Shown piece by piece: positions 1-51,884 of a stretch of 51,884 bases of DNA. The position numbers and the translations under genes were made by a program. Numbering within the stretch: the stretch's first letter is position 1; each line of letters starts with the position of its first letter. Under the pieces are notes generated by a model. It saw nothing but the letters and a program-made list of their open reading frames with translations. It had not been told where the DNA came from and did not search any database. This stretch comes from an uncultured Desulfofustis sp. (GTDB lineage: Bacteria > Desulfobacterota > Desulfobulbia > Desulfobulbales > Desulfocapsaceae). Location of the stretch: contig CAJQNS010000104.1 in the NCBI GenBank assembly GCA_905479735.1, forward strand, positions 1 through 51,884, read 5' to 3'.

Positions 1-491
1 TCGATGGTTGCCGAGGTAATGATGATTTGGAGATCTTTCCGTTTTTCGGTAAGGGTATGCAGATAGCCGAGCAGAAAGTCAATATTCAGATTACGCTCAT
101 GGGCCTCATCGACAATGATGACCCGATATCTTTTAAGCAGAGGATCGTTTCTGATCTCTGCCAGGAGCACTCCGTCGGTCATGAACTTAATTCTTGTTGA
201 CGGCGTTGTACGGTCACGGAACCTGATCTTGCTGCCCACCAGTGGCCGGTCAGCACCCAGTTCTTCCGCAACTCTGTCGGCTACACTGGTCGCAGCTATT
301 CTGCGCGGTTGGGTGCAGCCGATCCAGCCCTTGGATTGGTGGAAAAGTTCAAGACACAATTTGGGCAGCTGGGTGGTTTTGCCGGAACCGGTTTCCCCTG
401 CAACGATGACAATCTGATGGGCGGAGATCAACTCTTTCAACTGCTCGAGGCAGCTGCTGATCGGCAGTGAAGGAGGGTAAGAAAATTGCAT
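1..491 (-). CDS. hrpA: ATP-dependent RNA helicase HrpA, N-terminal part (runs off the window)
   Basis: This is the first ~163 codons of a DEAH-box helicase read from 491 leftwards; the rest lies outside the window. The translation shows Walker [15 protein letters not shown] near residue 34, motif Ia TQPRR, the DEAH box ([20 protein letters not shown]) and the start of motif III (ITSATI). The DEAHERN and LLGYL wording is closer to HrpA than HrpB. E. coli HrpA has a longer N-terminus, so this may be a shortened form. ATG 491 lacks a clear ribosome binding site, and an in-frame ATG at 557 would add 22 residues. HrpA-type helicases unwind RNA and act on stalled ribosomes. The gene diverges from galU. 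Confidence 0.85.
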
Positions 492-597
492 GAAAAAGTT
501 GGCTGACACTAAGGTTTTGTGGTAACTCTCAGACTGACGAGCAATCGTATATACCATACAAAATAGTTTTCTGATATTGCAAATGAAGGGGTTCATT

Positions 598-1470
598 ATG
601 GACGTTCGGAAGGCGGTTATTCCCGTTGCTGGCCTGGGAACCAGGTTTTTACCGGCCACTAAGGCCATTCCCAAAGAGATGCTCACCATCGTCGACAGAC
701 CGACGATCCAGTATATTGTCGAGGAGGTTGTCGCCTCAGGGATCGAACAGATCATTTTCGTCACCAGCGAGGGCAAATCCGCGATAGAGAATCATTTCGA
801 CTACAACTATGAACTCGATCATGTCCTGAAGGAAAAAAACAAGACGCTGCTTGGCAAAGAACTGGATATGATTTCAAATCTCATCGATATCGTTTCGGTT
901 CGTCAGAAGAAACCGCTGGGGCTCGGTCACGCAATCTGGACTGCACGACATATCGTTGGCGCCGAACCTTTCATGGTTTGCCTGGGCGATGATTTGGTAT
1001 CCAGTGAGGTTCCCTGTGCCTGGCAAATGCTCGAACTTTTCAGAGAGGTGGGGGAATCGATTGTTGCAGTACAGCGAGTTCCTCCAAATCAGACTTTTCA
1101 GTACGGTATCGTCGAAGGAATTGAGAATGACCGAGAGCGGACCCACAGGGTAAAAAGGATGGTTGAGAAACCGGCTCCCGGCACGACCGATAGTGATCTG
1201 GCCATAATTGGCAGGTACATCCTTATGCCAGACATTTTCGAGATACTGAGCGGTACAACCCCTGGCCACGGGGGGGAGATCCAACTCACCGATGCGTTGC
1301 TGGCCCTATCCATGAAAAGAAAGATGTACGCTTATGAGTTCGAGGGGACCAGGTTTGATGCCGGTGATAAGTTCGGTTATCTCCAGGCGATCGTTGCCTA
1401 TGCGCTTCGCCATGATGAACTTGCTGAGCCATTCAAGGAGCACCTCAGAGAGGTCGTCAAAACCTTATGA
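598..1470 (+). CDS. galU: UTP--glucose-1-phosphate uridylyltransferase
   Basis: This 290-residue protein converts UTP and glucose-1-phosphate to UDP-glucose for cell-surface polysaccharides. It opens with the nucleotidyltransferase signature [22 protein letters not shown] split over residues ~6-27, followed by the VEKP motif, GRYIL and the [10 protein letters not shown] motif typical of GalU. An upstream ATG at 577 is in frame, but the start at 598 has GAAGGGG six bases ahead of it and gives the family N-terminus. The stop overlaps the priA start by 4 bp (ATGA), so the two are probably translationally coupled. Length matches the family (about 290-300). Confidence 0.95.
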
Positions 1471-3983
1471 TCTTGCTGGAGGTTGCCGTAACCGCACCGG
1501 TGAGGCAGACCTATACCTATTCGGTGGCTGAGGAGACTCTCTTCGGGGAGGACTCTGAAGGATATACTGGGCGGAGAGTATTTGTACCCTTCGGACGACG
1601 TCCGGTTACCGGTTACGTGCTTGGCAGGAGCAAGGTCGATAATGGTGATTTTCAGATCAAACCGATATTGAAAATCATGGATGAGGTAGCATATTTCCCG
1701 GCCGAACAAGTCCCTTTTTTCAGGTGGGTGGCAGACTATTATCACTACCCCCTTGGGCTGGTGATTAAAACAGCACTTCCAGCAGGTTTAAGCGCAGGGG
1801 CCAAAAAGACAGTGCGCCTGACAGACAAGGGACGCGGTTTGTCCCTGGGAAACCTGCCTGAGAAGACTATAGCCAAAGCCTGGGTTGGCAACCTGCTGAA
1901 ATCCGGCAAATTGAACAGCAGTGAAACCAGCAAATTACTCTCATCAAAAGAAGATCAAGATATTATTAACACCCTCATCGATGCAGAAATTATCGTTTTG
2001 CAGAGCAACCTTGAAAAGGATCGGGTACGAGCCAAACAAGAAATCTGTTTTGCTTTGACTGAGGCACTTAAAGACTGTTTTGATGCTAATGATGATCAAG
2101 TAAAAATCAAAGAGTTGTGTGATGGGGCAGCAGGACGATCCCTGACCGGAGCAGAAGTTAAAACGCTCACCCTTCTTCACAAAATGCAGGGATTGCAGTC
2201 AGGGGAGGTAATACCGCAAAAGGAACTACGCAAGTGTTATCCATACGGGAATAGATTGTTGAATAAACTGGCTGCCGATGGGCTGGTTGAAAAAATCAGC
2301 AGGAGGGTATACAGAAGCCCGTTTGGCGACTTGCTGCCTTTCTACCCGAGGCCGGAAAAATTGAGTGGCGAACAGGCACGTGCCATCAAAGCTGTCAGTC
2401 AGGCAATCAATCAACAGGACTATAAGCCTTTTCTACTCCACGGAGTTACAGGAAGCGGTAAAACCGAAGTCTATCTCGAGGCAGCGGAAGAAGCTGTTTC
2501 CCTGGGAAGAAGTGTGCTTGTACTGGTACCTGAAATTGCTCTGGCCACTCAGATCGAAGCTCACTTCATCTCTCGATTCAAAGGTAAAGTGGCACTGCTC
2601 CACTCTGGACTCACACCGGGTGAGCGCTTTGACGAATGGTGGCGTGTCCTTAAAAAGAAGGCGAGTATCGTCATTGGCGCACGTTCAGCGGTCTTTGCCC
2701 CGCTGGAAAATATCGGTTTGATAATTGTCGATGAAGAGCACGATTCGAGCTTCAAACAGGAAGACGGGCTCTGTTATAACGGCAGAGATCTTGCCCTGGT
2801 CCGGGCCAAGTTGGTGGGTTGCGCTGTCATTCTGGGCTCAGCTACCCCTTCGATCATAAGCCACTATCACAGCCGAACCTCTAAGTATCATCTCCTCGAG
2901 ATGACAAAAAGAATTGGTGATAGGGGCTTACCAAAGCCCAGCCTGGTTGATCTGAAATCTGGACAAGGAAAAAATGGATTTAGGTTGTTCCATCCTGAGT
3001 TGCAGAAGTGCCTGGAAGAAACCTTTGATCAATCCCAGCAATCGATTCTGCTGTTAAACCGGCGTGGTTTCGCCACCTCCGTAATCTGCAGGGAATGCGG
3101 TACCGTGGTTGAGTGCAGCCACTGTAAAGTGAGCCTCAACAGGCATCGGCAGAAAAACCTATTGCTCTGTCACTATTGCGGCTTCAGCCTGACTGGAGCT
3201 GTGAGCTGCCGGGAGTGCAATTCCACTAATCTGCATCCCATTGGATTCGGTACCGAGAGAGTGGAGGAGGAGGCCCAAAAACTGCTGCCGGAAGCCAAAA
3301 TCGCCAGGCTCGACTCTGACGTGGCGGCTGACAGAAAACGATTCCTGAAAATTCTGAAAGCGATGCACGACAGAGAGATCGATGTGTTGGTGGGCACCCA
3401 GATCATTGCCAAGGGACTTCATTTCCCGCATGTGTCCCTGGTTGGCATTGTGACCGCCGACAGCGGTCTTGGATTTCCTGATTTCAGGGCGGCTGAAAAA
3501 ACCTATCAATTGATTACCCAGGTCACCGGGAGGGCAGGGCGCGGCGAGGTGAGGGGCAAGGTCATCATCCAGACCCATCAGCCGGATCATTACGCAATCT
3601 CGCTGGCCGCCTCCAATAATTATCAAGCTTTGGTCGAAAGGGAACTGACCGTGCGCAGAGAGGTGCTATTTCCCCCCTTTTGTCGTCTGGTTTTTATTAT
3701 CGTCGAGGACTCAGAAGATCAGGCTGCCAGAAAATCATCCCATACGATAGTTGAAATGGCGAGGGGCTGGTGCCGGACGCATGATGCAGCTCAGTCACTG
3801 ACAGTCCTCGGTCCCGCCCCCGCGCCACTGGAGAGATTGCGGGACCGCTACAGGTGGCAGATTCTGCTCAAGGCGACCCGATTACAACCGCTTCACAGCC
3901 TGGTCGATTGGATTTCGACCACTTATCAAGCAAAAGCTCAAACCAGAGTTATCGTCGATATCGATCCGGAAAATATGCTGTAA
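1467..3983 (+). CDS. priA: Primosomal protein N' (replication restart helicase PriA)
   Basis: PriA (838 aa) is a 3'-5' helicase that reloads the replisome at collapsed forks. The N-terminal 3'-DNA-binding domain is followed by the helicase core: Walker A GVTGSGKTEVYLEA near residue 330, the DEEHDSSFKQ box, and helicase C motifs such as GTQIIAKGLHFPHV and QVTGRAGRG. Between them are eight cysteines in four CxxC pairs (CRECG, CSHC, CHYCG, CREC), the zinc module of PriA. It is about 100 residues longer than E. coli PriA (732 aa), with the extra length in the poorly conserved stretch around residues 120-260. It is coupled to galU by a 4-bp overlap. The convergent dus gene ends 45 bp downstream, and no clear terminator lies between. 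Confidence 0.95.
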   Translation: MILLEVAVTAPVRQTYTYSVAEETLFGEDSEGYTGRRVFVPFGRRPVTGYVLGRSKVDNGDFQIKPILKIMDEVAYFPAEQVPFFRWVADYYHYPLGLVIKTALPAGLSAGAKKTVRLTDKGRGLSLGNLPEKTIAKAWVGNLLKSGKLNSSETSKLLSSKEDQDIINTLIDAEIIVLQSNLEKDRVRAKQEICFALTEALKDCFDANDDQVKIKELCDGAAGRSLTGAEVKTLTLLHKMQGLQSGEVIPQKELRKCYPYGNRLLNKLAADGLVEKISRRVYRSPFGDLLPFYPRPEKLSGEQARAIKAVSQAINQQDYKPFLLHGVTGSGKTEVYLEAAEEAVSLGRSVLVLVPEIALATQIEAHFISRFKGKVALLHSGLTPGERFDEWWRVLKKKASIVIGARSAVFAPLENIGLIIVDEEHDSSFKQEDGLCYNGRDLALVRAKLVGCAVILGSATPSIISHYHSRTSKYHLLEMTKRIGDRGLPKPSLVDLKSGQGKNGFRLFHPELQKCLEETFDQSQQSILLLNRRGFATSVICRECGTVVECSHCKVSLNRHRQKNLLLCHYCGFSLTGAVSCRECNSTNLHPIGFGTERVEEEAQKLLPEAKIARLDSDVAADRKRFLKILKAMHDREIDVLVGTQIIAKGLHFPHVSLVGIVTADSGLGFPDFRAAEKTYQLITQVTGRAGRGEVRGKVIIQTHQPDHYAISLAASNNYQALVERELTVRREVLFPPFCRLVFIIVEDSEDQAARKSSHTIVEMARGWCRTHDAAQSLTVLGPAPAPLERLRDRYRWQILLKATRLQPLHSLVDWISTTYQAKAQTRVIVDIDPENML

Positions 3984-4028
3984 TCTGACGATTTAGGGCA
4001 GCAAGAACAGAGTGAAGCCCGGCCGCTA

Positions 4029-4988
4029 TCAACCAATAGTCTGAAGGAAAGATCTCAGCGAGATGAAATCCTGTTGCTCAAAGATTTCTTTTCTTACCTT
4101 TGAACTGTTTGGAAAGCCTTTGAAATACTTTCCAAGATGATTCTTGATTGAGCCGAGGCAACGGTTGGGTTCTTTGATATGATAGTCGATGAGTTCAAGG
4201 TGTCTGCTCACCACTGCCGTTACCCCGTCAACACTTACGGGCCTTTCCTCGACCGAGAATACCCAGGGGTTGCCAATTGCCGCTCGGCCGATAAGGACCC
4301 CGTCACAACCGGATTGACGCATTCGAGTCAGAGCCTGCTCGTTGCTTTGTACATCACCATTTCCGAGAACAGGGATTTCTGCTGAAGCTTTGGTTTCTTT
4401 AACTATGGCCCAGTCCGCCACACCCGAGAATCCCTGCTTCCAGGTCCTCCCATGAACGCAGACAGCAGAAACTCCATTGGTCTGGGCCATGCGCGTGAAA
4501 TCACCCGCGCATATAGTTTTGCTGTCGGGCCCTGAACGGATTTTCAGGGTGACCGGGCAGGAACTGCTGTCTACGACAGCCCTGATTATTTTCTCTGCCA
4601 GACCAATATCGGTCATCAGCGCTGCCCCGGCGCCCCGTTTGGTAACCTTTTTTACCGGACAGCCCATGTTGATGTCGATGAAATCTGGCTCATAGGGGGC
4701 AAGAATTGCAGCAGCTTCACCCATTATCGCAGGATCTGCACCGAAAAGCTGAAAAGACACGGGTCGCTCTTCGTTGCAACTGGCCAGCATCGAAATGGTT
4801 TTTGATTGCCCATAGACCAGACCATGGGAACTGATCATCTCTGAGACACAGAGGCCTGCGCCGAATTGTCGGCAGAGCAGGCGAAAAGGCAGGTCACTGT
4901 AACCGGCTAGTGGGGCCAGAACGAGAGGACTGCTGAGGGAAATGGAACCTATGGACAGCATGGCATGGGGATAACGGCTGGAGTACAA
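4029..4988 (-). CDS. tRNA-dihydrouridine synthase (DusB-like)
   Basis: This FMN-dependent enzyme (319 aa) reduces uridines in the tRNA D-loop to dihydrouridine. The TIM barrel begins with LSSPLVLAPLAGYSDLPFR and carries the catalytic cysteine in DINMGCPVKKV, the tRNA/FMN-binding KIRSG and VHGRT motifs, and GRAAIGNPW. The longest frame starts at TTG 4988, with AAAGGGG eight bases upstream. An ATG at 4961 would give a DusB-like N-terminus but has no Shine-Dalgarno. A GC-only hairpin lies right at this start (separate entry). The gene is last in the apparent dnaB-leuS-lptE-dus run. The DusB-versus-DusA/C assignment rests on wording only. Confidence 0.9.
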   Translation of the reverse strand: MYSSRYPHAMLSIGSISLSSPLVLAPLAGYSDLPFRLLCRQFGAGLCVSEMISSHGLVYGQSKTISMLASCNEERPVSFQLFGADPAIMGEAAAILAPYEPDFIDINMGCPVKKVTKRGAGAALMTDIGLAEKIIRAVVDSSSCPVTLKIRSGPDSKTICAGDFTRMAQTNGVSAVCVHGRTWKQGFSGVADWAIVKETKASAEIPVLGNGDVQSNEQALTRMRQSGCDGVLIGRAAIGNPWVFSVEERPVSVDGVTAVVSRHLELIDYHIKEPNRCLGSIKNHLGKYFKGFPNSSKVRKEIFEQQDFISLRSFLQTIG

Positions 4989-4990
4989 GA

Positions 4991-5016
4991 GGCCGGCCCC
5001 TTTATGGCGGCCGGCC
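4991..5016 (-). promoter_or_regulatory. GC-only hairpin spanning the dus ribosome binding site
   Basis: Two copies of the self-complementary octamer GGCCGGCC (4991-4998 and 5009-5016) flank a 10-base loop and can form an 8-bp stem made only of G-C pairs. In the minus-strand transcript it sits between the lptE stop (5029) and the dus TTG start (4988). The AAAGGGG Shine-Dalgarno (5003-4997) is split between its loop and 3' arm. Without a U-run it is not a canonical terminator. It could lower dus translation or stabilise the upstream mRNA end. Confidence 0.6.
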
Positions 5017-5028
5017 GGGATGAACTGG

Positions 5029-5559
5029 CTATTGCGAGAGTTTGGATATCTCCAGCAGTGTTCTCTGGTAGATGGATTGGGACATATTTTCTATGGCTAT
5101 ATCCTGGGCCTCGTTGGCGTTATCTCTTGTTTCGGCAGCGTCAGCAGTGATCGTATAACTCTGTTGCCAGTCCTGAGACGGTACTTCTATAAGTACACTG
5201 TCGGTTGCCAGATCTTTGAAGATGTAGCGGACTTTGAGGGTGAGTCTGACATCGGAGGCCGTGTTGGTCCCATCGAAAGCGAGACTGGGAATATCGACTG
5301 AAATGATCTCGCCGGCCAGAATGAAATCAGCTCCTTCCTTACTCTTGGTAATCTTTAAGGACCTCGATTTCTGGAACCACTTCAGCAACTCCTGGTAGAT
5401 CTTGGCATCAAGCTGCAGGTCACTGGTTCTGTTTTTCCAGGTCGTCACGTAAATGGACTTGTCAGGACCGGAATAAACATAGGGATTACGATATCCGCAT
5501 CCCGAAAGAAAAACGGCCACAGCCAAACTTAGGAAAATCCAGCGAATAAACAGTTTCAA
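5029..5559 (-). CDS. lptE: LPS-assembly lipoprotein LptE
   Basis: LptE (176 aa) is the outer-membrane lipoprotein that plugs LptD and helps insert lipopolysaccharide into the outer leaflet. The N-terminus is a lipoprotein signal: K/R, a hydrophobic run, and the lipobox FLSGC with the acylated cysteine at residue 21, followed by GYRNPY, as in LptE/RlpB. The mature part has the family pattern of an early IYVTTWKNRT strand. A longer frame reads back into leuS, but the start is set by TTG 5559, which has AAGGAG seven bases upstream. It lies 64 bp after leuS, the usual leuS-lptE order in proteobacteria. Sequence divergence in this family is high, so the call rests on lipobox plus context. Confidence 0.85.
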   Translation of the reverse strand: MKLFIRWIFLSLAVAVFLSGCGYRNPYVYSGPDKSIYVTTWKNRTSDLQLDAKIYQELLKWFQKSRSLKITKSKEGADFILAGEIISVDIPSLAFDGTNTASDVRLTLKVRYIFKDLATDSVLIEVPSQDWQQSYTITADAAETRDNANEAQDIAIENMSQSIYQRTLLEISKLSQ

Positions 5560-5623
5560 ACCGTAACTCCTTATTTGTATTTTGACATATCCACCTAACT
5601 GCCTTTCCCCGTGCACCCTAGTA

Positions 5624-8110
5624 TCAAACAACAATATTAACAAGTTTCTTCTTAACGACAATAACCTTTTTAACCGACTTGCCTTCAACAAAGCGGAGGA
5701 CTTTGTCGTCGGCCAACGCCAGCTCCTGGAGCTCACTGTCGTCAACATCAGCGCTCACCTCGATTCTGGAACGCACTTTGCCGTTTACCTGAAGAACTAT
5801 GGTAAGCTGCTCTTCTCTGGCCTTCTCCTCATCATATCCTGGCCAGGACTGTTCTTCGGGTGTTTCATCAAATTCCATCAGCTGCCATAGTTCGGAGCTG
5901 AAATGGGGGACCATTGGATAAAGCAGCAGCAGCAGATTTCTGATAGTCTCGCTTGCCGTATGGAGACTGACCGCTGGCTTAGCTGTTGAGCCGAGAGTGG
6001 AACTCAGGGTGTTGAACAGCTCCATTGTCGCACTGATGGCGGTGTTGAAGTGAAAATTGTCCTCTATGTCGTAGCTCACTTTCTTTATGGTCTGGTGCAA
6101 CTTGCGCAACAGGGCACCATTTTGAGAAGCGGAATTTTCGACAGCGGAAAAATCCAGGCTACTGAATTCTTTTACCAGGCGATAAACACGATTCAAGAAT
6201 CTGCTCGCCCCCTCGACACCCTGTGCATTCCACTCTAGGTCACGTTCCGGGGGGGCGGCAAAAAGACTGAAAAGCCGCACGGTATCTGCCCCATAGCGGC
6301 TGATCAACTGATCCGGATCGACAACATTGCCCTTTGATTTGGACATTTTAGCCCCATCTTTTATGACCATGCCCTGGGTGAGCAGATTGGTGAAGGGTTC
6401 AGCGATGTTAAGGTAACCAAGATCCCGGAGAATTTTGGTAAAGAAACGGGAGTAGAGCAGATGTAAAATGGCATGCTCAACTCCCCCGATATATTGATCC
6501 ACCGGCAGCCAATAGGCTGACTTGCTGGCGTCCAGCGGAGCCTCGCTAAAGTCAGGGCAGGCAAATCTGGCAAAGTACCAGGACGATTCCACGAAGGTGT
6601 CCATGGTGTCGGTTTCCCTGCGAGCTTCTTTGCTGCAGACGGGACAGATGGCGCTGACAAAATCTGGACGCTGGCTCAGAGGCCGGCATTCGTCACTGTC
6701 GGTATCATTATCCTCGGGCAGCAGAACGGGCAATTCTTCAATGGGAACGGGCACCACTCCACAGTCATCGCAGTGGATTATCGGGATAGGTGCACCCCAG
6801 TATCTTTGCCGGGAAATACCCCAGTCCCGGAGACGATAGGTGGTGAGCGGGGCCCCGAAACCCTGCGTTTCTGCAAAATGGATGATTTTACCCTGGGCTT
6901 CGATCGAATCCAGGCCGGAAAAAGCGCCTGAGTCAATCAAATTCCCAGCCACGGTGGAGGCCTCTTGCATTTTTTCGGGATTAAGGGTTTCTCCCTCGGG
7001 TATAACCACCGGCTTGATCGGCAAATCATAGGCTTGGGCGAATTCAAAGTCTCTCTGGTCGTGGGCGGGAACCGCCATGACCGCACCGGTGCCGTATTCC
7101 ATCAATACAAAGTTGGCGACATAAACTGGAACCTTCTCACCATTGAACGGATTGATGCAGTAGCGACCAGTGAACAGCCCTTTCTTTTCGGGTTCTTGCT
7201 GAGGGGACTGACGCTGTTTCTCGTGTTTGATTTGGGCGATGAAACCATCGATTTCTGACTCCAGACCGGTTCCCGGTATCAGTGTTTCAAGAAGAGGATG
7301 TTCGGGTGCCAGCGACATGAAGGTGACCCCGAAAATAGTATCGGGTCTGGTGGTAAAAATAGAGATTACCTCGTCGCTGTCTTCTATCTTGAAATCACAG
7401 GTAAGTCCGGTTGATTTCCCGATCCAGTTGTTTTGCATGGTCACAACTTTTTCAGGCCAGCCTCCGAGGGCATGAAGATCTTCGAGAAGCTCGTCGGTAT
7501 AATTGGTGATTTTGAAAAACCAGCCGTTCATATTGCGAGGTTCGACCAGTTCATCACAGCGCCAGCAGGCTCCGTCAATTACCTGCTCGTTGGCCAGGAC
7601 AGTCTGGCAGGTTGCGCACCAGTTTACCGTGGTGACCCGCTGATAGACAAGCCCACGCTGATACATCTCCAGGAATATTTTCTGCTCCCAGCGGTAATAG
7701 TCCGGATCGCAAGTGGCAAATTCTCTCTGCCAGTCATAGGATAAACCGAGCTGTTTGAGCTGGGATCGCATGTAATCAATATTTTCGTAGGTCCACTTGG
7801 CAGGATGAGTGTTATGCTTTTGGGCAGCATTTTCGGCGGGCAGGCCGAAGGCGTCCCAGCCCATCGGGTGCAGGACGTTAAAACCCCTCATTCTTTTGTA
7901 TCTTGCCACCACGTCACCAATTGAGTAGTTGCGCACATGTCCCATGTGAATCCGGCCTGAGGGGTAGGGAAACATTTCAAGAACGTAATATTTCTCCTTC
8001 GAGGCATCTTCAATCACCTGATAGGAATTGTTCAGTTCCCATTGCTGCTGCCACTTGGATTCAACGTGTTTGAAGTCGTAATGGGAGGCGGACGTATTTT
8101 TATTACTCAT
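5624..8110 (-). CDS. leuS: Leucyl-tRNA synthetase
   Basis: This class I aminoacyl-tRNA synthetase (828 aa) charges tRNA-Leu. It carries the HIGH-type motif in [15 protein letters not shown] near residue 50, a zinc-type [14 protein letters not shown] segment, the CP1 editing domain ([31 protein letters not shown]) and the KMSKS loop as [14 protein letters not shown]. The C-terminal anticodon-binding domain ends with QVNGKVR. Length is normal for bacterial LeuS of the E. coli type. It starts 43 bp after the dnaB stop and precedes lptE, so all three are probably co-transcribed. Confidence 0.97.
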
Positions 8111-8153
8111 CGATATCCTCGAAATGGTTTTTCGGAATGGCTGGAAATTTCGA

Positions 8154-9542
8154 CTATGAACCTTGAAGGTGAGGTTCGTCGTAACTGCTGAGATTTTCGA
8201 ACATGGTATATTCTTTTTTGAAGAACAGCCGCGTTACACCGGTGGGACCGTTGCGCTGTTTGCCGATGATAATTTCGGCGATGCCTTTGTCAGGGTTGTC
8301 CTCATTCTTGTTGTAGACTTCATCACGGTAAATGAAGCAGATGACGTCAGCGTCCTGTTCAATTGCCCCTGATTCCCGCAGATCTGACATCATAGGACGT
8401 TTGTCTGTTCGGCTTTCCAGTCCACGGTTGAGCTGGGAGAGCGCCAGTACAGGCACGTCATGTTCTTTGGCAAGCGCTTTAAGACTTCGGGAGATCTCAC
8501 TGATCTCCTGGGTTCTGTTCTCAGAATTCCGGCCTCGCATGAGTTGCAGATAATCGACAAGAATCAGCCCTATATCGTTCTGGGAAGCGAGGCGCCGCAT
8601 CTTTGAACGCATTTCAGGAATTGACAGGGCCGGGGTGTCATCTATATGAATAGGAGCCTCGGAGAGCATTCCGGCTGCTCTGCTGAGATGAGGCCAGTCC
8701 TCGTTCTGGAGTCGGCCGGTTCTTATTTTTTGAGAGTCAATGCGTCCCACCGAACTGAGCAGCCGCATGGCAAGTTGGTCCTTCGACATCTCAAGGCTGA
8801 AAACAGCTACACCGGTTTTATCAACCAGAGCAGCATGCTGGGCGATATTGAGTGCCAGAGCCGTCTTACCCATCGACGGCCGGCCGGCGAGGATGACCAG
8901 ATCGGCAGGCTGGAGCCCGGCAGTAATCTTGTCCAGTTCCTGATAGCCGGTGGGTACTCCAGTGATCAGTTCCTTACGCTCGTAAAGCTTTTCAACCGTT
9001 TTGAAACTCTCGGGAATAATGGATCTGAGCGGGGTGAAATCGTTGGCACTCTTGTTGCCGGCAATTTCAAATATTGACTGTTCAGCTTCATCGACAAGTT
9101 GATCGATGTCGTCCTGCTCCTCGAAGCAGCGTAGAGCAATATCGCTGGCCGTGTTTATCAGGTTTCTGAGAACAGATTTCTGCCTGATGATCCGGGCATA
9201 GGATTCGATGTTGGCGGTGACTGGAACAGCGTGGGTCAAAGTGGCAAGATAGGAAGCTCCACCAATCGATTCAAGCTCATTTTTATCGGTCAGATAACTG
9301 GTCAGGGTCAACATATCCTGGGGCTCATTTCGTTCAAAGAGCTCGACCATGGCGGAAAATATTGTCTTATGGGAATCGCGGTAAAAATCAGCGGCGGAGA
9401 TATATTCGTTGACCTGCAGAAAGCCTTTGTCCCTCAGTAATATAGATCCAAGCACGGACTGCTCCGCCTCGACATTGTGAGGTGGGACTCTTTTGCTTGA
9501 GGCGCGCTCGGGAGGACCCTGCGGCTGATTAAAATCGTTCAT
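8154..9542 (-). CDS. dnaB: Replicative DNA helicase DnaB
   Basis: DnaB (462 aa) is the hexameric fork helicase. The N-terminal primase-interacting domain ([17 protein letters not shown], residues ~20-37) is followed by the RecA-like motor with Walker [14 protein letters not shown], the Walker [11 protein letters not shown], the SQLNR motif and [13 protein letters not shown] arginine-finger region. Length is normal and no intein is present. It begins the leftward dnaB-leuS-lptE-dus series. A terminator for the upstream ribosomal operon separates it from rplI, and a possible promoter lies in the same gap. Confidence 0.97.
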
Positions 9543-9578
9543 GCGGAGGCTGTAAATTGAGTCAAAGGATACACCAGA

Positions 9579-9607
9579 TGTCTAATATAATGGTGCTGAT
9601 GTGTCAA
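9579..9607 (-). promoter_or_regulatory. Possible dnaB promoter
   Basis: Reading leftwards, a perfect -35 TTGACA (9607-9602) is followed after 17 bases by TAGACA (9584-9579), a weak -10. It sits between the rplI terminator and the dnaB ATG at 9542, where a promoter is needed. The -10 matches only three of six consensus positions, so this is tentative. Confidence 0.35.
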
Positions 9608-9610
9608 AGC

Positions 9611-9646
9611 AAAAACACACCTGAAAGACTAACCTTCAGGTGTGTT
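9611..9646 (-). terminator. Rho-independent terminator of the rpsF-rplI operon
   Basis: A perfect 12-bp inverted repeat (9614-9625 with 9635-9646) with a 9-base loop is followed, on the minus transcript, by a run of five T. It lies about 80 bases after the rplI stop and before dnaB. Confidence 0.85.
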
Positions 9647-9666
9647 ACAAGACAACCGACCTAGAG

Positions 9667-9705
9667 CGGGTTGCAGATATCAGGACGGGAATAATATCTA
9701 ACCCG
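9667..9705 (-). other. Bulged hairpin in the rplI 3' untranslated region
   Basis: CGGGTT (9667-9672) pairs with AACCCG (9700-9705), and AGATAT (9675-9680) with ATATCT (9694-9699), with a two-base bulge. It lies between the rplI stop and the terminator hairpin. It has no U-run of its own. It could stabilise the mRNA 3' end or be part of a 3'-derived small RNA. Confidence 0.5.
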
Positions 9706-9724
9706 TCACCCCATGGAAAATCAC

Positions 9725-10180
9725 TTAAGATTCGGTCTCCAGGGCTAGAACATTGACCGTGATTTCAGCCTCAAGGTCGAATCCCACTTTGATGGAAATC
9801 TTTTTTTCACCGAGAACCTTGATTGGCTCGGAGAGAAAGATTTGCCTTTTTTCAACCTCGATTTTCTTTTCGGCCAATTTTTCGAAAATATCGTTGGCGG
9901 TCACCGAACCGAAAAGTTTGTCATCCTCGGCTGCCAGTTCCTCAAATTCGAGGGTAATGCCGGAGAGCTTCTTGAAGAGCCCTTCCGCTTTCTTGTGCTG
10001 TTCATCAAGTCGAGCTTGGATTTCAGCTTTGTTGTGCTCCAGGGCGGCTAGATTTTCACTGGTTGCCTGAACCGCCTTACCCTGAGGAAGGAGGTAGTTC
10101 CTTGCGAACCCGGGTTTGACTCTTACCACATCTCCCTCTCTACCGAGAGAATCTATAGTTTCCTTTAGTATGAGTTCCAT
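9725..10180 (-). CDS. rplI: 50S ribosomal protein L9
   Basis: L9 (151 aa) binds 23S rRNA at the L1-stalk base and helps maintain reading frame. The N-terminal domain carries the family signature GREGDVVRVKPGFARNYLLPQGKA, here over residues 13-36, followed by the long connecting helix (residues ~40-75, rich in A, E and K) and the C-terminal RNA-binding domain. It is last in rpsF-rpsR-DUF2232-rplI. Confidence 0.97.
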   Translation of the reverse strand: MELILKETIDSLGREGDVVRVKPGFARNYLLPQGKAVQATSENLAALEHNKAEIQARLDEQHKKAEGLFKKLSGITLEFEELAAEDDKLFGSVTANDIFEKLAEKKIEVEKRQIFLSEPIKVLGEKKISIKVGFDLEAEITVNVLALETES

Positions 10181-10219
10181 AATCGACTCCTGATATGGTT
10201 ATGCCCTTAAGGGACATTG

Positions 10220-11218
10220 TTAATTTGGTGTATTTTGATGGTCTTCGGGTTTTTTCTTTAAACGTCTGAGATCGAACCAGACCTCGCCGATACCTATGAT
10301 CAGCAGCAGCACTGTTCCAAATGATTGAAAGAGCATCATCGCATAAAGGAGGAATCTTACCACTTGTGGTACGTTCCATTTATGCAGAAAAAAACTCAGG
10401 ACTGCAAATCCCTGAAAAAGGTAAATCAGTCCCATGCAGATCAGCACATTGCTACCGAAAATGCGAATTGGCGCAACTGGAAGCAGGGTTATTATCGCGC
10501 CGCCAATAAAGAGCCAGATCAGCTTGTCCGGCAACCGCCAGGTCTGTTGATCGGGCCAAGGGCGATAACCCGTGAACTTGTGAACCAGTCTGTTGCCAAG
10601 CAACATGCTGGACCAGATTATGAGCAGTGCCAGGCTTACCATGATTGATGGTAAGATATTGGGCAATATCGTTTTCATCTGAAAGAATGATTCTTCCAGA
10701 ATAGCAAGAGTTTCGGGGGCGACCGATTCGCTTTGCCGATAATACCCAAGGGTCCTCTCTATATCATTGTCGAGTGATCCAAGAAATTCAGTGATCGGGT
10801 TGACTCCTGAAAGCGCAGTCTGCATGGACAGCAGCAGCAGCCAGCAGGAAACAAGGATAATTACTGCTTTGAATCCGGAGAGCGGCGCCGAGTCGCTCCG
10901 AAAGCCAGACTGGGCGAGGCTGTACCCGGCAGGAATGAGCGCGGCGGTGAAAATGACGATTTCTATTGAAGATATAAAGATCGAAACCGTCAAAGCCAGG
11001 ATGAGTCCTGCCCCGATGAATCTTAAACCATGGCGCCAGCGGTACATATAAAAAAGTACCATCAGCGGGGTCATGAAATAGATCCAGCCGAACAGTCCGA
11101 CGTGAACAGCGGGCAGCAGCAGTGCCACTGCAAACAATACGATGCTGGCTACACTCGTGCTTCCGGTTGCTTTTCCGTCGACGTCAGGTGACACAATAAC
11201 CTCAGACAGTAAGCGCAT
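10220..11218 (-). CDS. DUF2232 (YybS-like) integral membrane protein
   Basis: This 332-residue protein has roughly eight hydrophobic segments, at about residues 24-45, 50-70, 74-98, 110-128, 185-205, 228-250, 255-275 and 280-310, and a charged C-terminal tail (RRLKKKPEDHQ). It matches the DUF2232/YybS pattern and the usual position between rpsR and rplI in Desulfobacterota. The family has no settled biochemical role. It starts directly after the rpsR stop, with no gap between the two genes, so it must be co-transcribed with the ribosomal genes. I call the family from architecture and context. Confidence 0.8.
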   Translation of the reverse strand: MRLLSEVIVSPDVDGKATGSTSVASIVLFAVALLLPAVHVGLFGWIYFMTPLMVLFYMYRWRHGLRFIGAGLILALTVSIFISSIEIVIFTAALIPAGYSLAQSGFRSDSAPLSGFKAVIILVSCWLLLLSMQTALSGVNPITEFLGSLDNDIERTLGYYRQSESVAPETLAILEESFFQMKTILPNILPSIMVSLALLIIWSSMLLGNRLVHKFTGYRPWPDQQTWRLPDKLIWLFIGGAIITLLPVAPIRIFGSNVLICMGLIYLFQGFAVLSFFLHKWNVPQVVRFLLYAMMLFQSFGTVLLLIIGIGEVWFDLRRLKKKPEDHQNTPN

Positions 11219-11464
11219 TTAGCTCTGCGCGTTACCTGAGTAGGGAAGCAGCGCAATTTGCCGTGCTCGTTTGATTGCCGAGCACAATTGGCGCTGGTGG
11301 GTTGCACAGGTTCCCAATATACGGCGCGGAATTATCTTGCCACGTTCGGAGACAAAATTGCGCAGGGTTTTCTGATCTTTGTAATCAATGCCCAGTTCTT
11401 TATCCACGCAAAAACGACAAACCTTCTTTCTGGAAAAGAGTCTTTTCTGTTGTCTTACAGCCAT
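11219..11464 (-). CDS. rpsR: 30S ribosomal protein S18, cysteine-containing (C+) form
   Basis: S18 (81 aa) pairs with S6 on the 30S platform. The core motif [18 protein letters not shown] followed by [13 protein letters not shown] is clear. It keeps C16 and C19 (CRFC), C53 and H56, so it could bind zinc, unlike the zinc-free paralogues with these residues replaced. GGAGTG precedes the ATG. Second gene of the rpsF operon. Confidence 0.97.
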
Positions 11465-11511
11465 TATTTCACTCCATGCATAAACGTTGTAGTTGGATTC
11501 CGAAAATAGAT

Positions 11512-12087
11512 TTATTTAGCGGCGTCTTCAGTCTCTTGGTCCGTAGTGTCCGATTTTTCTTCAGATTCATTAACTTCAGTGACTTCAGCGGTTTCAGCAG
11601 TTTCAGCAGTCTCAGCAGTCTCAGCGGCAGCTTTCTCTGTGGTCGTCTCCTTGGATTCTTCTGTTGGTTTTGCCGCTGATTCTGGGGCCGGCTTAGAAGG
11701 CTTGTCTTCTGCGGAGTCGGTTGATTCCTCCTCAGGCTCGGGGACGATGGCCAGGGCCTCAGCTTCGCTGCGGGCGGCTTCGACTTCCTCTATGCTGATC
11801 GCATCAGAGACCTTGACAGTGAGGTATTTGAGAACTGCGTCGTCGATTCTGAATTTACGCTCGATTTCGGAAACAACCGCTGAAGAGGCGGCAAAATCGC
11901 AGAGAACGTAATAACCCTGCAATTCCTTCTTGATTGGGTAGGCCAGTTTCCTCATTCCCCATTTATTGAGGAAAATGACAGATCCATCGTCGTCTTGGAT
12001 CAGCTGGGTAGTGTTGTCGATTACTCGGTTGATTTCTTCTTCGCTCAGGGATGGGCGAAGAATACAGACTTGTTCGTATCGTCTCAT
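11512..12087 (-). CDS. rpsF: 30S ribosomal protein S6 with long acidic repeat tail
   Basis: Residues 1-100 are a standard S6 fold (start [40 protein letters not shown], here residues 41-62), which binds S18 and helix 22 of 16S rRNA. The tail, residues ~100-191, is low-complexity, acidic and rich in E, A, T and S. It contains tandem TAE units (residues 157-168) encoded by near-identical 9-bp DNA repeats. E. coli S6 also has an acidic tail that RimK extends with glutamate, but it is much shorter (131 aa in total). GAGGAGG precedes the ATG. First gene of rpsF-rpsR-DUF2232-rplI. Confidence 0.95.
11584..11625 (-). repeat. 9-bp tandem repeats encoding the S6 TAE tail
   Basis: About four and a half copies of a 9-base unit (plus strand TTTCAGCAG / TCTCAGCAG, last copy ending CGG) lie back to back. 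Because the unit is a multiple of three, slippage would lengthen or shorten the S6 tail without breaking the frame. Confidence 0.8.
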
Positions 12088-12207
12088 AAGATCCTCCTCT
12101 CGGACTTATCAGGTGCGGATTATTCCGCGTTTCGGCCCTCGTTATTTCAATATTGAGAGCGAAGAGGTATGTGGTAGCATTCATCACTGTGATGAGCTGC
12201 TGAATAA
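12088..12207 (-). promoter_or_regulatory. rpsF 5' leader, candidate S6:S18 autoregulatory element
   Basis: The ~120-base leader of the minus transcript has a hairpin GCGGA-ATAA-TCCGC (12128-12115). Directly upstream is GGGCCGAAAC, and downstream ACCT can pair with the AGG before the CCG. An unpaired CCG beside an apical stem is the hallmark described for S6:S18 leaders in many bacteria. The resemblance was judged by eye only. Confidence 0.45.
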
Positions 12208-12213
12208 CACCTT

Positions 12214-12242
12214 ACATTAATCCAAATGTTTGATCAGGTCAA
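12214..12242 (-). promoter_or_regulatory. Promoter of the rpsF-rpsR-DUF2232-rplI operon
   Basis: On the minus strand, TTGACC (12242-12237) and TAATGT (12219-12214) are separated by 17 bases. The -35 overlaps the mazG stop codon, so the ribosomal operon can start independently right behind mazG. Confidence 0.6.
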
Positions 12243-12637
12243 GATTTGTTCATTCGTGATTTTTCTGACTCTTTGATATTGGCCCATTGACGACGGAGTT
12301 CAGTTTCGTCGAGTTCCTTTCTGGTGCTAAACACATGCGGATGCCGGCGTACCAGTTTCTCGTTTATAGAAGCGATGATCCGATCGATGGTGAATTTACC
12401 TTCATACCGGCTGATTTCCCCTATCATCAGAATGAGATAAAGAAAATCGCCGAGTTCCTCGCAGAGATTTTCGCTATCGTTGTTGTCTATTGCTTCAATA
12501 ATTTCCTCGAACTCTTCCAAAAGATATTTTTTCAGAGACTGAGTGGTCTGTTTTCTGTCCCAAGGGCAGCCTTTATCGCCTCGCAACTGCTGTATGGTCT
12601 GAATCAGTTCATTAAAGCCGGAATGTGTTTTTGACAT
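12239..12637 (-). CDS. mazG: MazG-family nucleotide pyrophosphohydrolase (single domain)
   Basis: This 132-residue all-helical NTP pyrophosphohydrolase would hydrolyse (d)NTPs to NMPs. It begins with the MazG pattern FNELIQTIQQLRGDKGCPWDR (residues 8-28), then the metal-binding EExxE motif in LLEEFEEIIEAI and the second acidic pair EELGDFLY, ending with RRHPHVF. E. coli MazG has two such domains (263 aa); this is a one-domain form. No mazEF toxin pair is nearby. It is divergent from the AP2-domain gene. Confidence 0.9.
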   Translation of the reverse strand: MSKTHSGFNELIQTIQQLRGDKGCPWDRKQTTQSLKKYLLEEFEEIIEAIDNNDSENLCEELGDFLYLILMIGEISRYEGKFTIDRIIASINEKLVRRHPHVFSTRKELDETELRRQWANIKESEKSRMNKS

Positions 12638-12721
12638 GACGCTCGTTAGCAGAATTCAGTTGTCTGTGATTAAAGTTTGATAAAAAAACTTTTTTTCTTG
12701 TTAGAAAAGCATTAAAAAGGG

Positions 12722-12750
12722 TTGACAATAAACACCTGACCAACTATGTA
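12722..12750 (+). promoter_or_regulatory. Promoter of the AP2-domain gene
   Basis: A perfect -35 TTGACA (12722-12727), 17-base spacer and TATGTA (12745-12750) give a strong sigma70-type promoter reading right. The predicted leader is about 130 bases, long for a small gene, and begins with a hairpin (next entry). Confidence 0.7.
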
Positions 12751-12759
12751 GTCTGTGAC

Positions 12760-12776
12760 TGTGGCTTACTGCCACA
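12760..12776 (+). other. Hairpin near the 5' end of the AP2-gene leader
   Basis: TGTGGC (12760-12765) pairs perfectly with GCCACA (12771-12776) across a 5-base loop, just downstream of the expected transcription start. Confidence 0.5.
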
Positions 12777-12888
12777 ACGCAGTATCAAATGTAAGCAGAT
12801 GATTTCCTGCAGCGACCATTGACTGGAGCCTGTTGGAAATTAAAGTAATAGAAAGAAGTAATCAATTGTTAGAAAAGAGGCAATAATC

Positions 12889-13332
12889 GTGATCGACCAA
12901 GACAAAAAACAAAAGCTGCTGTTGGAAAAACATAAGGATATAGCCCGCATCGACCAGGAATCGAAACGCACGCATGGATGGTATGTGAGGGTCCGTTTCA
13001 AAGGCAAGACTCATTCCAAGTTTTTCTCGGATCGCAAATGCGGCGGCCGTTATTCAAGCCTTCTTTCGGCTATCTCATGGCGTGATCAGATCGAACGGAA
13101 ATTGGGAAAAGTCAGGACCAACAAACACATGGTGACGGTAAGCAATTCTGGTACCGGAGTGGTTGGGGTGCGACTGAACGATAAACTGAATCGTTACGAA
13201 GTCAGTTGGGTAACTCCCCAGGGAAAACAGGGGAAGACTTCTGTGTCCATAAAGAAACACGGTAAGAAATCCGCTTTCGAAAGAGCCTGCAAAATTCGCC
13301 GTCAGCGTGAAACCGCTCGACTGGCTGTCTGA
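12889..13332 (+). CDS. Small basic protein with two AP2-like DNA-binding domains
   Basis: This 147-residue protein is rich in K and R. Residues ~25-75 (WYVRVRFKGK...SKFFSD...SAISWRDQIERKLG) and ~88-142 (GVVGVRLNDKLNRYEVSW...KTSVSIKKHGKKSAFERACKIRRQR) each fit the three-strand-plus-helix AP2 layout found in bacterial AP2/ERF-like proteins and homing-endonuclease accessory domains. No nuclease or recombinase catalytic domain follows, so a DNA-binding regulator or nucleoid-type role is likely but unproven. The start is GTG, with GAGG eight bases upstream. It stands alone between mazG (divergent) and rplU, with its own promoter. Confidence 0.65.
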   Translation: MIDQDKKQKLLLEKHKDIARIDQESKRTHGWYVRVRFKGKTHSKFFSDRKCGGRYSSLLSAISWRDQIERKLGKVRTNKHMVTVSNSGTGVVGVRLNDKLNRYEVSWVTPQGKQGKTSVSIKKHGKKSAFERACKIRRQRETARLAV

Positions 13333-13345
13333 AAAGCATATCAAT

Positions 13346-13386
13346 CTGCCCGATAACACATTATAAATAAAATTGCTATCGGGCAG
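13346..13386 (+). repeat. Perfect 10-bp inverted repeat after the AP2 gene
   Basis: CTGCCCGATA (13346-13355) and its exact complement TATCGGGCAG (13377-13386) flank a 21-base AT-rich loop just after the AP2-gene stop. No T-run follows in either direction, so it is not a classical terminator. It may be an operator or a Rho-type 3' end. Confidence 0.55.
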
Positions 13387-13446
13387 CACGCTTTATGCAC
13401 AACTGCCCCTGATGTACCCTATAGCAGAGTGGAGGGCAGGAAAGTG

Positions 13447-13475
13447 TTGACTTTCTTGTGCGATTTGCATTATAT
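13447..13475 (+). promoter_or_regulatory. rplU-rpmA promoter
   Basis: TTGACT (13447-13452), a 17-base spacer and TTATAT (13470-13475) lie about 55 bases ahead of the rplU ATG, in an AT-rich stretch. Confidence 0.65.
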
Positions 13476-13530
13476 TTTTCTGTTCTTTATTTAACTATTA
13501 AAAGTATTAATTTCGCAGAGGCTTTGAAGA

Positions 13531-13842
13531 ATGTACGCAATCATTAAAACAGGTGGAAAACAATATCAGGTTTCAGCCGGCGACCGGTTGATGGTTGAAA
13601 AACTCGAGGGAAATATTGGTGACAGCATCGAATTGAGTGAGGTTCTGCTGGTTGCTGATGGAGATGCGGTTACTGTTGGAAAACCTGTAGTTGAGGGCGC
13701 CAAAGTTGTGGCCACCATCACCGACCAGGGTAAACACAGGAAAATCAAGGTCTTCAAGAAAAAGAGAAGAAAAGGATACCGGTTAATGAAAGGTCACCGG
13801 CAACCTTACACCGCTTTGAAAATAGCTGATGTAAGTAAGTAA
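13531..13842 (+). CDS. rplU: 50S ribosomal protein L21
   Basis: L21 (103 aa) binds 23S rRNA with L20. The N-terminus MYAIIKTGGKQYQVSAGD and the basic C-terminal KVFKKKRRKGYRLMKGHRQ segment match the family over its full length. It is followed by rpmA at 45 bp, the near-universal rplU-rpmA pair. Confidence 0.97.
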   Translation: MYAIIKTGGKQYQVSAGDRLMVEKLEGNIGDSIELSEVLLVADGDAVTVGKPVVEGAKVVATITDQGKHRKIKVFKKKRRKGYRLMKGHRQPYTALKIADVSK

Positions 13843-13887
13843 AATCATAGGATTCACTTTAATCCTCAGTTCATAAAGGAGTTTGAG

Positions 13888-14145
13888 ATGGCTCATAAGA
13901 AAGCGGGAGGAAGTTCCAGAAACGGACGCGACTCCATCGGCCAGAGAAGAGGAATCAAAAAGTTCGGTGGCGAGATAGTCACTGCCGGAAGTATCATCGT
14001 CAGGCAGCTTGGCACCAAAATTCATCCAGGCACCAATGTCGGCTGCGGAAGGGATTATACCCTGTTTGCCAAAGTTGATGGCGTAGTCACTTTTGAAGAA
14101 TTCGGCAAAGACAGAAAACGGGTTAGCGTCTATCCGGCAGCATAG
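13888..14145 (+). CDS. rpmA: 50S ribosomal protein L27
   Basis: L27 (85 aa) reaches into the peptidyl-transferase centre. The start [16 protein letters not shown] is the mature-type N-terminus, with no Firmicute-like cleavable extension. [12 protein letters not shown] and [15 protein letters not shown] are conserved. AAAGGAG precedes the ATG. A terminator follows before obgE. Confidence 0.97.
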
Positions 14146-14189
14146 TTGAATTTTATAGAGACTGTTGCTGAAACAGTTTCGAAAAGCAG

Positions 14190-14228
14190 ACTCGGTCATC
14201 ACTTCAGGTGGTGGTCGAGTTTTTTTTT
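14190..14228 (+). terminator. Rho-independent terminator after rpmA
   Basis: A 13-base arm (14190-14202) pairs with 14208-14220 through three G-T wobbles around a 5-base loop, and nine T follow. It separates rplU-rpmA from obgE, which are commonly co-transcribed in other bacteria. Confidence 0.8.
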
Positions 14229-14253
14229 AGGCGATAAGCCGGTCGGTTAAGAT

Positions 14254-15297
14254 ATGTCTTTTGTTGACGAAGCAAAATTTTACGTCAAAGGTGGAGATGG
14301 CGGTAATGGCTGCGTCAGTTTCCGAAGGGAAAAATACGTTCCAAAAGGAGGCCCCAACGGCGGTGACGGAGGTAGAGGCGGCAGCGTCTATATAAGGGCA
14401 ACCAAAAAAATCCAGTCATTGATCGATTTTAAATATCGATCTCACTTCAAGGCTGGGCGGGGAGGTCACGGACAGGGCAAAGATAAACATGGCGCCAAGG
14501 GAAGCAGTCTTGTGATAGAGGTTCCGACCGGTTCGGTGATCAAGGATGTCGATTCAGGTCAAATCCTTGTTGATCTCACTGATGAAGGGCAGGAATATCT
14601 CGCTGCCGGCGGTGGGAAAGGGGGGCTCGGCAACACCCACTTTGCCAGCGGCTCTAACCGAACTCCCCGGATAGCCACAGACGGCAGACTGGGAGCAGAG
14701 CGATGGTTGAAGATAGAGCTTAAACTGATTGCCGATATCGGTCTGGTAGGACTTCCAAATGCTGGTAAATCGAGTCTGCTGAGCAATCTGTCCGCCGCTA
14801 ATCCCAAAATAGGTGACTATCCATTCACCACACTGGAACCACAGTTAGGAATATTACGGGATAAATACTCGAATCCCTATATTATCGCAGATATTCCGGG
14901 TCTAATTGAAGATGCCCACAAAGGTGTAGGGCTTGGGCACTCTTTCCTCAAACATATCGAAAGAACTTCTATTATCCTTCATGTGATAGACATTTCCGAA
15001 GATGACCATCGTCACAACTACCTGGTTCTGGAAAACGAATTAAAGAAGTACAAAGATGGATTGTCCGACAGGGTCAAAGTAATTGCTCTCAACAAAACCG
15101 ATCTTGTCGATCCGGATATGGTCCTTGAAATTGAAGCCGAATATCGGAAAAGCGGTATAGAAGCAATGAGTGTTTCTGCCTTGTCAGGTTCGGGGATTGC
15201 CAATCTACGATTGAAGTTGATCGAAATGATGGAAGACCTTGAGCAGGAAACTGACTCACCCAGTGATGACCACAACGAGGTCACCGACGATGATTGA
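14254..15297 (+). CDS. obgE: GTPase Obg
   Basis: Obg (347 aa) is an essential ribosome-associated GTPase. The glycine-rich Obg fold (residues 1-157) has the usual GGDGGNGCVSFRREKYVPKGG wording, here residues 13-33. The G domain has Walker A GLPNAGKSSLLS, switch GDYPFTT, DIPGLIEDAH, and NKTD. A short acidic tail ends in DDD. The stop overlaps proB by 8 bp. Confidence 0.97.
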   Translation: MSFVDEAKFYVKGGDGGNGCVSFRREKYVPKGGPNGGDGGRGGSVYIRATKKIQSLIDFKYRSHFKAGRGGHGQGKDKHGAKGSSLVIEVPTGSVIKDVDSGQILVDLTDEGQEYLAAGGGKGGLGNTHFASGSNRTPRIATDGRLGAERWLKIELKLIADIGLVGLPNAGKSSLLSNLSAANPKIGDYPFTTLEPQLGILRDKYSNPYIIADIPGLIEDAHKGVGLGHSFLKHIERTSIILHVIDISEDDHRHNYLVLENELKKYKDGLSDRVKVIALNKTDLVDPDMVLEIEAEYRKSGIEAMSVSALSGSGIANLRLKLIEMMEDLEQETDSPSDDHNEVTDDD

Positions 15298-16450
15298 TGA
15301 TCTATCTCGTAAGGACGGCCTTTACTTACGCCAGACTCTGTTCGATAAATCCAGGAGAATCGTCGTTAAGGTCGGCAGCGCAGTGCTCACCGATGAGCAT
15401 GGCATCGCCCTGGAGGTAATCGAAAACATTGCCAGAGAGATCGCTTTTCTGCATGACAGCGGCCGAGAGGTTATACTGGTCAGTTCCGGAGCTGTGGCCG
15501 CCGGTCGGGCCAGGATCGGTTTCAAGAACGGTACGTCGGAATTAGGTATAAAAGAGAAGCAGGCCCTGGCTGCCATCGGTCAATCGAGTCTGATGCAGAT
15601 CTATGACCGGGTGTTCAGTTCACGCTCTCAGATTATAGCCCAGGTCCTGTTGACCCATAAGGACCTGGCGGTCAGAAAACGTTATCTAAATGCCAGGAAT
15701 ACACTGTTCACCCTGTTCAAGTTTGGGGCAATACCCGTTATAAACGAAAACGATACGGTTTCGGTTGAGGAGTTGCGTTTCGGTGACAACGATATGCTTG
15801 GCGCCCACATCTGCAATCTGATCGAAGCCGATATGTTTATCTGTCTGACAGACGTGGTCGGTATGTATACCGGTAACCCGGCCTCGGATCCGCAGGCCCG
15901 TCCAATTTACACGGTAGATGAGATTACCCCTGAGGTTGAGGCCATGGCTTCGCATGCCAAAAGTAAACTTGGTACCGGGGGAATGAGGTCAAAAATAAGG
16001 GCTGCAAAGATTGTTTCAGCAGGTGGGGGGAGTTCATTTATTGGTCCTGGCCGGGAACCGGATATTTTAAGAAAATTGTTCAGCGGCGAGATGGTAGGTA
16101 CCTTCTTTCTGCCTCACAAGGAAAGGATCAGCGGCAGAAAACGCTGGATCGCCTCGGTCTTGAAACCAAAAGGAAAGCTGATTCTCGATGAGGGAGCCTG
16201 TAAAGCTCTGGTGGAAAACAACAGGAGTCTTTTACCCTCCGGCATAAAAAAAGTTGAAGGTGATTTCGGTGTCGGTGACGCCGTACACTGCGCCACTATC
16301 GAAGGTCAGAACATAGCCGTTGGCCTGATCAATTACAGCTCCGTTGATATTACAAAAATTCGGGGGTATCATTCCCGTGAGATTGAAAAAATTCTTGGCT
16401 ACTGCGACAGTGAAGAGGTGATACACCGGGACAACATAGTACTTTTGTGA
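15290..16450 (+). CDS. proB: Glutamate 5-kinase
   Basis: ProB (386 aa) phosphorylates glutamate in the first step of proline synthesis. The amino-acid-kinase domain has VVKVGSAVL, SSGAVAAGR, NENDTVSVEELRFGDND, and GTGGM; residues ~295-375 form the C-terminal PUA domain seen in E. coli-type ProB. A longer frame exists upstream (TTG 15239), but ATG 15290, overlapping the obgE stop and preceded by CGAGG, gives the normal N-terminus. The 19-residue lead before the first kinase strand is slightly long. It is followed 31 bp on by proA. Confidence 0.95.
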   Translation: MIDDLSRKDGLYLRQTLFDKSRRIVVKVGSAVLTDEHGIALEVIENIAREIAFLHDSGREVILVSSGAVAAGRARIGFKNGTSELGIKEKQALAAIGQSSLMQIYDRVFSSRSQIIAQVLLTHKDLAVRKRYLNARNTLFTLFKFGAIPVINENDTVSVEELRFGDNDMLGAHICNLIEADMFICLTDVVGMYTGNPASDPQARPIYTVDEITPEVEAMASHAKSKLGTGGMRSKIRAAKIVSAGGGSSFIGPGREPDILRKLFSGEMVGTFFLPHKERISGRKRWIASVLKPKGKLILDEGACKALVENNRSLLPSGIKKVEGDFGVGDAVHCATIEGQNIAVGLINYSSVDITKIRGYHSREIEKILGYCDSEEVIHRDNIVLL

Positions 16451-16481
16451 CAGTCCTGATAAACGCGCACGAGAGGAATCC

Positions 16482-17738
16482 ATGGCGATCGAGCAGATGA
16501 TACAGGAGATGGCTCGCAAGGTGCAAGGGGCCTCCCAAGATCTGGCCTGCCTGTCAACGGCAACGAAGAACTTGGTGCTGACTGATGTGGCCCGATTTTT
16601 GGAGTCAGATAAAAAGCAGATCCAACAGGAAAATCTTAAGGATCTTGCCTCCGGTCGGGAGCGCGGCTTGTCAGCGGCAATGCTTGACCGACTTGAGCTT
16701 TCCGATAAGGTGTTCGAGAGCATGGTCGGCGGAATCGAGGAGGTGATTGCACTGCCAGATCCCATTGGCCGAATTTCTGATATGTCCCGTCGTCCCAATG
16801 GTATCACCGTGGGCAGAATGAGGATCCCGCTTGGTGTGGTGGCGATGATCTACGAATCAAGACCCAATGTTACCATCGATGCTGCAGTGCTCTGTTTGAA
16901 AGCCGGAAACGGTGTCATACTGCGAGGCGGCTCTGAGGCCATTCATTCAAATTTAGCCCTGGCGGCCATTTTACAAAAAGCCTTGGGAAAAAATAAGATA
17001 AACCCGGATGGTGTCCAGGTTGTAAACACCACGGATCGTCAGGCAATCGAGTACCTGCTGCAGCAGGAAGAAAGTATTGACCTGATCATTCCCCGCGGCG
17101 GTGAAGGTCTGATCCGGTTCGTTTCCCAAAACTCAAGGATTCCGGTACTCAAGCATTATAAGGGAGTATGTCACATCTACGTCGACGCTGAAGCTGATCT
17201 GGAGAAGGCGACACCCATCATCATGAACAGCAAAACCCAGCGTCCTGGTGTCTGCAATGCACTCGAGGGGCTGCTTGTCCATCGCTCTGTGGCGGCCGAA
17301 TATCTTCCTCTGCTGGCAGAAGAGTTCGACAAAGCCGGGGTGACTATGGTCGGCTGCGCTGAAACCAAGACCATCTGTCCTGGCGCTGAGCCTGCAGAGG
17401 ATAGTGATTGGGGTACAGAGTGGCTGACTCTTAAATTATGTGTCAAGGTGGTCGGTTCTGTTGAAGAGGCTAAAACGTATATTGCCACTTACGGTTCAAA
17501 GCATACAGAAACCATCATCACCGAGAATTATACAACCGCCCATGAGTTTCTCTCGAGCGTCGACGCTTCAGCGGTGATGGTCAATGCCTCTACCCGGTTC
17601 AATGACGGGGGCCAACTCGGCCTGGGAACAGAAATAGGGATAAGCACCACCAAACTGCATTCTTATGGGCCTATGGGGTTGGAAGAGTTGACTACAAGGA
17701 AGTTCATAATTTACGGTACCGGTCAGGTACGTGATTGA
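16482..17738 (+). CDS. proA: Glutamate-5-semialdehyde dehydrogenase
   Basis: ProA (418 aa) reduces glutamyl-5-phosphate to the semialdehyde with NADPH, the step after ProB. The aldehyde-dehydrogenase fold shows IPLGVVAMIYESRPNVT, LKAGNGVILRGGSEA, the catalytic cysteine in QRPGVCNALEGLLVH, and NASTRFNDGGQLGLGTEIGIS (residues 367-387). Full length. GAGAGG precedes the ATG. The stop shares a base with the nadD start (TGATG). Confidence 0.96.
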   Translation: MAIEQMIQEMARKVQGASQDLACLSTATKNLVLTDVARFLESDKKQIQQENLKDLASGRERGLSAAMLDRLELSDKVFESMVGGIEEVIALPDPIGRISDMSRRPNGITVGRMRIPLGVVAMIYESRPNVTIDAAVLCLKAGNGVILRGGSEAIHSNLALAAILQKALGKNKINPDGVQVVNTTDRQAIEYLLQQEESIDLIIPRGGEGLIRFVSQNSRIPVLKHYKGVCHIYVDAEADLEKATPIIMNSKTQRPGVCNALEGLLVHRSVAAEYLPLLAEEFDKAGVTMVGCAETKTICPGAEPAEDSDWGTEWLTLKLCVKVVGSVEEAKTYIATYGSKHTETIITENYTTAHEFLSSVDASAVMVNASTRFNDGGQLGLGTEIGISTTKLHSYGPMGLEELTTRKFIIYGTGQVRD

Positions 17739-18382
17739 TGCAAAAGATCGGTCTGCTGGGTGGGACTTTCGATCCGGTCCACAACGGACATCTGCAGCTG
17801 GGCGACCGGGTTCTGGAAAACTACGACTTGGATAAAATTCTTTTTATCCCTGCGGCCAAACCCCCGCATAAAAATGAAGCGGTCTCTGCTGTTGGGCATC
17901 GCCTGCAGATGCTCAAATTGGCGATAGGTGACAACCGTCGTTTCGATTTTTCCGAAATAGAGATCTCACGGGAAGAAGTTTCTTACACTTTCGATACCAT
18001 CCAGGAGTTGAAAAGGGACGGTGGGGCAGGGGTTCTCTACCATTTCATTATAGGCTACGATGCCCTTTCTGAAATAGAAACCTGGTACCGTTGGCAAGAT
18101 TTGCTTGGGGTTACCAATTTTATTGTTGCGGTAAGGCCAGGTTTTTCCTTAAAAGAGATAGAACAGCTGCTTGAACGTAACGGTTTTTCCCCCGAAGATG
18201 GTAGAGCCGATAGATGGATTGGCGAACAGACTGGAAATGAGATACTGTTTCTTGCCGGCGAAATTGCGGATATTTCCTCTACTGAAATCAGATCCAGGAT
18301 AACAAGCAGAAAGCCATGGGCTGACTTGGTTCCGCCCCTAGTGGCCGACTACATAATTACCAATCGACTCTATTATAAATGA
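17738..18382 (+). CDS. nadD: Nicotinate-nucleotide adenylyltransferase
   Basis: NadD (214 aa) adenylates nicotinate mononucleotide in NAD synthesis. The start reads MQKIGLLGGTFDPVHNGHL with the nucleotidyl-transferase GGTFDPVHNGH motif, followed by PPHK, and the second motif ISSTEIRSRI near residue 185. ATG 17738 is preferred to TTG 17735, one codon earlier. The gene follows proA in a proBA-nadD order common in bacteria. Confidence 0.95.
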   Translation: MQKIGLLGGTFDPVHNGHLQLGDRVLENYDLDKILFIPAAKPPHKNEAVSAVGHRLQMLKLAIGDNRRFDFSEIEISREEVSYTFDTIQELKRDGGAGVLYHFIIGYDALSEIETWYRWQDLLGVTNFIVAVRPGFSLKEIEQLLERNGFSPEDGRADRWIGEQTGNEILFLAGEIADISSTEIRSRITSRKPWADLVPPLVADYIITNRLYYK

Positions 18383-18426
18383 CTATGCTGAGCCGCTGAT
18401 TCTGTAAATTCTTAGTAAAACGTACT

Positions 18427-19638
18427 ATGGAAGCCAATACTCTCAACTATTCTGTCAACAAAAGCATCCGCCTGCTGCTGGTTGACGATTCGGAGTTGTT
18501 CAGGAAATTTATTACTGAGCTGCTGGCTGACAATAGTGCTTTGTCGATCATTGGCGAGGCGGGCAACGGCGGTGAGGCTCTCGAAATTCTTGAAAAGTCT
18601 AATCCGGACGTCATTCTGCTCGATATGGAAATGCCGGTGATGGATGGTATGGAGGTACTGCGGCAGATCAGGGAGCATAATTCTGCTCCGGTCATCATGG
18701 TTTCAAGCCTCTCCAGAGAAGGTTCCGCGCGTTGTTTTGATGCTTTGAAAAATGGGGCTGTCGATTTCATCGGCAAGGATTCGCTGCACCCGAAAAAAGG
18801 CGTTGATCTACTCAAAAAGGAACTTCTTTACCGAATACTCTGTGCCTCAAGAGTTCAATCAAAAAAGCAGTCCAGAGATTTTCAAAGAGAATACCCTGTT
18901 GCCCCTGACGAGGCTCAGAAAAGACGCATTATATTCTGCGAGGACTGCGGTACCAGAAATATCATAGAGCCGCAACCAGAGGGGGGAATAGAGGAGCTTC
19001 GCTGCCGTCAGTGCGGCGATCTGCTTGAAGCCATAGTCATAACAAAGTATCGAAGGGTTTCTGCGGTCGCTGTAATTGGAGCAGGACGGGGAGCTGCAAA
19101 CAATCTGCTCAATATCATTCCCAAAGTACCTGAAAACTGCGCAACAACCATGATTGTCGTAATGCAGGAATCTGCTGATTTTATCGAATCATTCACCAGG
19201 TATCTGAATGCGGTCAGTTCGGTTAAGGTCATCCGCCTTGCTGAAGGAATGAATATCGAGGGAGGAAACTGCTATATCGCCTCCAGTCATGATCATTTCA
19301 GTATGGTCTCTCACAGTACCAACTACACGATCAGGAAGGGCACCCCGGTATCCGGTCGTGGCGCTCTCGATCTGATGTTTGAATCGATCTCCTCGATTCT
19401 CAAAAATCGTATGTTTGCTTTGGTTCTATCCGGGCATCAGCTCGATGGCGATAAAGGTATGCAGCAGGTCAGAAGTAACAATGGCTATGGTGCCGTTCTT
19501 AACGCCGCCAGCTGTCTCTGCAAGGAATTGGGTGAGAATATTCTGCGTAAGAGCGCGATTGATCGCATCGTCGACGAGCAGGATTGTATAGAACTGTTGA
19601 TGACCTACGCCAACGGTCAGGATTCAAAAGTGCAGTGA
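18427..19638 (+). CDS. Response regulator with inserted zinc ribbon and degenerate CheB-like domain
   Basis: This 403-residue protein has three parts. Residues 14-130 are a receiver domain with the acidic pair D20-D21, phosphoacceptor D66, and K117. Residues 171-196 hold two CxxC pairs (C171/C174 and C193/C196), a likely zinc ribbon. Residues 213-395 align along their length with the CheB methylesterase. In CheB the triad is Ser-His-Asp. Here GASTGG has become GAGRGA (Ser to Gly220), the His position appears to be Gln247, and only Asp340 in LDGDKGM remains. It is therefore probably not an active methylesterase or deamidase and may be a phosphorylation-controlled binding protein. No che genes are nearby; it follows nadD by 44 bp and precedes ung. 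Confidence 0.8.
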   Translation: MEANTLNYSVNKSIRLLLVDDSELFRKFITELLADNSALSIIGEAGNGGEALEILEKSNPDVILLDMEMPVMDGMEVLRQIREHNSAPVIMVSSLSREGSARCFDALKNGAVDFIGKDSLHPKKGVDLLKKELLYRILCASRVQSKKQSRDFQREYPVAPDEAQKRRIIFCEDCGTRNIIEPQPEGGIEELRCRQCGDLLEAIVITKYRRVSAVAVIGAGRGAANNLLNIIPKVPENCATTMIVVMQESADFIESFTRYLNAVSSVKVIRLAEGMNIEGGNCYIASSHDHFSMVSHSTNYTIRKGTPVSGRGALDLMFESISSILKNRMFALVLSGHQLDGDKGMQQVRSNNGYGAVLNAASCLCKELGENILRKSAIDRIVDEQDCIELLMTYANGQDSKVQ

Positions 19639-19680
19639 GACGACCATATTGCCAATAGACAGAACCGGAAGGTGACGCCA

Positions 19681-20346
19681 ATGTTATGGGAAGAACAGGT
19701 TGATCTGCTCAGACAAGGAGTCCACAGGGAACTGATTATACAGGCATACGGAGAGGCGGCCAGGGGAAGAAAAGTATATCCTCCCAGAGAGCGTGTCTTC
19801 GACGCCATGCGCATTACCGATTTTTCCCGAGTCAAGGTGGTGATCCTCGGTCAGGATCCCTATATCAACGAACATCCGCAACTCGGTCCGGAAGCACATG
19901 GGCTGTGTTTCTCTGTAAAAGAGGGAATCGCCGCACCACCTTCGCTAAAAAATATATTTCAGGAGATAGACAACAGCCTGCACGGCGGTGTCAGGCGTGA
20001 GGTCAGCACCGATCTTACCAGATGGGCAGAACAGGGGGTTCTGCTGCTCAATGCTTCATTGACGGTAATTGCCAAACAGTCTAACTCGCATGCTCACCTG
20101 GGCTGGCATGCGGTCACGGATAATATCATTGAGACGATCTCTGAGCGCAAGGAGCATGTAGTTTTTATGCTCTGGGGATCCTTTGCCCAAAAGAAGGCTG
20201 CCCTCATTGACTTGAATAAACACCTGGTGCTGAAAACCAGTCATCCGTCGCCACTATCAGCCCACAGGGGATTTCTGGGTTCGGGGGTTTTTGTCAAATG
20301 CAACAACTATCTGAAGAAAAACGGGATCAAGCAGATCAACTGGTGA
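19681..20346 (+). CDS. ung: Uracil-DNA glycosylase (family 1)
   Basis: Ung (221 aa) excises uracil from DNA to begin base-excision repair. It has the water-activating motif VVILGQDPYINEHPQ, the uracil-stacking GLCFSV, LLLNASLTV, and the leucine-loop HPSPLSAHRGFLGSG. ATG 19681 has GGAAGG eight bases upstream. A GTG three codons earlier (19672) overlaps that Shine-Dalgarno and is less likely. It is convergent with the CBS gene, 14 bp apart. Confidence 0.95.
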   Translation: MLWEEQVDLLRQGVHRELIIQAYGEAARGRKVYPPRERVFDAMRITDFSRVKVVILGQDPYINEHPQLGPEAHGLCFSVKEGIAAPPSLKNIFQEIDNSLHGGVRREVSTDLTRWAEQGVLLLNASLTVIAKQSNSHAHLGWHAVTDNIIETISERKEHVVFMLWGSFAQKKAALIDLNKHLVLKTSHPSPLSAHRGFLGSGVFVKCNNYLKKNGIKQINW

Positions 20347-20360
20347 AGCTCTGCGGCAGG

Positions 20361-20810
20361 CTACAATATAGTCCTTATAATATCTTTTTTTCCGACTATA
20401 CCGATCATCATTCCAGTGTCATCGAGCACTGGCAGCGTATGCACCTGTTTCTCCGTCATCACTGAGGCAATCTCATCGAGTGGGGTGTCGGGAGTGATGG
20501 TTACCGGCGGGGAGGTATACACATCGCTGACCGAAGCGGCAGCGATTTTTCGCAGCTCGCGCTCCATTTTTTCAGGTGAGTCCAGAAATATGAAGGAATC
20601 GAGTATTGTCAGAAAGGGCGGAACCTTGAGACGCTTACTGTGAAAGATGAGATCACTTTCTGTGGCGATGCCAAGGACCCTTCCATTCTCGTCGACTACC
20701 GGGACTCCACTGATGTTGTGTTCAATGAAATTTTTAGCCAGATCACGGATTGGAGCATTCGGCTGGATGGTAATCACATCCTCTGTCATTATGTCACGGG
20801 CAGTTTTCAT
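20361..20810 (-). CDS. Two-CBS-domain protein
   Basis: This 149-residue protein consists of two CBS motifs, residues ~1-60 (ARDIMTEDVITIQP...SGVPVVDENGRVLGIATESDL) and ~90-149 (VYTSPPVTITPDTP...HTLPVLDDTGMMIGIVGKKDI), forming a Bateman module that usually binds adenosyl nucleotides. No catalytic domain is attached. Its start overlaps the nnr stop by 4 bp, so the two are coupled. CBS sensing of ATP, AMP or NAD(H) would fit a neighbour that repairs NAD(P)H hydrates, but that is inference. Confidence 0.88.
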   Translation of the reverse strand: MKTARDIMTEDVITIQPNAPIRDLAKNFIEHNISGVPVVDENGRVLGIATESDLIFHSKRLKVPPFLTILDSFIFLDSPEKMERELRKIAAASVSDVYTSPPVTITPDTPLDEIASVMTEKQVHTLPVLDDTGMMIGIVGKKDIIRTIL

Positions 20811-22411
20811 TTTTCCTCTTCCATCACTTCTTTGAGTGCCGGAGACAGTTCATCTGCCAGATCTGAGGCGTTGAAACCTACTCCTATACGTTTTTGTAGC
20901 CGGTCACCACTAAGTCCGTGCAGATATACGCCATAACGGGCAGCGTCAACAGGCACCATTCCCTGACAGACAAAGGAGCCGATCAGCCCGCTGAGCACAT
21001 CTCCCATGCCTCCGGCCGCCATTGACGGGTTGCCGGTCCGGTTGACCCAGATCGAAGTGCCGTCGGTCGTCAGGGTGCCGCTGCCTTTCATTACTATAAT
21101 CAGTTCTGAGTCAGGTGTCTTGTAGTGTTCGTAGCAACCACGCAGGGCAGCCATTCGGTTGTTCTGCACCAGAGACGAACTAAGACCTGTGAGCCTGGCC
21201 ATTTCACCGGGATGAGGGGTGAAGATGCGCGGTCCTGAAGGGGTGGGGAGATCATTCTTTTGCAAAGCAAGAATGTTGAGAGCGTCGGCGTCGATTACCA
21301 TCGGTATTGTCGTAAGTTGATATAATTCAAGGACGAGCTCAGCAGTTTTTACATCCAGACCGAGTCCTGGACCGATGACGATACAGCTTTTATCCTCCAA
21401 CTCATCGACAATTTTGTCGAAATCATCTATGGAGAGAAAATTCGGTGTGTCAACCACAATGGTCATAGCTTCTGCCAGAGCTGACTCATAGATGGTGTTG
21501 AGTCCTGAAGGGGCGCAGATGCTCACCAGTCCGCATCCGCTTCTGATTGCTCCTCTGGCAGCAAGCAGTGCAGCGCCCGTCTTGCCGGTCGAACCACCCA
21601 TTATCAAGAGATGACCGAAACTTCCCTTATGGCTCTCGGTTGATCTCTGCAGAAATGCGCTCATAATAGAGTGGTCCTGCTGGTCAACAGCTGCGCCTTC
21701 TACAACCACCTGGTCAAGTACTTCGGGGGGAATACCTATGTCAATGACCTGGAGGTTACCCACCAGAGGCAGACTCGAGGGAAGTACCTGGCCGAGCTTG
21801 GCATATCCATAGGTGGCGGTAGCCCAGGCTTTGATACAGCAGCCCAGTATGGTGCCGCTGTCAGAGCAGAGGCCTGAGGGGGTATCGACGGCTATGACCG
21901 GAGTGTTTGTGGCTCTGCTCAGGCTGTTGATCAGTTCTATGTTGTCGAAAAAGTAGCCTTCTATGTCCCGGTCAAGCCCGGTGCCGAAGATCGAATCTAC
22001 AATGGCGAGTGGCGGCCCGTGTAACAGTGACATCTGCGCAATTGTTTCTGACACTTGCCGCAGAGCGTTTGAGTTGGTACAGATTAGGGCGGCTATGTCG
22101 AGTTTGTTGACAATTGCCAGATTGGAGGCGCTGTCACCTTTGAGTTGCTTGGGCTCAACAAGAAAGACAAGCAACGGGACCCCCTTTTTCTGGTAGAGAT
22201 GCCTGGCAATAACGAGGCCGTCGCCGCCGTTATTGCCAGGGCCAATGAAAATTGGGACAAATTTGTTTTCGAATGAACCAAGAAGACGTTCCATCAGCGC
22301 AACGGTGCCCACTCCGGCATTTTCCATGAGTAGTATACCGGGAATTTTGAACTCATTGATGGCGCACTGGTCGATCTGTCGCATCTGCTCTGCATTTGGA
22401 AGTTTCATCAT
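20807..22411 (-). CDS. nnr: Bifunctional NAD(P)H-hydrate epimerase / ADP-dependent dehydratase
   Basis: Nnr (534 aa) repairs hydrated NADH and NADPH. The N-terminal YjeF epimerase half (residues ~1-235) has LLMENAGVG and IGPGNNGGDGLVIARHL. The C-terminal ribokinase-like dehydratase half (~245-525) has GSTGKTGAALLAARGAIRSG, IDADALN, FTPHPGEMARL, and the GMGDVLSGLIG catalytic motif. Length and order match E. coli YjeF/Nnr. It overlaps lptF/G upstream and the CBS gene downstream by 4 bp each. Confidence 0.95.
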   Translation of the reverse strand: MMKLPNAEQMRQIDQCAINEFKIPGILLMENAGVGTVALMERLLGSFENKFVPIFIGPGNNGGDGLVIARHLYQKKGVPLLVFLVEPKQLKGDSASNLAIVNKLDIAALICTNSNALRQVSETIAQMSLLHGPPLAIVDSIFGTGLDRDIEGYFFDNIELINSLSRATNTPVIAVDTPSGLCSDSGTILGCCIKAWATATYGYAKLGQVLPSSLPLVGNLQVIDIGIPPEVLDQVVVEGAAVDQQDHSIMSAFLQRSTESHKGSFGHLLIMGGSTGKTGAALLAARGAIRSGCGLVSICAPSGLNTIYESALAEAMTIVVDTPNFLSIDDFDKIVDELEDKSCIVIGPGLGLDVKTAELVLELYQLTTIPMVIDADALNILALQKNDLPTPSGPRIFTPHPGEMARLTGLSSSLVQNNRMAALRGCYEHYKTPDSELIIVMKGSGTLTTDGTSIWVNRTGNPSMAAGGMGDVLSGLIGSFVCQGMVPVDAARYGVYLHGLSGDRLQKRIGVGFNASDLADELSPALKEVMEEEK

Positions 22412-23874
22412 TCTGTCTTGCCGCCCTGTTCAGATTGACGTTCTTCGGTCTGCTTGTCTATGAGGATCGTTCTGCAGAACATGCAGGGGTCGAAACCGGC
22501 TTTCAAGGCGACCCGACTGTCTTTGAATTCTACCGAACAATCCTGACTATAGTAATAGTCACATTCTGGGAAATGGAAAATACGCGTCCTGGCATTACCT
22601 CGTAAAATTTTGTTCTGGGCTAGCTCTTTAGCCGCCTCGGCATCCTCATCTTTACTACGGTCCGAGCGAATCAGGGAGTAGCCTTTACGGAATAGTTCGA
22701 CTATTCCAGTGACGATTTTTTCGAATATCTGTTGGATGTATGGTGATACCAGTGGTTGTTCGTGGGCCACTCTGTGGATGGCGATAATTGCCAGAAAACA
22801 AAGCAGGGTATTGGGCAACCACATGATCAGTGGAACCGGCAGTGCCCCACCGGTGGCCAGGTTTCTCGACATCGTGAACATGATGTAGTAGGTGATATAG
22901 AGGGTCAGGCCGAAAGGTATTCCGATAGCGCGTCTGCCAGGTCCTGCCTGCAACCCGAGCGGCATGCCCAGCAGAGATAGGAAAAAACAGCCCACTGGCA
23001 GTACCAGTCTTTTGTGGAATTCGGTGTGATAAGCCCTGCCACTATCGGTCTTCAACCCTTTTTCCCGGGCTTGGTCCATGAGCTCTGTCATATTCATGGT
23101 CCCACGTTTTTTGAAATTGGGAGCCCTGGCAGGCAATTTCAGCGGAATTCTGATTACGTAACGATCGAAGGAGACGCTCTGGGCTCTGTCTTCCTCAGGA
23201 ATTTGCATTGTCCCATTTTTGAGAATAAGTGTGACCACCATCGTATCCATATCGGTGTCCATGGTTCCGAAACGAGCCATGGTGATGGCAGGAGTCGTCC
23301 TGTTGCGCATGTCTGAGACCCAGACATTATTCCAGATGCCGGTGTCTGGATCGGTATAATCGATATGGACAACCAGGTCTCCCAGCGCCTCAGTAAAGGT
23401 TCTTTCTCTGACACCTTTATCTATTTTCTCCTTGGCCAGCTGATACATCATGTGCTGCATTGCCGTATCACCTGCCGGTATCAATCTGATGGAAAAATAT
23501 CCCGTTATCAGAGATATAATAAGCGAGACAATTATCAGTGGCGGCAGGGCCTGATAGATGCCGATACCGCTCGCTTTGAAAGCGAGAATCTCGGTGTCGT
23601 TGGCCAGCCTGGAGAACCCGATGGTGATACCGAGCATGGAGGCCATCGGTATCGAGTAGAGAAACATATTGGGGAAGAGGTAGGAAAACAGCCTGATGAA
23701 ATCCCCCAAACTGATGTTGAGTTCAAGAACAAGGTTCAGGAAGGGAATGAGTTTTATCAGGAAGAAAACGCCGTTCATGATCAAAAAGCTGGCCAAAAAT
23801 GGTGCCAGCATCTCTGTTGCCAGATAGCTGTAAAACAAAAGCGGCAGTCTTTTTTTTCCCTGGAAAATTGACAT
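22408..23874 (-). CDS. LptF/LptG-family LPS export permease with C-terminal zinc-binding extension
   Basis: This 488-residue protein has a YjgP/YjgQ core (~1-375): TM segments near residues 20-45, 60-80 and 100-125, a jelly-roll periplasmic domain, and three more TM segments after KRLVLPVGCFFLSLLGMPLG. It would move lipopolysaccharide out of the inner membrane with LptB and LptC. E. coli LptF and LptG are only ~360 aa. Here an extra ~110 residues follow the last TM, ending in a cluster HxxxC (H434, C438), C446 and PCMFC (C464, C467) reminiscent of Ada-type metal-binding modules. A paired second permease is absent here. I cannot decide between LptF and LptG. Confidence 0.85.
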   Translation of the reverse strand: MSIFQGKKRLPLLFYSYLATEMLAPFLASFLIMNGVFFLIKLIPFLNLVLELNISLGDFIRLFSYLFPNMFLYSIPMASMLGITIGFSRLANDTEILAFKASGIGIYQALPPLIIVSLIISLITGYFSIRLIPAGDTAMQHMMYQLAKEKIDKGVRERTFTEALGDLVVHIDYTDPDTGIWNNVWVSDMRNRTTPAITMARFGTMDTDMDTMVVTLILKNGTMQIPEEDRAQSVSFDRYVIRIPLKLPARAPNFKKRGTMNMTELMDQAREKGLKTDSGRAYHTEFHKRLVLPVGCFFLSLLGMPLGLQAGPGRRAIGIPFGLTLYITYYIMFTMSRNLATGGALPVPLIMWLPNTLLCFLAIIAIHRVAHEQPLVSPYIQQIFEKIVTGIVELFRKGYSLIRSDRSKDEDAEAAKELAQNKILRGNARTRIFHFPECDYYYSQDCSVEFKDSRVALKAGFDPCMFCRTILIDKQTEERQSEQGGKTE

Positions 23875-23950
23875 GGAAGAAGTTGATCTGTTAAGAGAGT
23901 CTGTTGATACCGACCTAGGGCTGAGTGGTTTGATGGAGCGAACCGTTCAG

Positions 23951-25327
23951 CTATTGAAACCTCGACTCGGTGAGCGGGTCTTCTATGGTCACATCAATCC
24001 AGTGCTGGTCCCACCATTCTTTCGGGGTGACAAAGACACCGTTGACCAGCATCGAGAAGTGGAGATGGTCACCACCGGCCATGCCGGTGGTTCCGGTCAA
24101 GCCGATAACACTCCTCTTGTCGACCTGATCGTCCGGTGCCACATCGATCTGGCTCAGATGAGAGTATAGACTGAACACTCCCTGACCGTGATCTACCATC
24201 ACCATGTTGCCGTAGATGCCTAGATAATCGGCAAAAATCACGATGCCTTTTTCTGCGGCTCTGACATCTGCCTTTCTGGTGGACGCCAGGTCTATGCCTA
24301 GATGCACTTGTTTGTCGATGGGTTTGCTGGCGTAGAAATAGGTCCGGTGATCGGCAAACCCGGCTCTGGTACTTCCTGGCATGCGATCAAATTTACCCGC
24401 CCAGAGCCTTTGCGGGTGGGGTGAGGCGCAGAGCTCTGAAATCTTGCTGTTGTTCTGCTGCCGGACCTCATTATTGGTAAAGAGGTATTTGTCTACCATG
24501 GATCCCGACATTTCGGGGTAGTACTGGCTGAACTCGGGGATTTTCTTGTCGAGAAACCCGTCTGAGACGTTGATTCTATCCTGGCGAAAACTCTTCTTCT
24601 TGTAAACAACCGAGAAAGGCAGCTGGGTTTTATTACCTGCGGGATCAGTGGCAACCACAAATGATGCGTCCAAACGGTCGGCAGAGTAGGGCAGGGCGAA
24701 ATAGCTGATGTAGGTGTCATCCCTCCCGTCGCCGACCAAATGACCGGGATGAAAGCGATCATTTATCTGAACGCCGCTGCTGATGTCAGAACCGGTTAAA
24801 CGATAGATGGCGATCCCGCTGCCACCTGGATTGATATACTGCTCACTGTGAAGGATGGAAACTTTTGGAGGTGTGGTATCTATGGTGAGTTCATGGACTA
24901 CCGTTGTCTTGTTGCCTTTTAAAAGCCCCCGAAGTGAAAAATCATATGCTTCCAATACAATCTGGGCGGGTCCGTCCTTGAAACCTGACTCGGCTGGGCT
25001 GAAAGGGATTTTCACCGCTTTTTGAGGTTGCCCGATCATGCCGGTGAAACCGGTTCTGGGAAACTCTTCAAGGTAGAGTTCTTTTACCAGTTCCCCCTGG
25101 GAAATTCTGGCCCTGAGTTGTTTCAATCCGCTTTTGCCATCAGTTCCGCTGATTTCCACCATACTATTCTTACCAAGATAGGTCTGTGGAGAGTCGAGGG
25201 TGAGCAGCGGTTTCTCCCCTTCAAAAAAGAGGAAGAAGGCCACAGCTCCGCAACCGGTAATTAATAGGATGAATACAAGTAAGAAGGTGGATTTTGATCT
25301 GCTTCTCGAGCGGCCTAATCGTGACAT
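23951..25327 (-). CDS. Membrane-anchored M23-family peptidase
   Basis: This 458-residue protein has a basic N-terminus (RSRSRSK), a hydrophobic anchor (residues 15-35), a ~300-residue β-rich periplasmic region with PPKV and TDPAGN immunoglobulin-like strands, and a C-terminal LytM domain. The zinc ligands are visible: H342 and D346 in VHLGIDLAS, and H421/H423 in DHLHFSM, with H390 in YSH. All catalytic residues are kept, so it should cut peptidoglycan cross-links. LITGC in the anchor resembles a lipobox but is followed by more hydrophobic residues, so lipidation is doubtful. It lies 24 bp behind rng and 76 bp before the LptF/G gene. Confidence 0.87.
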   Translation of the reverse strand: MSRLGRSRSRSKSTFLLVFILLITGCGAVAFFLFFEGEKPLLTLDSPQTYLGKNSMVEISGTDGKSGLKQLRARISQGELVKELYLEEFPRTGFTGMIGQPQKAVKIPFSPAESGFKDGPAQIVLEAYDFSLRGLLKGNKTTVVHELTIDTTPPKVSILHSEQYINPGGSGIAIYRLTGSDISSGVQINDRFHPGHLVGDGRDDTYISYFALPYSADRLDASFVVATDPAGNKTQLPFSVVYKKKSFRQDRINVSDGFLDKKIPEFSQYYPEMSGSMVDKYLFTNNEVRQQNNSKISELCASPHPQRLWAGKFDRMPGSTRAGFADHRTYFYASKPIDKQVHLGIDLASTRKADVRAAEKGIVIFADYLGIYGNMVMVDHGQGVFSLYSHLSQIDVAPDDQVDKRSVIGLTGTTGMAGGDHLHFSMLVNGVFVTPKEWWDQHWIDVTIEDPLTESRFQ

Positions 25328-25351
25328 GGTTTAAGTTCCCAGAACCAGCAG

Positions 25352-26881
25352 TTAACTCTGCCAGATTATTTCATATTTTTCGATGTGAAGATCCTTGGCG
25401 GGCGCAATGATCAAGCGCTTGCGAATATCATTTTCCAGTTGATCGACGGTCAGTTCCTCTTCTTTAAGGAGCATGTCGGCAATGCGGGGATTTACCCTGA
25501 CGGTGACCGCGGATCCGTCGGCCCGGCCGGAATTCCGACTGATTTTGCGAAATATTTCGTAACAGATCGTGCGTCTTGATTTCAACACCCCTTCTCCAGC
25601 ACAATAATAACAGGGTTCGCACATCATCTGATTGAGGTTTTCGCTGTGGCGTTTTCTGGTCATCTGTACCAGACCAAATTCCGAGAGCTTGAGTATGTTT
25701 ATCCGGCTCTTGTCCTTTTTTACCGCCTCTTTAAAAGTGTTAAACAATTCCTCGCGGTGCAATTCGTCATCCATGTCGATAAAATCAATAATGATGATTC
25801 CGCCAATGTCTCGGAGCCTTAACTGGTAGGCGATTTCTTTGGCTGCCTCCATATTGGTTTTGAAAATTGTCTCATTGAGATCATTCTTGCCGACGAACCT
25901 CCCCGTGTTAACATCTATTACGGTCAGGGCTTCGGTGTTTTCGATGATGATATACCCGCCCGATCTCAGCCAGACCTTTTTCTCCAATGCCTTGCTGATT
26001 TCGACGTCGATCCCGTAAGCCTCGAAAAGCGGAAGTTCACCCCGATAGAGAGAAATTTTATTTTTCAGTTTGGGGGTAAAGGTGTTAACGAAGTTCATCA
26101 AAGCATCATAAGATTTCTCATTGTCGATGATCAGATAATCCACATCACTGGTAAAAAGATCTCGAACCGAGCGCAAGGTAATGTCGAGGTCCTCGTAGAT
26201 AAGTGAGGGAACTTTTTCTGTCGATGCCCGGCCCCGGATTTCATCCCAAAGCAGCATCAGAAATTCCATATCAGCTTCAATATCGTCTCTGGGGGCGCTT
26301 TCGGCAACGGTTCTGACAATAAAGCCGACCTCTTCAGGGCGCAACTCCTCGATCATGTTACGCAGTGAAGTTCTGGTATCTTCATCTTCGATCTTGCGCG
26401 AGATGCCGATATGATCGGTCTGGGGAATAAAAACCAGGTTTCTTCCGGGGAGAGTGATCTGGCAGGTCAGGCGGGCTCCTTTGGTACCAATTGGGTCCTT
26501 GCTGATCTGGGCCATGATTTCCTGCCCCTCACTGATGAGGTCTTCAATTTTGAAGCCCTGCACACTCGGTTTCTCCAGTTGCTCAACAGGTGCTGCAGAA
26601 TTGCTGACGCTGGATCCGTTTAACGCAGAAGTGAGCTGCCTTCTCTGGGATGGCGGTACATAGATATCGTCAACATAGAGAAAACCGGTTCTCTCAAGGC
26701 CAATATCTACGAAAGCTGCCTGCATTCCAGGAAGAACCCTGACCACGCGGCCGAGATAGATGTTGCCCATTAATCCTTTTTCAGTGGGGCGCTGCAGATG
26801 GAATTCGGTCAGATTACCGTTTTCAACAAGGGCAATTCTGACTTCATACCTTCTTGAATTTATTAATATTTCAGTTGTCAT
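25352..26881 (-). CDS. rng: Ribonuclease G
   Basis: RNase G (509 aa) is a 5'-end-dependent endonuclease involved in 16S rRNA maturation and mRNA decay. The S1 domain (MGNIYLGRVVRVLPGMQAAFVDIG, residues 38-61) is followed by the DNase I-like catalytic part with the acidic magnesium ligands in LTVIDVNTG and GGIIIIDFIDM, and the zinc-link cysteines in CEPCYYC. The E. coli protein is 489 aa; no long RNase E-type scaffold tail is present. It heads the closely spaced leftward series rng-M23-lptF/G-nnr-CBS. Confidence 0.93.
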   Translation of the reverse strand: MTTEILINSRRYEVRIALVENGNLTEFHLQRPTEKGLMGNIYLGRVVRVLPGMQAAFVDIGLERTGFLYVDDIYVPPSQRRQLTSALNGSSVSNSAAPVEQLEKPSVQGFKIEDLISEGQEIMAQISKDPIGTKGARLTCQITLPGRNLVFIPQTDHIGISRKIEDEDTRTSLRNMIEELRPEEVGFIVRTVAESAPRDDIEADMEFLMLLWDEIRGRASTEKVPSLIYEDLDITLRSVRDLFTSDVDYLIIDNEKSYDALMNFVNTFTPKLKNKISLYRGELPLFEAYGIDVEISKALEKKVWLRSGGYIIIENTEALTVIDVNTGRFVGKNDLNETIFKTNMEAAKEIAYQLRLRDIGGIIIIDFIDMDDELHREELFNTFKEAVKKDKSRINILKLSEFGLVQMTRKRHSENLNQMMCEPCYYCAGEGVLKSRRTICYEIFRKISRNSGRADGSAVTVRVNPRIADMLLKEEELTVDQLENDIRKRLIIAPAKDLHIEKYEIIWQS

Positions 26882-27030
26882 TTCAGGAAAAGCTCAGCTT
26901 CGATCCTCGTCTGCCACAGCGGCCAACCAATCAGGCATTTTCCTCCCTTTTAAAGTGAGGCGGCAGCGGGTGCCATTTCACCCCTCTGTGGGCAACGATT
27001 ATAGATCAAGAATTTATTATCGAGTAAGTC

Positions 27031-27059
27031 TGTTAATATACCGCAGATGACTGTATAAT
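27031..27059 (+). promoter_or_regulatory. Possible promoter of the glycosyltransferase gene
   Basis: A perfect -10 TATAAT (27054-27059) lies 17 bases after TGTTAA, a poor -35. It is 50 bases ahead of the ATG at 27109, in the 227-bp gap divergent from rng. Confidence 0.45.
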
Positions 27060-27108
27060 TGCCACCTTTCCTTGGCCTGATCAGAAATTAGAACGGGTTT
27101 TAGCCTTT

Positions 27109-27960
27109 ATGCTCGATGTCTCGGTAATCATACCTACTTTCGACAGATCGATGAGACTGCACAAGGCTCTTGCCTCAGTGGCTCGGCAACGAGAATTGCC
27201 AGCCGAACTGATCGTTGTTGATGACGGGTCCACGGATACCACCAAGGAAGTTGTTGTCGCCTTCAGCGCCTCGACCTCTGTTCAATGTCGCTATTATTTT
27301 CAGTCGAACCGGGGCCCGGCAGCAGCTAGAAACTTGGGGATCGGGCTGGCTACCAGACCATACTTGGCTTTTCTTGATTCCGATGACGAATGGCACCGGG
27401 ATAAACTAGCAGCGCAATATGAAGCGCTCTCTTCAAACCCTGGATATCTGGTATCGCACACCATGGAGCGGTGGTACAGAAACGGAGAACATCTTAATCA
27501 AAAAAAACAGCACATTCCATTACATGGCTATATATTTGCACGGGCACTAAGACTTTGCTGCGTTGGCATGTCAACCGTGATGGTTAGAAGAGAGTTGTTC
27601 GATCGCTATGGATTGTTCGATGAAACATTACGCTGTTGCGAAGATTATGATCTCTGGCTCAGAGTCTCAGCTTTTGAGAAGTTCTATATGGTCGATAAAA
27701 AATTTACGATAAAACATGGGGGGCGACCCGACCAGGTTTCATATCGCTTCAGAACCGGGATGGACCGATTCAGGATTCAGGCCCTGGCGAAACTCATTGT
27801 GGCGACATCTCTGGATAACGATCAGCACCGGCTGGCCTGCAGTGAATTGGAAAAAAGGTGCACGATATATGGTCGCGGCTGTGCCAAGCATGACAAGAAC
27901 GTCGAGGCATCGCATTATTTAAAGTTGGCCGACTACTGCAGAACACAGCTGTATTGCTGA
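27109..27960 (+). CDS. Family 2 glycosyltransferase
   Basis: This 283-residue GT-A enzyme is expected to transfer a sugar from a nucleotide donor. It has the opening VSVIIPTFDRSMRLHKALAS, the VVDDGSTD and GPAAARNLG motifs, the metal-binding FLDSDDEW (DxD), and the ED motif in CCEDYDLWLRV. No transmembrane segment is visible, so it is cytoplasmic. The acceptor is unknown. No ribosome binding site is obvious before the ATG. The radical SAM gene follows 16 bp later, suggesting joint transcription. Confidence 0.88.
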   Translation: MLDVSVIIPTFDRSMRLHKALASVARQRELPAELIVVDDGSTDTTKEVVVAFSASTSVQCRYYFQSNRGPAAARNLGIGLATRPYLAFLDSDDEWHRDKLAAQYEALSSNPGYLVSHTMERWYRNGEHLNQKKQHIPLHGYIFARALRLCCVGMSTVMVRRELFDRYGLFDETLRCCEDYDLWLRVSAFEKFYMVDKKFTIKHGGRPDQVSYRFRTGMDRFRIQALAKLIVATSLDNDQHRLACSELEKRCTIYGRGCAKHDKNVEASHYLKLADYCRTQLYC

Positions 27961-27976
27961 TAAGCGAAGGTAGAAT

Positions 27977-29095
27977 ATGACCCACAATTGGCGCGATCCG
28001 TCCGTTTATCTCAAAAAAATATATTTGGCAAAAAATTGTGCAGATGACCCTTATGCCAAGGAAATTATTGAGCGGGCAGGGTTGCCGGTAACCATTGTCT
28101 CTGAAGAGGATATGGGATCCCTTGTGGGCGGTGAGTATCCAGAAAACCTGAAGGCGGGGAAGAAGTCGCTGTTACTCTGCAGAAATCAAGGTGACTTTCT
28201 CAAAGACTGTCCCGGGACCAAAGAATATCGTTGCTGTGACTACCAGATCCTCAATGTCGGACTTGGCTGTCCGATGGACTGCGTTTACTGTATCCTTCAG
28301 GCCTACCTGAACAATCCGTATCTCAGTTTCTTCCTAAATGTCGATGATTTGTTCAGAGAGCTTTCGGCTAAATTGAGATCCCATAAGGGCAAAGTGTTCC
28401 GCATTGGTACAGGGGAATTCACCGATTCGATGGCTCTGGATCGAATTACCGGACTCAGCAAACGGCTGGTGAGTTTCTTCGGGCGCCAGGAAAAAGGTGT
28501 GCTTGAACTGAAAACCAAAAGTGCAGCAATTGAAAATTTACAGAATCTCGAACATAACGGCAAAACCATAGTCGCCTGGTCACTGAACAGTGAAGAGATA
28601 ATAAACCATCAGGAAATAAGGGCGGCTAATTTTGAGCAACGCCTTGATGCCGCAGCAAGATGCGTGCAATGGGGGTATGACTGTGCCTTCCATTTCGATC
28701 CAATAGTCTCTTATCCGGGTTGGGAGGAAGGCTACAGAGCGGTTATTTACAGGTTGTTTGAAAAAATTCCGGCAGAGCGTATCGTCTGGATATCTCTGGG
28801 AGGCTTCCGTTACCTCCCGGCTCTGAAAAAAATAGCCTCATCGAGATTTCCGCACACCCATATTTTTGCCCATGAATTTATCGAGGGGATGGACAATAAA
28901 CAACGATATTTCAGAAAGTTCAGGGCAAAAATTTACAAGATTATTTATGAAGAGCTGATGGCTCGCTGTTCGCCCCGTACCTGTATTTATTTCTGCATGG
29001 AGAGTGATGAAATCTGGCAGGAAGTCATGGGTTTCAGACCGACTGAAAAAGGAGGTATCGGCAACATGCTAGACCAGGCGGCGGGCTTGAAATGA
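27977..29095 (+). CDS. Spore-photoproduct-lyase-like radical SAM protein
   Basis: This 372-residue protein shares the SplB layout. It has a radical SAM cluster with CX3CX2C spacing at C98, C102 and C105 (GLGCPMDCVYCILQ), preceded by a CC pair at 86-87, then NVDDLF, HNGKTIVAWSLNSEEIINH, and GYDCAFHFDPIVSYPGWEEGY (residues 234-254). True lyases carry a hydrogen-donor Cys in an AACTSD-like segment; here the equivalent reads GEFTDS (about residues 146-151) with no Cys. It is therefore likely an SPL relative with another substrate rather than a DNA lyase. GAAGG precedes the ATG. It follows a glycosyltransferase and precedes ssb. Confidence 0.83.
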   Translation: MTHNWRDPSVYLKKIYLAKNCADDPYAKEIIERAGLPVTIVSEEDMGSLVGGEYPENLKAGKKSLLLCRNQGDFLKDCPGTKEYRCCDYQILNVGLGCPMDCVYCILQAYLNNPYLSFFLNVDDLFRELSAKLRSHKGKVFRIGTGEFTDSMALDRITGLSKRLVSFFGRQEKGVLELKTKSAAIENLQNLEHNGKTIVAWSLNSEEIINHQEIRAANFEQRLDAAARCVQWGYDCAFHFDPIVSYPGWEEGYRAVIYRLFEKIPAERIVWISLGGFRYLPALKKIASSRFPHTHIFAHEFIEGMDNKQRYFRKFRAKIYKIIYEELMARCSPRTCIYFCMESDEIWQEVMGFRPTEKGGIGNMLDQAAGLK

Positions 29096-29134
29096 TTATG
29101 TCAAAGGGACGAGCTACATTCTTTAAAATGAACC

Positions 29135-29162
29135 TTGTTCTTTGAACAATCTATCGTATAGT
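29135..29162 (+). promoter_or_regulatory. ssb promoter with overlapping palindrome
   Basis: A -35 TTGTTC (29135-29140), 16-base spacer and -10 TATAGT (29157-29162) precede ssb. The perfect inverted repeat TTGTTC-TTT-GAACAA (29135-29149) covers the -35, a suitable place for a repressor. Confidence 0.55.
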
Positions 29163-29200
29163 CTAGGCAGTTAAAATTCACAATTACAGGGAGAAAGCAA

Positions 29201-29620
29201 ATGATAAATAAGGCGATAATTATAGGAAATCTTGGTGCCGACCCGGAGATTCGTTATACCCAGAGCGGCAGCCAGGTTGCCACTTTCAACGTGGCCACCA
29301 CGGAACGCTGGAAAGATCAGAGCGGTCAGCAGCAAGAGTCAACTGAGTGGCATCGAATTGTGGCTTGGCAAAGGCTTGCTGAAATTTGCGGCGAATATCT
29401 GCACAAAGGTTCGCGTGTTTACATAGAAGGAAGAATTCAGACCCGCAAGTGGCAGGATCAAAACGGAAATGATAGATACACCACTGAAATAGTCGCCCGT
29501 GAAATGAAGATGCTCGATCGCCGGGAAGGAGGGACTGGCGGTATGGGATCACAACAGGATTCCGGAGCAAATGAACCGCCTTCCTATGGCAGTTCCATGG
29601 GGGAAGACGTTCCTTTCTAG
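29201..29620 (+). CDS. ssb: Single-stranded DNA-binding protein
   Basis: SSB (139 aa) coats single-stranded DNA in replication and repair. The OB fold (residues 1-107) starts [19 protein letters not shown] and includes [21 protein letters not shown] short glycine/serine linker leads to the acidic tip EDVPF that docks partner proteins, close to the canonical DDIPF. The ATG follows AGGGAG. A terminator lies downstream. Confidence 0.96.
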
Positions 29621-29675
29621 ATGACTCTGGGGGTCTTCGCTCTTGGAAACGGTGCAAGCCGAGGATTTTTTAACC

Positions 29676-29724
29676 AGCGCACCGGATCTTCTGATTGATG
29701 AGGGAGATCTGGTGCGCTTTTAGT
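29676..29724 (+). terminator. Rho-independent terminator after ssb
   Basis: A 14-base arm (29676-29689) pairs with 29705-29718 with one G-T wobble, across a 15-base loop. TTTT and a T-rich stretch follow. Confidence 0.7.
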
Positions 29725-29778
29725 TTGAGCTTTCCTCACTGCCTGATTTTATATGCCAAAAAGGGAGGGTGCCCGAGC

Positions 29779-29807
29779 TTGACTGAGAGGCCATCAATCC
29801 CTATCAT
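29779..29807 (+). promoter_or_regulatory. Promoter of the DnaJ-family gene
   Basis: TTGACT (29779-29784), a 17-base spacer and TATCAT (29802-29807) lie about 70 bases ahead of the ATG at 29876. The spacing is ideal and both hexamers are close to sigma70 consensus. Confidence 0.6.
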
Positions 29808-29875
29808 TGTGCCATAAAATAGAAGTAGATGGCTGCTTAACCTTCACCAAAACCGAGAACTTTTTTTTTGGCAGA

Positions 29876-30817
29876 ATGGATTATTACAAGACTCTGGGGG
29901 TTCCTAAGAACGCAAGTTCCGCTGAGATCAAAAAGGCTTACCGGAAACTGGCGCTAAAGTACCATCCGGATAAGAACAACGGCAACAAGGAATTCGAGGC
30001 CAAATTCAAGGAGATCAGCGAAGCTTATGCCGTGCTTTCTGATCCGGAAAAGCGCAAACAATACGATACTTACGGTTCGACCGGTTTTCACCAGCGATAT
30101 TCCCGCGAAGACATTTTCCGTGGCTTCGATATTGACGAGATTCTGAAACAGTTTGGATTTGGCACTTCCGGGTTTTCTTCATCAAATTTCAGAACCCATA
30201 TGGGGGGCGGTTCTTCCCAGCACAATTTCAACTCCTTTTTTAACCAGAATTCTGCCGCATCAGGAGCCTGCGGTGGGGGCTGCAGCCAGCCGGTCAAAGG
30301 TCAGGACTTGACCTATCAGCTCTCGGTATCTCTGGAAGATGTGCTTAACGGTGCCGAAAGGCAGTTGACCCTGAGAAAAAACGGCAAGACAGAAAATGTC
30401 TCTGTAAAGATTCCCAAGGGAATAGAAGAAGGAAAAAGATTGCGACTCAAAGGTAAAGGCGGTGAAGCGCCGATGGGCGGTATCCCGGGGGACCTCTACC
30501 TTAAAGTTCAACTTGAACCGCATAAACGCTTCGAGAGAAGCGGGGAAGATCTCATTCTAAACAGGCATATTCCCTACAGTGATGTTTGTCTTGGATCAAA
30601 AATCGAGGTGGAGTCACTGGACGGAAAAAAATTCGCCGTCAGCGTTCCATCAGGGACCAACGGTGATTCAAGGCTCCGTATCAAAGGCCAGGGGCTGCCG
30701 AGTGGCCCGATAGGGGACCGTGGAGACCTGTATGTAAAGATAGGTGTCAAGGTTCCCAAAAAGTTGAGTGAAGAGCAGAGGGATCTGGTTGAGTCATTGA
30801 GAAAAGCCGGTTTATAG
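29876..30817 (+). CDS. DnaJ/CbpA-type Hsp40 co-chaperone (class II)
   Basis: This 313-residue protein stimulates a DnaK ATPase. The J domain (residues 1-66) has the HPD motif in [13 protein letters not shown]-like region (67-135) leads to two C-terminal substrate-binding β-domains ending in [18 protein letters not shown] (residues 296-313). The DnaJ zinc finger (four CxxCxGxG) is absent; only a lone CGGGC remains near residue 131, so it is CbpA-like rather than DnaJ itself. A longer frame upstream uses TTG 29807, but MDYYKTLGV at ATG 29876 is the family start. No dnaK or cbpM is adjacent. Confidence 0.92.
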
Positions 30818-30843
30818 CTCATGCATGCAGCGGCATGTTGCGA

Positions 30844-30878
30844 GGGGGTGTCTGGTCGTGACACTCCCTTTTTTTTTC
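30844..30878 (+). terminator. Rho-independent terminator after the DnaJ-family gene
   Basis: GGGGGTGTC (30844-30852) pairs with GACACTCCC (30860-30868) with one wobble and a 7-base loop. A run of ten T follows. Confidence 0.85.
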
Positions 30879-30948
30879 TTTCAAGAGGAGCGGGCTAAAG
30901 GCGAGCGTCCTCGTCAGGTTCCTTAATTTTTACGCAGAAGGTGGAAAA

Positions 30949-32733
30949 ATGTTCTATAAGTCAGCAGCCTTGCTCATTGTCACGCTGGTTTTTTTTGCTC
31001 ATGCAACTGTCGCTCCTGCGGCACACGGACTGGCCATAGACGATAGATTGAAATACCCTGCTGATTTCGAGAAATTCGACTATGTATCGGAGCAAGCTGA
31101 AAAAGGAGGTGATATCACTCTTCACGCCATTGGCAGTTTTGATAAAATGAACCCTTTTACCCTCAAAGGCAGTGCGCCGGAAAGTCTGCAAAGGTTCGTA
31201 TTCGAAACGCTCACTGAATCGTCTTTGGACGAACCTTTTGCTCAGTATGGTCTGCTGGCAAAAGATATCAAAGTGGCCGCTGACGGCCTGTCGGTTACCT
31301 TTGTATTGGATGAAAGAGCGCGTTTTTCAGATGGTTCGGAAGTCACCTCTGAGGATGTCCAATTCAGTGTCGAGATGATGAAAAGCGACAAGGTACATCC
31401 CTTGTATCCTTATTACTATGCTGATATCAATGATGTTGAAATCTTAGATAAATATACGGTGAAATTGAATTTCAAACAGCAGAACAGGGAGTTGCCGCTC
31501 ATAGCTGGGCAGATTCCTGTTATGTCAAAAAAATTCTACAGCCAACAAGGATTTGACAACCGGGAACTGCTGCCGCCTGTCGGCTCTGGACCATATATGG
31601 TTAAATCATTCAAGCAGGGTCGCTATATAACTTATGAACGGAATCGTAATTATTGGGCAAAAGAGCATCCGGTTCGAAAATATATGTATAACTTCGATAC
31701 CTTGACCTACAAATACTACAAGGATCGTTCGGTAGCAGTGGAGGCCTTCAAGGCGGGTGAATTCGATCTGATGCTGGTCAATATCGCCAAACAGTGGGCC
31801 AGGGACATTGCCGGATCGAAGGTCGAAAACGGAGCTATCAGTAAACGTAATTTTGCCCATCGAAACAATGCCGGTATGCAGGGTTTTGTAATGAATACCA
31901 GGAGGGACGTTTTTAAAGACAAAGTGGTACGAAGAGCGGTGGGGCTGGCTTTTGATTTCGAGTGGACCAATAAGACCCTGTTCTATAATCAATACCAGAG
32001 ATCTACTTCCTATTTCTCCAATTCCTATCTGGCAGCGACCGGGCTGCCTTCAGCGGAGGAACTTGATCTGCTCACGCCACTGAAGGACAAGATACCTCAG
32101 GAGGTATTTAGCTCGGAACTGCAGCCGCCGACAACCGATTCTCCAGGTGGCATCCGCACCAATCTCAGGGAAGCCATGAATCTGCTTAGCAAGGCCGGCT
32201 GGACCCTTGAAGACGGGGTGCTTCAAAAAGATGGAGTCAGGCTCAGTTTCGAGATAATTCTAGTGTCGCCTACCTTTGAAAGGGTTATGGCAGCCTTTAC
32301 TGACAACCTCAAAAAGATCGGCATCAAAGCCTCCTACCGAACAATTGATCCAGCACTTTATACAGACAAGATCAATAACTTCGATTTTGATATGTGCGTC
32401 TTTGTATTCGGTCAATCCCAGTCGCCTGGCAATGAACAGATTAATTTCTGGCATTCCAAAGCGGCGGATCGCAAAGGCTCCAGGAACCTCTCCGGCATAA
32501 AAGATGAAGCGGTGGATACGCTAATAGACAATATCATCTATGCGGAGAATGGTGAAGAACTTGCCACAGCAGTTAAAGCACTTGATCGGGTACTCTGGTA
32601 TGGCTACTACCTGGTGCCGAACTGGCATCTCAACAGCCATCGTCTTGCCTTCCACAACAAGTTCAATATTCCCACATCCTTGCCAACCTATTATGATTAC
32701 ATGTCTTTTGTGATGACCTGGTGGCACAAGTAA
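30949..32733 (+). CDS. Periplasmic solute-binding protein, family 5 (YejA-like)
   Basis: This 594-residue protein has a cleavable signal peptide (hydrophobic residues 5-22, AAHG cleavage region near 25-28) and then a family 5 SBP fold. The opening KYPADFEKFDYV...KGGDITLHAIGSFDKMNPF strongly resembles YejA, which binds microcin C and oligopeptides for an ABC importer. RFSDGSEVTSEDVQFSVE is the family 5 signature region. AAGGTGG precedes the ATG. No permease or ATPase genes are adjacent, and a terminator lies upstream, so it is an orphan binding protein. Ligand is unknown; an oligopeptide is the default guess. Confidence 0.88.
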   Translation: MFYKSAALLIVTLVFFAHATVAPAAHGLAIDDRLKYPADFEKFDYVSEQAEKGGDITLHAIGSFDKMNPFTLKGSAPESLQRFVFETLTESSLDEPFAQYGLLAKDIKVAADGLSVTFVLDERARFSDGSEVTSEDVQFSVEMMKSDKVHPLYPYYYADINDVEILDKYTVKLNFKQQNRELPLIAGQIPVMSKKFYSQQGFDNRELLPPVGSGPYMVKSFKQGRYITYERNRNYWAKEHPVRKYMYNFDTLTYKYYKDRSVAVEAFKAGEFDLMLVNIAKQWARDIAGSKVENGAISKRNFAHRNNAGMQGFVMNTRRDVFKDKVVRRAVGLAFDFEWTNKTLFYNQYQRSTSYFSNSYLAATGLPSAEELDLLTPLKDKIPQEVFSSELQPPTTDSPGGIRTNLREAMNLLSKAGWTLEDGVLQKDGVRLSFEIILVSPTFERVMAAFTDNLKKIGIKASYRTIDPALYTDKINNFDFDMCVFVFGQSQSPGNEQINFWHSKAADRKGSRNLSGIKDEAVDTLIDNIIYAENGEELATAVKALDRVLWYGYYLVPNWHLNSHRLAFHNKFNIPTSLPTYYDYMSFVMTWWHK

Positions 32734-32858
32734 TTATTTAAACGGCCCAGATCCGGTTTGCCCGACAGGGGTCGGAAAAGTCGGAAAAATGGTTCATCCA
32801 ATTCTCGCTTGTGGTGCTAACTTATTGTTCTGAGGTGGAAAATTTTTGTTTTTTTTTC

Positions 32859-32887
32859 TTGACGCTGCAAAAACCTGCTGCTACAGT
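32859..32887 (+). promoter_or_regulatory. Promoter of the cold-shock gene
   Basis: TTGACG (32859-32864), a 17-base spacer and TACAGT (32882-32887) follow a T-rich UP-like tract. The predicted transcript starts near 32894, leaving a leader of about 100 bases. Confidence 0.6.
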
Positions 32888-32892
32888 GGTTT

Positions 32893-32994
32893 CAGATACT
32901 CCGCTTGTTCGTGAGTATCTGTAATTTCAAGGGGCTGGAGTCCCAAGTTTGACTTGACGGTAACAAACCGTCGCATTGTCGGGAGGAGATCAGA
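32893..32994 (+). promoter_or_regulatory. Structured leader of the cold-shock mRNA
   Basis: The leader can form a perfect 9-bp hairpin at its very start (32893-32901 with 32913-32921, 11-base loop) and a 6-bp hairpin (32956-32961 with 32967-32972). It ends with GGGAGGAG before the ATG. Long folded leaders are typical of cspA-type mRNAs, where folding changes with temperature. Whether this one does is unknown. Confidence 0.5.
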
Positions 32995-33210
32995 ATGTCG
33001 GAACGTGTGCAAGGTAAGGTGAAGTGGTTCAACGCAAGCAAAGGGTATGGATTTCTTGAGAGGCCTGATGGTGAAGCTGATGTGTTCGTGCATTTCAGCG
33101 CCATACAGGGAGAGGGCTTTCGAACTTTAGAAGAAGGTGAGCCGGTCGAGTTTTCTGTGGCACAAACAGACAAAGGGCTCCAGGCCGAAAATGTGGTAAA
33201 AGTCGTTTAA
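32995..33210 (+). CDS. CspA-family cold-shock protein
   Basis: This 71-residue OB-fold protein binds single-stranded RNA and DNA as an RNA chaperone. RNP1 (KGYGFLE) and RNP2 (DVFVHF) are intact, with the usual start [14 protein letters not shown] and end [10 protein letters not shown]. It is a monocistronic gene between its own promoter and a strong terminator. Confidence 0.95.
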
Positions 33211-33230
33211 TCAGCACAGAGACCGTCTAA

Positions 33231-33267
33231 AACCCCGAGGCGTTTCCGACGTCTTGGGGTTTTTTTA
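33231..33267 (+). terminator. Rho-independent terminator after the cold-shock gene
   Basis: A 12-base arm (33231-33242) pairs with 33250-33261 with two G-T wobbles around a 7-base loop, followed by eight T. Confidence 0.85.
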
Positions 33268-33301
33268 TTTAATTTCTATCTGATTTCCGGCTGCCCGGAT
33301 T

Positions 33302-33781
33302 ATGAAAATACAATTTCTGTCAAGCTCACTCGCGACCACTCTTGAAGTGGGTAAAAAACTAGGTTCGTATTCTGAACCCGGTGATGTTATCTGCCTTGGG
33401 GGCGAACTTGGTTCCGGTAAAACCACCTTGGCTCAGGCTATAGCAGAAGGTGCGGGTGTAGATCAGCGACAATATGTCAACAGTCCTACCTTTGCGGTGT
33501 TGCATGAATATGGTGGCAGGATACCGATCTATCACATGGATTTCTATCGTCTGGGCTCGAGTGAGGATGTGCTCGCGCTGGGCCTTGACGAATATCTCTG
33601 TGGCGACGGGCTGGCCTTGATCGAGTGGTTCGAGCGAGCCGAGGATGTGCTTCCGGAGTCCGTGCTCGTCGTGCATCTGTCCTTTGTCAACACCAACTCG
33701 AGAGCAATATCTCTGCATAGTAGTGATTATAGATGGCAGAAAATAATTGGTGAGCTCAAAACCACGCTCAACCTCAGCTGA
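33302..33781 (+). CDS. tsaE: tRNA threonylcarbamoyladenosine biosynthesis ATPase TsaE
   Basis: TsaE (159 aa) works with TsaB, TsaC and TsaD to make t6A37 in ANN-decoding tRNAs. It has Walker A GGELGSGKTTLAQAIA (residues ~32-47), the SPTFAVLHEY motif, HMDFYRLG, and ALIEWFERAED, all hallmarks. The ATG has no clear Shine-Dalgarno and sits 34 bases after the cold-shock terminator. Neighbouring tsaB/nnr-type partners are not adjacent here; nnr, often fused or linked to tsaE, is at 20.8-22.4 kb. Confidence 0.93.
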   Translation: MKIQFLSSSLATTLEVGKKLGSYSEPGDVICLGGELGSGKTTLAQAIAEGAGVDQRQYVNSPTFAVLHEYGGRIPIYHMDFYRLGSSEDVLALGLDEYLCGDGLALIEWFERAEDVLPESVLVVHLSFVNTNSRAISLHSSDYRWQKIIGELKTTLNLS

Positions 33782-33797
33782 GGTTTCCCTTTTTGCA
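33770..33797 (+). terminator. Weak terminator overlapping the tsaE stop
   Basis: The 16-base palindrome AACCTCAGCTGAGGTT (33770-33785) contains the tsaE stop codon and is followed by TCCCTTTTT. With a minimal 4-base loop the stem is only six pairs, so termination would be partial. Confidence 0.45.
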
Positions 33798-33900
33798 TGG
33801 CTTGTCTAAATCTTTTTCGAGATTAAATTGATTTAGGCCTTTGGCCATCTCATTTATCGTAAATCATCGCCGTAAATAGCAATAAATCCAGGATTATCAC

Positions 33901-35655
33901 ATGAGAAATACGCCCATCAGCTTTCAATCTTGTCCGAAAACCTATACTCGTGATCAGGATAAAGCCCGAACCCCTGAACAGACAATCGAGAATTTTTATC
34001 AGCGCCTAGAAATGTTCGATATCAAGATTCTCAGTGAAGTTAAAAGAATCGATAACGGTCGGCTTGATATTCCGGTCTATTTCAGTGTTTGTACGGAGGA
34101 GGCCAGATCGCTGACAGGAACCAAAAAACAGATGGGTAAGGGAGCCTCGCCCATCCAGTCAAAAGCCTCGGCTTGTATGGAACTGGCCGAACGGTTTTCC
34201 TTTTTTGCCTTCAAAGCCGAGGAAAAGAATTTTGTCAGAGGAGATTTCGCCAGCCTCAGAGAACAGGGTTTTCCTCTGCTGGACAGTAGCTACTTGCTGA
34301 GATCCGTAGAAGACACCAAACTGTCGGCTGAAGAACTTGAATCGCTGCTTGATGGTATCCCCATGCAATGGACCTGGGCTACCAACATCAGCAATGGTGA
34401 GCAAGTTTTGATACCTTTTTCCTGGTTTTACGCAATCAACGAGTTTAACGGGCCTTCTGCCGGCAACACCATCGAGGAGGCGGCGCTGCAGGGAATAAGT
34501 GAGATTGTTGAGCGGCATGTCTGCTCGTTGATAAACCAGCACCATATAGAGACGCCGGCCATTGACAAAGCAAGCATTAAAGACCCTGTGGCGACTGAAT
34601 TACTGGCTAAATTCGAACAGCATGGGGTTGAACTGTATCTCAATGACCTCAGCTTGAACACAGGATTATGCAGTGTCGGGGCGCTGGCAATTGACCGCTC
34701 AACCTTTCCAGAGCTCAGCGAGATCGTCTTCACCGCGGGAACCACTCCGGGGCCGGATAAAGCCATTATTAGGGCTATTACCGAAGTTGCCCAGCTGGCC
34801 GGGGATTTCAACACAGGGGCCAACTATGTGGCCTCCGGTCTGCCAAAACCGTTGAGCATGGAAGAGGTTCGATATCTCACCGATACAGAAAGAACAATCG
34901 GGGTCGCTGAGATGAATGATCTCGGTGATGATGACATGAAGATTGAGTTGGAGCGCAGTGTCCAGGCCTTGGCTGACATCGATATGGATATTTTCATGAT
35001 TGATGTGACCCATCCTCGTTTAGAGATTCCAGCACTCTACACGATTATACCGGGGGCTCATTTCCGGGAAAGATCCAGGCGCTGTGATGCGGGGTTGTTT
35101 GCTGCCAAGCTGCTCAACGAACTGGTTGACGATCCCTGGCTGTTCCGAGCCAAGTTAGAGGAAATGGAACATCTACTGCCGGAATCTTACTACCTGTCAT
35201 TCTATCGAGGAATAAGTCATTACAACAATGGCGCCTGTGAAGCGGCATTGGAATCTTTTAACCTGGCGCTAAATCAGGAGCCCGAGAAAGAGGATTTACC
35301 TTACATCTATTCTTATATGGGCAACAGCCTAAAAGATCTGCAGCGCTATGACGAAGCAATCGAGGTGCTCAAGCTGGGCTGTGCCGAAGATGACGAGCGA
35401 GAAGATTTGTATAACCTGCTTGGCTTCTGCTATTTCAAGAAAGAGGAGTACCAGATCGCGATCTCGCACTTCGAACGGGCGGTCCATCTCAACCCTGCCT
35501 CAGCAATGGACTATGCAAATCTAGGGGTAAACCACAACAGGCTTGGCAACCGCGAGGAGGCGATTCGTTATTTCACGCTGGCCCTGACCTTGGACTCGAC
35601 TCTGGATTTTGCCCAGGACCAGTTGAATGACCTTACCGCTGGTCAAGGAAAATAG
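33901..35655 (+). CDS. YcaO-domain protein with C-terminal TPR repeats
   Basis: Residues ~40-415 form a YcaO ATP-dependent fold. The ATP/Mg-binding signatures are present: ACMELAERFS (E94, E97, R98), SAGNT with GISEIVERH (E201, E204, R205), and RAITEVAQ (R291, E295, Q298). Residues ~434-575 are about four TPR units (e.g. GNSLKDLQRYDEAIEVLK; LGVNHNRLGNREEAIRYF). No proline-rich C-terminus as in azoline cyclodehydratases is seen, and no TfuA, peptide precursor or dehydrogenase lies nearby. E. coli YcaO has similar length (586 aa) and is linked to RimO-dependent S12 methylthiolation. The gene starts the cobalamin operon, 11 bp before cbiG. The substrate is unknown. Confidence 0.83.
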   Translation: MRNTPISFQSCPKTYTRDQDKARTPEQTIENFYQRLEMFDIKILSEVKRIDNGRLDIPVYFSVCTEEARSLTGTKKQMGKGASPIQSKASACMELAERFSFFAFKAEEKNFVRGDFASLREQGFPLLDSSYLLRSVEDTKLSAEELESLLDGIPMQWTWATNISNGEQVLIPFSWFYAINEFNGPSAGNTIEEAALQGISEIVERHVCSLINQHHIETPAIDKASIKDPVATELLAKFEQHGVELYLNDLSLNTGLCSVGALAIDRSTFPELSEIVFTAGTTPGPDKAIIRAITEVAQLAGDFNTGANYVASGLPKPLSMEEVRYLTDTERTIGVAEMNDLGDDDMKIELERSVQALADIDMDIFMIDVTHPRLEIPALYTIIPGAHFRERSRRCDAGLFAAKLLNELVDDPWLFRAKLEEMEHLLPESYYLSFYRGISHYNNGACEAALESFNLALNQEPEKEDLPYIYSYMGNSLKDLQRYDEAIEVLKLGCAEDDEREDLYNLLGFCYFKKEEYQIAISHFERAVHLNPASAMDYANLGVNHNRLGNREEAIRYFTLALTLDSTLDFAQDQLNDLTAGQGK

Positions 35656-35666
35656 AAGAAGCAATT

Positions 35667-36647
35667 ATGAAGACGGCCATAATTGCAGTCACTGCTGCGG
35701 GGCGAGAATTGGCCCTGCATATAAGCCGTGAGTTGCCCGGAGCTGAGGTCTTAAGCTACAAGCAGGGAGTGAGAAAAGCCCTGGAGCAGGCCTGGAACTC
35801 CTACGACTCGATAGTCTGCGTGATGGCCGCAGGCATAGTGGTCAGGTGTCTGAACGGACTGTGCCGGAGCAAATATCACGATCCCTGCATAGTAGTTGTC
35901 GATGAAACCGGGCGTCACGCAATAAGTCTTCTCTCCGGTCATATTGGAGGCGCCAACAGTCTGGCTGGAAAAATCGCTGATATTTGCGGAGGAACTCCTG
36001 TCATAACCACGGCTTCAGACGTCTCCGGACATACTGCAGTCGATCTCTGGACCGTGGAAGAGAATCTGGCGGTCGCCAACCCCGAAAGACTCGCTGCAAG
36101 TTCTGCAAAATTATTAGAGCACGGAGTTCTGAAGGTCTATCAGCAGGCCAATTACATAAAATCGCTTCCCAAAGATTTCCAACCGTGTACAAATCGGCAG
36201 GATGCTGATATAGTCATTGCCCTGGTTCATCAGCCAGGGACGGGACTATTATTGATACCGAGGATAAGATTCATCGGATTCGGTTGCAGAAGGGGAGCGA
36301 CCGTCGACGAATTTAAGCAGGCTCTGGCAGATCTTCAAGAACAGGACGGACTGGATCTCAGAAGTGTCGGGGGGGTAGCCAGTATTGACCTGAAAAGTGA
36401 TGAGGAGGGGCTGCTCAGACTAGGGGCGCTTTTCAACTGGCCTATTCGGTTCTTCACCAAAAAGCAGATAAACTCAGTCGCAGGGCCCACTAAATCGGAC
36501 ATTGTACATCAGAAAATTGGCGTTTTCGGCGTCTGCGAGTCGGCAGCCATATTGGCTGCTTCGGGCGGAGGTCAGAGCGGACGCTTGATTATAAAAAAGA
36601 GGAAATGGGAACGTATAACAGCAGCGATCGCAGAAGCGGAATTTTAA
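35667..36647 (+). CDS. cbiG: Cobalt-precorrin-5A hydrolase CbiG
   Basis: CbiG (326 aa) opens the lactone of cobalt-precorrin-5A and releases acetaldehyde, a step of the anaerobic B12 route. The N-terminal domain has VMAAGIVVR and DETGRHAISLLSGHIGGANSLA (residues 80-101); the C-terminal domain has FIGFGCRRGATVDEF. Its 3' end overlaps cbiH by 43 bp in another frame, so they are tightly coupled. Confidence 0.93.
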   Translation: MKTAIIAVTAAGRELALHISRELPGAEVLSYKQGVRKALEQAWNSYDSIVCVMAAGIVVRCLNGLCRSKYHDPCIVVVDETGRHAISLLSGHIGGANSLAGKIADICGGTPVITTASDVSGHTAVDLWTVEENLAVANPERLAASSAKLLEHGVLKVYQQANYIKSLPKDFQPCTNRQDADIVIALVHQPGTGLLLIPRIRFIGFGCRRGATVDEFKQALADLQEQDGLDLRSVGGVASIDLKSDEEGLLRLGALFNWPIRFFTKKQINSVAGPTKSDIVHQKIGVFGVCESAAILAASGGGQSGRLIIKKRKWERITAAIAEAEF

Positions 36648-37381
36648 GTGTTGTAGGTACCGGTCCGGGGGCTTTGGATTATCTGATTCCTGCAGCTCGC
36701 AAGGAACTCGAACTGGCCGATGTGGTGGTCGGCTACCGTACCTATCTCGATCTGATAGCCGAAATTATCGAGGGCAAAAAAACGGTATCCTCAGCGATGA
36801 TGCAGGAAGTGGATCGGGTCGGCCAGGCTCTCGATTTGGCCGAGCAGGGCAAACATGTGGCCCTCGTCTCAGGCGGGGATCCCGGTATCTATGCTATGGC
36901 TGGTTTGGTCTATGAAGTTGCCGGGCTGCGGGACAGTAAAGTAGAAATAAGGGTGGTGGCAGGAATAGCCGCCTTGAACAGTTGTGCCGAGCGTCTCGGG
37001 GCTCCGCTGATGCATGATTTTGCCACCGTTAGTCTTTCCGATCTGCTCACTCCCTGGGAGTTGATAGAGAAGAGAATTCGAGCAGCTACTGAAGCTGATT
37101 TCGTCCTGGTGATCTACAACCCGAGGTCAAAAAAAAGAGACTGGCAGCTGAATAGAGCCATCGAGATCATTGCTGGTGTTCGTTCATCCACTACTCCGGT
37201 CGGCATGGTTAGAGGTGCCACCAGGGAGCATGAGCTGGTCAGTGTTTCTACCCTCGAAACCTTCGATCCTGCGGATGCCGACATGCAGACAACGGTGATT
37301 GTCGGAAATTCGGCAACTTTCATACGCGATGGCAAGATGATAACACCCCGGGGATACGGCGATAAATATCAGCTTTCATGA
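36605..37381 (+). CDS. cbiH: Cobalt-precorrin-3 C17-methyltransferase CbiH
   Basis: CbiH (258 aa) transfers methyl from SAM to C17 with ring contraction, giving cobalt-precorrin-4. The tetrapyrrole-methylase signatures are VVGTGPGALDYLIP, VVGYRTYLDLI, VSGGDPGIYAMAG, and VIYNPRSKKR. AAAGAGG precedes the ATG inside cbiG. It lacks any fused CbiG, CbiJ or ferredoxin-like part found in some relatives. Confidence 0.93.
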   Translation: MGTYNSSDRRSGILSVVGTGPGALDYLIPAARKELELADVVVGYRTYLDLIAEIIEGKKTVSSAMMQEVDRVGQALDLAEQGKHVALVSGGDPGIYAMAGLVYEVAGLRDSKVEIRVVAGIAALNSCAERLGAPLMHDFATVSLSDLLTPWELIEKRIRAATEADFVLVIYNPRSKKRDWQLNRAIEIIAGVRSSTTPVGMVRGATREHELVSVSTLETFDPADADMQTTVIVGNSATFIRDGKMITPRGYGDKYQLS

Positions 37382-37385
37382 TCCG

Positions 37386-37964
37386 TTGGAACTCTATCTT
37401 GTAAGACATGGGGAATCGATATCGGCCGGAACCTATACCGGCAGTTCCGATGTCGAACTTTCCGCCGGCGGCAGGCAGCAGGCTCGTTCTCTTAGTTTAG
37501 TCTTTGATCAGCTTGTCTTTGACCACTGCTTCTGCAGTCCTCTGGGTCGCTGCCGGGAAACCTTCACCCTGCTTGACGTCGATTCTGAATGCAGCTTGGT
37601 CGAGAGCCTTAAAGAAATTGATTTCGGCGACTGGGAGGGGCTTAGTTTTGACGAGATTCAGAGCCGCTATCCAGCCCAGTTGGCCAACTGGACTAGTGAA
37701 GACAATGATTTTAGATTTCCTGGAGGTGAACAGATCCGGGCCTTCAACACGAGAGTTTCAGAGTGGTTCGACAAATTGCTGACAAACGACTTTAATCGTG
37801 TTTTGATCGTAGCCCACGGCGGAGTATTGCGGACCGGTATATGTCATCTCCTTGGTATCGACTCTAGTCGTGCTTTTGCCTTCAGCCCAAAGGAGGGTGC
37901 GGTGTCGAAAATTACAGTAACCAATGGTTTTGCTCATCTCGAATTTTTCAATTGCAGGGGGTGA
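37386..37964 (+). CDS. cobC: Alpha-ribazole phosphatase (histidine phosphatase family)
   Basis: CobC (192 aa) removes phosphate from alpha-ribazole-5'-phosphate or from adenosylcobalamin-5'-phosphate. The catalytic histidine lies in LYLVRHGES, the second in VAHGGVLRT, with [10 protein letters not shown] and EIDFGDWEG between, all typical of CobC. The start is TTG 37386, four bases after the cbiH stop, with no Shine-Dalgarno, so coupling to cbiH is likely. Other phosphoglycerate-mutase-like activities are possible, but context favours CobC. Confidence 0.88.
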
Positions 37965-37974
37965 CGTTACCGAC

Positions 37975-38511
37975 ATGGGAAGGAAAGTTTTGGTTACCGG
38001 TGGAACGAGGAGCGGGAAAAGCGATTTCGCTCTAAAGCGCTGTGAGGAATTGAGAGGCAGCCATTGCTTCATTGCGACCTGCCCGGTTATTGACGAGGAG
38101 ATGGCCGAACGGGTCGAAAAGCATCGACAGGTGCGAGATGAAAATATCTGGGATACGGTTGAGGAACCGCTGGCTATCAATGAGCTTTTAGCCAGGGATG
38201 AATACGATGTCTATTTGGTGGATTGTCTGACCTTGTGGATCAATAATCATCTGGCTGACAGCGCTGAAGCCTCAAAAGTCTGTGACGAATCCTTCATTGG
38301 TGCTGAAACCCGTCGCCTCCTTCAGACCACTGATTCGATTGATGCAGTGGTCATTTTTGTCACCAATGAAGTCGGTATGGGGATCGTGCCGGAAAACCAG
38401 CTGGCCAGGCGCTACCGTGATCTGGTTGGCTTGTGCAACAGGCTTATAGCGGCCGCAGCTGAAGAAGTGGTGCTGGTTAGCTGCGGTCTACCTATCTATC
38501 TGAAACAGTAA
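37975..38511 (+). CDS. cobU: Adenosylcobinamide kinase / guanylyltransferase CobU
   Basis: CobU (178 aa) phosphorylates adenosylcobinamide and then transfers GMP to it. It has Walker [16 protein letters not shown] at the start, the guanylylated-His region [18 protein letters not shown], and VDCLTLW plus [22 protein letters not shown] (residues 121-142). A longer frame upstream (37924) extends into cobC, but ATG 37975 gives the family N-terminus and has a GGGGG tract 11 bases ahead. Confidence 0.95.
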
Positions 38512-38529
38512 ACTAACAAGGATAAACGG

Positions 38530-39597
38530 ATGAACCTTCTTGAACAAACCTGCAAGGAGATCTTTCCCCAGGATAACCACTATAGAGAGCAAGCCAGGGC
38601 CCGTCTCGAACAGCTCACCATGCCTCACTGGGCTCTAGGCGACATAATGGATCTTGGTGTTGATCTGGCTGGTATCTGCAGGTCCATAAAGCCCAATGTC
38701 AGCAGAAAAGTGATCGTCACCATGGCTGGAGATCATGGAGTAGTTGCCGAGGGAGTAAGTAAATTTCCGTCCGAAGTGACGCCTCAGATGGTCTACAATA
38801 TCGTTTCCGGAGGTGCCGGAATTAACGCACTGGCTCGCCAGGCGGGAGCTGATGTGGTGGTGGTCGATCTCGGTGTCAATTGTGATTTTTCAGATTTATC
38901 TGAGGCAGCAAATTTTATCGACCGAAAAATTGCCCCCGGAACAAACAACATAGCTGCCGGCCCGGCGATGAGTATTGCCAATGCGCGAAAAGCGGTGGAA
39001 ACTGGAATCGAGATCGCTCTTGATCTTGAAAAATCCTACGATATTTTCGGCACTGGTGAGATGGGTATCGGCAATACCACACCAAGCAGTGCCATTGCCG
39101 CAGTAGTCACCGGAAAAACAGTTGCTGAATTGACCGGAAGGGGAACAGGGCTTGACGATGAACAGCTGAAGAAGAAAATTACGATTATCGAGAAGATACT
39201 CGAGATCAATAAGCCAGATCCTAAAAACGGTCTCGATATACTGGCCAAAATAGGCGGTTACGAAATCGGCGGGATTGCCGGGTTGATTCTTGGTGCCGCT
39301 GCCCGAAAAAAACCTGTGGTCGTCGATGGCTTTATTTCCACCGCCGGTGCTTTAATAGCCTATACGATCGAGCCTTTTGTCAGGGATTATATTATCTGCT
39401 CGCATCGCTCGGTTGAACCTGGTCACCTATTCATGCAGGAGACCCTGGGGTGTTCCAGACCGTTGCTCGATCTCAATTTCAGGCTTGGGGAAGGAACCGG
39501 GGGTGCCCTGGCCATGAATATCGTTGAAGCCGCATGCCGGGTGTTAACCGAAGTTGCCACTTTTGAAGAGGCTGCGGTCGCCCAGGCAGATAAATAA
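38530..39597 (+). CDS. cobT: Nicotinate-nucleotide-dimethylbenzimidazole phosphoribosyltransferase CobT
   Basis: CobT (355 aa) makes alpha-ribazole-5'-phosphate from the lower-ligand base and NaMN. It has VTMAGDHGVVAEGVSKFP, GGAGINALARQ, TGEMGIGNTTPSSAIAA, and the catalytic glutamate near GEGTGGALAMNIVEAA. AAGGAT precedes the ATG. It sits 18 bp behind cobU. Which base is used cannot be read from sequence; no bluB or bza genes are in the window. Confidence 0.96.
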   Translation: MNLLEQTCKEIFPQDNHYREQARARLEQLTMPHWALGDIMDLGVDLAGICRSIKPNVSRKVIVTMAGDHGVVAEGVSKFPSEVTPQMVYNIVSGGAGINALARQAGADVVVVDLGVNCDFSDLSEAANFIDRKIAPGTNNIAAGPAMSIANARKAVETGIEIALDLEKSYDIFGTGEMGIGNTTPSSAIAAVVTGKTVAELTGRGTGLDDEQLKKKITIIEKILEINKPDPKNGLDILAKIGGYEIGGIAGLILGAAARKKPVVVDGFISTAGALIAYTIEPFVRDYIICSHRSVEPGHLFMQETLGCSRPLLDLNFRLGEGTGGALAMNIVEAACRVLTEVATFEEAAVAQADK

Positions 39598-39626
39598 GAC
39601 TGTTGAATGATCCCAGAGTGGAAAAG

Positions 39627-40400
39627 ATGAGGGAACTACAGAAGGCGGTGCGTCATCCTCTACGCTCGTTTTCAGTCGCCTTCAGATTTCTGACCATCTT
39701 TCCGTTTTTCTCGTTGGCCGGAGATGACACGGACTATTTTGGTGCCGCGCGCTATTATTTTGTCATAGTCGGGCTCGTTGTGGGTTGTTTCGCAGCAATC
39801 TGCGCCCTGATCATTGAGGCGGTGGCTTCGTCTCTGGTTTCCTCGGTCGTGCTGGCCCTACTACTTTCTTTTGTTTCAGGTTTTCTGCATATGGATGGGC
39901 TGGCGGACACTGCCGACGGCTTCCTCAGCTCGAGAAACCGTGAGCGCTGCCTGGAGATTATGAAAGACAGCCGCATCGGCGTTATGGGGGCGACCTTTAT
40001 TTGTGCGATTCTGCTGTTGAAATCAGCGGCTATTTTTTCCCTGGCGGAACAGGACCTCGTCGGCGCTCTCATCTGCGCAGCTGTGGCTGGCAGGACGGCA
40101 ATGGTTGTAGCGATGTATTTCCTACCCTATGCGCGACCTGAAGGAGGCTTGGGTCTGTTGTTCAATACCAGTGAAAAAACTTTCGCTGCCCCCTTGGTAT
40201 CGATCCTTTTACTGCTGTTTGTCCTCATTTTTCTGTTGTCCAGTAAATTACTGGTTGTTGGGTGTGCATTTCTTCTGACACTTATGATTTTTTCTGCCTG
40301 GTGTCGGAAAAAAATAGGCGGATTTACCGGAGACACACTTGGTTGTCTCTGTGAACTCATGGAGACAGGGGTCCTCCTGGCGGCAGGACTCGTCATCTGA
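39627..40400 (+). CDS. cobS: Adenosylcobinamide-GDP ribazoletransferase (cobalamin synthase) CobS
   Basis: CobS (257 aa) joins adenosylcobinamide-GDP to alpha-ribazole. It is an integral membrane protein with about six hydrophobic segments and the family motif HMDGLADTADGFLSS (residues ~90-104), plus KDSRIGVMGAT. TTG 39603 and GTG 39618 are in-frame alternatives; ATG 39627 has GGAAAAG ahead and gives a normal N-terminus. The end overlaps the open frame of the cobD-cobQ fusion. Confidence 0.92.
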   Translation: MRELQKAVRHPLRSFSVAFRFLTIFPFFSLAGDDTDYFGAARYYFVIVGLVVGCFAAICALIIEAVASSLVSSVVLALLLSFVSGFLHMDGLADTADGFLSSRNRERCLEIMKDSRIGVMGATFICAILLLKSAAIFSLAEQDLVGALICAAVAGRTAMVVAMYFLPYARPEGGLGLLFNTSEKTFAAPLVSILLLLFVLIFLLSSKLLVVGCAFLLTLMIFSAWCRKKIGGFTGDTLGCLCELMETGVLLAAGLVI

Positions 40401-40425
40401 TAATTTCTTTTCCCTGGTATATGGT

Positions 40426-43020
40426 GTGAACGATCTTACTTCCATAACTGATCTCAAGAAGTTCGAGCATGGTGGAAACGTTTACAAGCTTGGAGCGGCC
40501 ACTGATACGGCCGCAGACTTTCTTGATTTCAGCGCCAACATCAACCCTCTTGGCCCTCCAGCATGGCTGCGCTCGAAGATAAACCGAGATCTTCATCTGC
40601 TGGGCCATTACCCAGATCCAACCAGTGAATCACTGATTGACGCTATCTCTGAAAGCTATCGAGTTGACCGTCGATTGATTGTACCGGCAAACGGTACGAC
40701 GGAACTGCTCTATCTGCTGCCATCGATAGTAGGCCGCACTAGAGTAATAATACCGGTGCCCTGTTATATCGATTATATAAAAGTATTCCAGACGCATGGC
40801 TTTGAAGTAAAACTGCTGATGCCCGAGTCCACGGATGCGCTGTCGCCTACCGTCGAACGACTAGAACAGGAACTTGGGGGAGGGGAGACGGTAATTCTTG
40901 GAAATCCTGTGAATCCGACCGGCTCAAAGATCGATGACGAACAAATTGTCAGCCTTGCAGGCCGATTTCCCGATAGTCTTTTCATCATTGATGAAGCCTT
41001 TCACGATTTTACTGCTTTGTTCACCACAGTTGGCGGCCGGACCGATAATATTATCACTCTCAACTCCCTGACCAAGTTTTTTGCCATTCCTGGCTTGCGG
41101 GCCGGCTTTGGTATTTTTCCTGAAACCTATCGTCAGCGCCTCACAGCGCTGCTTCCGCCTTGGTCGGTAAATGTCCTGTCCCAAAGAGTTGCAGAGAAGT
41201 GTCTAAAAGACCAGGCCTATTGCCACCGATCTATCTCAAACTGTTCCGAGCTTCGTCAAGAATTGCAGAATGGACTTGAAGATATTGAACAACTCAGCGT
41301 TTATGACTCTCAGGCCAATTATCTGCTGGTTGAACTTGCGCCGGGCTTGAGTGGAGAGAAAATCTATCGTCAGTTGCTGAAAGAAAAAATAGTTGTCAGA
41401 CGCTGCGGAAACTATCAGGGATTAAGCGACAATTATATCAGGGTAGCAGTCCGCCCAAGGGCAGAAAATCTGCAGCTGCTCGAATCGCTGAACCGGCTGT
41501 TGAACCCGCTTGGGAGAAGAGCAAAAAGCTCAGTGTCGAAGTCTCGAGCGATTATGTTCCAAGGTACCTCCTCAAACGCCGGAAAATCGATACTATCTGC
41601 AGCTTTGTGCAGAATTCTGCTGCAGGATGGTTATCGGGTGTGTCCGTTTAAGGCCCAGAACATGTCACTCAACTCGCATGTCACCGCAGATGGAGGTGAA
41701 ATGGGAAGGGCTCAAGTGGTTCAGGCGCAGGCTGCCAAACTTGAACCCGATTGGCGGATGAACCCTGTACTACTTAAACCAAACAGCGATACGGGAAGCC
41801 AGATTATCGTCAATGGCAAACCGGTAAGGAATATGAATGTCCGCCAGTACCACGCTTTTAAGGATGAAGCCTGGAAGGCAGCGAGGAGCAGCTTCGACGA
41901 ACTCAGCTCGGAATATGATGTTATTGTCTTGGAAGGAGCCGGTTCACCAGGGGAGGTAAATCTAAAGAGACACGATTTTGTCAACATGAAGATGGCCCGG
42001 TACGCCGGTGCCCCTGTCCTTCTGGTTGGGGATATCGACCGTGGCGGTGTCTATGCTTCATTTGCCGGTATCATGGACGTACTGGAGGAGTGGGAGCGAT
42101 CATTGATCGCCGGGTTCGTGGTCAACAAATTCAGAGGTGATCAGTCTCTGTTAGATGATGCTCACAGGTTTGTTTTCGACCATACCGGCAGAGAGGTGCT
42201 TGGAGTAGTTCCCTACATAACCGACATGTCTATTCCCCAGGAAGATTCGGTTTCGCTCCGGGAAGGGTTCTATCAAGACAGAGGAAGCGGCCCAGACCAG
42301 GTGGAGATCGCAGTCATCGACCTTCCCCATATCTCCAATTTCACCGATATAGATCCGCTCTATCATGAGGTTGACGTCAACATCAGGTTCATCGCCGATA
42401 AATACCTGCTGGGCAAACCCGACGCCCTTATCCTGCCCGGTTCAAAAAATGTGGCGGGCGATCTCCGCTATCTCCGAGAGCGGGGTATAGATGAGGCTAT
42501 TGTCACTTATGCCCGCCAGGGAGGGACGGTTGTCGGGGTCTGCGGCGGTTACCAGATGCTCGGCAAGCTGCTCAGGGATCCTTATCGGATTGAGACCAAT
42601 GACGAAACGATTCGAGGACTGGGACTGCTCGAGGTCGAGACTGTTCTTGCCTCAGAAAAGACGCTGACCAAACGACAGGGTGCCCACCTCGAATCGGGTG
42701 CACATATTGTCGGGTATGAAATTCATCACGGAAAAACCAGCGGCAACCAACGGCCGGTGCTGCGCTTTGACGATGGAGAGATTTGCGGAAGCACTACTGT
42801 CGATCAGCGGATCTGGGGTGCCTATCTGCATGGAATATTTGATGAAGACGCTTTTAGACGCTGGTTCATTGATCGGCTTCGTGTGAACAAAAAATTGTCC
42901 CCTCTAGGAGAGGACGGTGTCAGTTACAACGTTGACAGAAGCCTGGACGAGCTTGCCGATCTGGTTCGGTCAAGTGTCGCTATTGAAAAAATCTATGGAT
43001 TGATGAACCTTGGCCTCTGA
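40426..43020 (+). CDS. cobQ: Fused threonine-phosphate decarboxylase (CobD) and cobyric acid synthase (CobQ/CbiP)
   Basis: This ~864-residue protein joins two enzymes of the same pathway. Residues ~14-362 are a PLP fold like CobD: HGGNVY at the start, FSANINPLGPP, GNPVNPTG, D189 and the Schiff-base lysine in NSLTKFFAIPGLRAGFG (K217). It would make aminopropanol phosphate. Residues ~374-864 are CobQ: P-loop QGTSSNAGKS, KAQNMSLNSHVT, EGAGSPGEVNL, and the glutamine amidotransferase nucleophile in GVCGGYQML (C706) with YLHGIFD. It would amidate four side chains. GTG 40426 is the chosen start; GTG 40351 is also open. No stop or frameshift lies in the short linker. Confidence 0.9.
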   Translation: MNDLTSITDLKKFEHGGNVYKLGAATDTAADFLDFSANINPLGPPAWLRSKINRDLHLLGHYPDPTSESLIDAISESYRVDRRLIVPANGTTELLYLLPSIVGRTRVIIPVPCYIDYIKVFQTHGFEVKLLMPESTDALSPTVERLEQELGGGETVILGNPVNPTGSKIDDEQIVSLAGRFPDSLFIIDEAFHDFTALFTTVGGRTDNIITLNSLTKFFAIPGLRAGFGIFPETYRQRLTALLPPWSVNVLSQRVAEKCLKDQAYCHRSISNCSELRQELQNGLEDIEQLSVYDSQANYLLVELAPGLSGEKIYRQLLKEKIVVRRCGNYQGLSDNYIRVAVRPRAENLQLLESLNRLLNPLGRRAKSSVSKSRAIMFQGTSSNAGKSILSAALCRILLQDGYRVCPFKAQNMSLNSHVTADGGEMGRAQVVQAQAAKLEPDWRMNPVLLKPNSDTGSQIIVNGKPVRNMNVRQYHAFKDEAWKAARSSFDELSSEYDVIVLEGAGSPGEVNLKRHDFVNMKMARYAGAPVLLVGDIDRGGVYASFAGIMDVLEEWERSLIAGFVVNKFRGDQSLLDDAHRFVFDHTGREVLGVVPYITDMSIPQEDSVSLREGFYQDRGSGPDQVEIAVIDLPHISNFTDIDPLYHEVDVNIRFIADKYLLGKPDALILPGSKNVAGDLRYLRERGIDEAIVTYARQGGTVVGVCGGYQMLGKLLRDPYRIETNDETIRGLGLLEVETVLASEKTLTKRQGAHLESGAHIVGYEIHHGKTSGNQRPVLRFDDGEICGSTTVDQRIWGAYLHGIFDEDAFRRWFIDRLRVNKKLSPLGEDGVSYNVDRSLDELADLVRSSVAIEKIYGLMNLGL

Positions 43021-44026
43021 GATTACGCTCTATGTCCAGCTGGCGGTTGTGCTTCTGGCCGATTATGTTCTCGGAGACCCGCGACTGCTCCCCCATCCGG
43101 TGAGATTTATCGGCTGGTTGTGTGTCGTCTTTGAAGGATGTGCCAGAGATACCTGTTCTTGGCTGTCCCTTAGAATCAGAGGAATGGCTGCCTTTTTCCT
43201 GGTCTTGTTTACCACCATGGCTGTTCTTGCCCTGTTTTTCTTTGCCCTGACGCAGATTGCAGCAGGGGCAGCTTTGTTAGGGGCCTTTTTGGTATGTTTT
43301 TTTTGTATTGCCGCCGGTGATCTGGTAGCACACAGCAATAAAGTTTATAATTACCTGAATTTGGGCGATGTGACCGGAGCCCGCCAGGCGGTTAGTCTTA
43401 TGGTTGGCAGAGATACCGCTTTGCTCGATGACTCTGAAGTTGCCCGGGCTTGTGTGGAGTCGGTCAGCGAAAATATGGTTGATGGTATTACCGCCCCTTT
43501 GTTCTGGGCCTTTATCTTTTCCTTCGCCGGATTTGTGTTACCGTTCAATCCGCTTGTCTCAGCAGCCTGTGGTTGTATGGCGTATAAAGCAGTGAATACG
43601 ATGGATTCGATGTATGGATACAAGAATGAACGGTACCTCGAGTTCGGTTGGTTCGCCGCCCGTGTGGATGATGTGAGTAATATTATTCCAGCCCGGGCCA
43701 GCGGCTTGTGCCTGATAGGAGCGGCCTATCTACTGGGTTTTGACGGGAAAAGTGCAGCCCGAATATATAAAAACGACAGATTCAAAAGCAGCAGTCCCAA
43801 TAGTGGTCATAGTGAGGCCGCCGCAGCCGGAGCACTTGGCATAGAATTGGGCGGCCCGTCTGTCTATTTCGGTGAACAGACCTCTAAACCTCTTATCGGA
43901 AAAGGCATGAGGCGGGTAGGTCCGGAAGATATCAAAAAGGCCAACCGGCTGGTCATTGGCGGTTCGCTGATATTTTTTATCTGCTCCTGCCTGATACATT
44001 TGCTCTTGGTAAACGTTTTTCAATGA
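43010..44026 (+). CDS. cbiB: Adenosylcobinamide-phosphate synthase CbiB
   Basis: CbiB (338 aa) attaches aminopropanol phosphate to cobyric acid, using the product of the upstream CobD domain. It is a membrane protein with hydrophobic segments near residues 7-18, 58-80, 82-102, 155-180 and 310-335. Motifs are LGDPRLLPHPVRFIGW, ESVSENMVDGITAPLFW, VNTMDSMYGYKNERY, and FGWFAARVDDVSNIIPAR. The start is TTG 43010, overlapping cobQ by 11 bp; no later start keeps the first motif in a normal position. Confidence 0.94.
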   Translation: MASEITLYVQLAVVLLADYVLGDPRLLPHPVRFIGWLCVVFEGCARDTCSWLSLRIRGMAAFFLVLFTTMAVLALFFFALTQIAAGAALLGAFLVCFFCIAAGDLVAHSNKVYNYLNLGDVTGARQAVSLMVGRDTALLDDSEVARACVESVSENMVDGITAPLFWAFIFSFAGFVLPFNPLVSAACGCMAYKAVNTMDSMYGYKNERYLEFGWFAARVDDVSNIIPARASGLCLIGAAYLLGFDGKSAARIYKNDRFKSSSPNSGHSEAAAAGALGIELGGPSVYFGEQTSKPLIGKGMRRVGPEDIKKANRLVIGGSLIFFICSCLIHLLLVNVFQ

Positions 44027-45396
44027 GAAAAAGACCGGCATTTATTATCGGTGCGGCCAAAAGCGGCAGCGGAAAAACGACCCTGACGCTGGGGATTGTG
44101 GCAGCCCTGGTTGAGCGTGGATTAACCGTACAATGCTTTAAGTGCGGTCCCGATTTCATCGACCCGACCCTGCACCGGGCGATTACCTCGAAAAACTCAT
44201 ACAACCTCGATCTGAGAATGATGGGAGCTGACTGCTGTCGGCGCACCTACGAAGAGAAAAGCCGTGATGCCGATGTGGTTGTGGTAGAGGGAGTTATGGG
44301 CTTGTTTGATGGCGGTGATGCCAGCACGGCAGCCCTGGCTAAATTGTTGAATCTTCCGGTACTGCTCGTCGTCGATGCAGGTTCTGCAGCCGAGAGTGCA
44401 GCAGCGGTGGTGCATGGCTTCCAGAGTTTCGATTCCGAGCTGACTATACGAAATGTGATTTTTAATAATATCGGTTCTCCGAGACATCGTCAGCTGATCG
44501 AAGAAGCAGCAATGAACCATTGCTCCCTTGACTATGTAGGATTTTTCGGTCGCGACAGAAATTATCACATTCCCGAACGCCATTTGGGTTTGCACATGGG
44601 AAGTGAGGATCCGCTCGGCCAAGATGGTCTCACCCATCTGGTCACCGCAGTTGAGCAAGATCTGGATCTCGACGCCATCGCGGCACTAAGTCCTGTCGGC
44701 TGCGCCGATTCCGGGGTGGCAGAACCTTGGCAATCACAAGCTGCAGTTGGAGAGCAAAATAGAACATATCGCCTCGGCCTGGCCCTGGATGAAGCCTTTT
44801 GTTTCTATTACCCGCAGAATATTGAGTTGTTTGAGCAGAGGGGTTTCGAAATCGTTCGCTTCAGCCCTCTCCATGACACTATGCTGCCGGATGGTTTGGA
44901 TATGCTTTACTTTGGCGGCGGCTACCCGGAAAGTTACGGATCAGAATTGAGCCGCAATCGGCGAATGCGCGAAGAAATTGTCAAAGCTCATCACCATGAT
45001 CTGCCAATTTATGCCGAATGCGGTGGGTTCATGTATCTCTGTCGTACTCTGAAAGATATGGATGGAGGAGTACATCAGATGGTGGGTATCTTTCCTTTCG
45101 ACACAGTCATGAACCAGAGATTGAGAAAACTGGGCTATCGGCAGGCAAAGCTACTCAAAGACTGTATCCTTGGAGCCAGAGGAACACAGGTCAAGGGCCA
45201 CGAATTTCACTATTCGGATATTGAAATTGATGATAAAGAACCTGAAAAACTAAGGAAATATGAACATCTCTATAGTCTTGATAATAATTCTCACGAAGGC
45301 TATAGTGTTGGCTCCGCGCTGGGCAGCTATGTCCATCTTCATTTTGGCGACTCGGTCTCGGTAATCGACCACATCTATAAAAACATGCAGAAATAA
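44023..45396 (+). CDS. cbiA: Cobyrinate a,c-diamide synthase CbiA
   Basis: CbiA (457 aa) uses ATP and glutamine to amidate the a and c side chains. It has Walker A GAAKSGSGKTTLTLGI, FKCGPDFIDPTLH, EGVMGLFDG, and a class I amidotransferase half with the nucleophile in YAECGGFMYL (C333) and GHEFHYS. It overlaps cbiB by 4 bp (ATGA). The wording fits CbiA rather than aerobic CobB, as expected with CbiG/H/C. Confidence 0.95.
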   Translation: MRKRPAFIIGAAKSGSGKTTLTLGIVAALVERGLTVQCFKCGPDFIDPTLHRAITSKNSYNLDLRMMGADCCRRTYEEKSRDADVVVVEGVMGLFDGGDASTAALAKLLNLPVLLVVDAGSAAESAAAVVHGFQSFDSELTIRNVIFNNIGSPRHRQLIEEAAMNHCSLDYVGFFGRDRNYHIPERHLGLHMGSEDPLGQDGLTHLVTAVEQDLDLDAIAALSPVGCADSGVAEPWQSQAAVGEQNRTYRLGLALDEAFCFYYPQNIELFEQRGFEIVRFSPLHDTMLPDGLDMLYFGGGYPESYGSELSRNRRMREEIVKAHHHDLPIYAECGGFMYLCRTLKDMDGGVHQMVGIFPFDTVMNQRLRKLGYRQAKLLKDCILGARGTQVKGHEFHYSDIEIDDKEPEKLRKYEHLYSLDNNSHEGYSVGSALGSYVHLHFGDSVSVIDHIYKNMQK

Positions 45397-45408
45397 ACAC
45401 TCCCGCAA

Positions 45409-46068
45409 ATGACCAAGATTAAGAACGTCGCACCCTCGGAAATAGAATCGCAGAGTTTCGCTATTATCGAGCGTGAATTTCAAGACCAGACCGGCCTGAT
45501 TGGTTCCGAGATAGATCCAGACCGCTTCCAGGTGATCAGAAGGGTAATCCATGCTACTGGAGATTTTGACTTTGCCGGCAGTCTACTATTTCATGACCAG
45601 AGTATCGGGGCGGCCATCTCGTCGATAATTTCCGGCAGGGATATCTACATCGATGTTTCAATGGGTGCCGCAGGCATAAGCAGGTCGATTCTTGAAAGGT
45701 TCGGCGGTTCCGTCAGCTGCTTCATCAATGATGAGGATGTGGCGGAAAAAGCCAGGCGAGAGGGTAAAACCAGAACCGAGACCGCCCTTGAAAAGCTTTC
45801 CGGTACAGATATCGGGATCATTGCGGTTGGCAACGCCCCGACCGCCCTGATTGCCGCCATGGCACTGATCGAGGCTGGTAAAATTGCTCCTGCGCTTGTA
45901 GTGGGTGTGCCGGTGGGCTTTGTTAATGCAATGGAATCGAAAGAAATCCTGGCCGCCCAAGAATATCCTTTCATCACTAATCAAGGGCGCAAAGGGGGCA
46001 CTCCGGTTGCTGTCGCCATCGTCAATGCCCTGCTCAGACTGGGACTTCATGCCTCAGGTCAGGGATGA
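45409..46068 (+). CDS. cbiC: Cobalt-precorrin-8 methylmutase CbiC
   Basis: CbiC (219 aa) moves a methyl from C11 to C12, giving cobyrinate. The catalytic histidine is in VIHATGDFDF; VSMGAAGISRS, GNAPTALIAAMALIEAGK, and GVPVGFVNAMESKE match the family. There is no Shine-Dalgarno, and it begins 12 bp after cbiA. It is the last gene of the cobalamin run; a new promoter follows for ndk. Confidence 0.94.
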   Translation: MTKIKNVAPSEIESQSFAIIEREFQDQTGLIGSEIDPDRFQVIRRVIHATGDFDFAGSLLFHDQSIGAAISSIISGRDIYIDVSMGAAGISRSILERFGGSVSCFINDEDVAEKARREGKTRTETALEKLSGTDIGIIAVGNAPTALIAAMALIEAGKIAPALVVGVPVGFVNAMESKEILAAQEYPFITNQGRKGGTPVAVAIVNALLRLGLHASGQG

Positions 46069-46081
46069 GTGTATCTCGAGC

Positions 46082-46110
46082 TTGACAAACCGCAGCTGCG
46101 GTGCTACAGG
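46082..46110 (+). promoter_or_regulatory. ndk promoter with a perfect palindrome in the spacer
   Basis: TTGACA (46082-46087) and TACAGG (46105-46110) are 17 bases apart. A 14-base perfect palindrome ACCGCAGCTGCGGT (46089-46102) fills most of the spacer, a classical repressor position. Confidence 0.5.
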
Positions 46111-46155
46111 TTTTCTCCCAATTTCACCCTGTAATCAATTCTAAAGAGGATATCG

Positions 46156-46569
46156 ATGGAAAAAACATTTGCGATCATAAAACCTGATGCCTTCGCAGCA
46201 GGCAATGCTGGAAAGATTCTTGCCCGAATCTATGAAGAGGGCTTCAAGGTTATTGGTCTGAAAAAACTCTTTTTGAGTAAAAAGGAAGCCGAGGGGTTCT
46301 ATTATGTCCACCGGGAGCGGCCGTTTTTTGCTGAGCTCACCGATTTTATGAGCAGCGGGCCTTGCATCGTTATGGTGTTGGAAGCTGAAGGGGCGATCAA
46401 GAAATGGAGAGACCTCATGGGCGCCACCGATCCAGCCGAAGCTGCAGAGGGAACGTTGAGAAAAGAATTCGGAACCTTTGTCGGCGAAAATGCCACCCAT
46501 GGATCCGATGCTCCAGAAACTGCAACATTCGAGATATCCTATTTCTTCTCCGGCCTGGAGTTGCTCTAG
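46156..46569 (+). CDS. ndk: Nucleoside diphosphate kinase
   Basis: Ndk (137 aa) moves the terminal phosphate between nucleoside di- and triphosphates. It opens with [20 protein letters not shown], includes VHRERPFF and [15 protein letters not shown], and carries the phosphorylated histidine in [15 protein letters not shown] precedes the ATG. Full length. Confidence 0.96.
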
Positions 46570-46791
46570 AGACTCAGCCCGCGATACCCATCTTGCTCCC
46601 ATCATGTTCTCGCAGAGGATGGTGGGGGCAGCTTTAACAAAGCAGGCGGACCGGTTACCGCAGATCAGTCATTGTCCAGCAGGCCTCATCGACTGCTGAT
46701 AAAGAAAGCTTGGAAATGGCGTCATAAAGAATATTCAATTCATTCAGGCAGCAATTATTTCTATTTATCGCAACCACTGGCGGTAGGAGCC

Positions 46792-47088
46792 ATGGCAAAA
46801 ATCGCGCTTATCCCAGAGGGGGTAGCTGAAAAATCAGAATTTATCAATAACCTGGGTTTACCCGTCAACTACATGGAAGATTTTTCCGTGCTCGGGATAG
46901 TTGTTGACCGCTACCAGGATTCTGTTGCTGTTCTGAAAAAATCGGGATTCACCATCGAGAGCCTCAAGCCGGGGGCAATAATCAGCTGCGAAGATCCTTC
47001 CGGAATCGGCAAGATACTGGCTTTGTTAAGCACCCAAAGCATCCGCTGCAATTATCAGGATATCGCCGATTCGTTCTACCAGGCTTGA
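46792..47088 (+). CDS. Small ACT-like protein of unknown function
   Basis: This 98-residue protein starts MAKIALIPEGVAEKSEF. The pattern of strands and helices (NNLGLPVNYMEDFSVLGIVVD; GKILALLSTQSIRCNY) suggests one ACT-like ligand-binding fold, but I cannot place it in a named family. AGGAG lies only two bases before the ATG, tight for a ribosome binding site; an in-frame TTG at 46672 would add 40 residues with no conserved look. It stands between ndk and the convergent xseA. Confidence 0.55.
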   Translation: MAKIALIPEGVAEKSEFINNLGLPVNYMEDFSVLGIVVDRYQDSVAVLKKSGFTIESLKPGAIISCEDPSGIGKILALLSTQSIRCNYQDIADSFYQA

Positions 47089-47119
47089 TAATTGTGACTG
47101 CCGTCAGGTGACGGCCCGC

Positions 47120-48496
47120 TCAGGTTTTTTTTCGCACCACCCGGCAGTCCATTGAACCCTGATGAAGCCGGATTTCCACTTCTTCCTCTTCGATCACCTG
47201 ACTGGTGCTGGTAACGATTTCTTTTGACTTGCCAGCTGTCCCATCCCCTTTGGAAACGATACCATACCCTCGAGCAAGTGTTTTCAGTGGACTAAGAGTG
47301 TCTAGTACGGCAGCGTTTTGTTCGAGCCTGTTCTGACGTGACTGGATCACCTGATCCGTTCTGTCGATCAATCTTTGACCAAGGTATGCTAGTCTGTCAT
47401 GGTGACGATTGATGGAATATTCGGGCGATAGCCGAAGCAGAAGCGAAAACATCTCTGAGAAGCGCTTAGCTTTGAGCTCTACCGATAGTGCCATTGAAGC
47501 GTGAAGCCTGGAGAAAAGATGGTCAACGGTGAAAGTATGGTGGCTGAAAGCCTGGTCAAAGGTCGACAAAGTTTCAGTCGCCCTGTTGAGGCGAATGGTG
47601 TAATTATCAAGAAGATAGCCCATCGACCTGAGCAGACGCGCGGAAAAATATTCGAGTCTTTCCTTATAACCGGCTGGGTCTGAAGTGATCAGTTCGGCGG
47701 CAGCAGTCGGGGTCGCACACCTGTGGTCGGCACAGAAGTCGGCAATAGTAAAATCGGTCTCGTGACCAATCCCTGTAACAATAGGTATTTTAGCCCTAAA
47801 TATGGCCCTGGCAACAGTTTCTTCATTGTATGACCAGAGATCCTCGATCGATCCACCGCCTCTGCATAAGACGATTACGTCAGGGCTGAAGGTGTGGGCT
47901 GTCTCAATAGCTCGACAGATTTCTTCGACGGAGTCCTTCCCCTGGACCCGGACAGGCAGAATCTGAATTAAAAGATCGGAGCGGCGCCCGTGGCATATGG
48001 AGATGAAATCATGTACGGCGGCCCCAGTCGGGGAGGTGATTAAGATGGCCTTGTCTATGGCTTCCGGCAACTTCAGCTTATGTTCCTGGTCAAACAGTCC
48101 TTCGCTTCTGAGCTTATGTTTTAGCTGTTCAAATAGAATCCGAAGCTGACCGGTACCATCGAAATCTATAGTGTCGACAATGAGTTGGTATTGACCGCGG
48201 GGCTCGTAGACACTGATCCGGCCATCGCAGATAACCTGCTGTCCCTCTTCGAGCTCATTGGCAAGCCAGCGCCTCTGGTTTTTAAAGAGTACAGAAGCTA
48301 ACTGGGACTGGCTGTCTTTAAGAATGAAATAAGTGTGACCTGAAAACGGCTGTCTGATAGTAGAGATTTCACCACGAACCCGAACAAAACGGAAATCTTT
48401 GTCGAGAAGTTGACGAATCTCGGAATTGATTTGTGATACGGACTTGACCTGTTGAAGCAATCCTTCTTTCATATTCCCTGCATTAACTCTGAGCAT
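47120..48496 (-). CDS. xseA: Exodeoxyribonuclease VII large subunit
   Basis: XseA (458 aa) with XseB degrades single-stranded DNA. The N-terminal OB fold has VRVRGEISTIRQPFSGHTYFILKD (residues 38-61) and GQYQLIVD. The catalytic part has ILITSPTGAAVHDF, the CRGGGSIEDLWSYNEE motif, and GIGHETDFTIADF. A heptad-rich helical region and GYGIVSK end the protein. ATG 48472, eight codons in, is an alternative start. xseB is not adjacent, unlike in many genomes. Confidence 0.94.
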   Translation of the reverse strand: MLRVNAGNMKEGLLQQVKSVSQINSEIRQLLDKDFRFVRVRGEISTIRQPFSGHTYFILKDSQSQLASVLFKNQRRWLANELEEGQQVICDGRISVYEPRGQYQLIVDTIDFDGTGQLRILFEQLKHKLRSEGLFDQEHKLKLPEAIDKAILITSPTGAAVHDFISICHGRRSDLLIQILPVRVQGKDSVEEICRAIETAHTFSPDVIVLCRGGGSIEDLWSYNEETVARAIFRAKIPIVTGIGHETDFTIADFCADHRCATPTAAAELITSDPAGYKERLEYFSARLLRSMGYLLDNYTIRLNRATETLSTFDQAFSHHTFTVDHLFSRLHASMALSVELKAKRFSEMFSLLLRLSPEYSINRHHDRLAYLGQRLIDRTDQVIQSRQNRLEQNAAVLDTLSPLKTLARGYGIVSKGDGTAGKSKEIVTSTSQVIEEEEVEIRLHQGSMDCRVVRKKT

Positions 48497-48529
48497 GGTT
48501 TACGGATGGACACCTTTGCGCATTTGTAC

Positions 48530-48558
48530 TATATATGACTCGCTGATTTCTAAAACAA
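48530..48558 (-). promoter_or_regulatory. Possible xseA promoter
   Basis: Reading left, TTGTTT (48558-48553), a 17-base spacer and TATATA (48535-48530) lie about 35 bases ahead of the xseA ATG, in the 95-bp gap divergent from the TPR gene. Confidence 0.45.
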
Positions 48559-48591
48559 TAAAAATGTAGGTGAACATCTAGGAGAACTCTG

Positions 48592-49281
48592 ATGGCCAAC
48601 GAAGATATCTTCGATAAGGAGTACGTTGACGAGCGGGATAAGAACAGTCTTGAAGGATTGCTGGAGCAGCTTAACCTGCCGCCGGCAGTAATTAAATTCG
48701 TCAAAGAGCACAAAAGACTTGTTCAGGCTGGTATCGCCGGGCTGATTATTCTTGTGGTGGGCTGGTCGCTTTACAGCTCATATAGGGATGGTAAAATTGA
48801 GAAAAGCTCAGAGGCGTTATTTTCAGCTCAGGAATCGAGCGATCAGCAGATGTTGGATAAGCTCGCTGAAGTAGAAAAGAAATTCAAAGGTACGGACGCA
48901 GCGCTCTGGGCTTCTATCAATACTGCCCAGGAGTATATGAATGACTCAAAGATGATCGAAGCACAGCAGAAGTTCAAGGAGGTCAGGGACGACCTCAAAG
49001 CATCATCTCCTCTCTGGCCGCTAGTTTCTGTAGGTATCGCCCAATCGTCCGAGGCGGCCCAGAATTTTGAAGAAGCAGCCGCTGAGTATACCAAACTGAT
49101 GGAATTGGAAGGTTATCAGGACATTGGCTATCTAGGAACGGCCCGCATCCATGAATTACAGGGCAATAATGATAAAGCACTGGAACTTTATGAAAACTAT
49201 CTGGCCATGCTGGATCCATCTGCCACGCTACAGCGGGTAATGGTGGAAGAGAAAATCGCTAGAATCAAGGCAGTAAAGTGA
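48592..49281 (+). CDS. Membrane-anchored TPR protein (YfgM-like)
   Basis: This 229-residue protein has a cytoplasmic N-terminus (~45 aa), one transmembrane segment (residues ~46-64, AGIAGLIILVVGWSLYSSY), and a periplasmic helical part with TPR-like pairs (AQNFEEAAAEYTKLMELEGY; GNNDKALELYENYLA). The layout is that of YfgM/TPR_21 proteins, which in E. coli sit with the SecYEG-PpiD translocon. The call is from architecture. The ATG follows AGGAG. Its stop overlaps the panC GTG start by 4 bp. Confidence 0.78.
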   Translation: MANEDIFDKEYVDERDKNSLEGLLEQLNLPPAVIKFVKEHKRLVQAGIAGLIILVVGWSLYSSYRDGKIEKSSEALFSAQESSDQQMLDKLAEVEKKFKGTDAALWASINTAQEYMNDSKMIEAQQKFKEVRDDLKASSPLWPLVSVGIAQSSEAAQNFEEAAAEYTKLMELEGYQDIGYLGTARIHELQGNNDKALELYENYLAMLDPSATLQRVMVEEKIARIKAVK

Positions 49282-50132
49282 TTATCAGCAGATCGATCGA
49301 AGAAATTCGTGAGGTTGTCGCCAATTGGCGCCTAGAAGGCTGTGACATAGGTCTGGTGCCGACCATGGGATATTTCCATGACGGGCATCTGGAACTGATG
49401 CGGACATCGGTACATAGAGCCGACAAGACGGTTGTCTCCCTGTTTGTCAACCCCACCCAGTTTGGACCGGGGGAGGACCTCGATGTGTATCCGCGAGATT
49501 TTGATGGTGACTGTGCCAAGGCTCGGCAGGTCGGTGTCGATGCAATGTTCTGTCCCGGGCCTCAGGAGATTTATCAGTCGGGTTACAAGACAGAGGTTTC
49601 TGTTGCCAGTTTAGCTGCCGGATTATGTGGCGTTGACCGACCAGGCCATTTCACAGGGGTTGCCACGGTTGTTACCAAACTGTTCAACATCGTTCTTCCG
49701 GACTATGCATTTTTCGGAGATAAAGACTTTCAACAGTTGAGGATCATTCAACAACTCACCCAGGATCTCAATTTCGCTATTTCTATAGTCGGCGTTCCCA
49801 TTGTCAGAGAAGATGACGGATTGGCAATGAGTTCACGTAATGCCTACCTGAGCGAATCAGAGCGCCAGGAAGTTTTGGTGCTCTATAAGGCTCTGCAGTT
49901 GATCAGGCAACGAGTGTTTGAGAGCAAGGGCACTATCGATACCGATGATTTAATCAAGACAGCTGCGGCCCTGTTTGACAAGAATAACTCTTGCTCTCTC
50001 GAGTACCTGTCGATTGTCGATGAGCAGAGTCTGCAAGGGCTTTCCAAGGTGTGGGGGCGTTGTCGTGCACTGGGAGCCATCCGGGTAAATCAGCGCATAA
50101 GACTTATCGACAATATGGCACTTTACAGGTAG
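49278..50132 (+). CDS. panC: Pantothenate synthetase
   Basis: PanC (284 aa) condenses pantoate and β-alanine using ATP. It has LVPTMGYFHDGHLELM with the HxGH motif (usually MGALHxGH, here MGYFHDGH), SLFVNPTQFGPGEDLDVYPRD (residues 54-74), FFGDKDFQQL, and the KMSKS-like MSSRNAYLS. The start is GTG, within the stop of the TPR gene. panB and panD are not in the window. Confidence 0.95.
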   Translation: MIISRSIEEIREVVANWRLEGCDIGLVPTMGYFHDGHLELMRTSVHRADKTVVSLFVNPTQFGPGEDLDVYPRDFDGDCAKARQVGVDAMFCPGPQEIYQSGYKTEVSVASLAAGLCGVDRPGHFTGVATVVTKLFNIVLPDYAFFGDKDFQQLRIIQQLTQDLNFAISIVGVPIVREDDGLAMSSRNAYLSESERQEVLVLYKALQLIRQRVFESKGTIDTDDLIKTAAALFDKNNSCSLEYLSIVDEQSLQGLSKVWGRCRALGAIRVNQRIRLIDNMALYR

Positions 50133-50205
50133 AATTATCCGTATTAACCAGTGAAGTTTATAGGCAGTTTTGTGAGACAGGGGATTACGATTTGGAGGAA
50201 GGGGT

Positions 50206-51408
50206 ATGCCTGGTTTTGAAATATTTGGTGCAGAAGAGAAAGAGCAAATTCTCGAGGTTCTCGATACCGGTGTTTTATTTCGCTACGAATTTAGCGAGCA
50301 GCGCAGAGGGATATACAAAGTAAAGGAATTCGAAGAAAAATTTGGTGCCTACACCGGAGCCGGCTATGCCCAGGCGGTGAGTTCTGGCACTGCTGCTTTG
50401 AAAGTCGCCTTGAAGGCCATGGGGGTTGGGCCGGGAGATGAGGTCATTACCCAGGGTTTTACCTTTGTCGCAACCTGGGAAGCCATCTTAGAAGTCGGAG
50501 CAATTCCGGTATTCAGCGAAATCGATGCGACACTGAATATGGATCCGGCCGATCTGAAGAACAAAATTAACAACAAAACCGCCTGTATCGTTCCGGTTCA
50601 CATGCTGGGCGCGGCTGCTCGAATTGAGGAAATCATAGAAATTGCCGACCAGGCCGGGATCCCTGTGCTCGAGGATACTGCCCAGGCGGCCGGCGGCCAC
50701 ATAAATGGGAAGTATTTAGGTACCTTTGGGAAATGCGGAACCTTCTCTTTCGATTCGGTAAAAACGATGACGACAGGGGAGGGGGGAATGATCATCACCG
50801 ATGATCCGAAACTTCATACAGAGATGTCTGAATATCACGATCACGGCCATGATCATGCGGTCAATCCTGGTGGGAGAGGTGGAGAGGGCCGTTCGTTCAT
50901 CGGTTTTAACTATAGGATGATGGAACTGCAGGGTGCTATCGGTATTGCTCAATTGGCAAAACTCGACTCAATGGTTGCAGCTCAGAAAAAAAACAAGCAC
51001 AGACTGAAAGAGTCTCTCAGCCTGATTCCGGGGATCAGATTCAGAGAACTGATGGATCCGACAGGAGACAGTGCCACGTTTCTGTCATTCTCTCTAGCCG
51101 ATTCCGATCATCGAAAGAGAGTAGGCAAGGTGCTGCAGGAGAATGGGGCGGCGGCAATTTGCTGGGTAGAAAACAGTTGGCATTTCTACCCAAAATGGGA
51201 ACACTTGCTCGCTGGCTCCACCCAGACCAGAAGCGGCTGGCCGTTCACCGACCCTGGAGGAAAGAGAAGGGTTGTTTATGATCCCATAGCTTTGCCGGTT
51301 TCAGCCGATCTGCTTGACCGAACACTGGTGTATCCTATTTCAATCAGAATGTCGGAAACAAGATTGCAGGATATGGAGGAGGCGATAAGGAAAGCCGCTG
51401 AAGCTTAA
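50206..51408 (+). CDS. DegT/DnrJ/EryC1/StrS-family sugar aminotransferase (KdnA-like)
   Basis: This 400-residue PLP enzyme has the family motifs SSGTAALKVAL, PVHMLGAAARI, EDTAQAAGG (D157, Q160), and the Schiff-base lysine in SFDSVKTMTTGEGG (K186). The N-terminal wording MPGFEIFG...TGVLFRYEF and the DHGHDH cluster (residues 212-217) recall KdnA, which with KdnB makes 8-amino-3,8-dideoxy-Kdo in Shewanella lipopolysaccharide. That assignment is from memory of the family and not certain; no kdnB or Kdo gene is in the window. GGAGGAAGGGG precedes the ATG. Confidence 0.82.
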   Translation: MPGFEIFGAEEKEQILEVLDTGVLFRYEFSEQRRGIYKVKEFEEKFGAYTGAGYAQAVSSGTAALKVALKAMGVGPGDEVITQGFTFVATWEAILEVGAIPVFSEIDATLNMDPADLKNKINNKTACIVPVHMLGAAARIEEIIEIADQAGIPVLEDTAQAAGGHINGKYLGTFGKCGTFSFDSVKTMTTGEGGMIITDDPKLHTEMSEYHDHGHDHAVNPGGRGGEGRSFIGFNYRMMELQGAIGIAQLAKLDSMVAAQKKNKHRLKESLSLIPGIRFRELMDPTGDSATFLSFSLADSDHRKRVGKVLQENGAAAICWVENSWHFYPKWEHLLAGSTQTRSGWPFTDPGGKRRVVYDPIALPVSADLLDRTLVYPISIRMSETRLQDMEEAIRKAAEA

Positions 51409-51435
51409 ACTTCAGATCCACTGCCTTGGTATCGG

Positions 51436-51468
51436 GAGGGCATCAGAAGGTGATGCTCTCTTTTTTTT
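51436..51468 (+). terminator. Rho-independent terminator after the aminotransferase gene
   Basis: GAGGGCATCA (51436-51445) pairs with TGATGCTCTC (51451-51460) with one wobble, then eight T. The T-run touches the end of the convergent hydrolase gene. Confidence 0.85.
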
Positions 51469-51832
51469 ATTGTTTGTAGAATTTATGAGAGCCGTACTGG
51501 GCTATATAGGTAAATCCTGATGCCCAGTTGGGGGTTATGGTTTCAAGGTGGTAGTGAGTTGCTCCATCGGTGAAATCGGGGGTTTGCAGAGCCAGGTATA
51601 CGGAGTGAAGACATTTGAGAAATGCATCTGGATCATCCGGCACATAAGAATCTTTCTGGAAGGTCCAACTGAACTGATATGGTTGCCTGATGACTTCTTT
51701 CAGAGGTAGCTGCTTTTCCGAAGCCCTGTTCAGTGTAACATGGGCAACAGCCACCTGGCCAATCTGCGGTTCAGATCTGGCTTCATGGTAAACGTTCAGT
51801 GTTAACCAGAGTAACCCTTCAAGTAAGGTCAT
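51467..51832 (-). CDS. SleB/CwlJ-type cell-wall hydrolase
   Basis: This 121-residue protein matches the Hydrolase_2 fold of spore-cortex lytic enzymes: YHEARSEPQIGQVAVAHVTLNR with the catalytic-type glutamate in HEAR, PYQFSWTF, and GATHYHLETITPNWA. It is only the catalytic domain, with no signal peptide or SPOR/LysM module, so export or a phage-like origin is unclear. AGAGG precedes the ATG. It converges on the aminotransferase gene. The last 52 bases of the window, upstream of it, show only its ribosome binding site. Confidence 0.85.
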   Translation of the reverse strand: MTLLEGLLWLTLNVYHEARSEPQIGQVAVAHVTLNRASEKQLPLKEVIRQPYQFSWTFQKDSYVPDDPDAFLKCLHSVYLALQTPDFTDGATHYHLETITPNWASGFTYIAQYGSHKFYKQ

Positions 51833-51884
51833 GGATATTTACTTTCCTCTTGCTGGCTAAGGGAAAGTCCTCGTATGTATATTT

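Follow-up and report, generated by a model that had tools for sequence, protein, structure and literature searches.

CheB is a textbook response regulator with an enzyme as output, and its opening on phosphorylation exposes the catalytic face. As reported in one study, the two domains of CheB come apart at their interface once the receiver is phosphorylated (PMC8609364). The CheB methylesterases/glutaminases of Salmonella (1a2o), P. atrosepticum (6ymz) and T. maritima (3sft) share with the protein described here the order of a receiver followed by a CheB fold, with Z scores of 25-28. This protein is encoded on a stretch of 51,884 nucleotides of an uncultured Desulfofustis sp. (contig CAJQNS010000104.1), which as a whole is referred to as the window.

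The gene (18427..19638, plus strand) is an open reading frame with an ATG start, whose product of 403 aa comprises a receiver, a putative zinc ribbon and a CheB domain with an apparently dead active site (hereafter the dead CheB protein; together with its orthologues, the ribbon family). This composition had been proposed in the initial annotation and was borne out by the reading frame, Pfam searches and alignment. The receiver domain spans residues 12-145 (18460..18861, plus strand) and includes a Response_reg match (PF00072) at residues 17-119 (4e-24). The CheB-fold domain, residues 209-395 (19051..19611, plus strand), includes a CheB_methylest match (PF01339) at residues 216-386 (6e-26), and both matches lie above the curated cut-offs. 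With the NCBIfam model for chemotaxis CheB, NF001965, the protein scored 217.3 bits, which is below the cut-off of 293. The ribbon (residues 168-200; 18928..19026, plus strand) is inserted into the linker joining both domains in E. coli CheB, its cysteines being arranged as C171-x2-C174 and C193-x2-C196. Pfam matches to the ribbon were weak, DZR and the other curated zinc-ribbon families remaining below the cut-off; judged by its sequence, it should bind zinc. A scan of the gene region for promoters and terminators did not exceed chance level.

Alignment with E. coli CheB assigned the nucleophile Ser164 to Gly220 (19084-19086), the motif GASTGG reading GAGRGA, and His190 to Gln247 (19165-19167), whereas the catalytic Asp286 is kept as Asp340 (19444-19446). 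These three assignments agreed with what had been claimed beforehand. In addition, Met283 corresponds to His337. The alignment of the receiver revealed an intact acidic pair (D20, D21), the phosphoacceptor D66 (18622-18624), the Ser/Thr residue (S93) and the Lys (K117).

Searches were made for orthologues that keep the triad and for orthologues with the same ribbon and losses. None of the former was detected: each of the 34 orthologues that include this position has Gly in place of the nucleophile Ser, and the four cysteines of the ribbon are likewise invariant (34/34). The catalytic His was present in 10 out of 35 orthologues, ten other residues occurring at this position across the family, and the catalytic Asp in 25 out of 35. 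Because His is still found in these ten orthologues, the family is defined by the loss of Ser and not by that of His. The losses of Ser and His had initially been treated alike, which was right for Ser, but did not hold for His as a family trait. Cys282 is present in 34 of the 35 orthologues; N226, L227, L228, Y259, C282, Y283, S297 and C363 are all near-invariant. The receiver residues are conserved in 32-33 of 34 orthologues. Degenerate receivers were seen in L029, in which D66 is changed to Gly, and in L030, which lost the acidic pair; in such lineages the protein may be constitutively active in form. For comparison, 82 further REC-CheB proteins were aligned, among them true CheBs from Desulfocapsaceae; Ser, His and Asp were present in 77, 79 and 80 of these, respectively. 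The exceptions were related degenerate paralogues, the family member L057 and a PilZ fusion.

Judged by the loss of Ser, the protein should lack enzymatic activity, and its CheB output most likely hydrolyses nothing. Some residual or new chemistry may occur in the dead domain, since Asp340 and the glycine-rich loop persist. These same two features, and a Cys282 that is shared with related degenerate CheBs, would also suit an enzyme acting by altered chemistry on a substrate other than a chemoreceptor, e.g., by means of Cys282 or by water-mediated catalysis at Asp340. However, a His position that varies to ten other residues and the loss of Met283 are unlike a maintained catalytic site, and we regard such an enzyme as quite unlikely.

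An AlphaFold model (mean pLDDT 74.6, with low confidence in the linker including the ribbon) was compared with the catalytic domain of T. maritima CheB (3sft). The comparison gave a Z score of 28.2 and an rmsd of 2.0 Å over 186 residues at 22% identity, and according to this model the CheB fold is retained despite the missing nucleophile. For the dead CheB domain, dN/dS values of 0.06 and 0.08 were obtained against two relatives at 79% identity (Nei-Gojobori), which are rough values, as dS is high. They speak against free drift and for a strong constraint.

A profile search detected the protein in 76 of 93 Desulfocapsaceae genomes, nearly always as a single copy; the gene is thus nearly core to this family. 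The weakest full-length member from Desulfocapsaceae gave approximately 3e-76, while matches elsewhere in the sample of the order were at approximately 1e-52 or weaker and mostly partial. Among 395 genomes of the phylum, no full-length match was found outside Desulfocapsaceae. L193 and L197 gave weak matches by tblastn, which were dismissed as chance, being located within proA as judged by the position of nadD. A decaying relic or pseudogene without function might account for the divergence of L029 and L030 and for the clean absence of the gene in some genomes, such as G033 of the Desulfocapsaceae, in which nadD is directly followed by ung. This explanation is already contradicted by the constraint, and the presence in 76 genomes, the invariant cysteines and frames that are open throughout the orthologues oppose it as well, so that we deem it hardly credible.

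The dead CheB gene lies 44 bp downstream of nadD (17735..18382, plus strand; PF01467) and 33 bp upstream of ung (19672..20346, plus strand; PF03167), which encodes a member of the uracil-DNA glycosylase superfamily. Synteny showed the former neighbor to be conserved and the latter to be usually conserved. Further upstream (14254..17738, plus strand) are genes belonging to clusters common to several genera, which we take to be obg, proB and proA. The conserved row reads rplU-rpmA-obg-proB-proA-nadD-X-ung, where X is the dead CheB gene. In a survey of other genomes, the gene directly followed the proA-nadD row in 18 out of 20 neighborhoods (17 by gene call and L148 by the position of nadD), the remaining two showing an unrelated context. 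Thus, the position between nadD and ung given in the initial annotation was correct, but the gene does not stand alone there, as a whole gene row is conserved. Usually ung comes next, a different gene following in three of the 18 genomes; in L154, L158 and L162 the dead CheB gene precedes a short ORF (119-130 aa) belonging to another shared cluster. The intergenic gaps are short in many other genomes too, although they reach approximately 350 bp elsewhere. In the genome studied here, the gene is likely co-transcribed with both neighbors. Other families of the order retain proB-proA-nadD, but lack the dead CheB gene. This distribution is most simply explained by an arrival of the gene at its present site in the family's stem, followed by vertical inheritance with some losses. 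At 22408-23874 (minus strand) the window also encodes an LptF/LptG-family permease, whose C-terminal extension gave a weak match to the Ada metal-binding domain (3e-4, slightly short of the cut-off).

One orthologue departs from the common architecture. In the single-contig genome G016 (L170, approximately 3480-4140), it consists of the receiver and the ribbon only (212 aa) and is followed by ung; the dead CheB domain has thus been dropped there, possibly by decay. This case bears on the proposal that the ribbon is the real output and binds nucleic acid or the transcription/translation machinery, the dead CheB domain only shielding or dimerising it. The invariant ribbon cysteines and the association of the gene with ribosomal-protein and obg genes would fit this proposal. 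Yet G016 is a single genome that may reflect decay, the CheB domain is strongly constrained and kept in nearly all orthologues, and no nucleic-acid-binding ribbon family of Pfam exceeded the cut-off. Therefore, we consider the ribbon unlikely to be the output.

Chemotaxis families were sought one by one in the host genome (3.99 Mb, 90.65% complete). MCPsignal, CheR and CheW gave no match in this genome, while the positive controls were matched. The dead CheB protein contains the sole CheB domain of the host, and this holds for all five genomes of the genus, four of which lack CheR. Altogether, seven genomes that are at least 90% complete carry the gene without CheR, including G015, G069, G074 and G076 from beyond the genus. 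As the host has no matches for MCP, CheR and CheW and no other CheB, a role of the protein as chemoreceptor methylesterase is very unlikely there. The earlier suggestion that the protein acts outside chemotaxis is therefore strongly supported for the host genome. Elsewhere in Desulfocapsaceae, the dead CheB protein coexists with true CheBs, and many members possess CheR. The latter, together with the location of its nearest relatives in MCP-CheW-CheY-CheA clusters, could indicate that the protein is still a chemosensory component, e.g., a phosphate sink for CheA. The content of the host genome argues against it, as do the 20 neighborhoods, which show the household row or, in two cases, an unrelated context. 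For the genus, such a role is already largely contradicted, and we judge it very improbable overall.

In a maximum-likelihood tree, the ribbon family formed one clade (support 100/100) that adjoins a group of altered proteins, named group A, and is set apart from true CheB. Both groups together constituted one clade with a support of 100/99, and the ribbon family may either be sister to group A or have arisen inside it. The ribbon was ruled out as driver of the grouping, since the clade stayed at 100 when the ribbon was cut out, one row of that alignment still carrying its ribbon. Group A comprises the degenerate REC-CheB proteins L206_4, L184_0, L208_1 and L219_a, which come from Desulfobulbales and from elsewhere in the phylum. 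Two chemosensory clusters with altered-site CheB-like proteins were inspected, L206 6186-19436 (G202) and L219 35-8692 (G487), neither of which contains CheR in the annotated stretch. The cluster in L206 begins with the protein of group A, which weakly matches DUF4388, followed by MCP, CheW, CheY, CheA, an altered CheB of a further group (group B) and a ParA-like ATPase with a zinc ribbon; that in L219 has the order CheB-like, MCP, CheW, CheY, CheA. A counterpart of the ribbon-containing ParA partner of these cluster-borne relatives was not found in the host, the only ParA-like match there lacking the ribbon region (query 56-301).

Around the nucleophile, the motif grades from STGG in true CheB via SEGGY in L218 and L219 and AEGGY in group A of Desulfobulbales to G-x-G in the ribbon family. 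L218 and L219 have kept Ser, one of them with His and one with Tyr. A Cys preceding Tyr is common to groups A and B and the ribbon family, at a place where true CheB reads [AV]YIAPG. This series suggests a stepwise decay of the active site, from Ser to Ala and then to Gly, and an escape from the chemosensory cluster, the order of steps being deduced from extant forms. The likely path starts with a CheB paralogue of a CheR-poor array, for which catalysis became dispensable; its site would then have decayed, and one copy would have gained the ribbon and moved. The ancestor would thus have been a paralogue in a chemosensory cluster, whose altered descendant reached its place next to nadD and ung in the Desulfocapsaceae stem.

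Taking these data together, we consider it fairly probable that the protein is a phosphorylation-switched, non-enzymatic adaptor response regulator with a dead CheB-fold output. Its phosphorylation-switched and non-enzymatic character, already put forward in the initial annotation, is supported by the intact receiver residues, from which phosphorylation can be predicted, and by the loss of Ser. Given an intact receiver chemistry and a missing nucleophile, the protein is most simply understood as one in which phosphorylation would gate the access to a presumed binding face. An ordinary histidine kinase would feed the phosphoryl group to the receiver. Most likely, phosphorylation would then open the domains as in CheB and expose the dead domain on its pocket face, together with the ribbon, which lies in the linker that has to move during opening. 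The exposed face or ribbon would bind or release a protein partner, resulting in a phosphorylation-gated adaptor. Against the adaptor reading stands a locus without a linked kinase or target, the neighbors being household genes; among the shared gene clusters of the 20 neighborhoods, no recurring kinase or signalling partner was detected. The full switch is not available to all members, because the receivers of L029 and L030 are degenerate and G016 has the receiver and the ribbon only.

A wider interpretation is offered tentatively, as possible but somewhat doubtful. The CheB fold might have left chemotaxis wholly, via a readable series of intermediates with Ser-Glu, Ala-Glu and Gly at the nucleophile, and become a phospho-gated binding module. 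As a lineage-core class of response regulators, made of a dead methylesterase and a linker zinc ribbon, it would control some cellular function of sulfur-metabolising bacteria, in which chemosensory arrays may be lacking. The family has long been kept between two household genes, also in bacteria in which no chemotaxis proteins were detected, and has probably taken on a new job as a phosphorylation-controlled binding protein. An enzyme domain that is apparently dead and yet strongly conserved, in genomes without detectable chemosensory proteins, provides a natural test of the CheB fold and of receiver gating without catalysis. Furthermore, domain searches call the genes of the ribbon family CheB, and counting them as such would give false evidence of chemotaxis in MAGs. 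In the genome paper on Desulfocapsa sulfexigens, two CheB genes were counted among the chemotaxis parts (PMC3739170). One of them, UWK_02813, probably belongs to the ribbon family, as judged by gene order.

Compared with CheB, the ribbon family has the receiver chemistry and the Asp of the triad in common. Unlike CheB, it has no catalytic Ser, a His that is not maintained and no Met283, it carries a zinc ribbon in the linker and resides in a household gene context, and the genome of its host yielded neither CheR nor MCP nor CheW. Group A, the closest clade, resembles the ribbon family in its altered nucleophile motif (GAAEGGY or GASEGGY) and in the replacement of YIAPG by CYxxS or CYxxA. It differs by a linker without ribbon, by the fusion of several members to DUF4388 (PATAN), by a nucleophile position occupied by Ser or Ala instead of Gly, and by its location with MCP and CheA where clusters were read. 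A partly similar protein, L085_3, is encoded by an ORF of 576 aa in a Desulfobulbus MAG (Desulfobulbus propionicus isolate DOLJORAL78_50_64). It also combines a ribbon of the FCEDCGTR type, a receiver and a dead CheB domain (G-R-C), but its ribbon is N-terminal, a PilZ domain is situated at the C-terminus, and it forms a long branch apart from the ribbon family in the tree. L085_3 hints at a link of dead CheB modules with c-di-GMP. A response regulator combining a dead CheB domain with a ribbon was not described in the literature searched, which covered few subscription journals. Response regulators with a CheB-fold output were already known, and the ribbon family is a variant of these.
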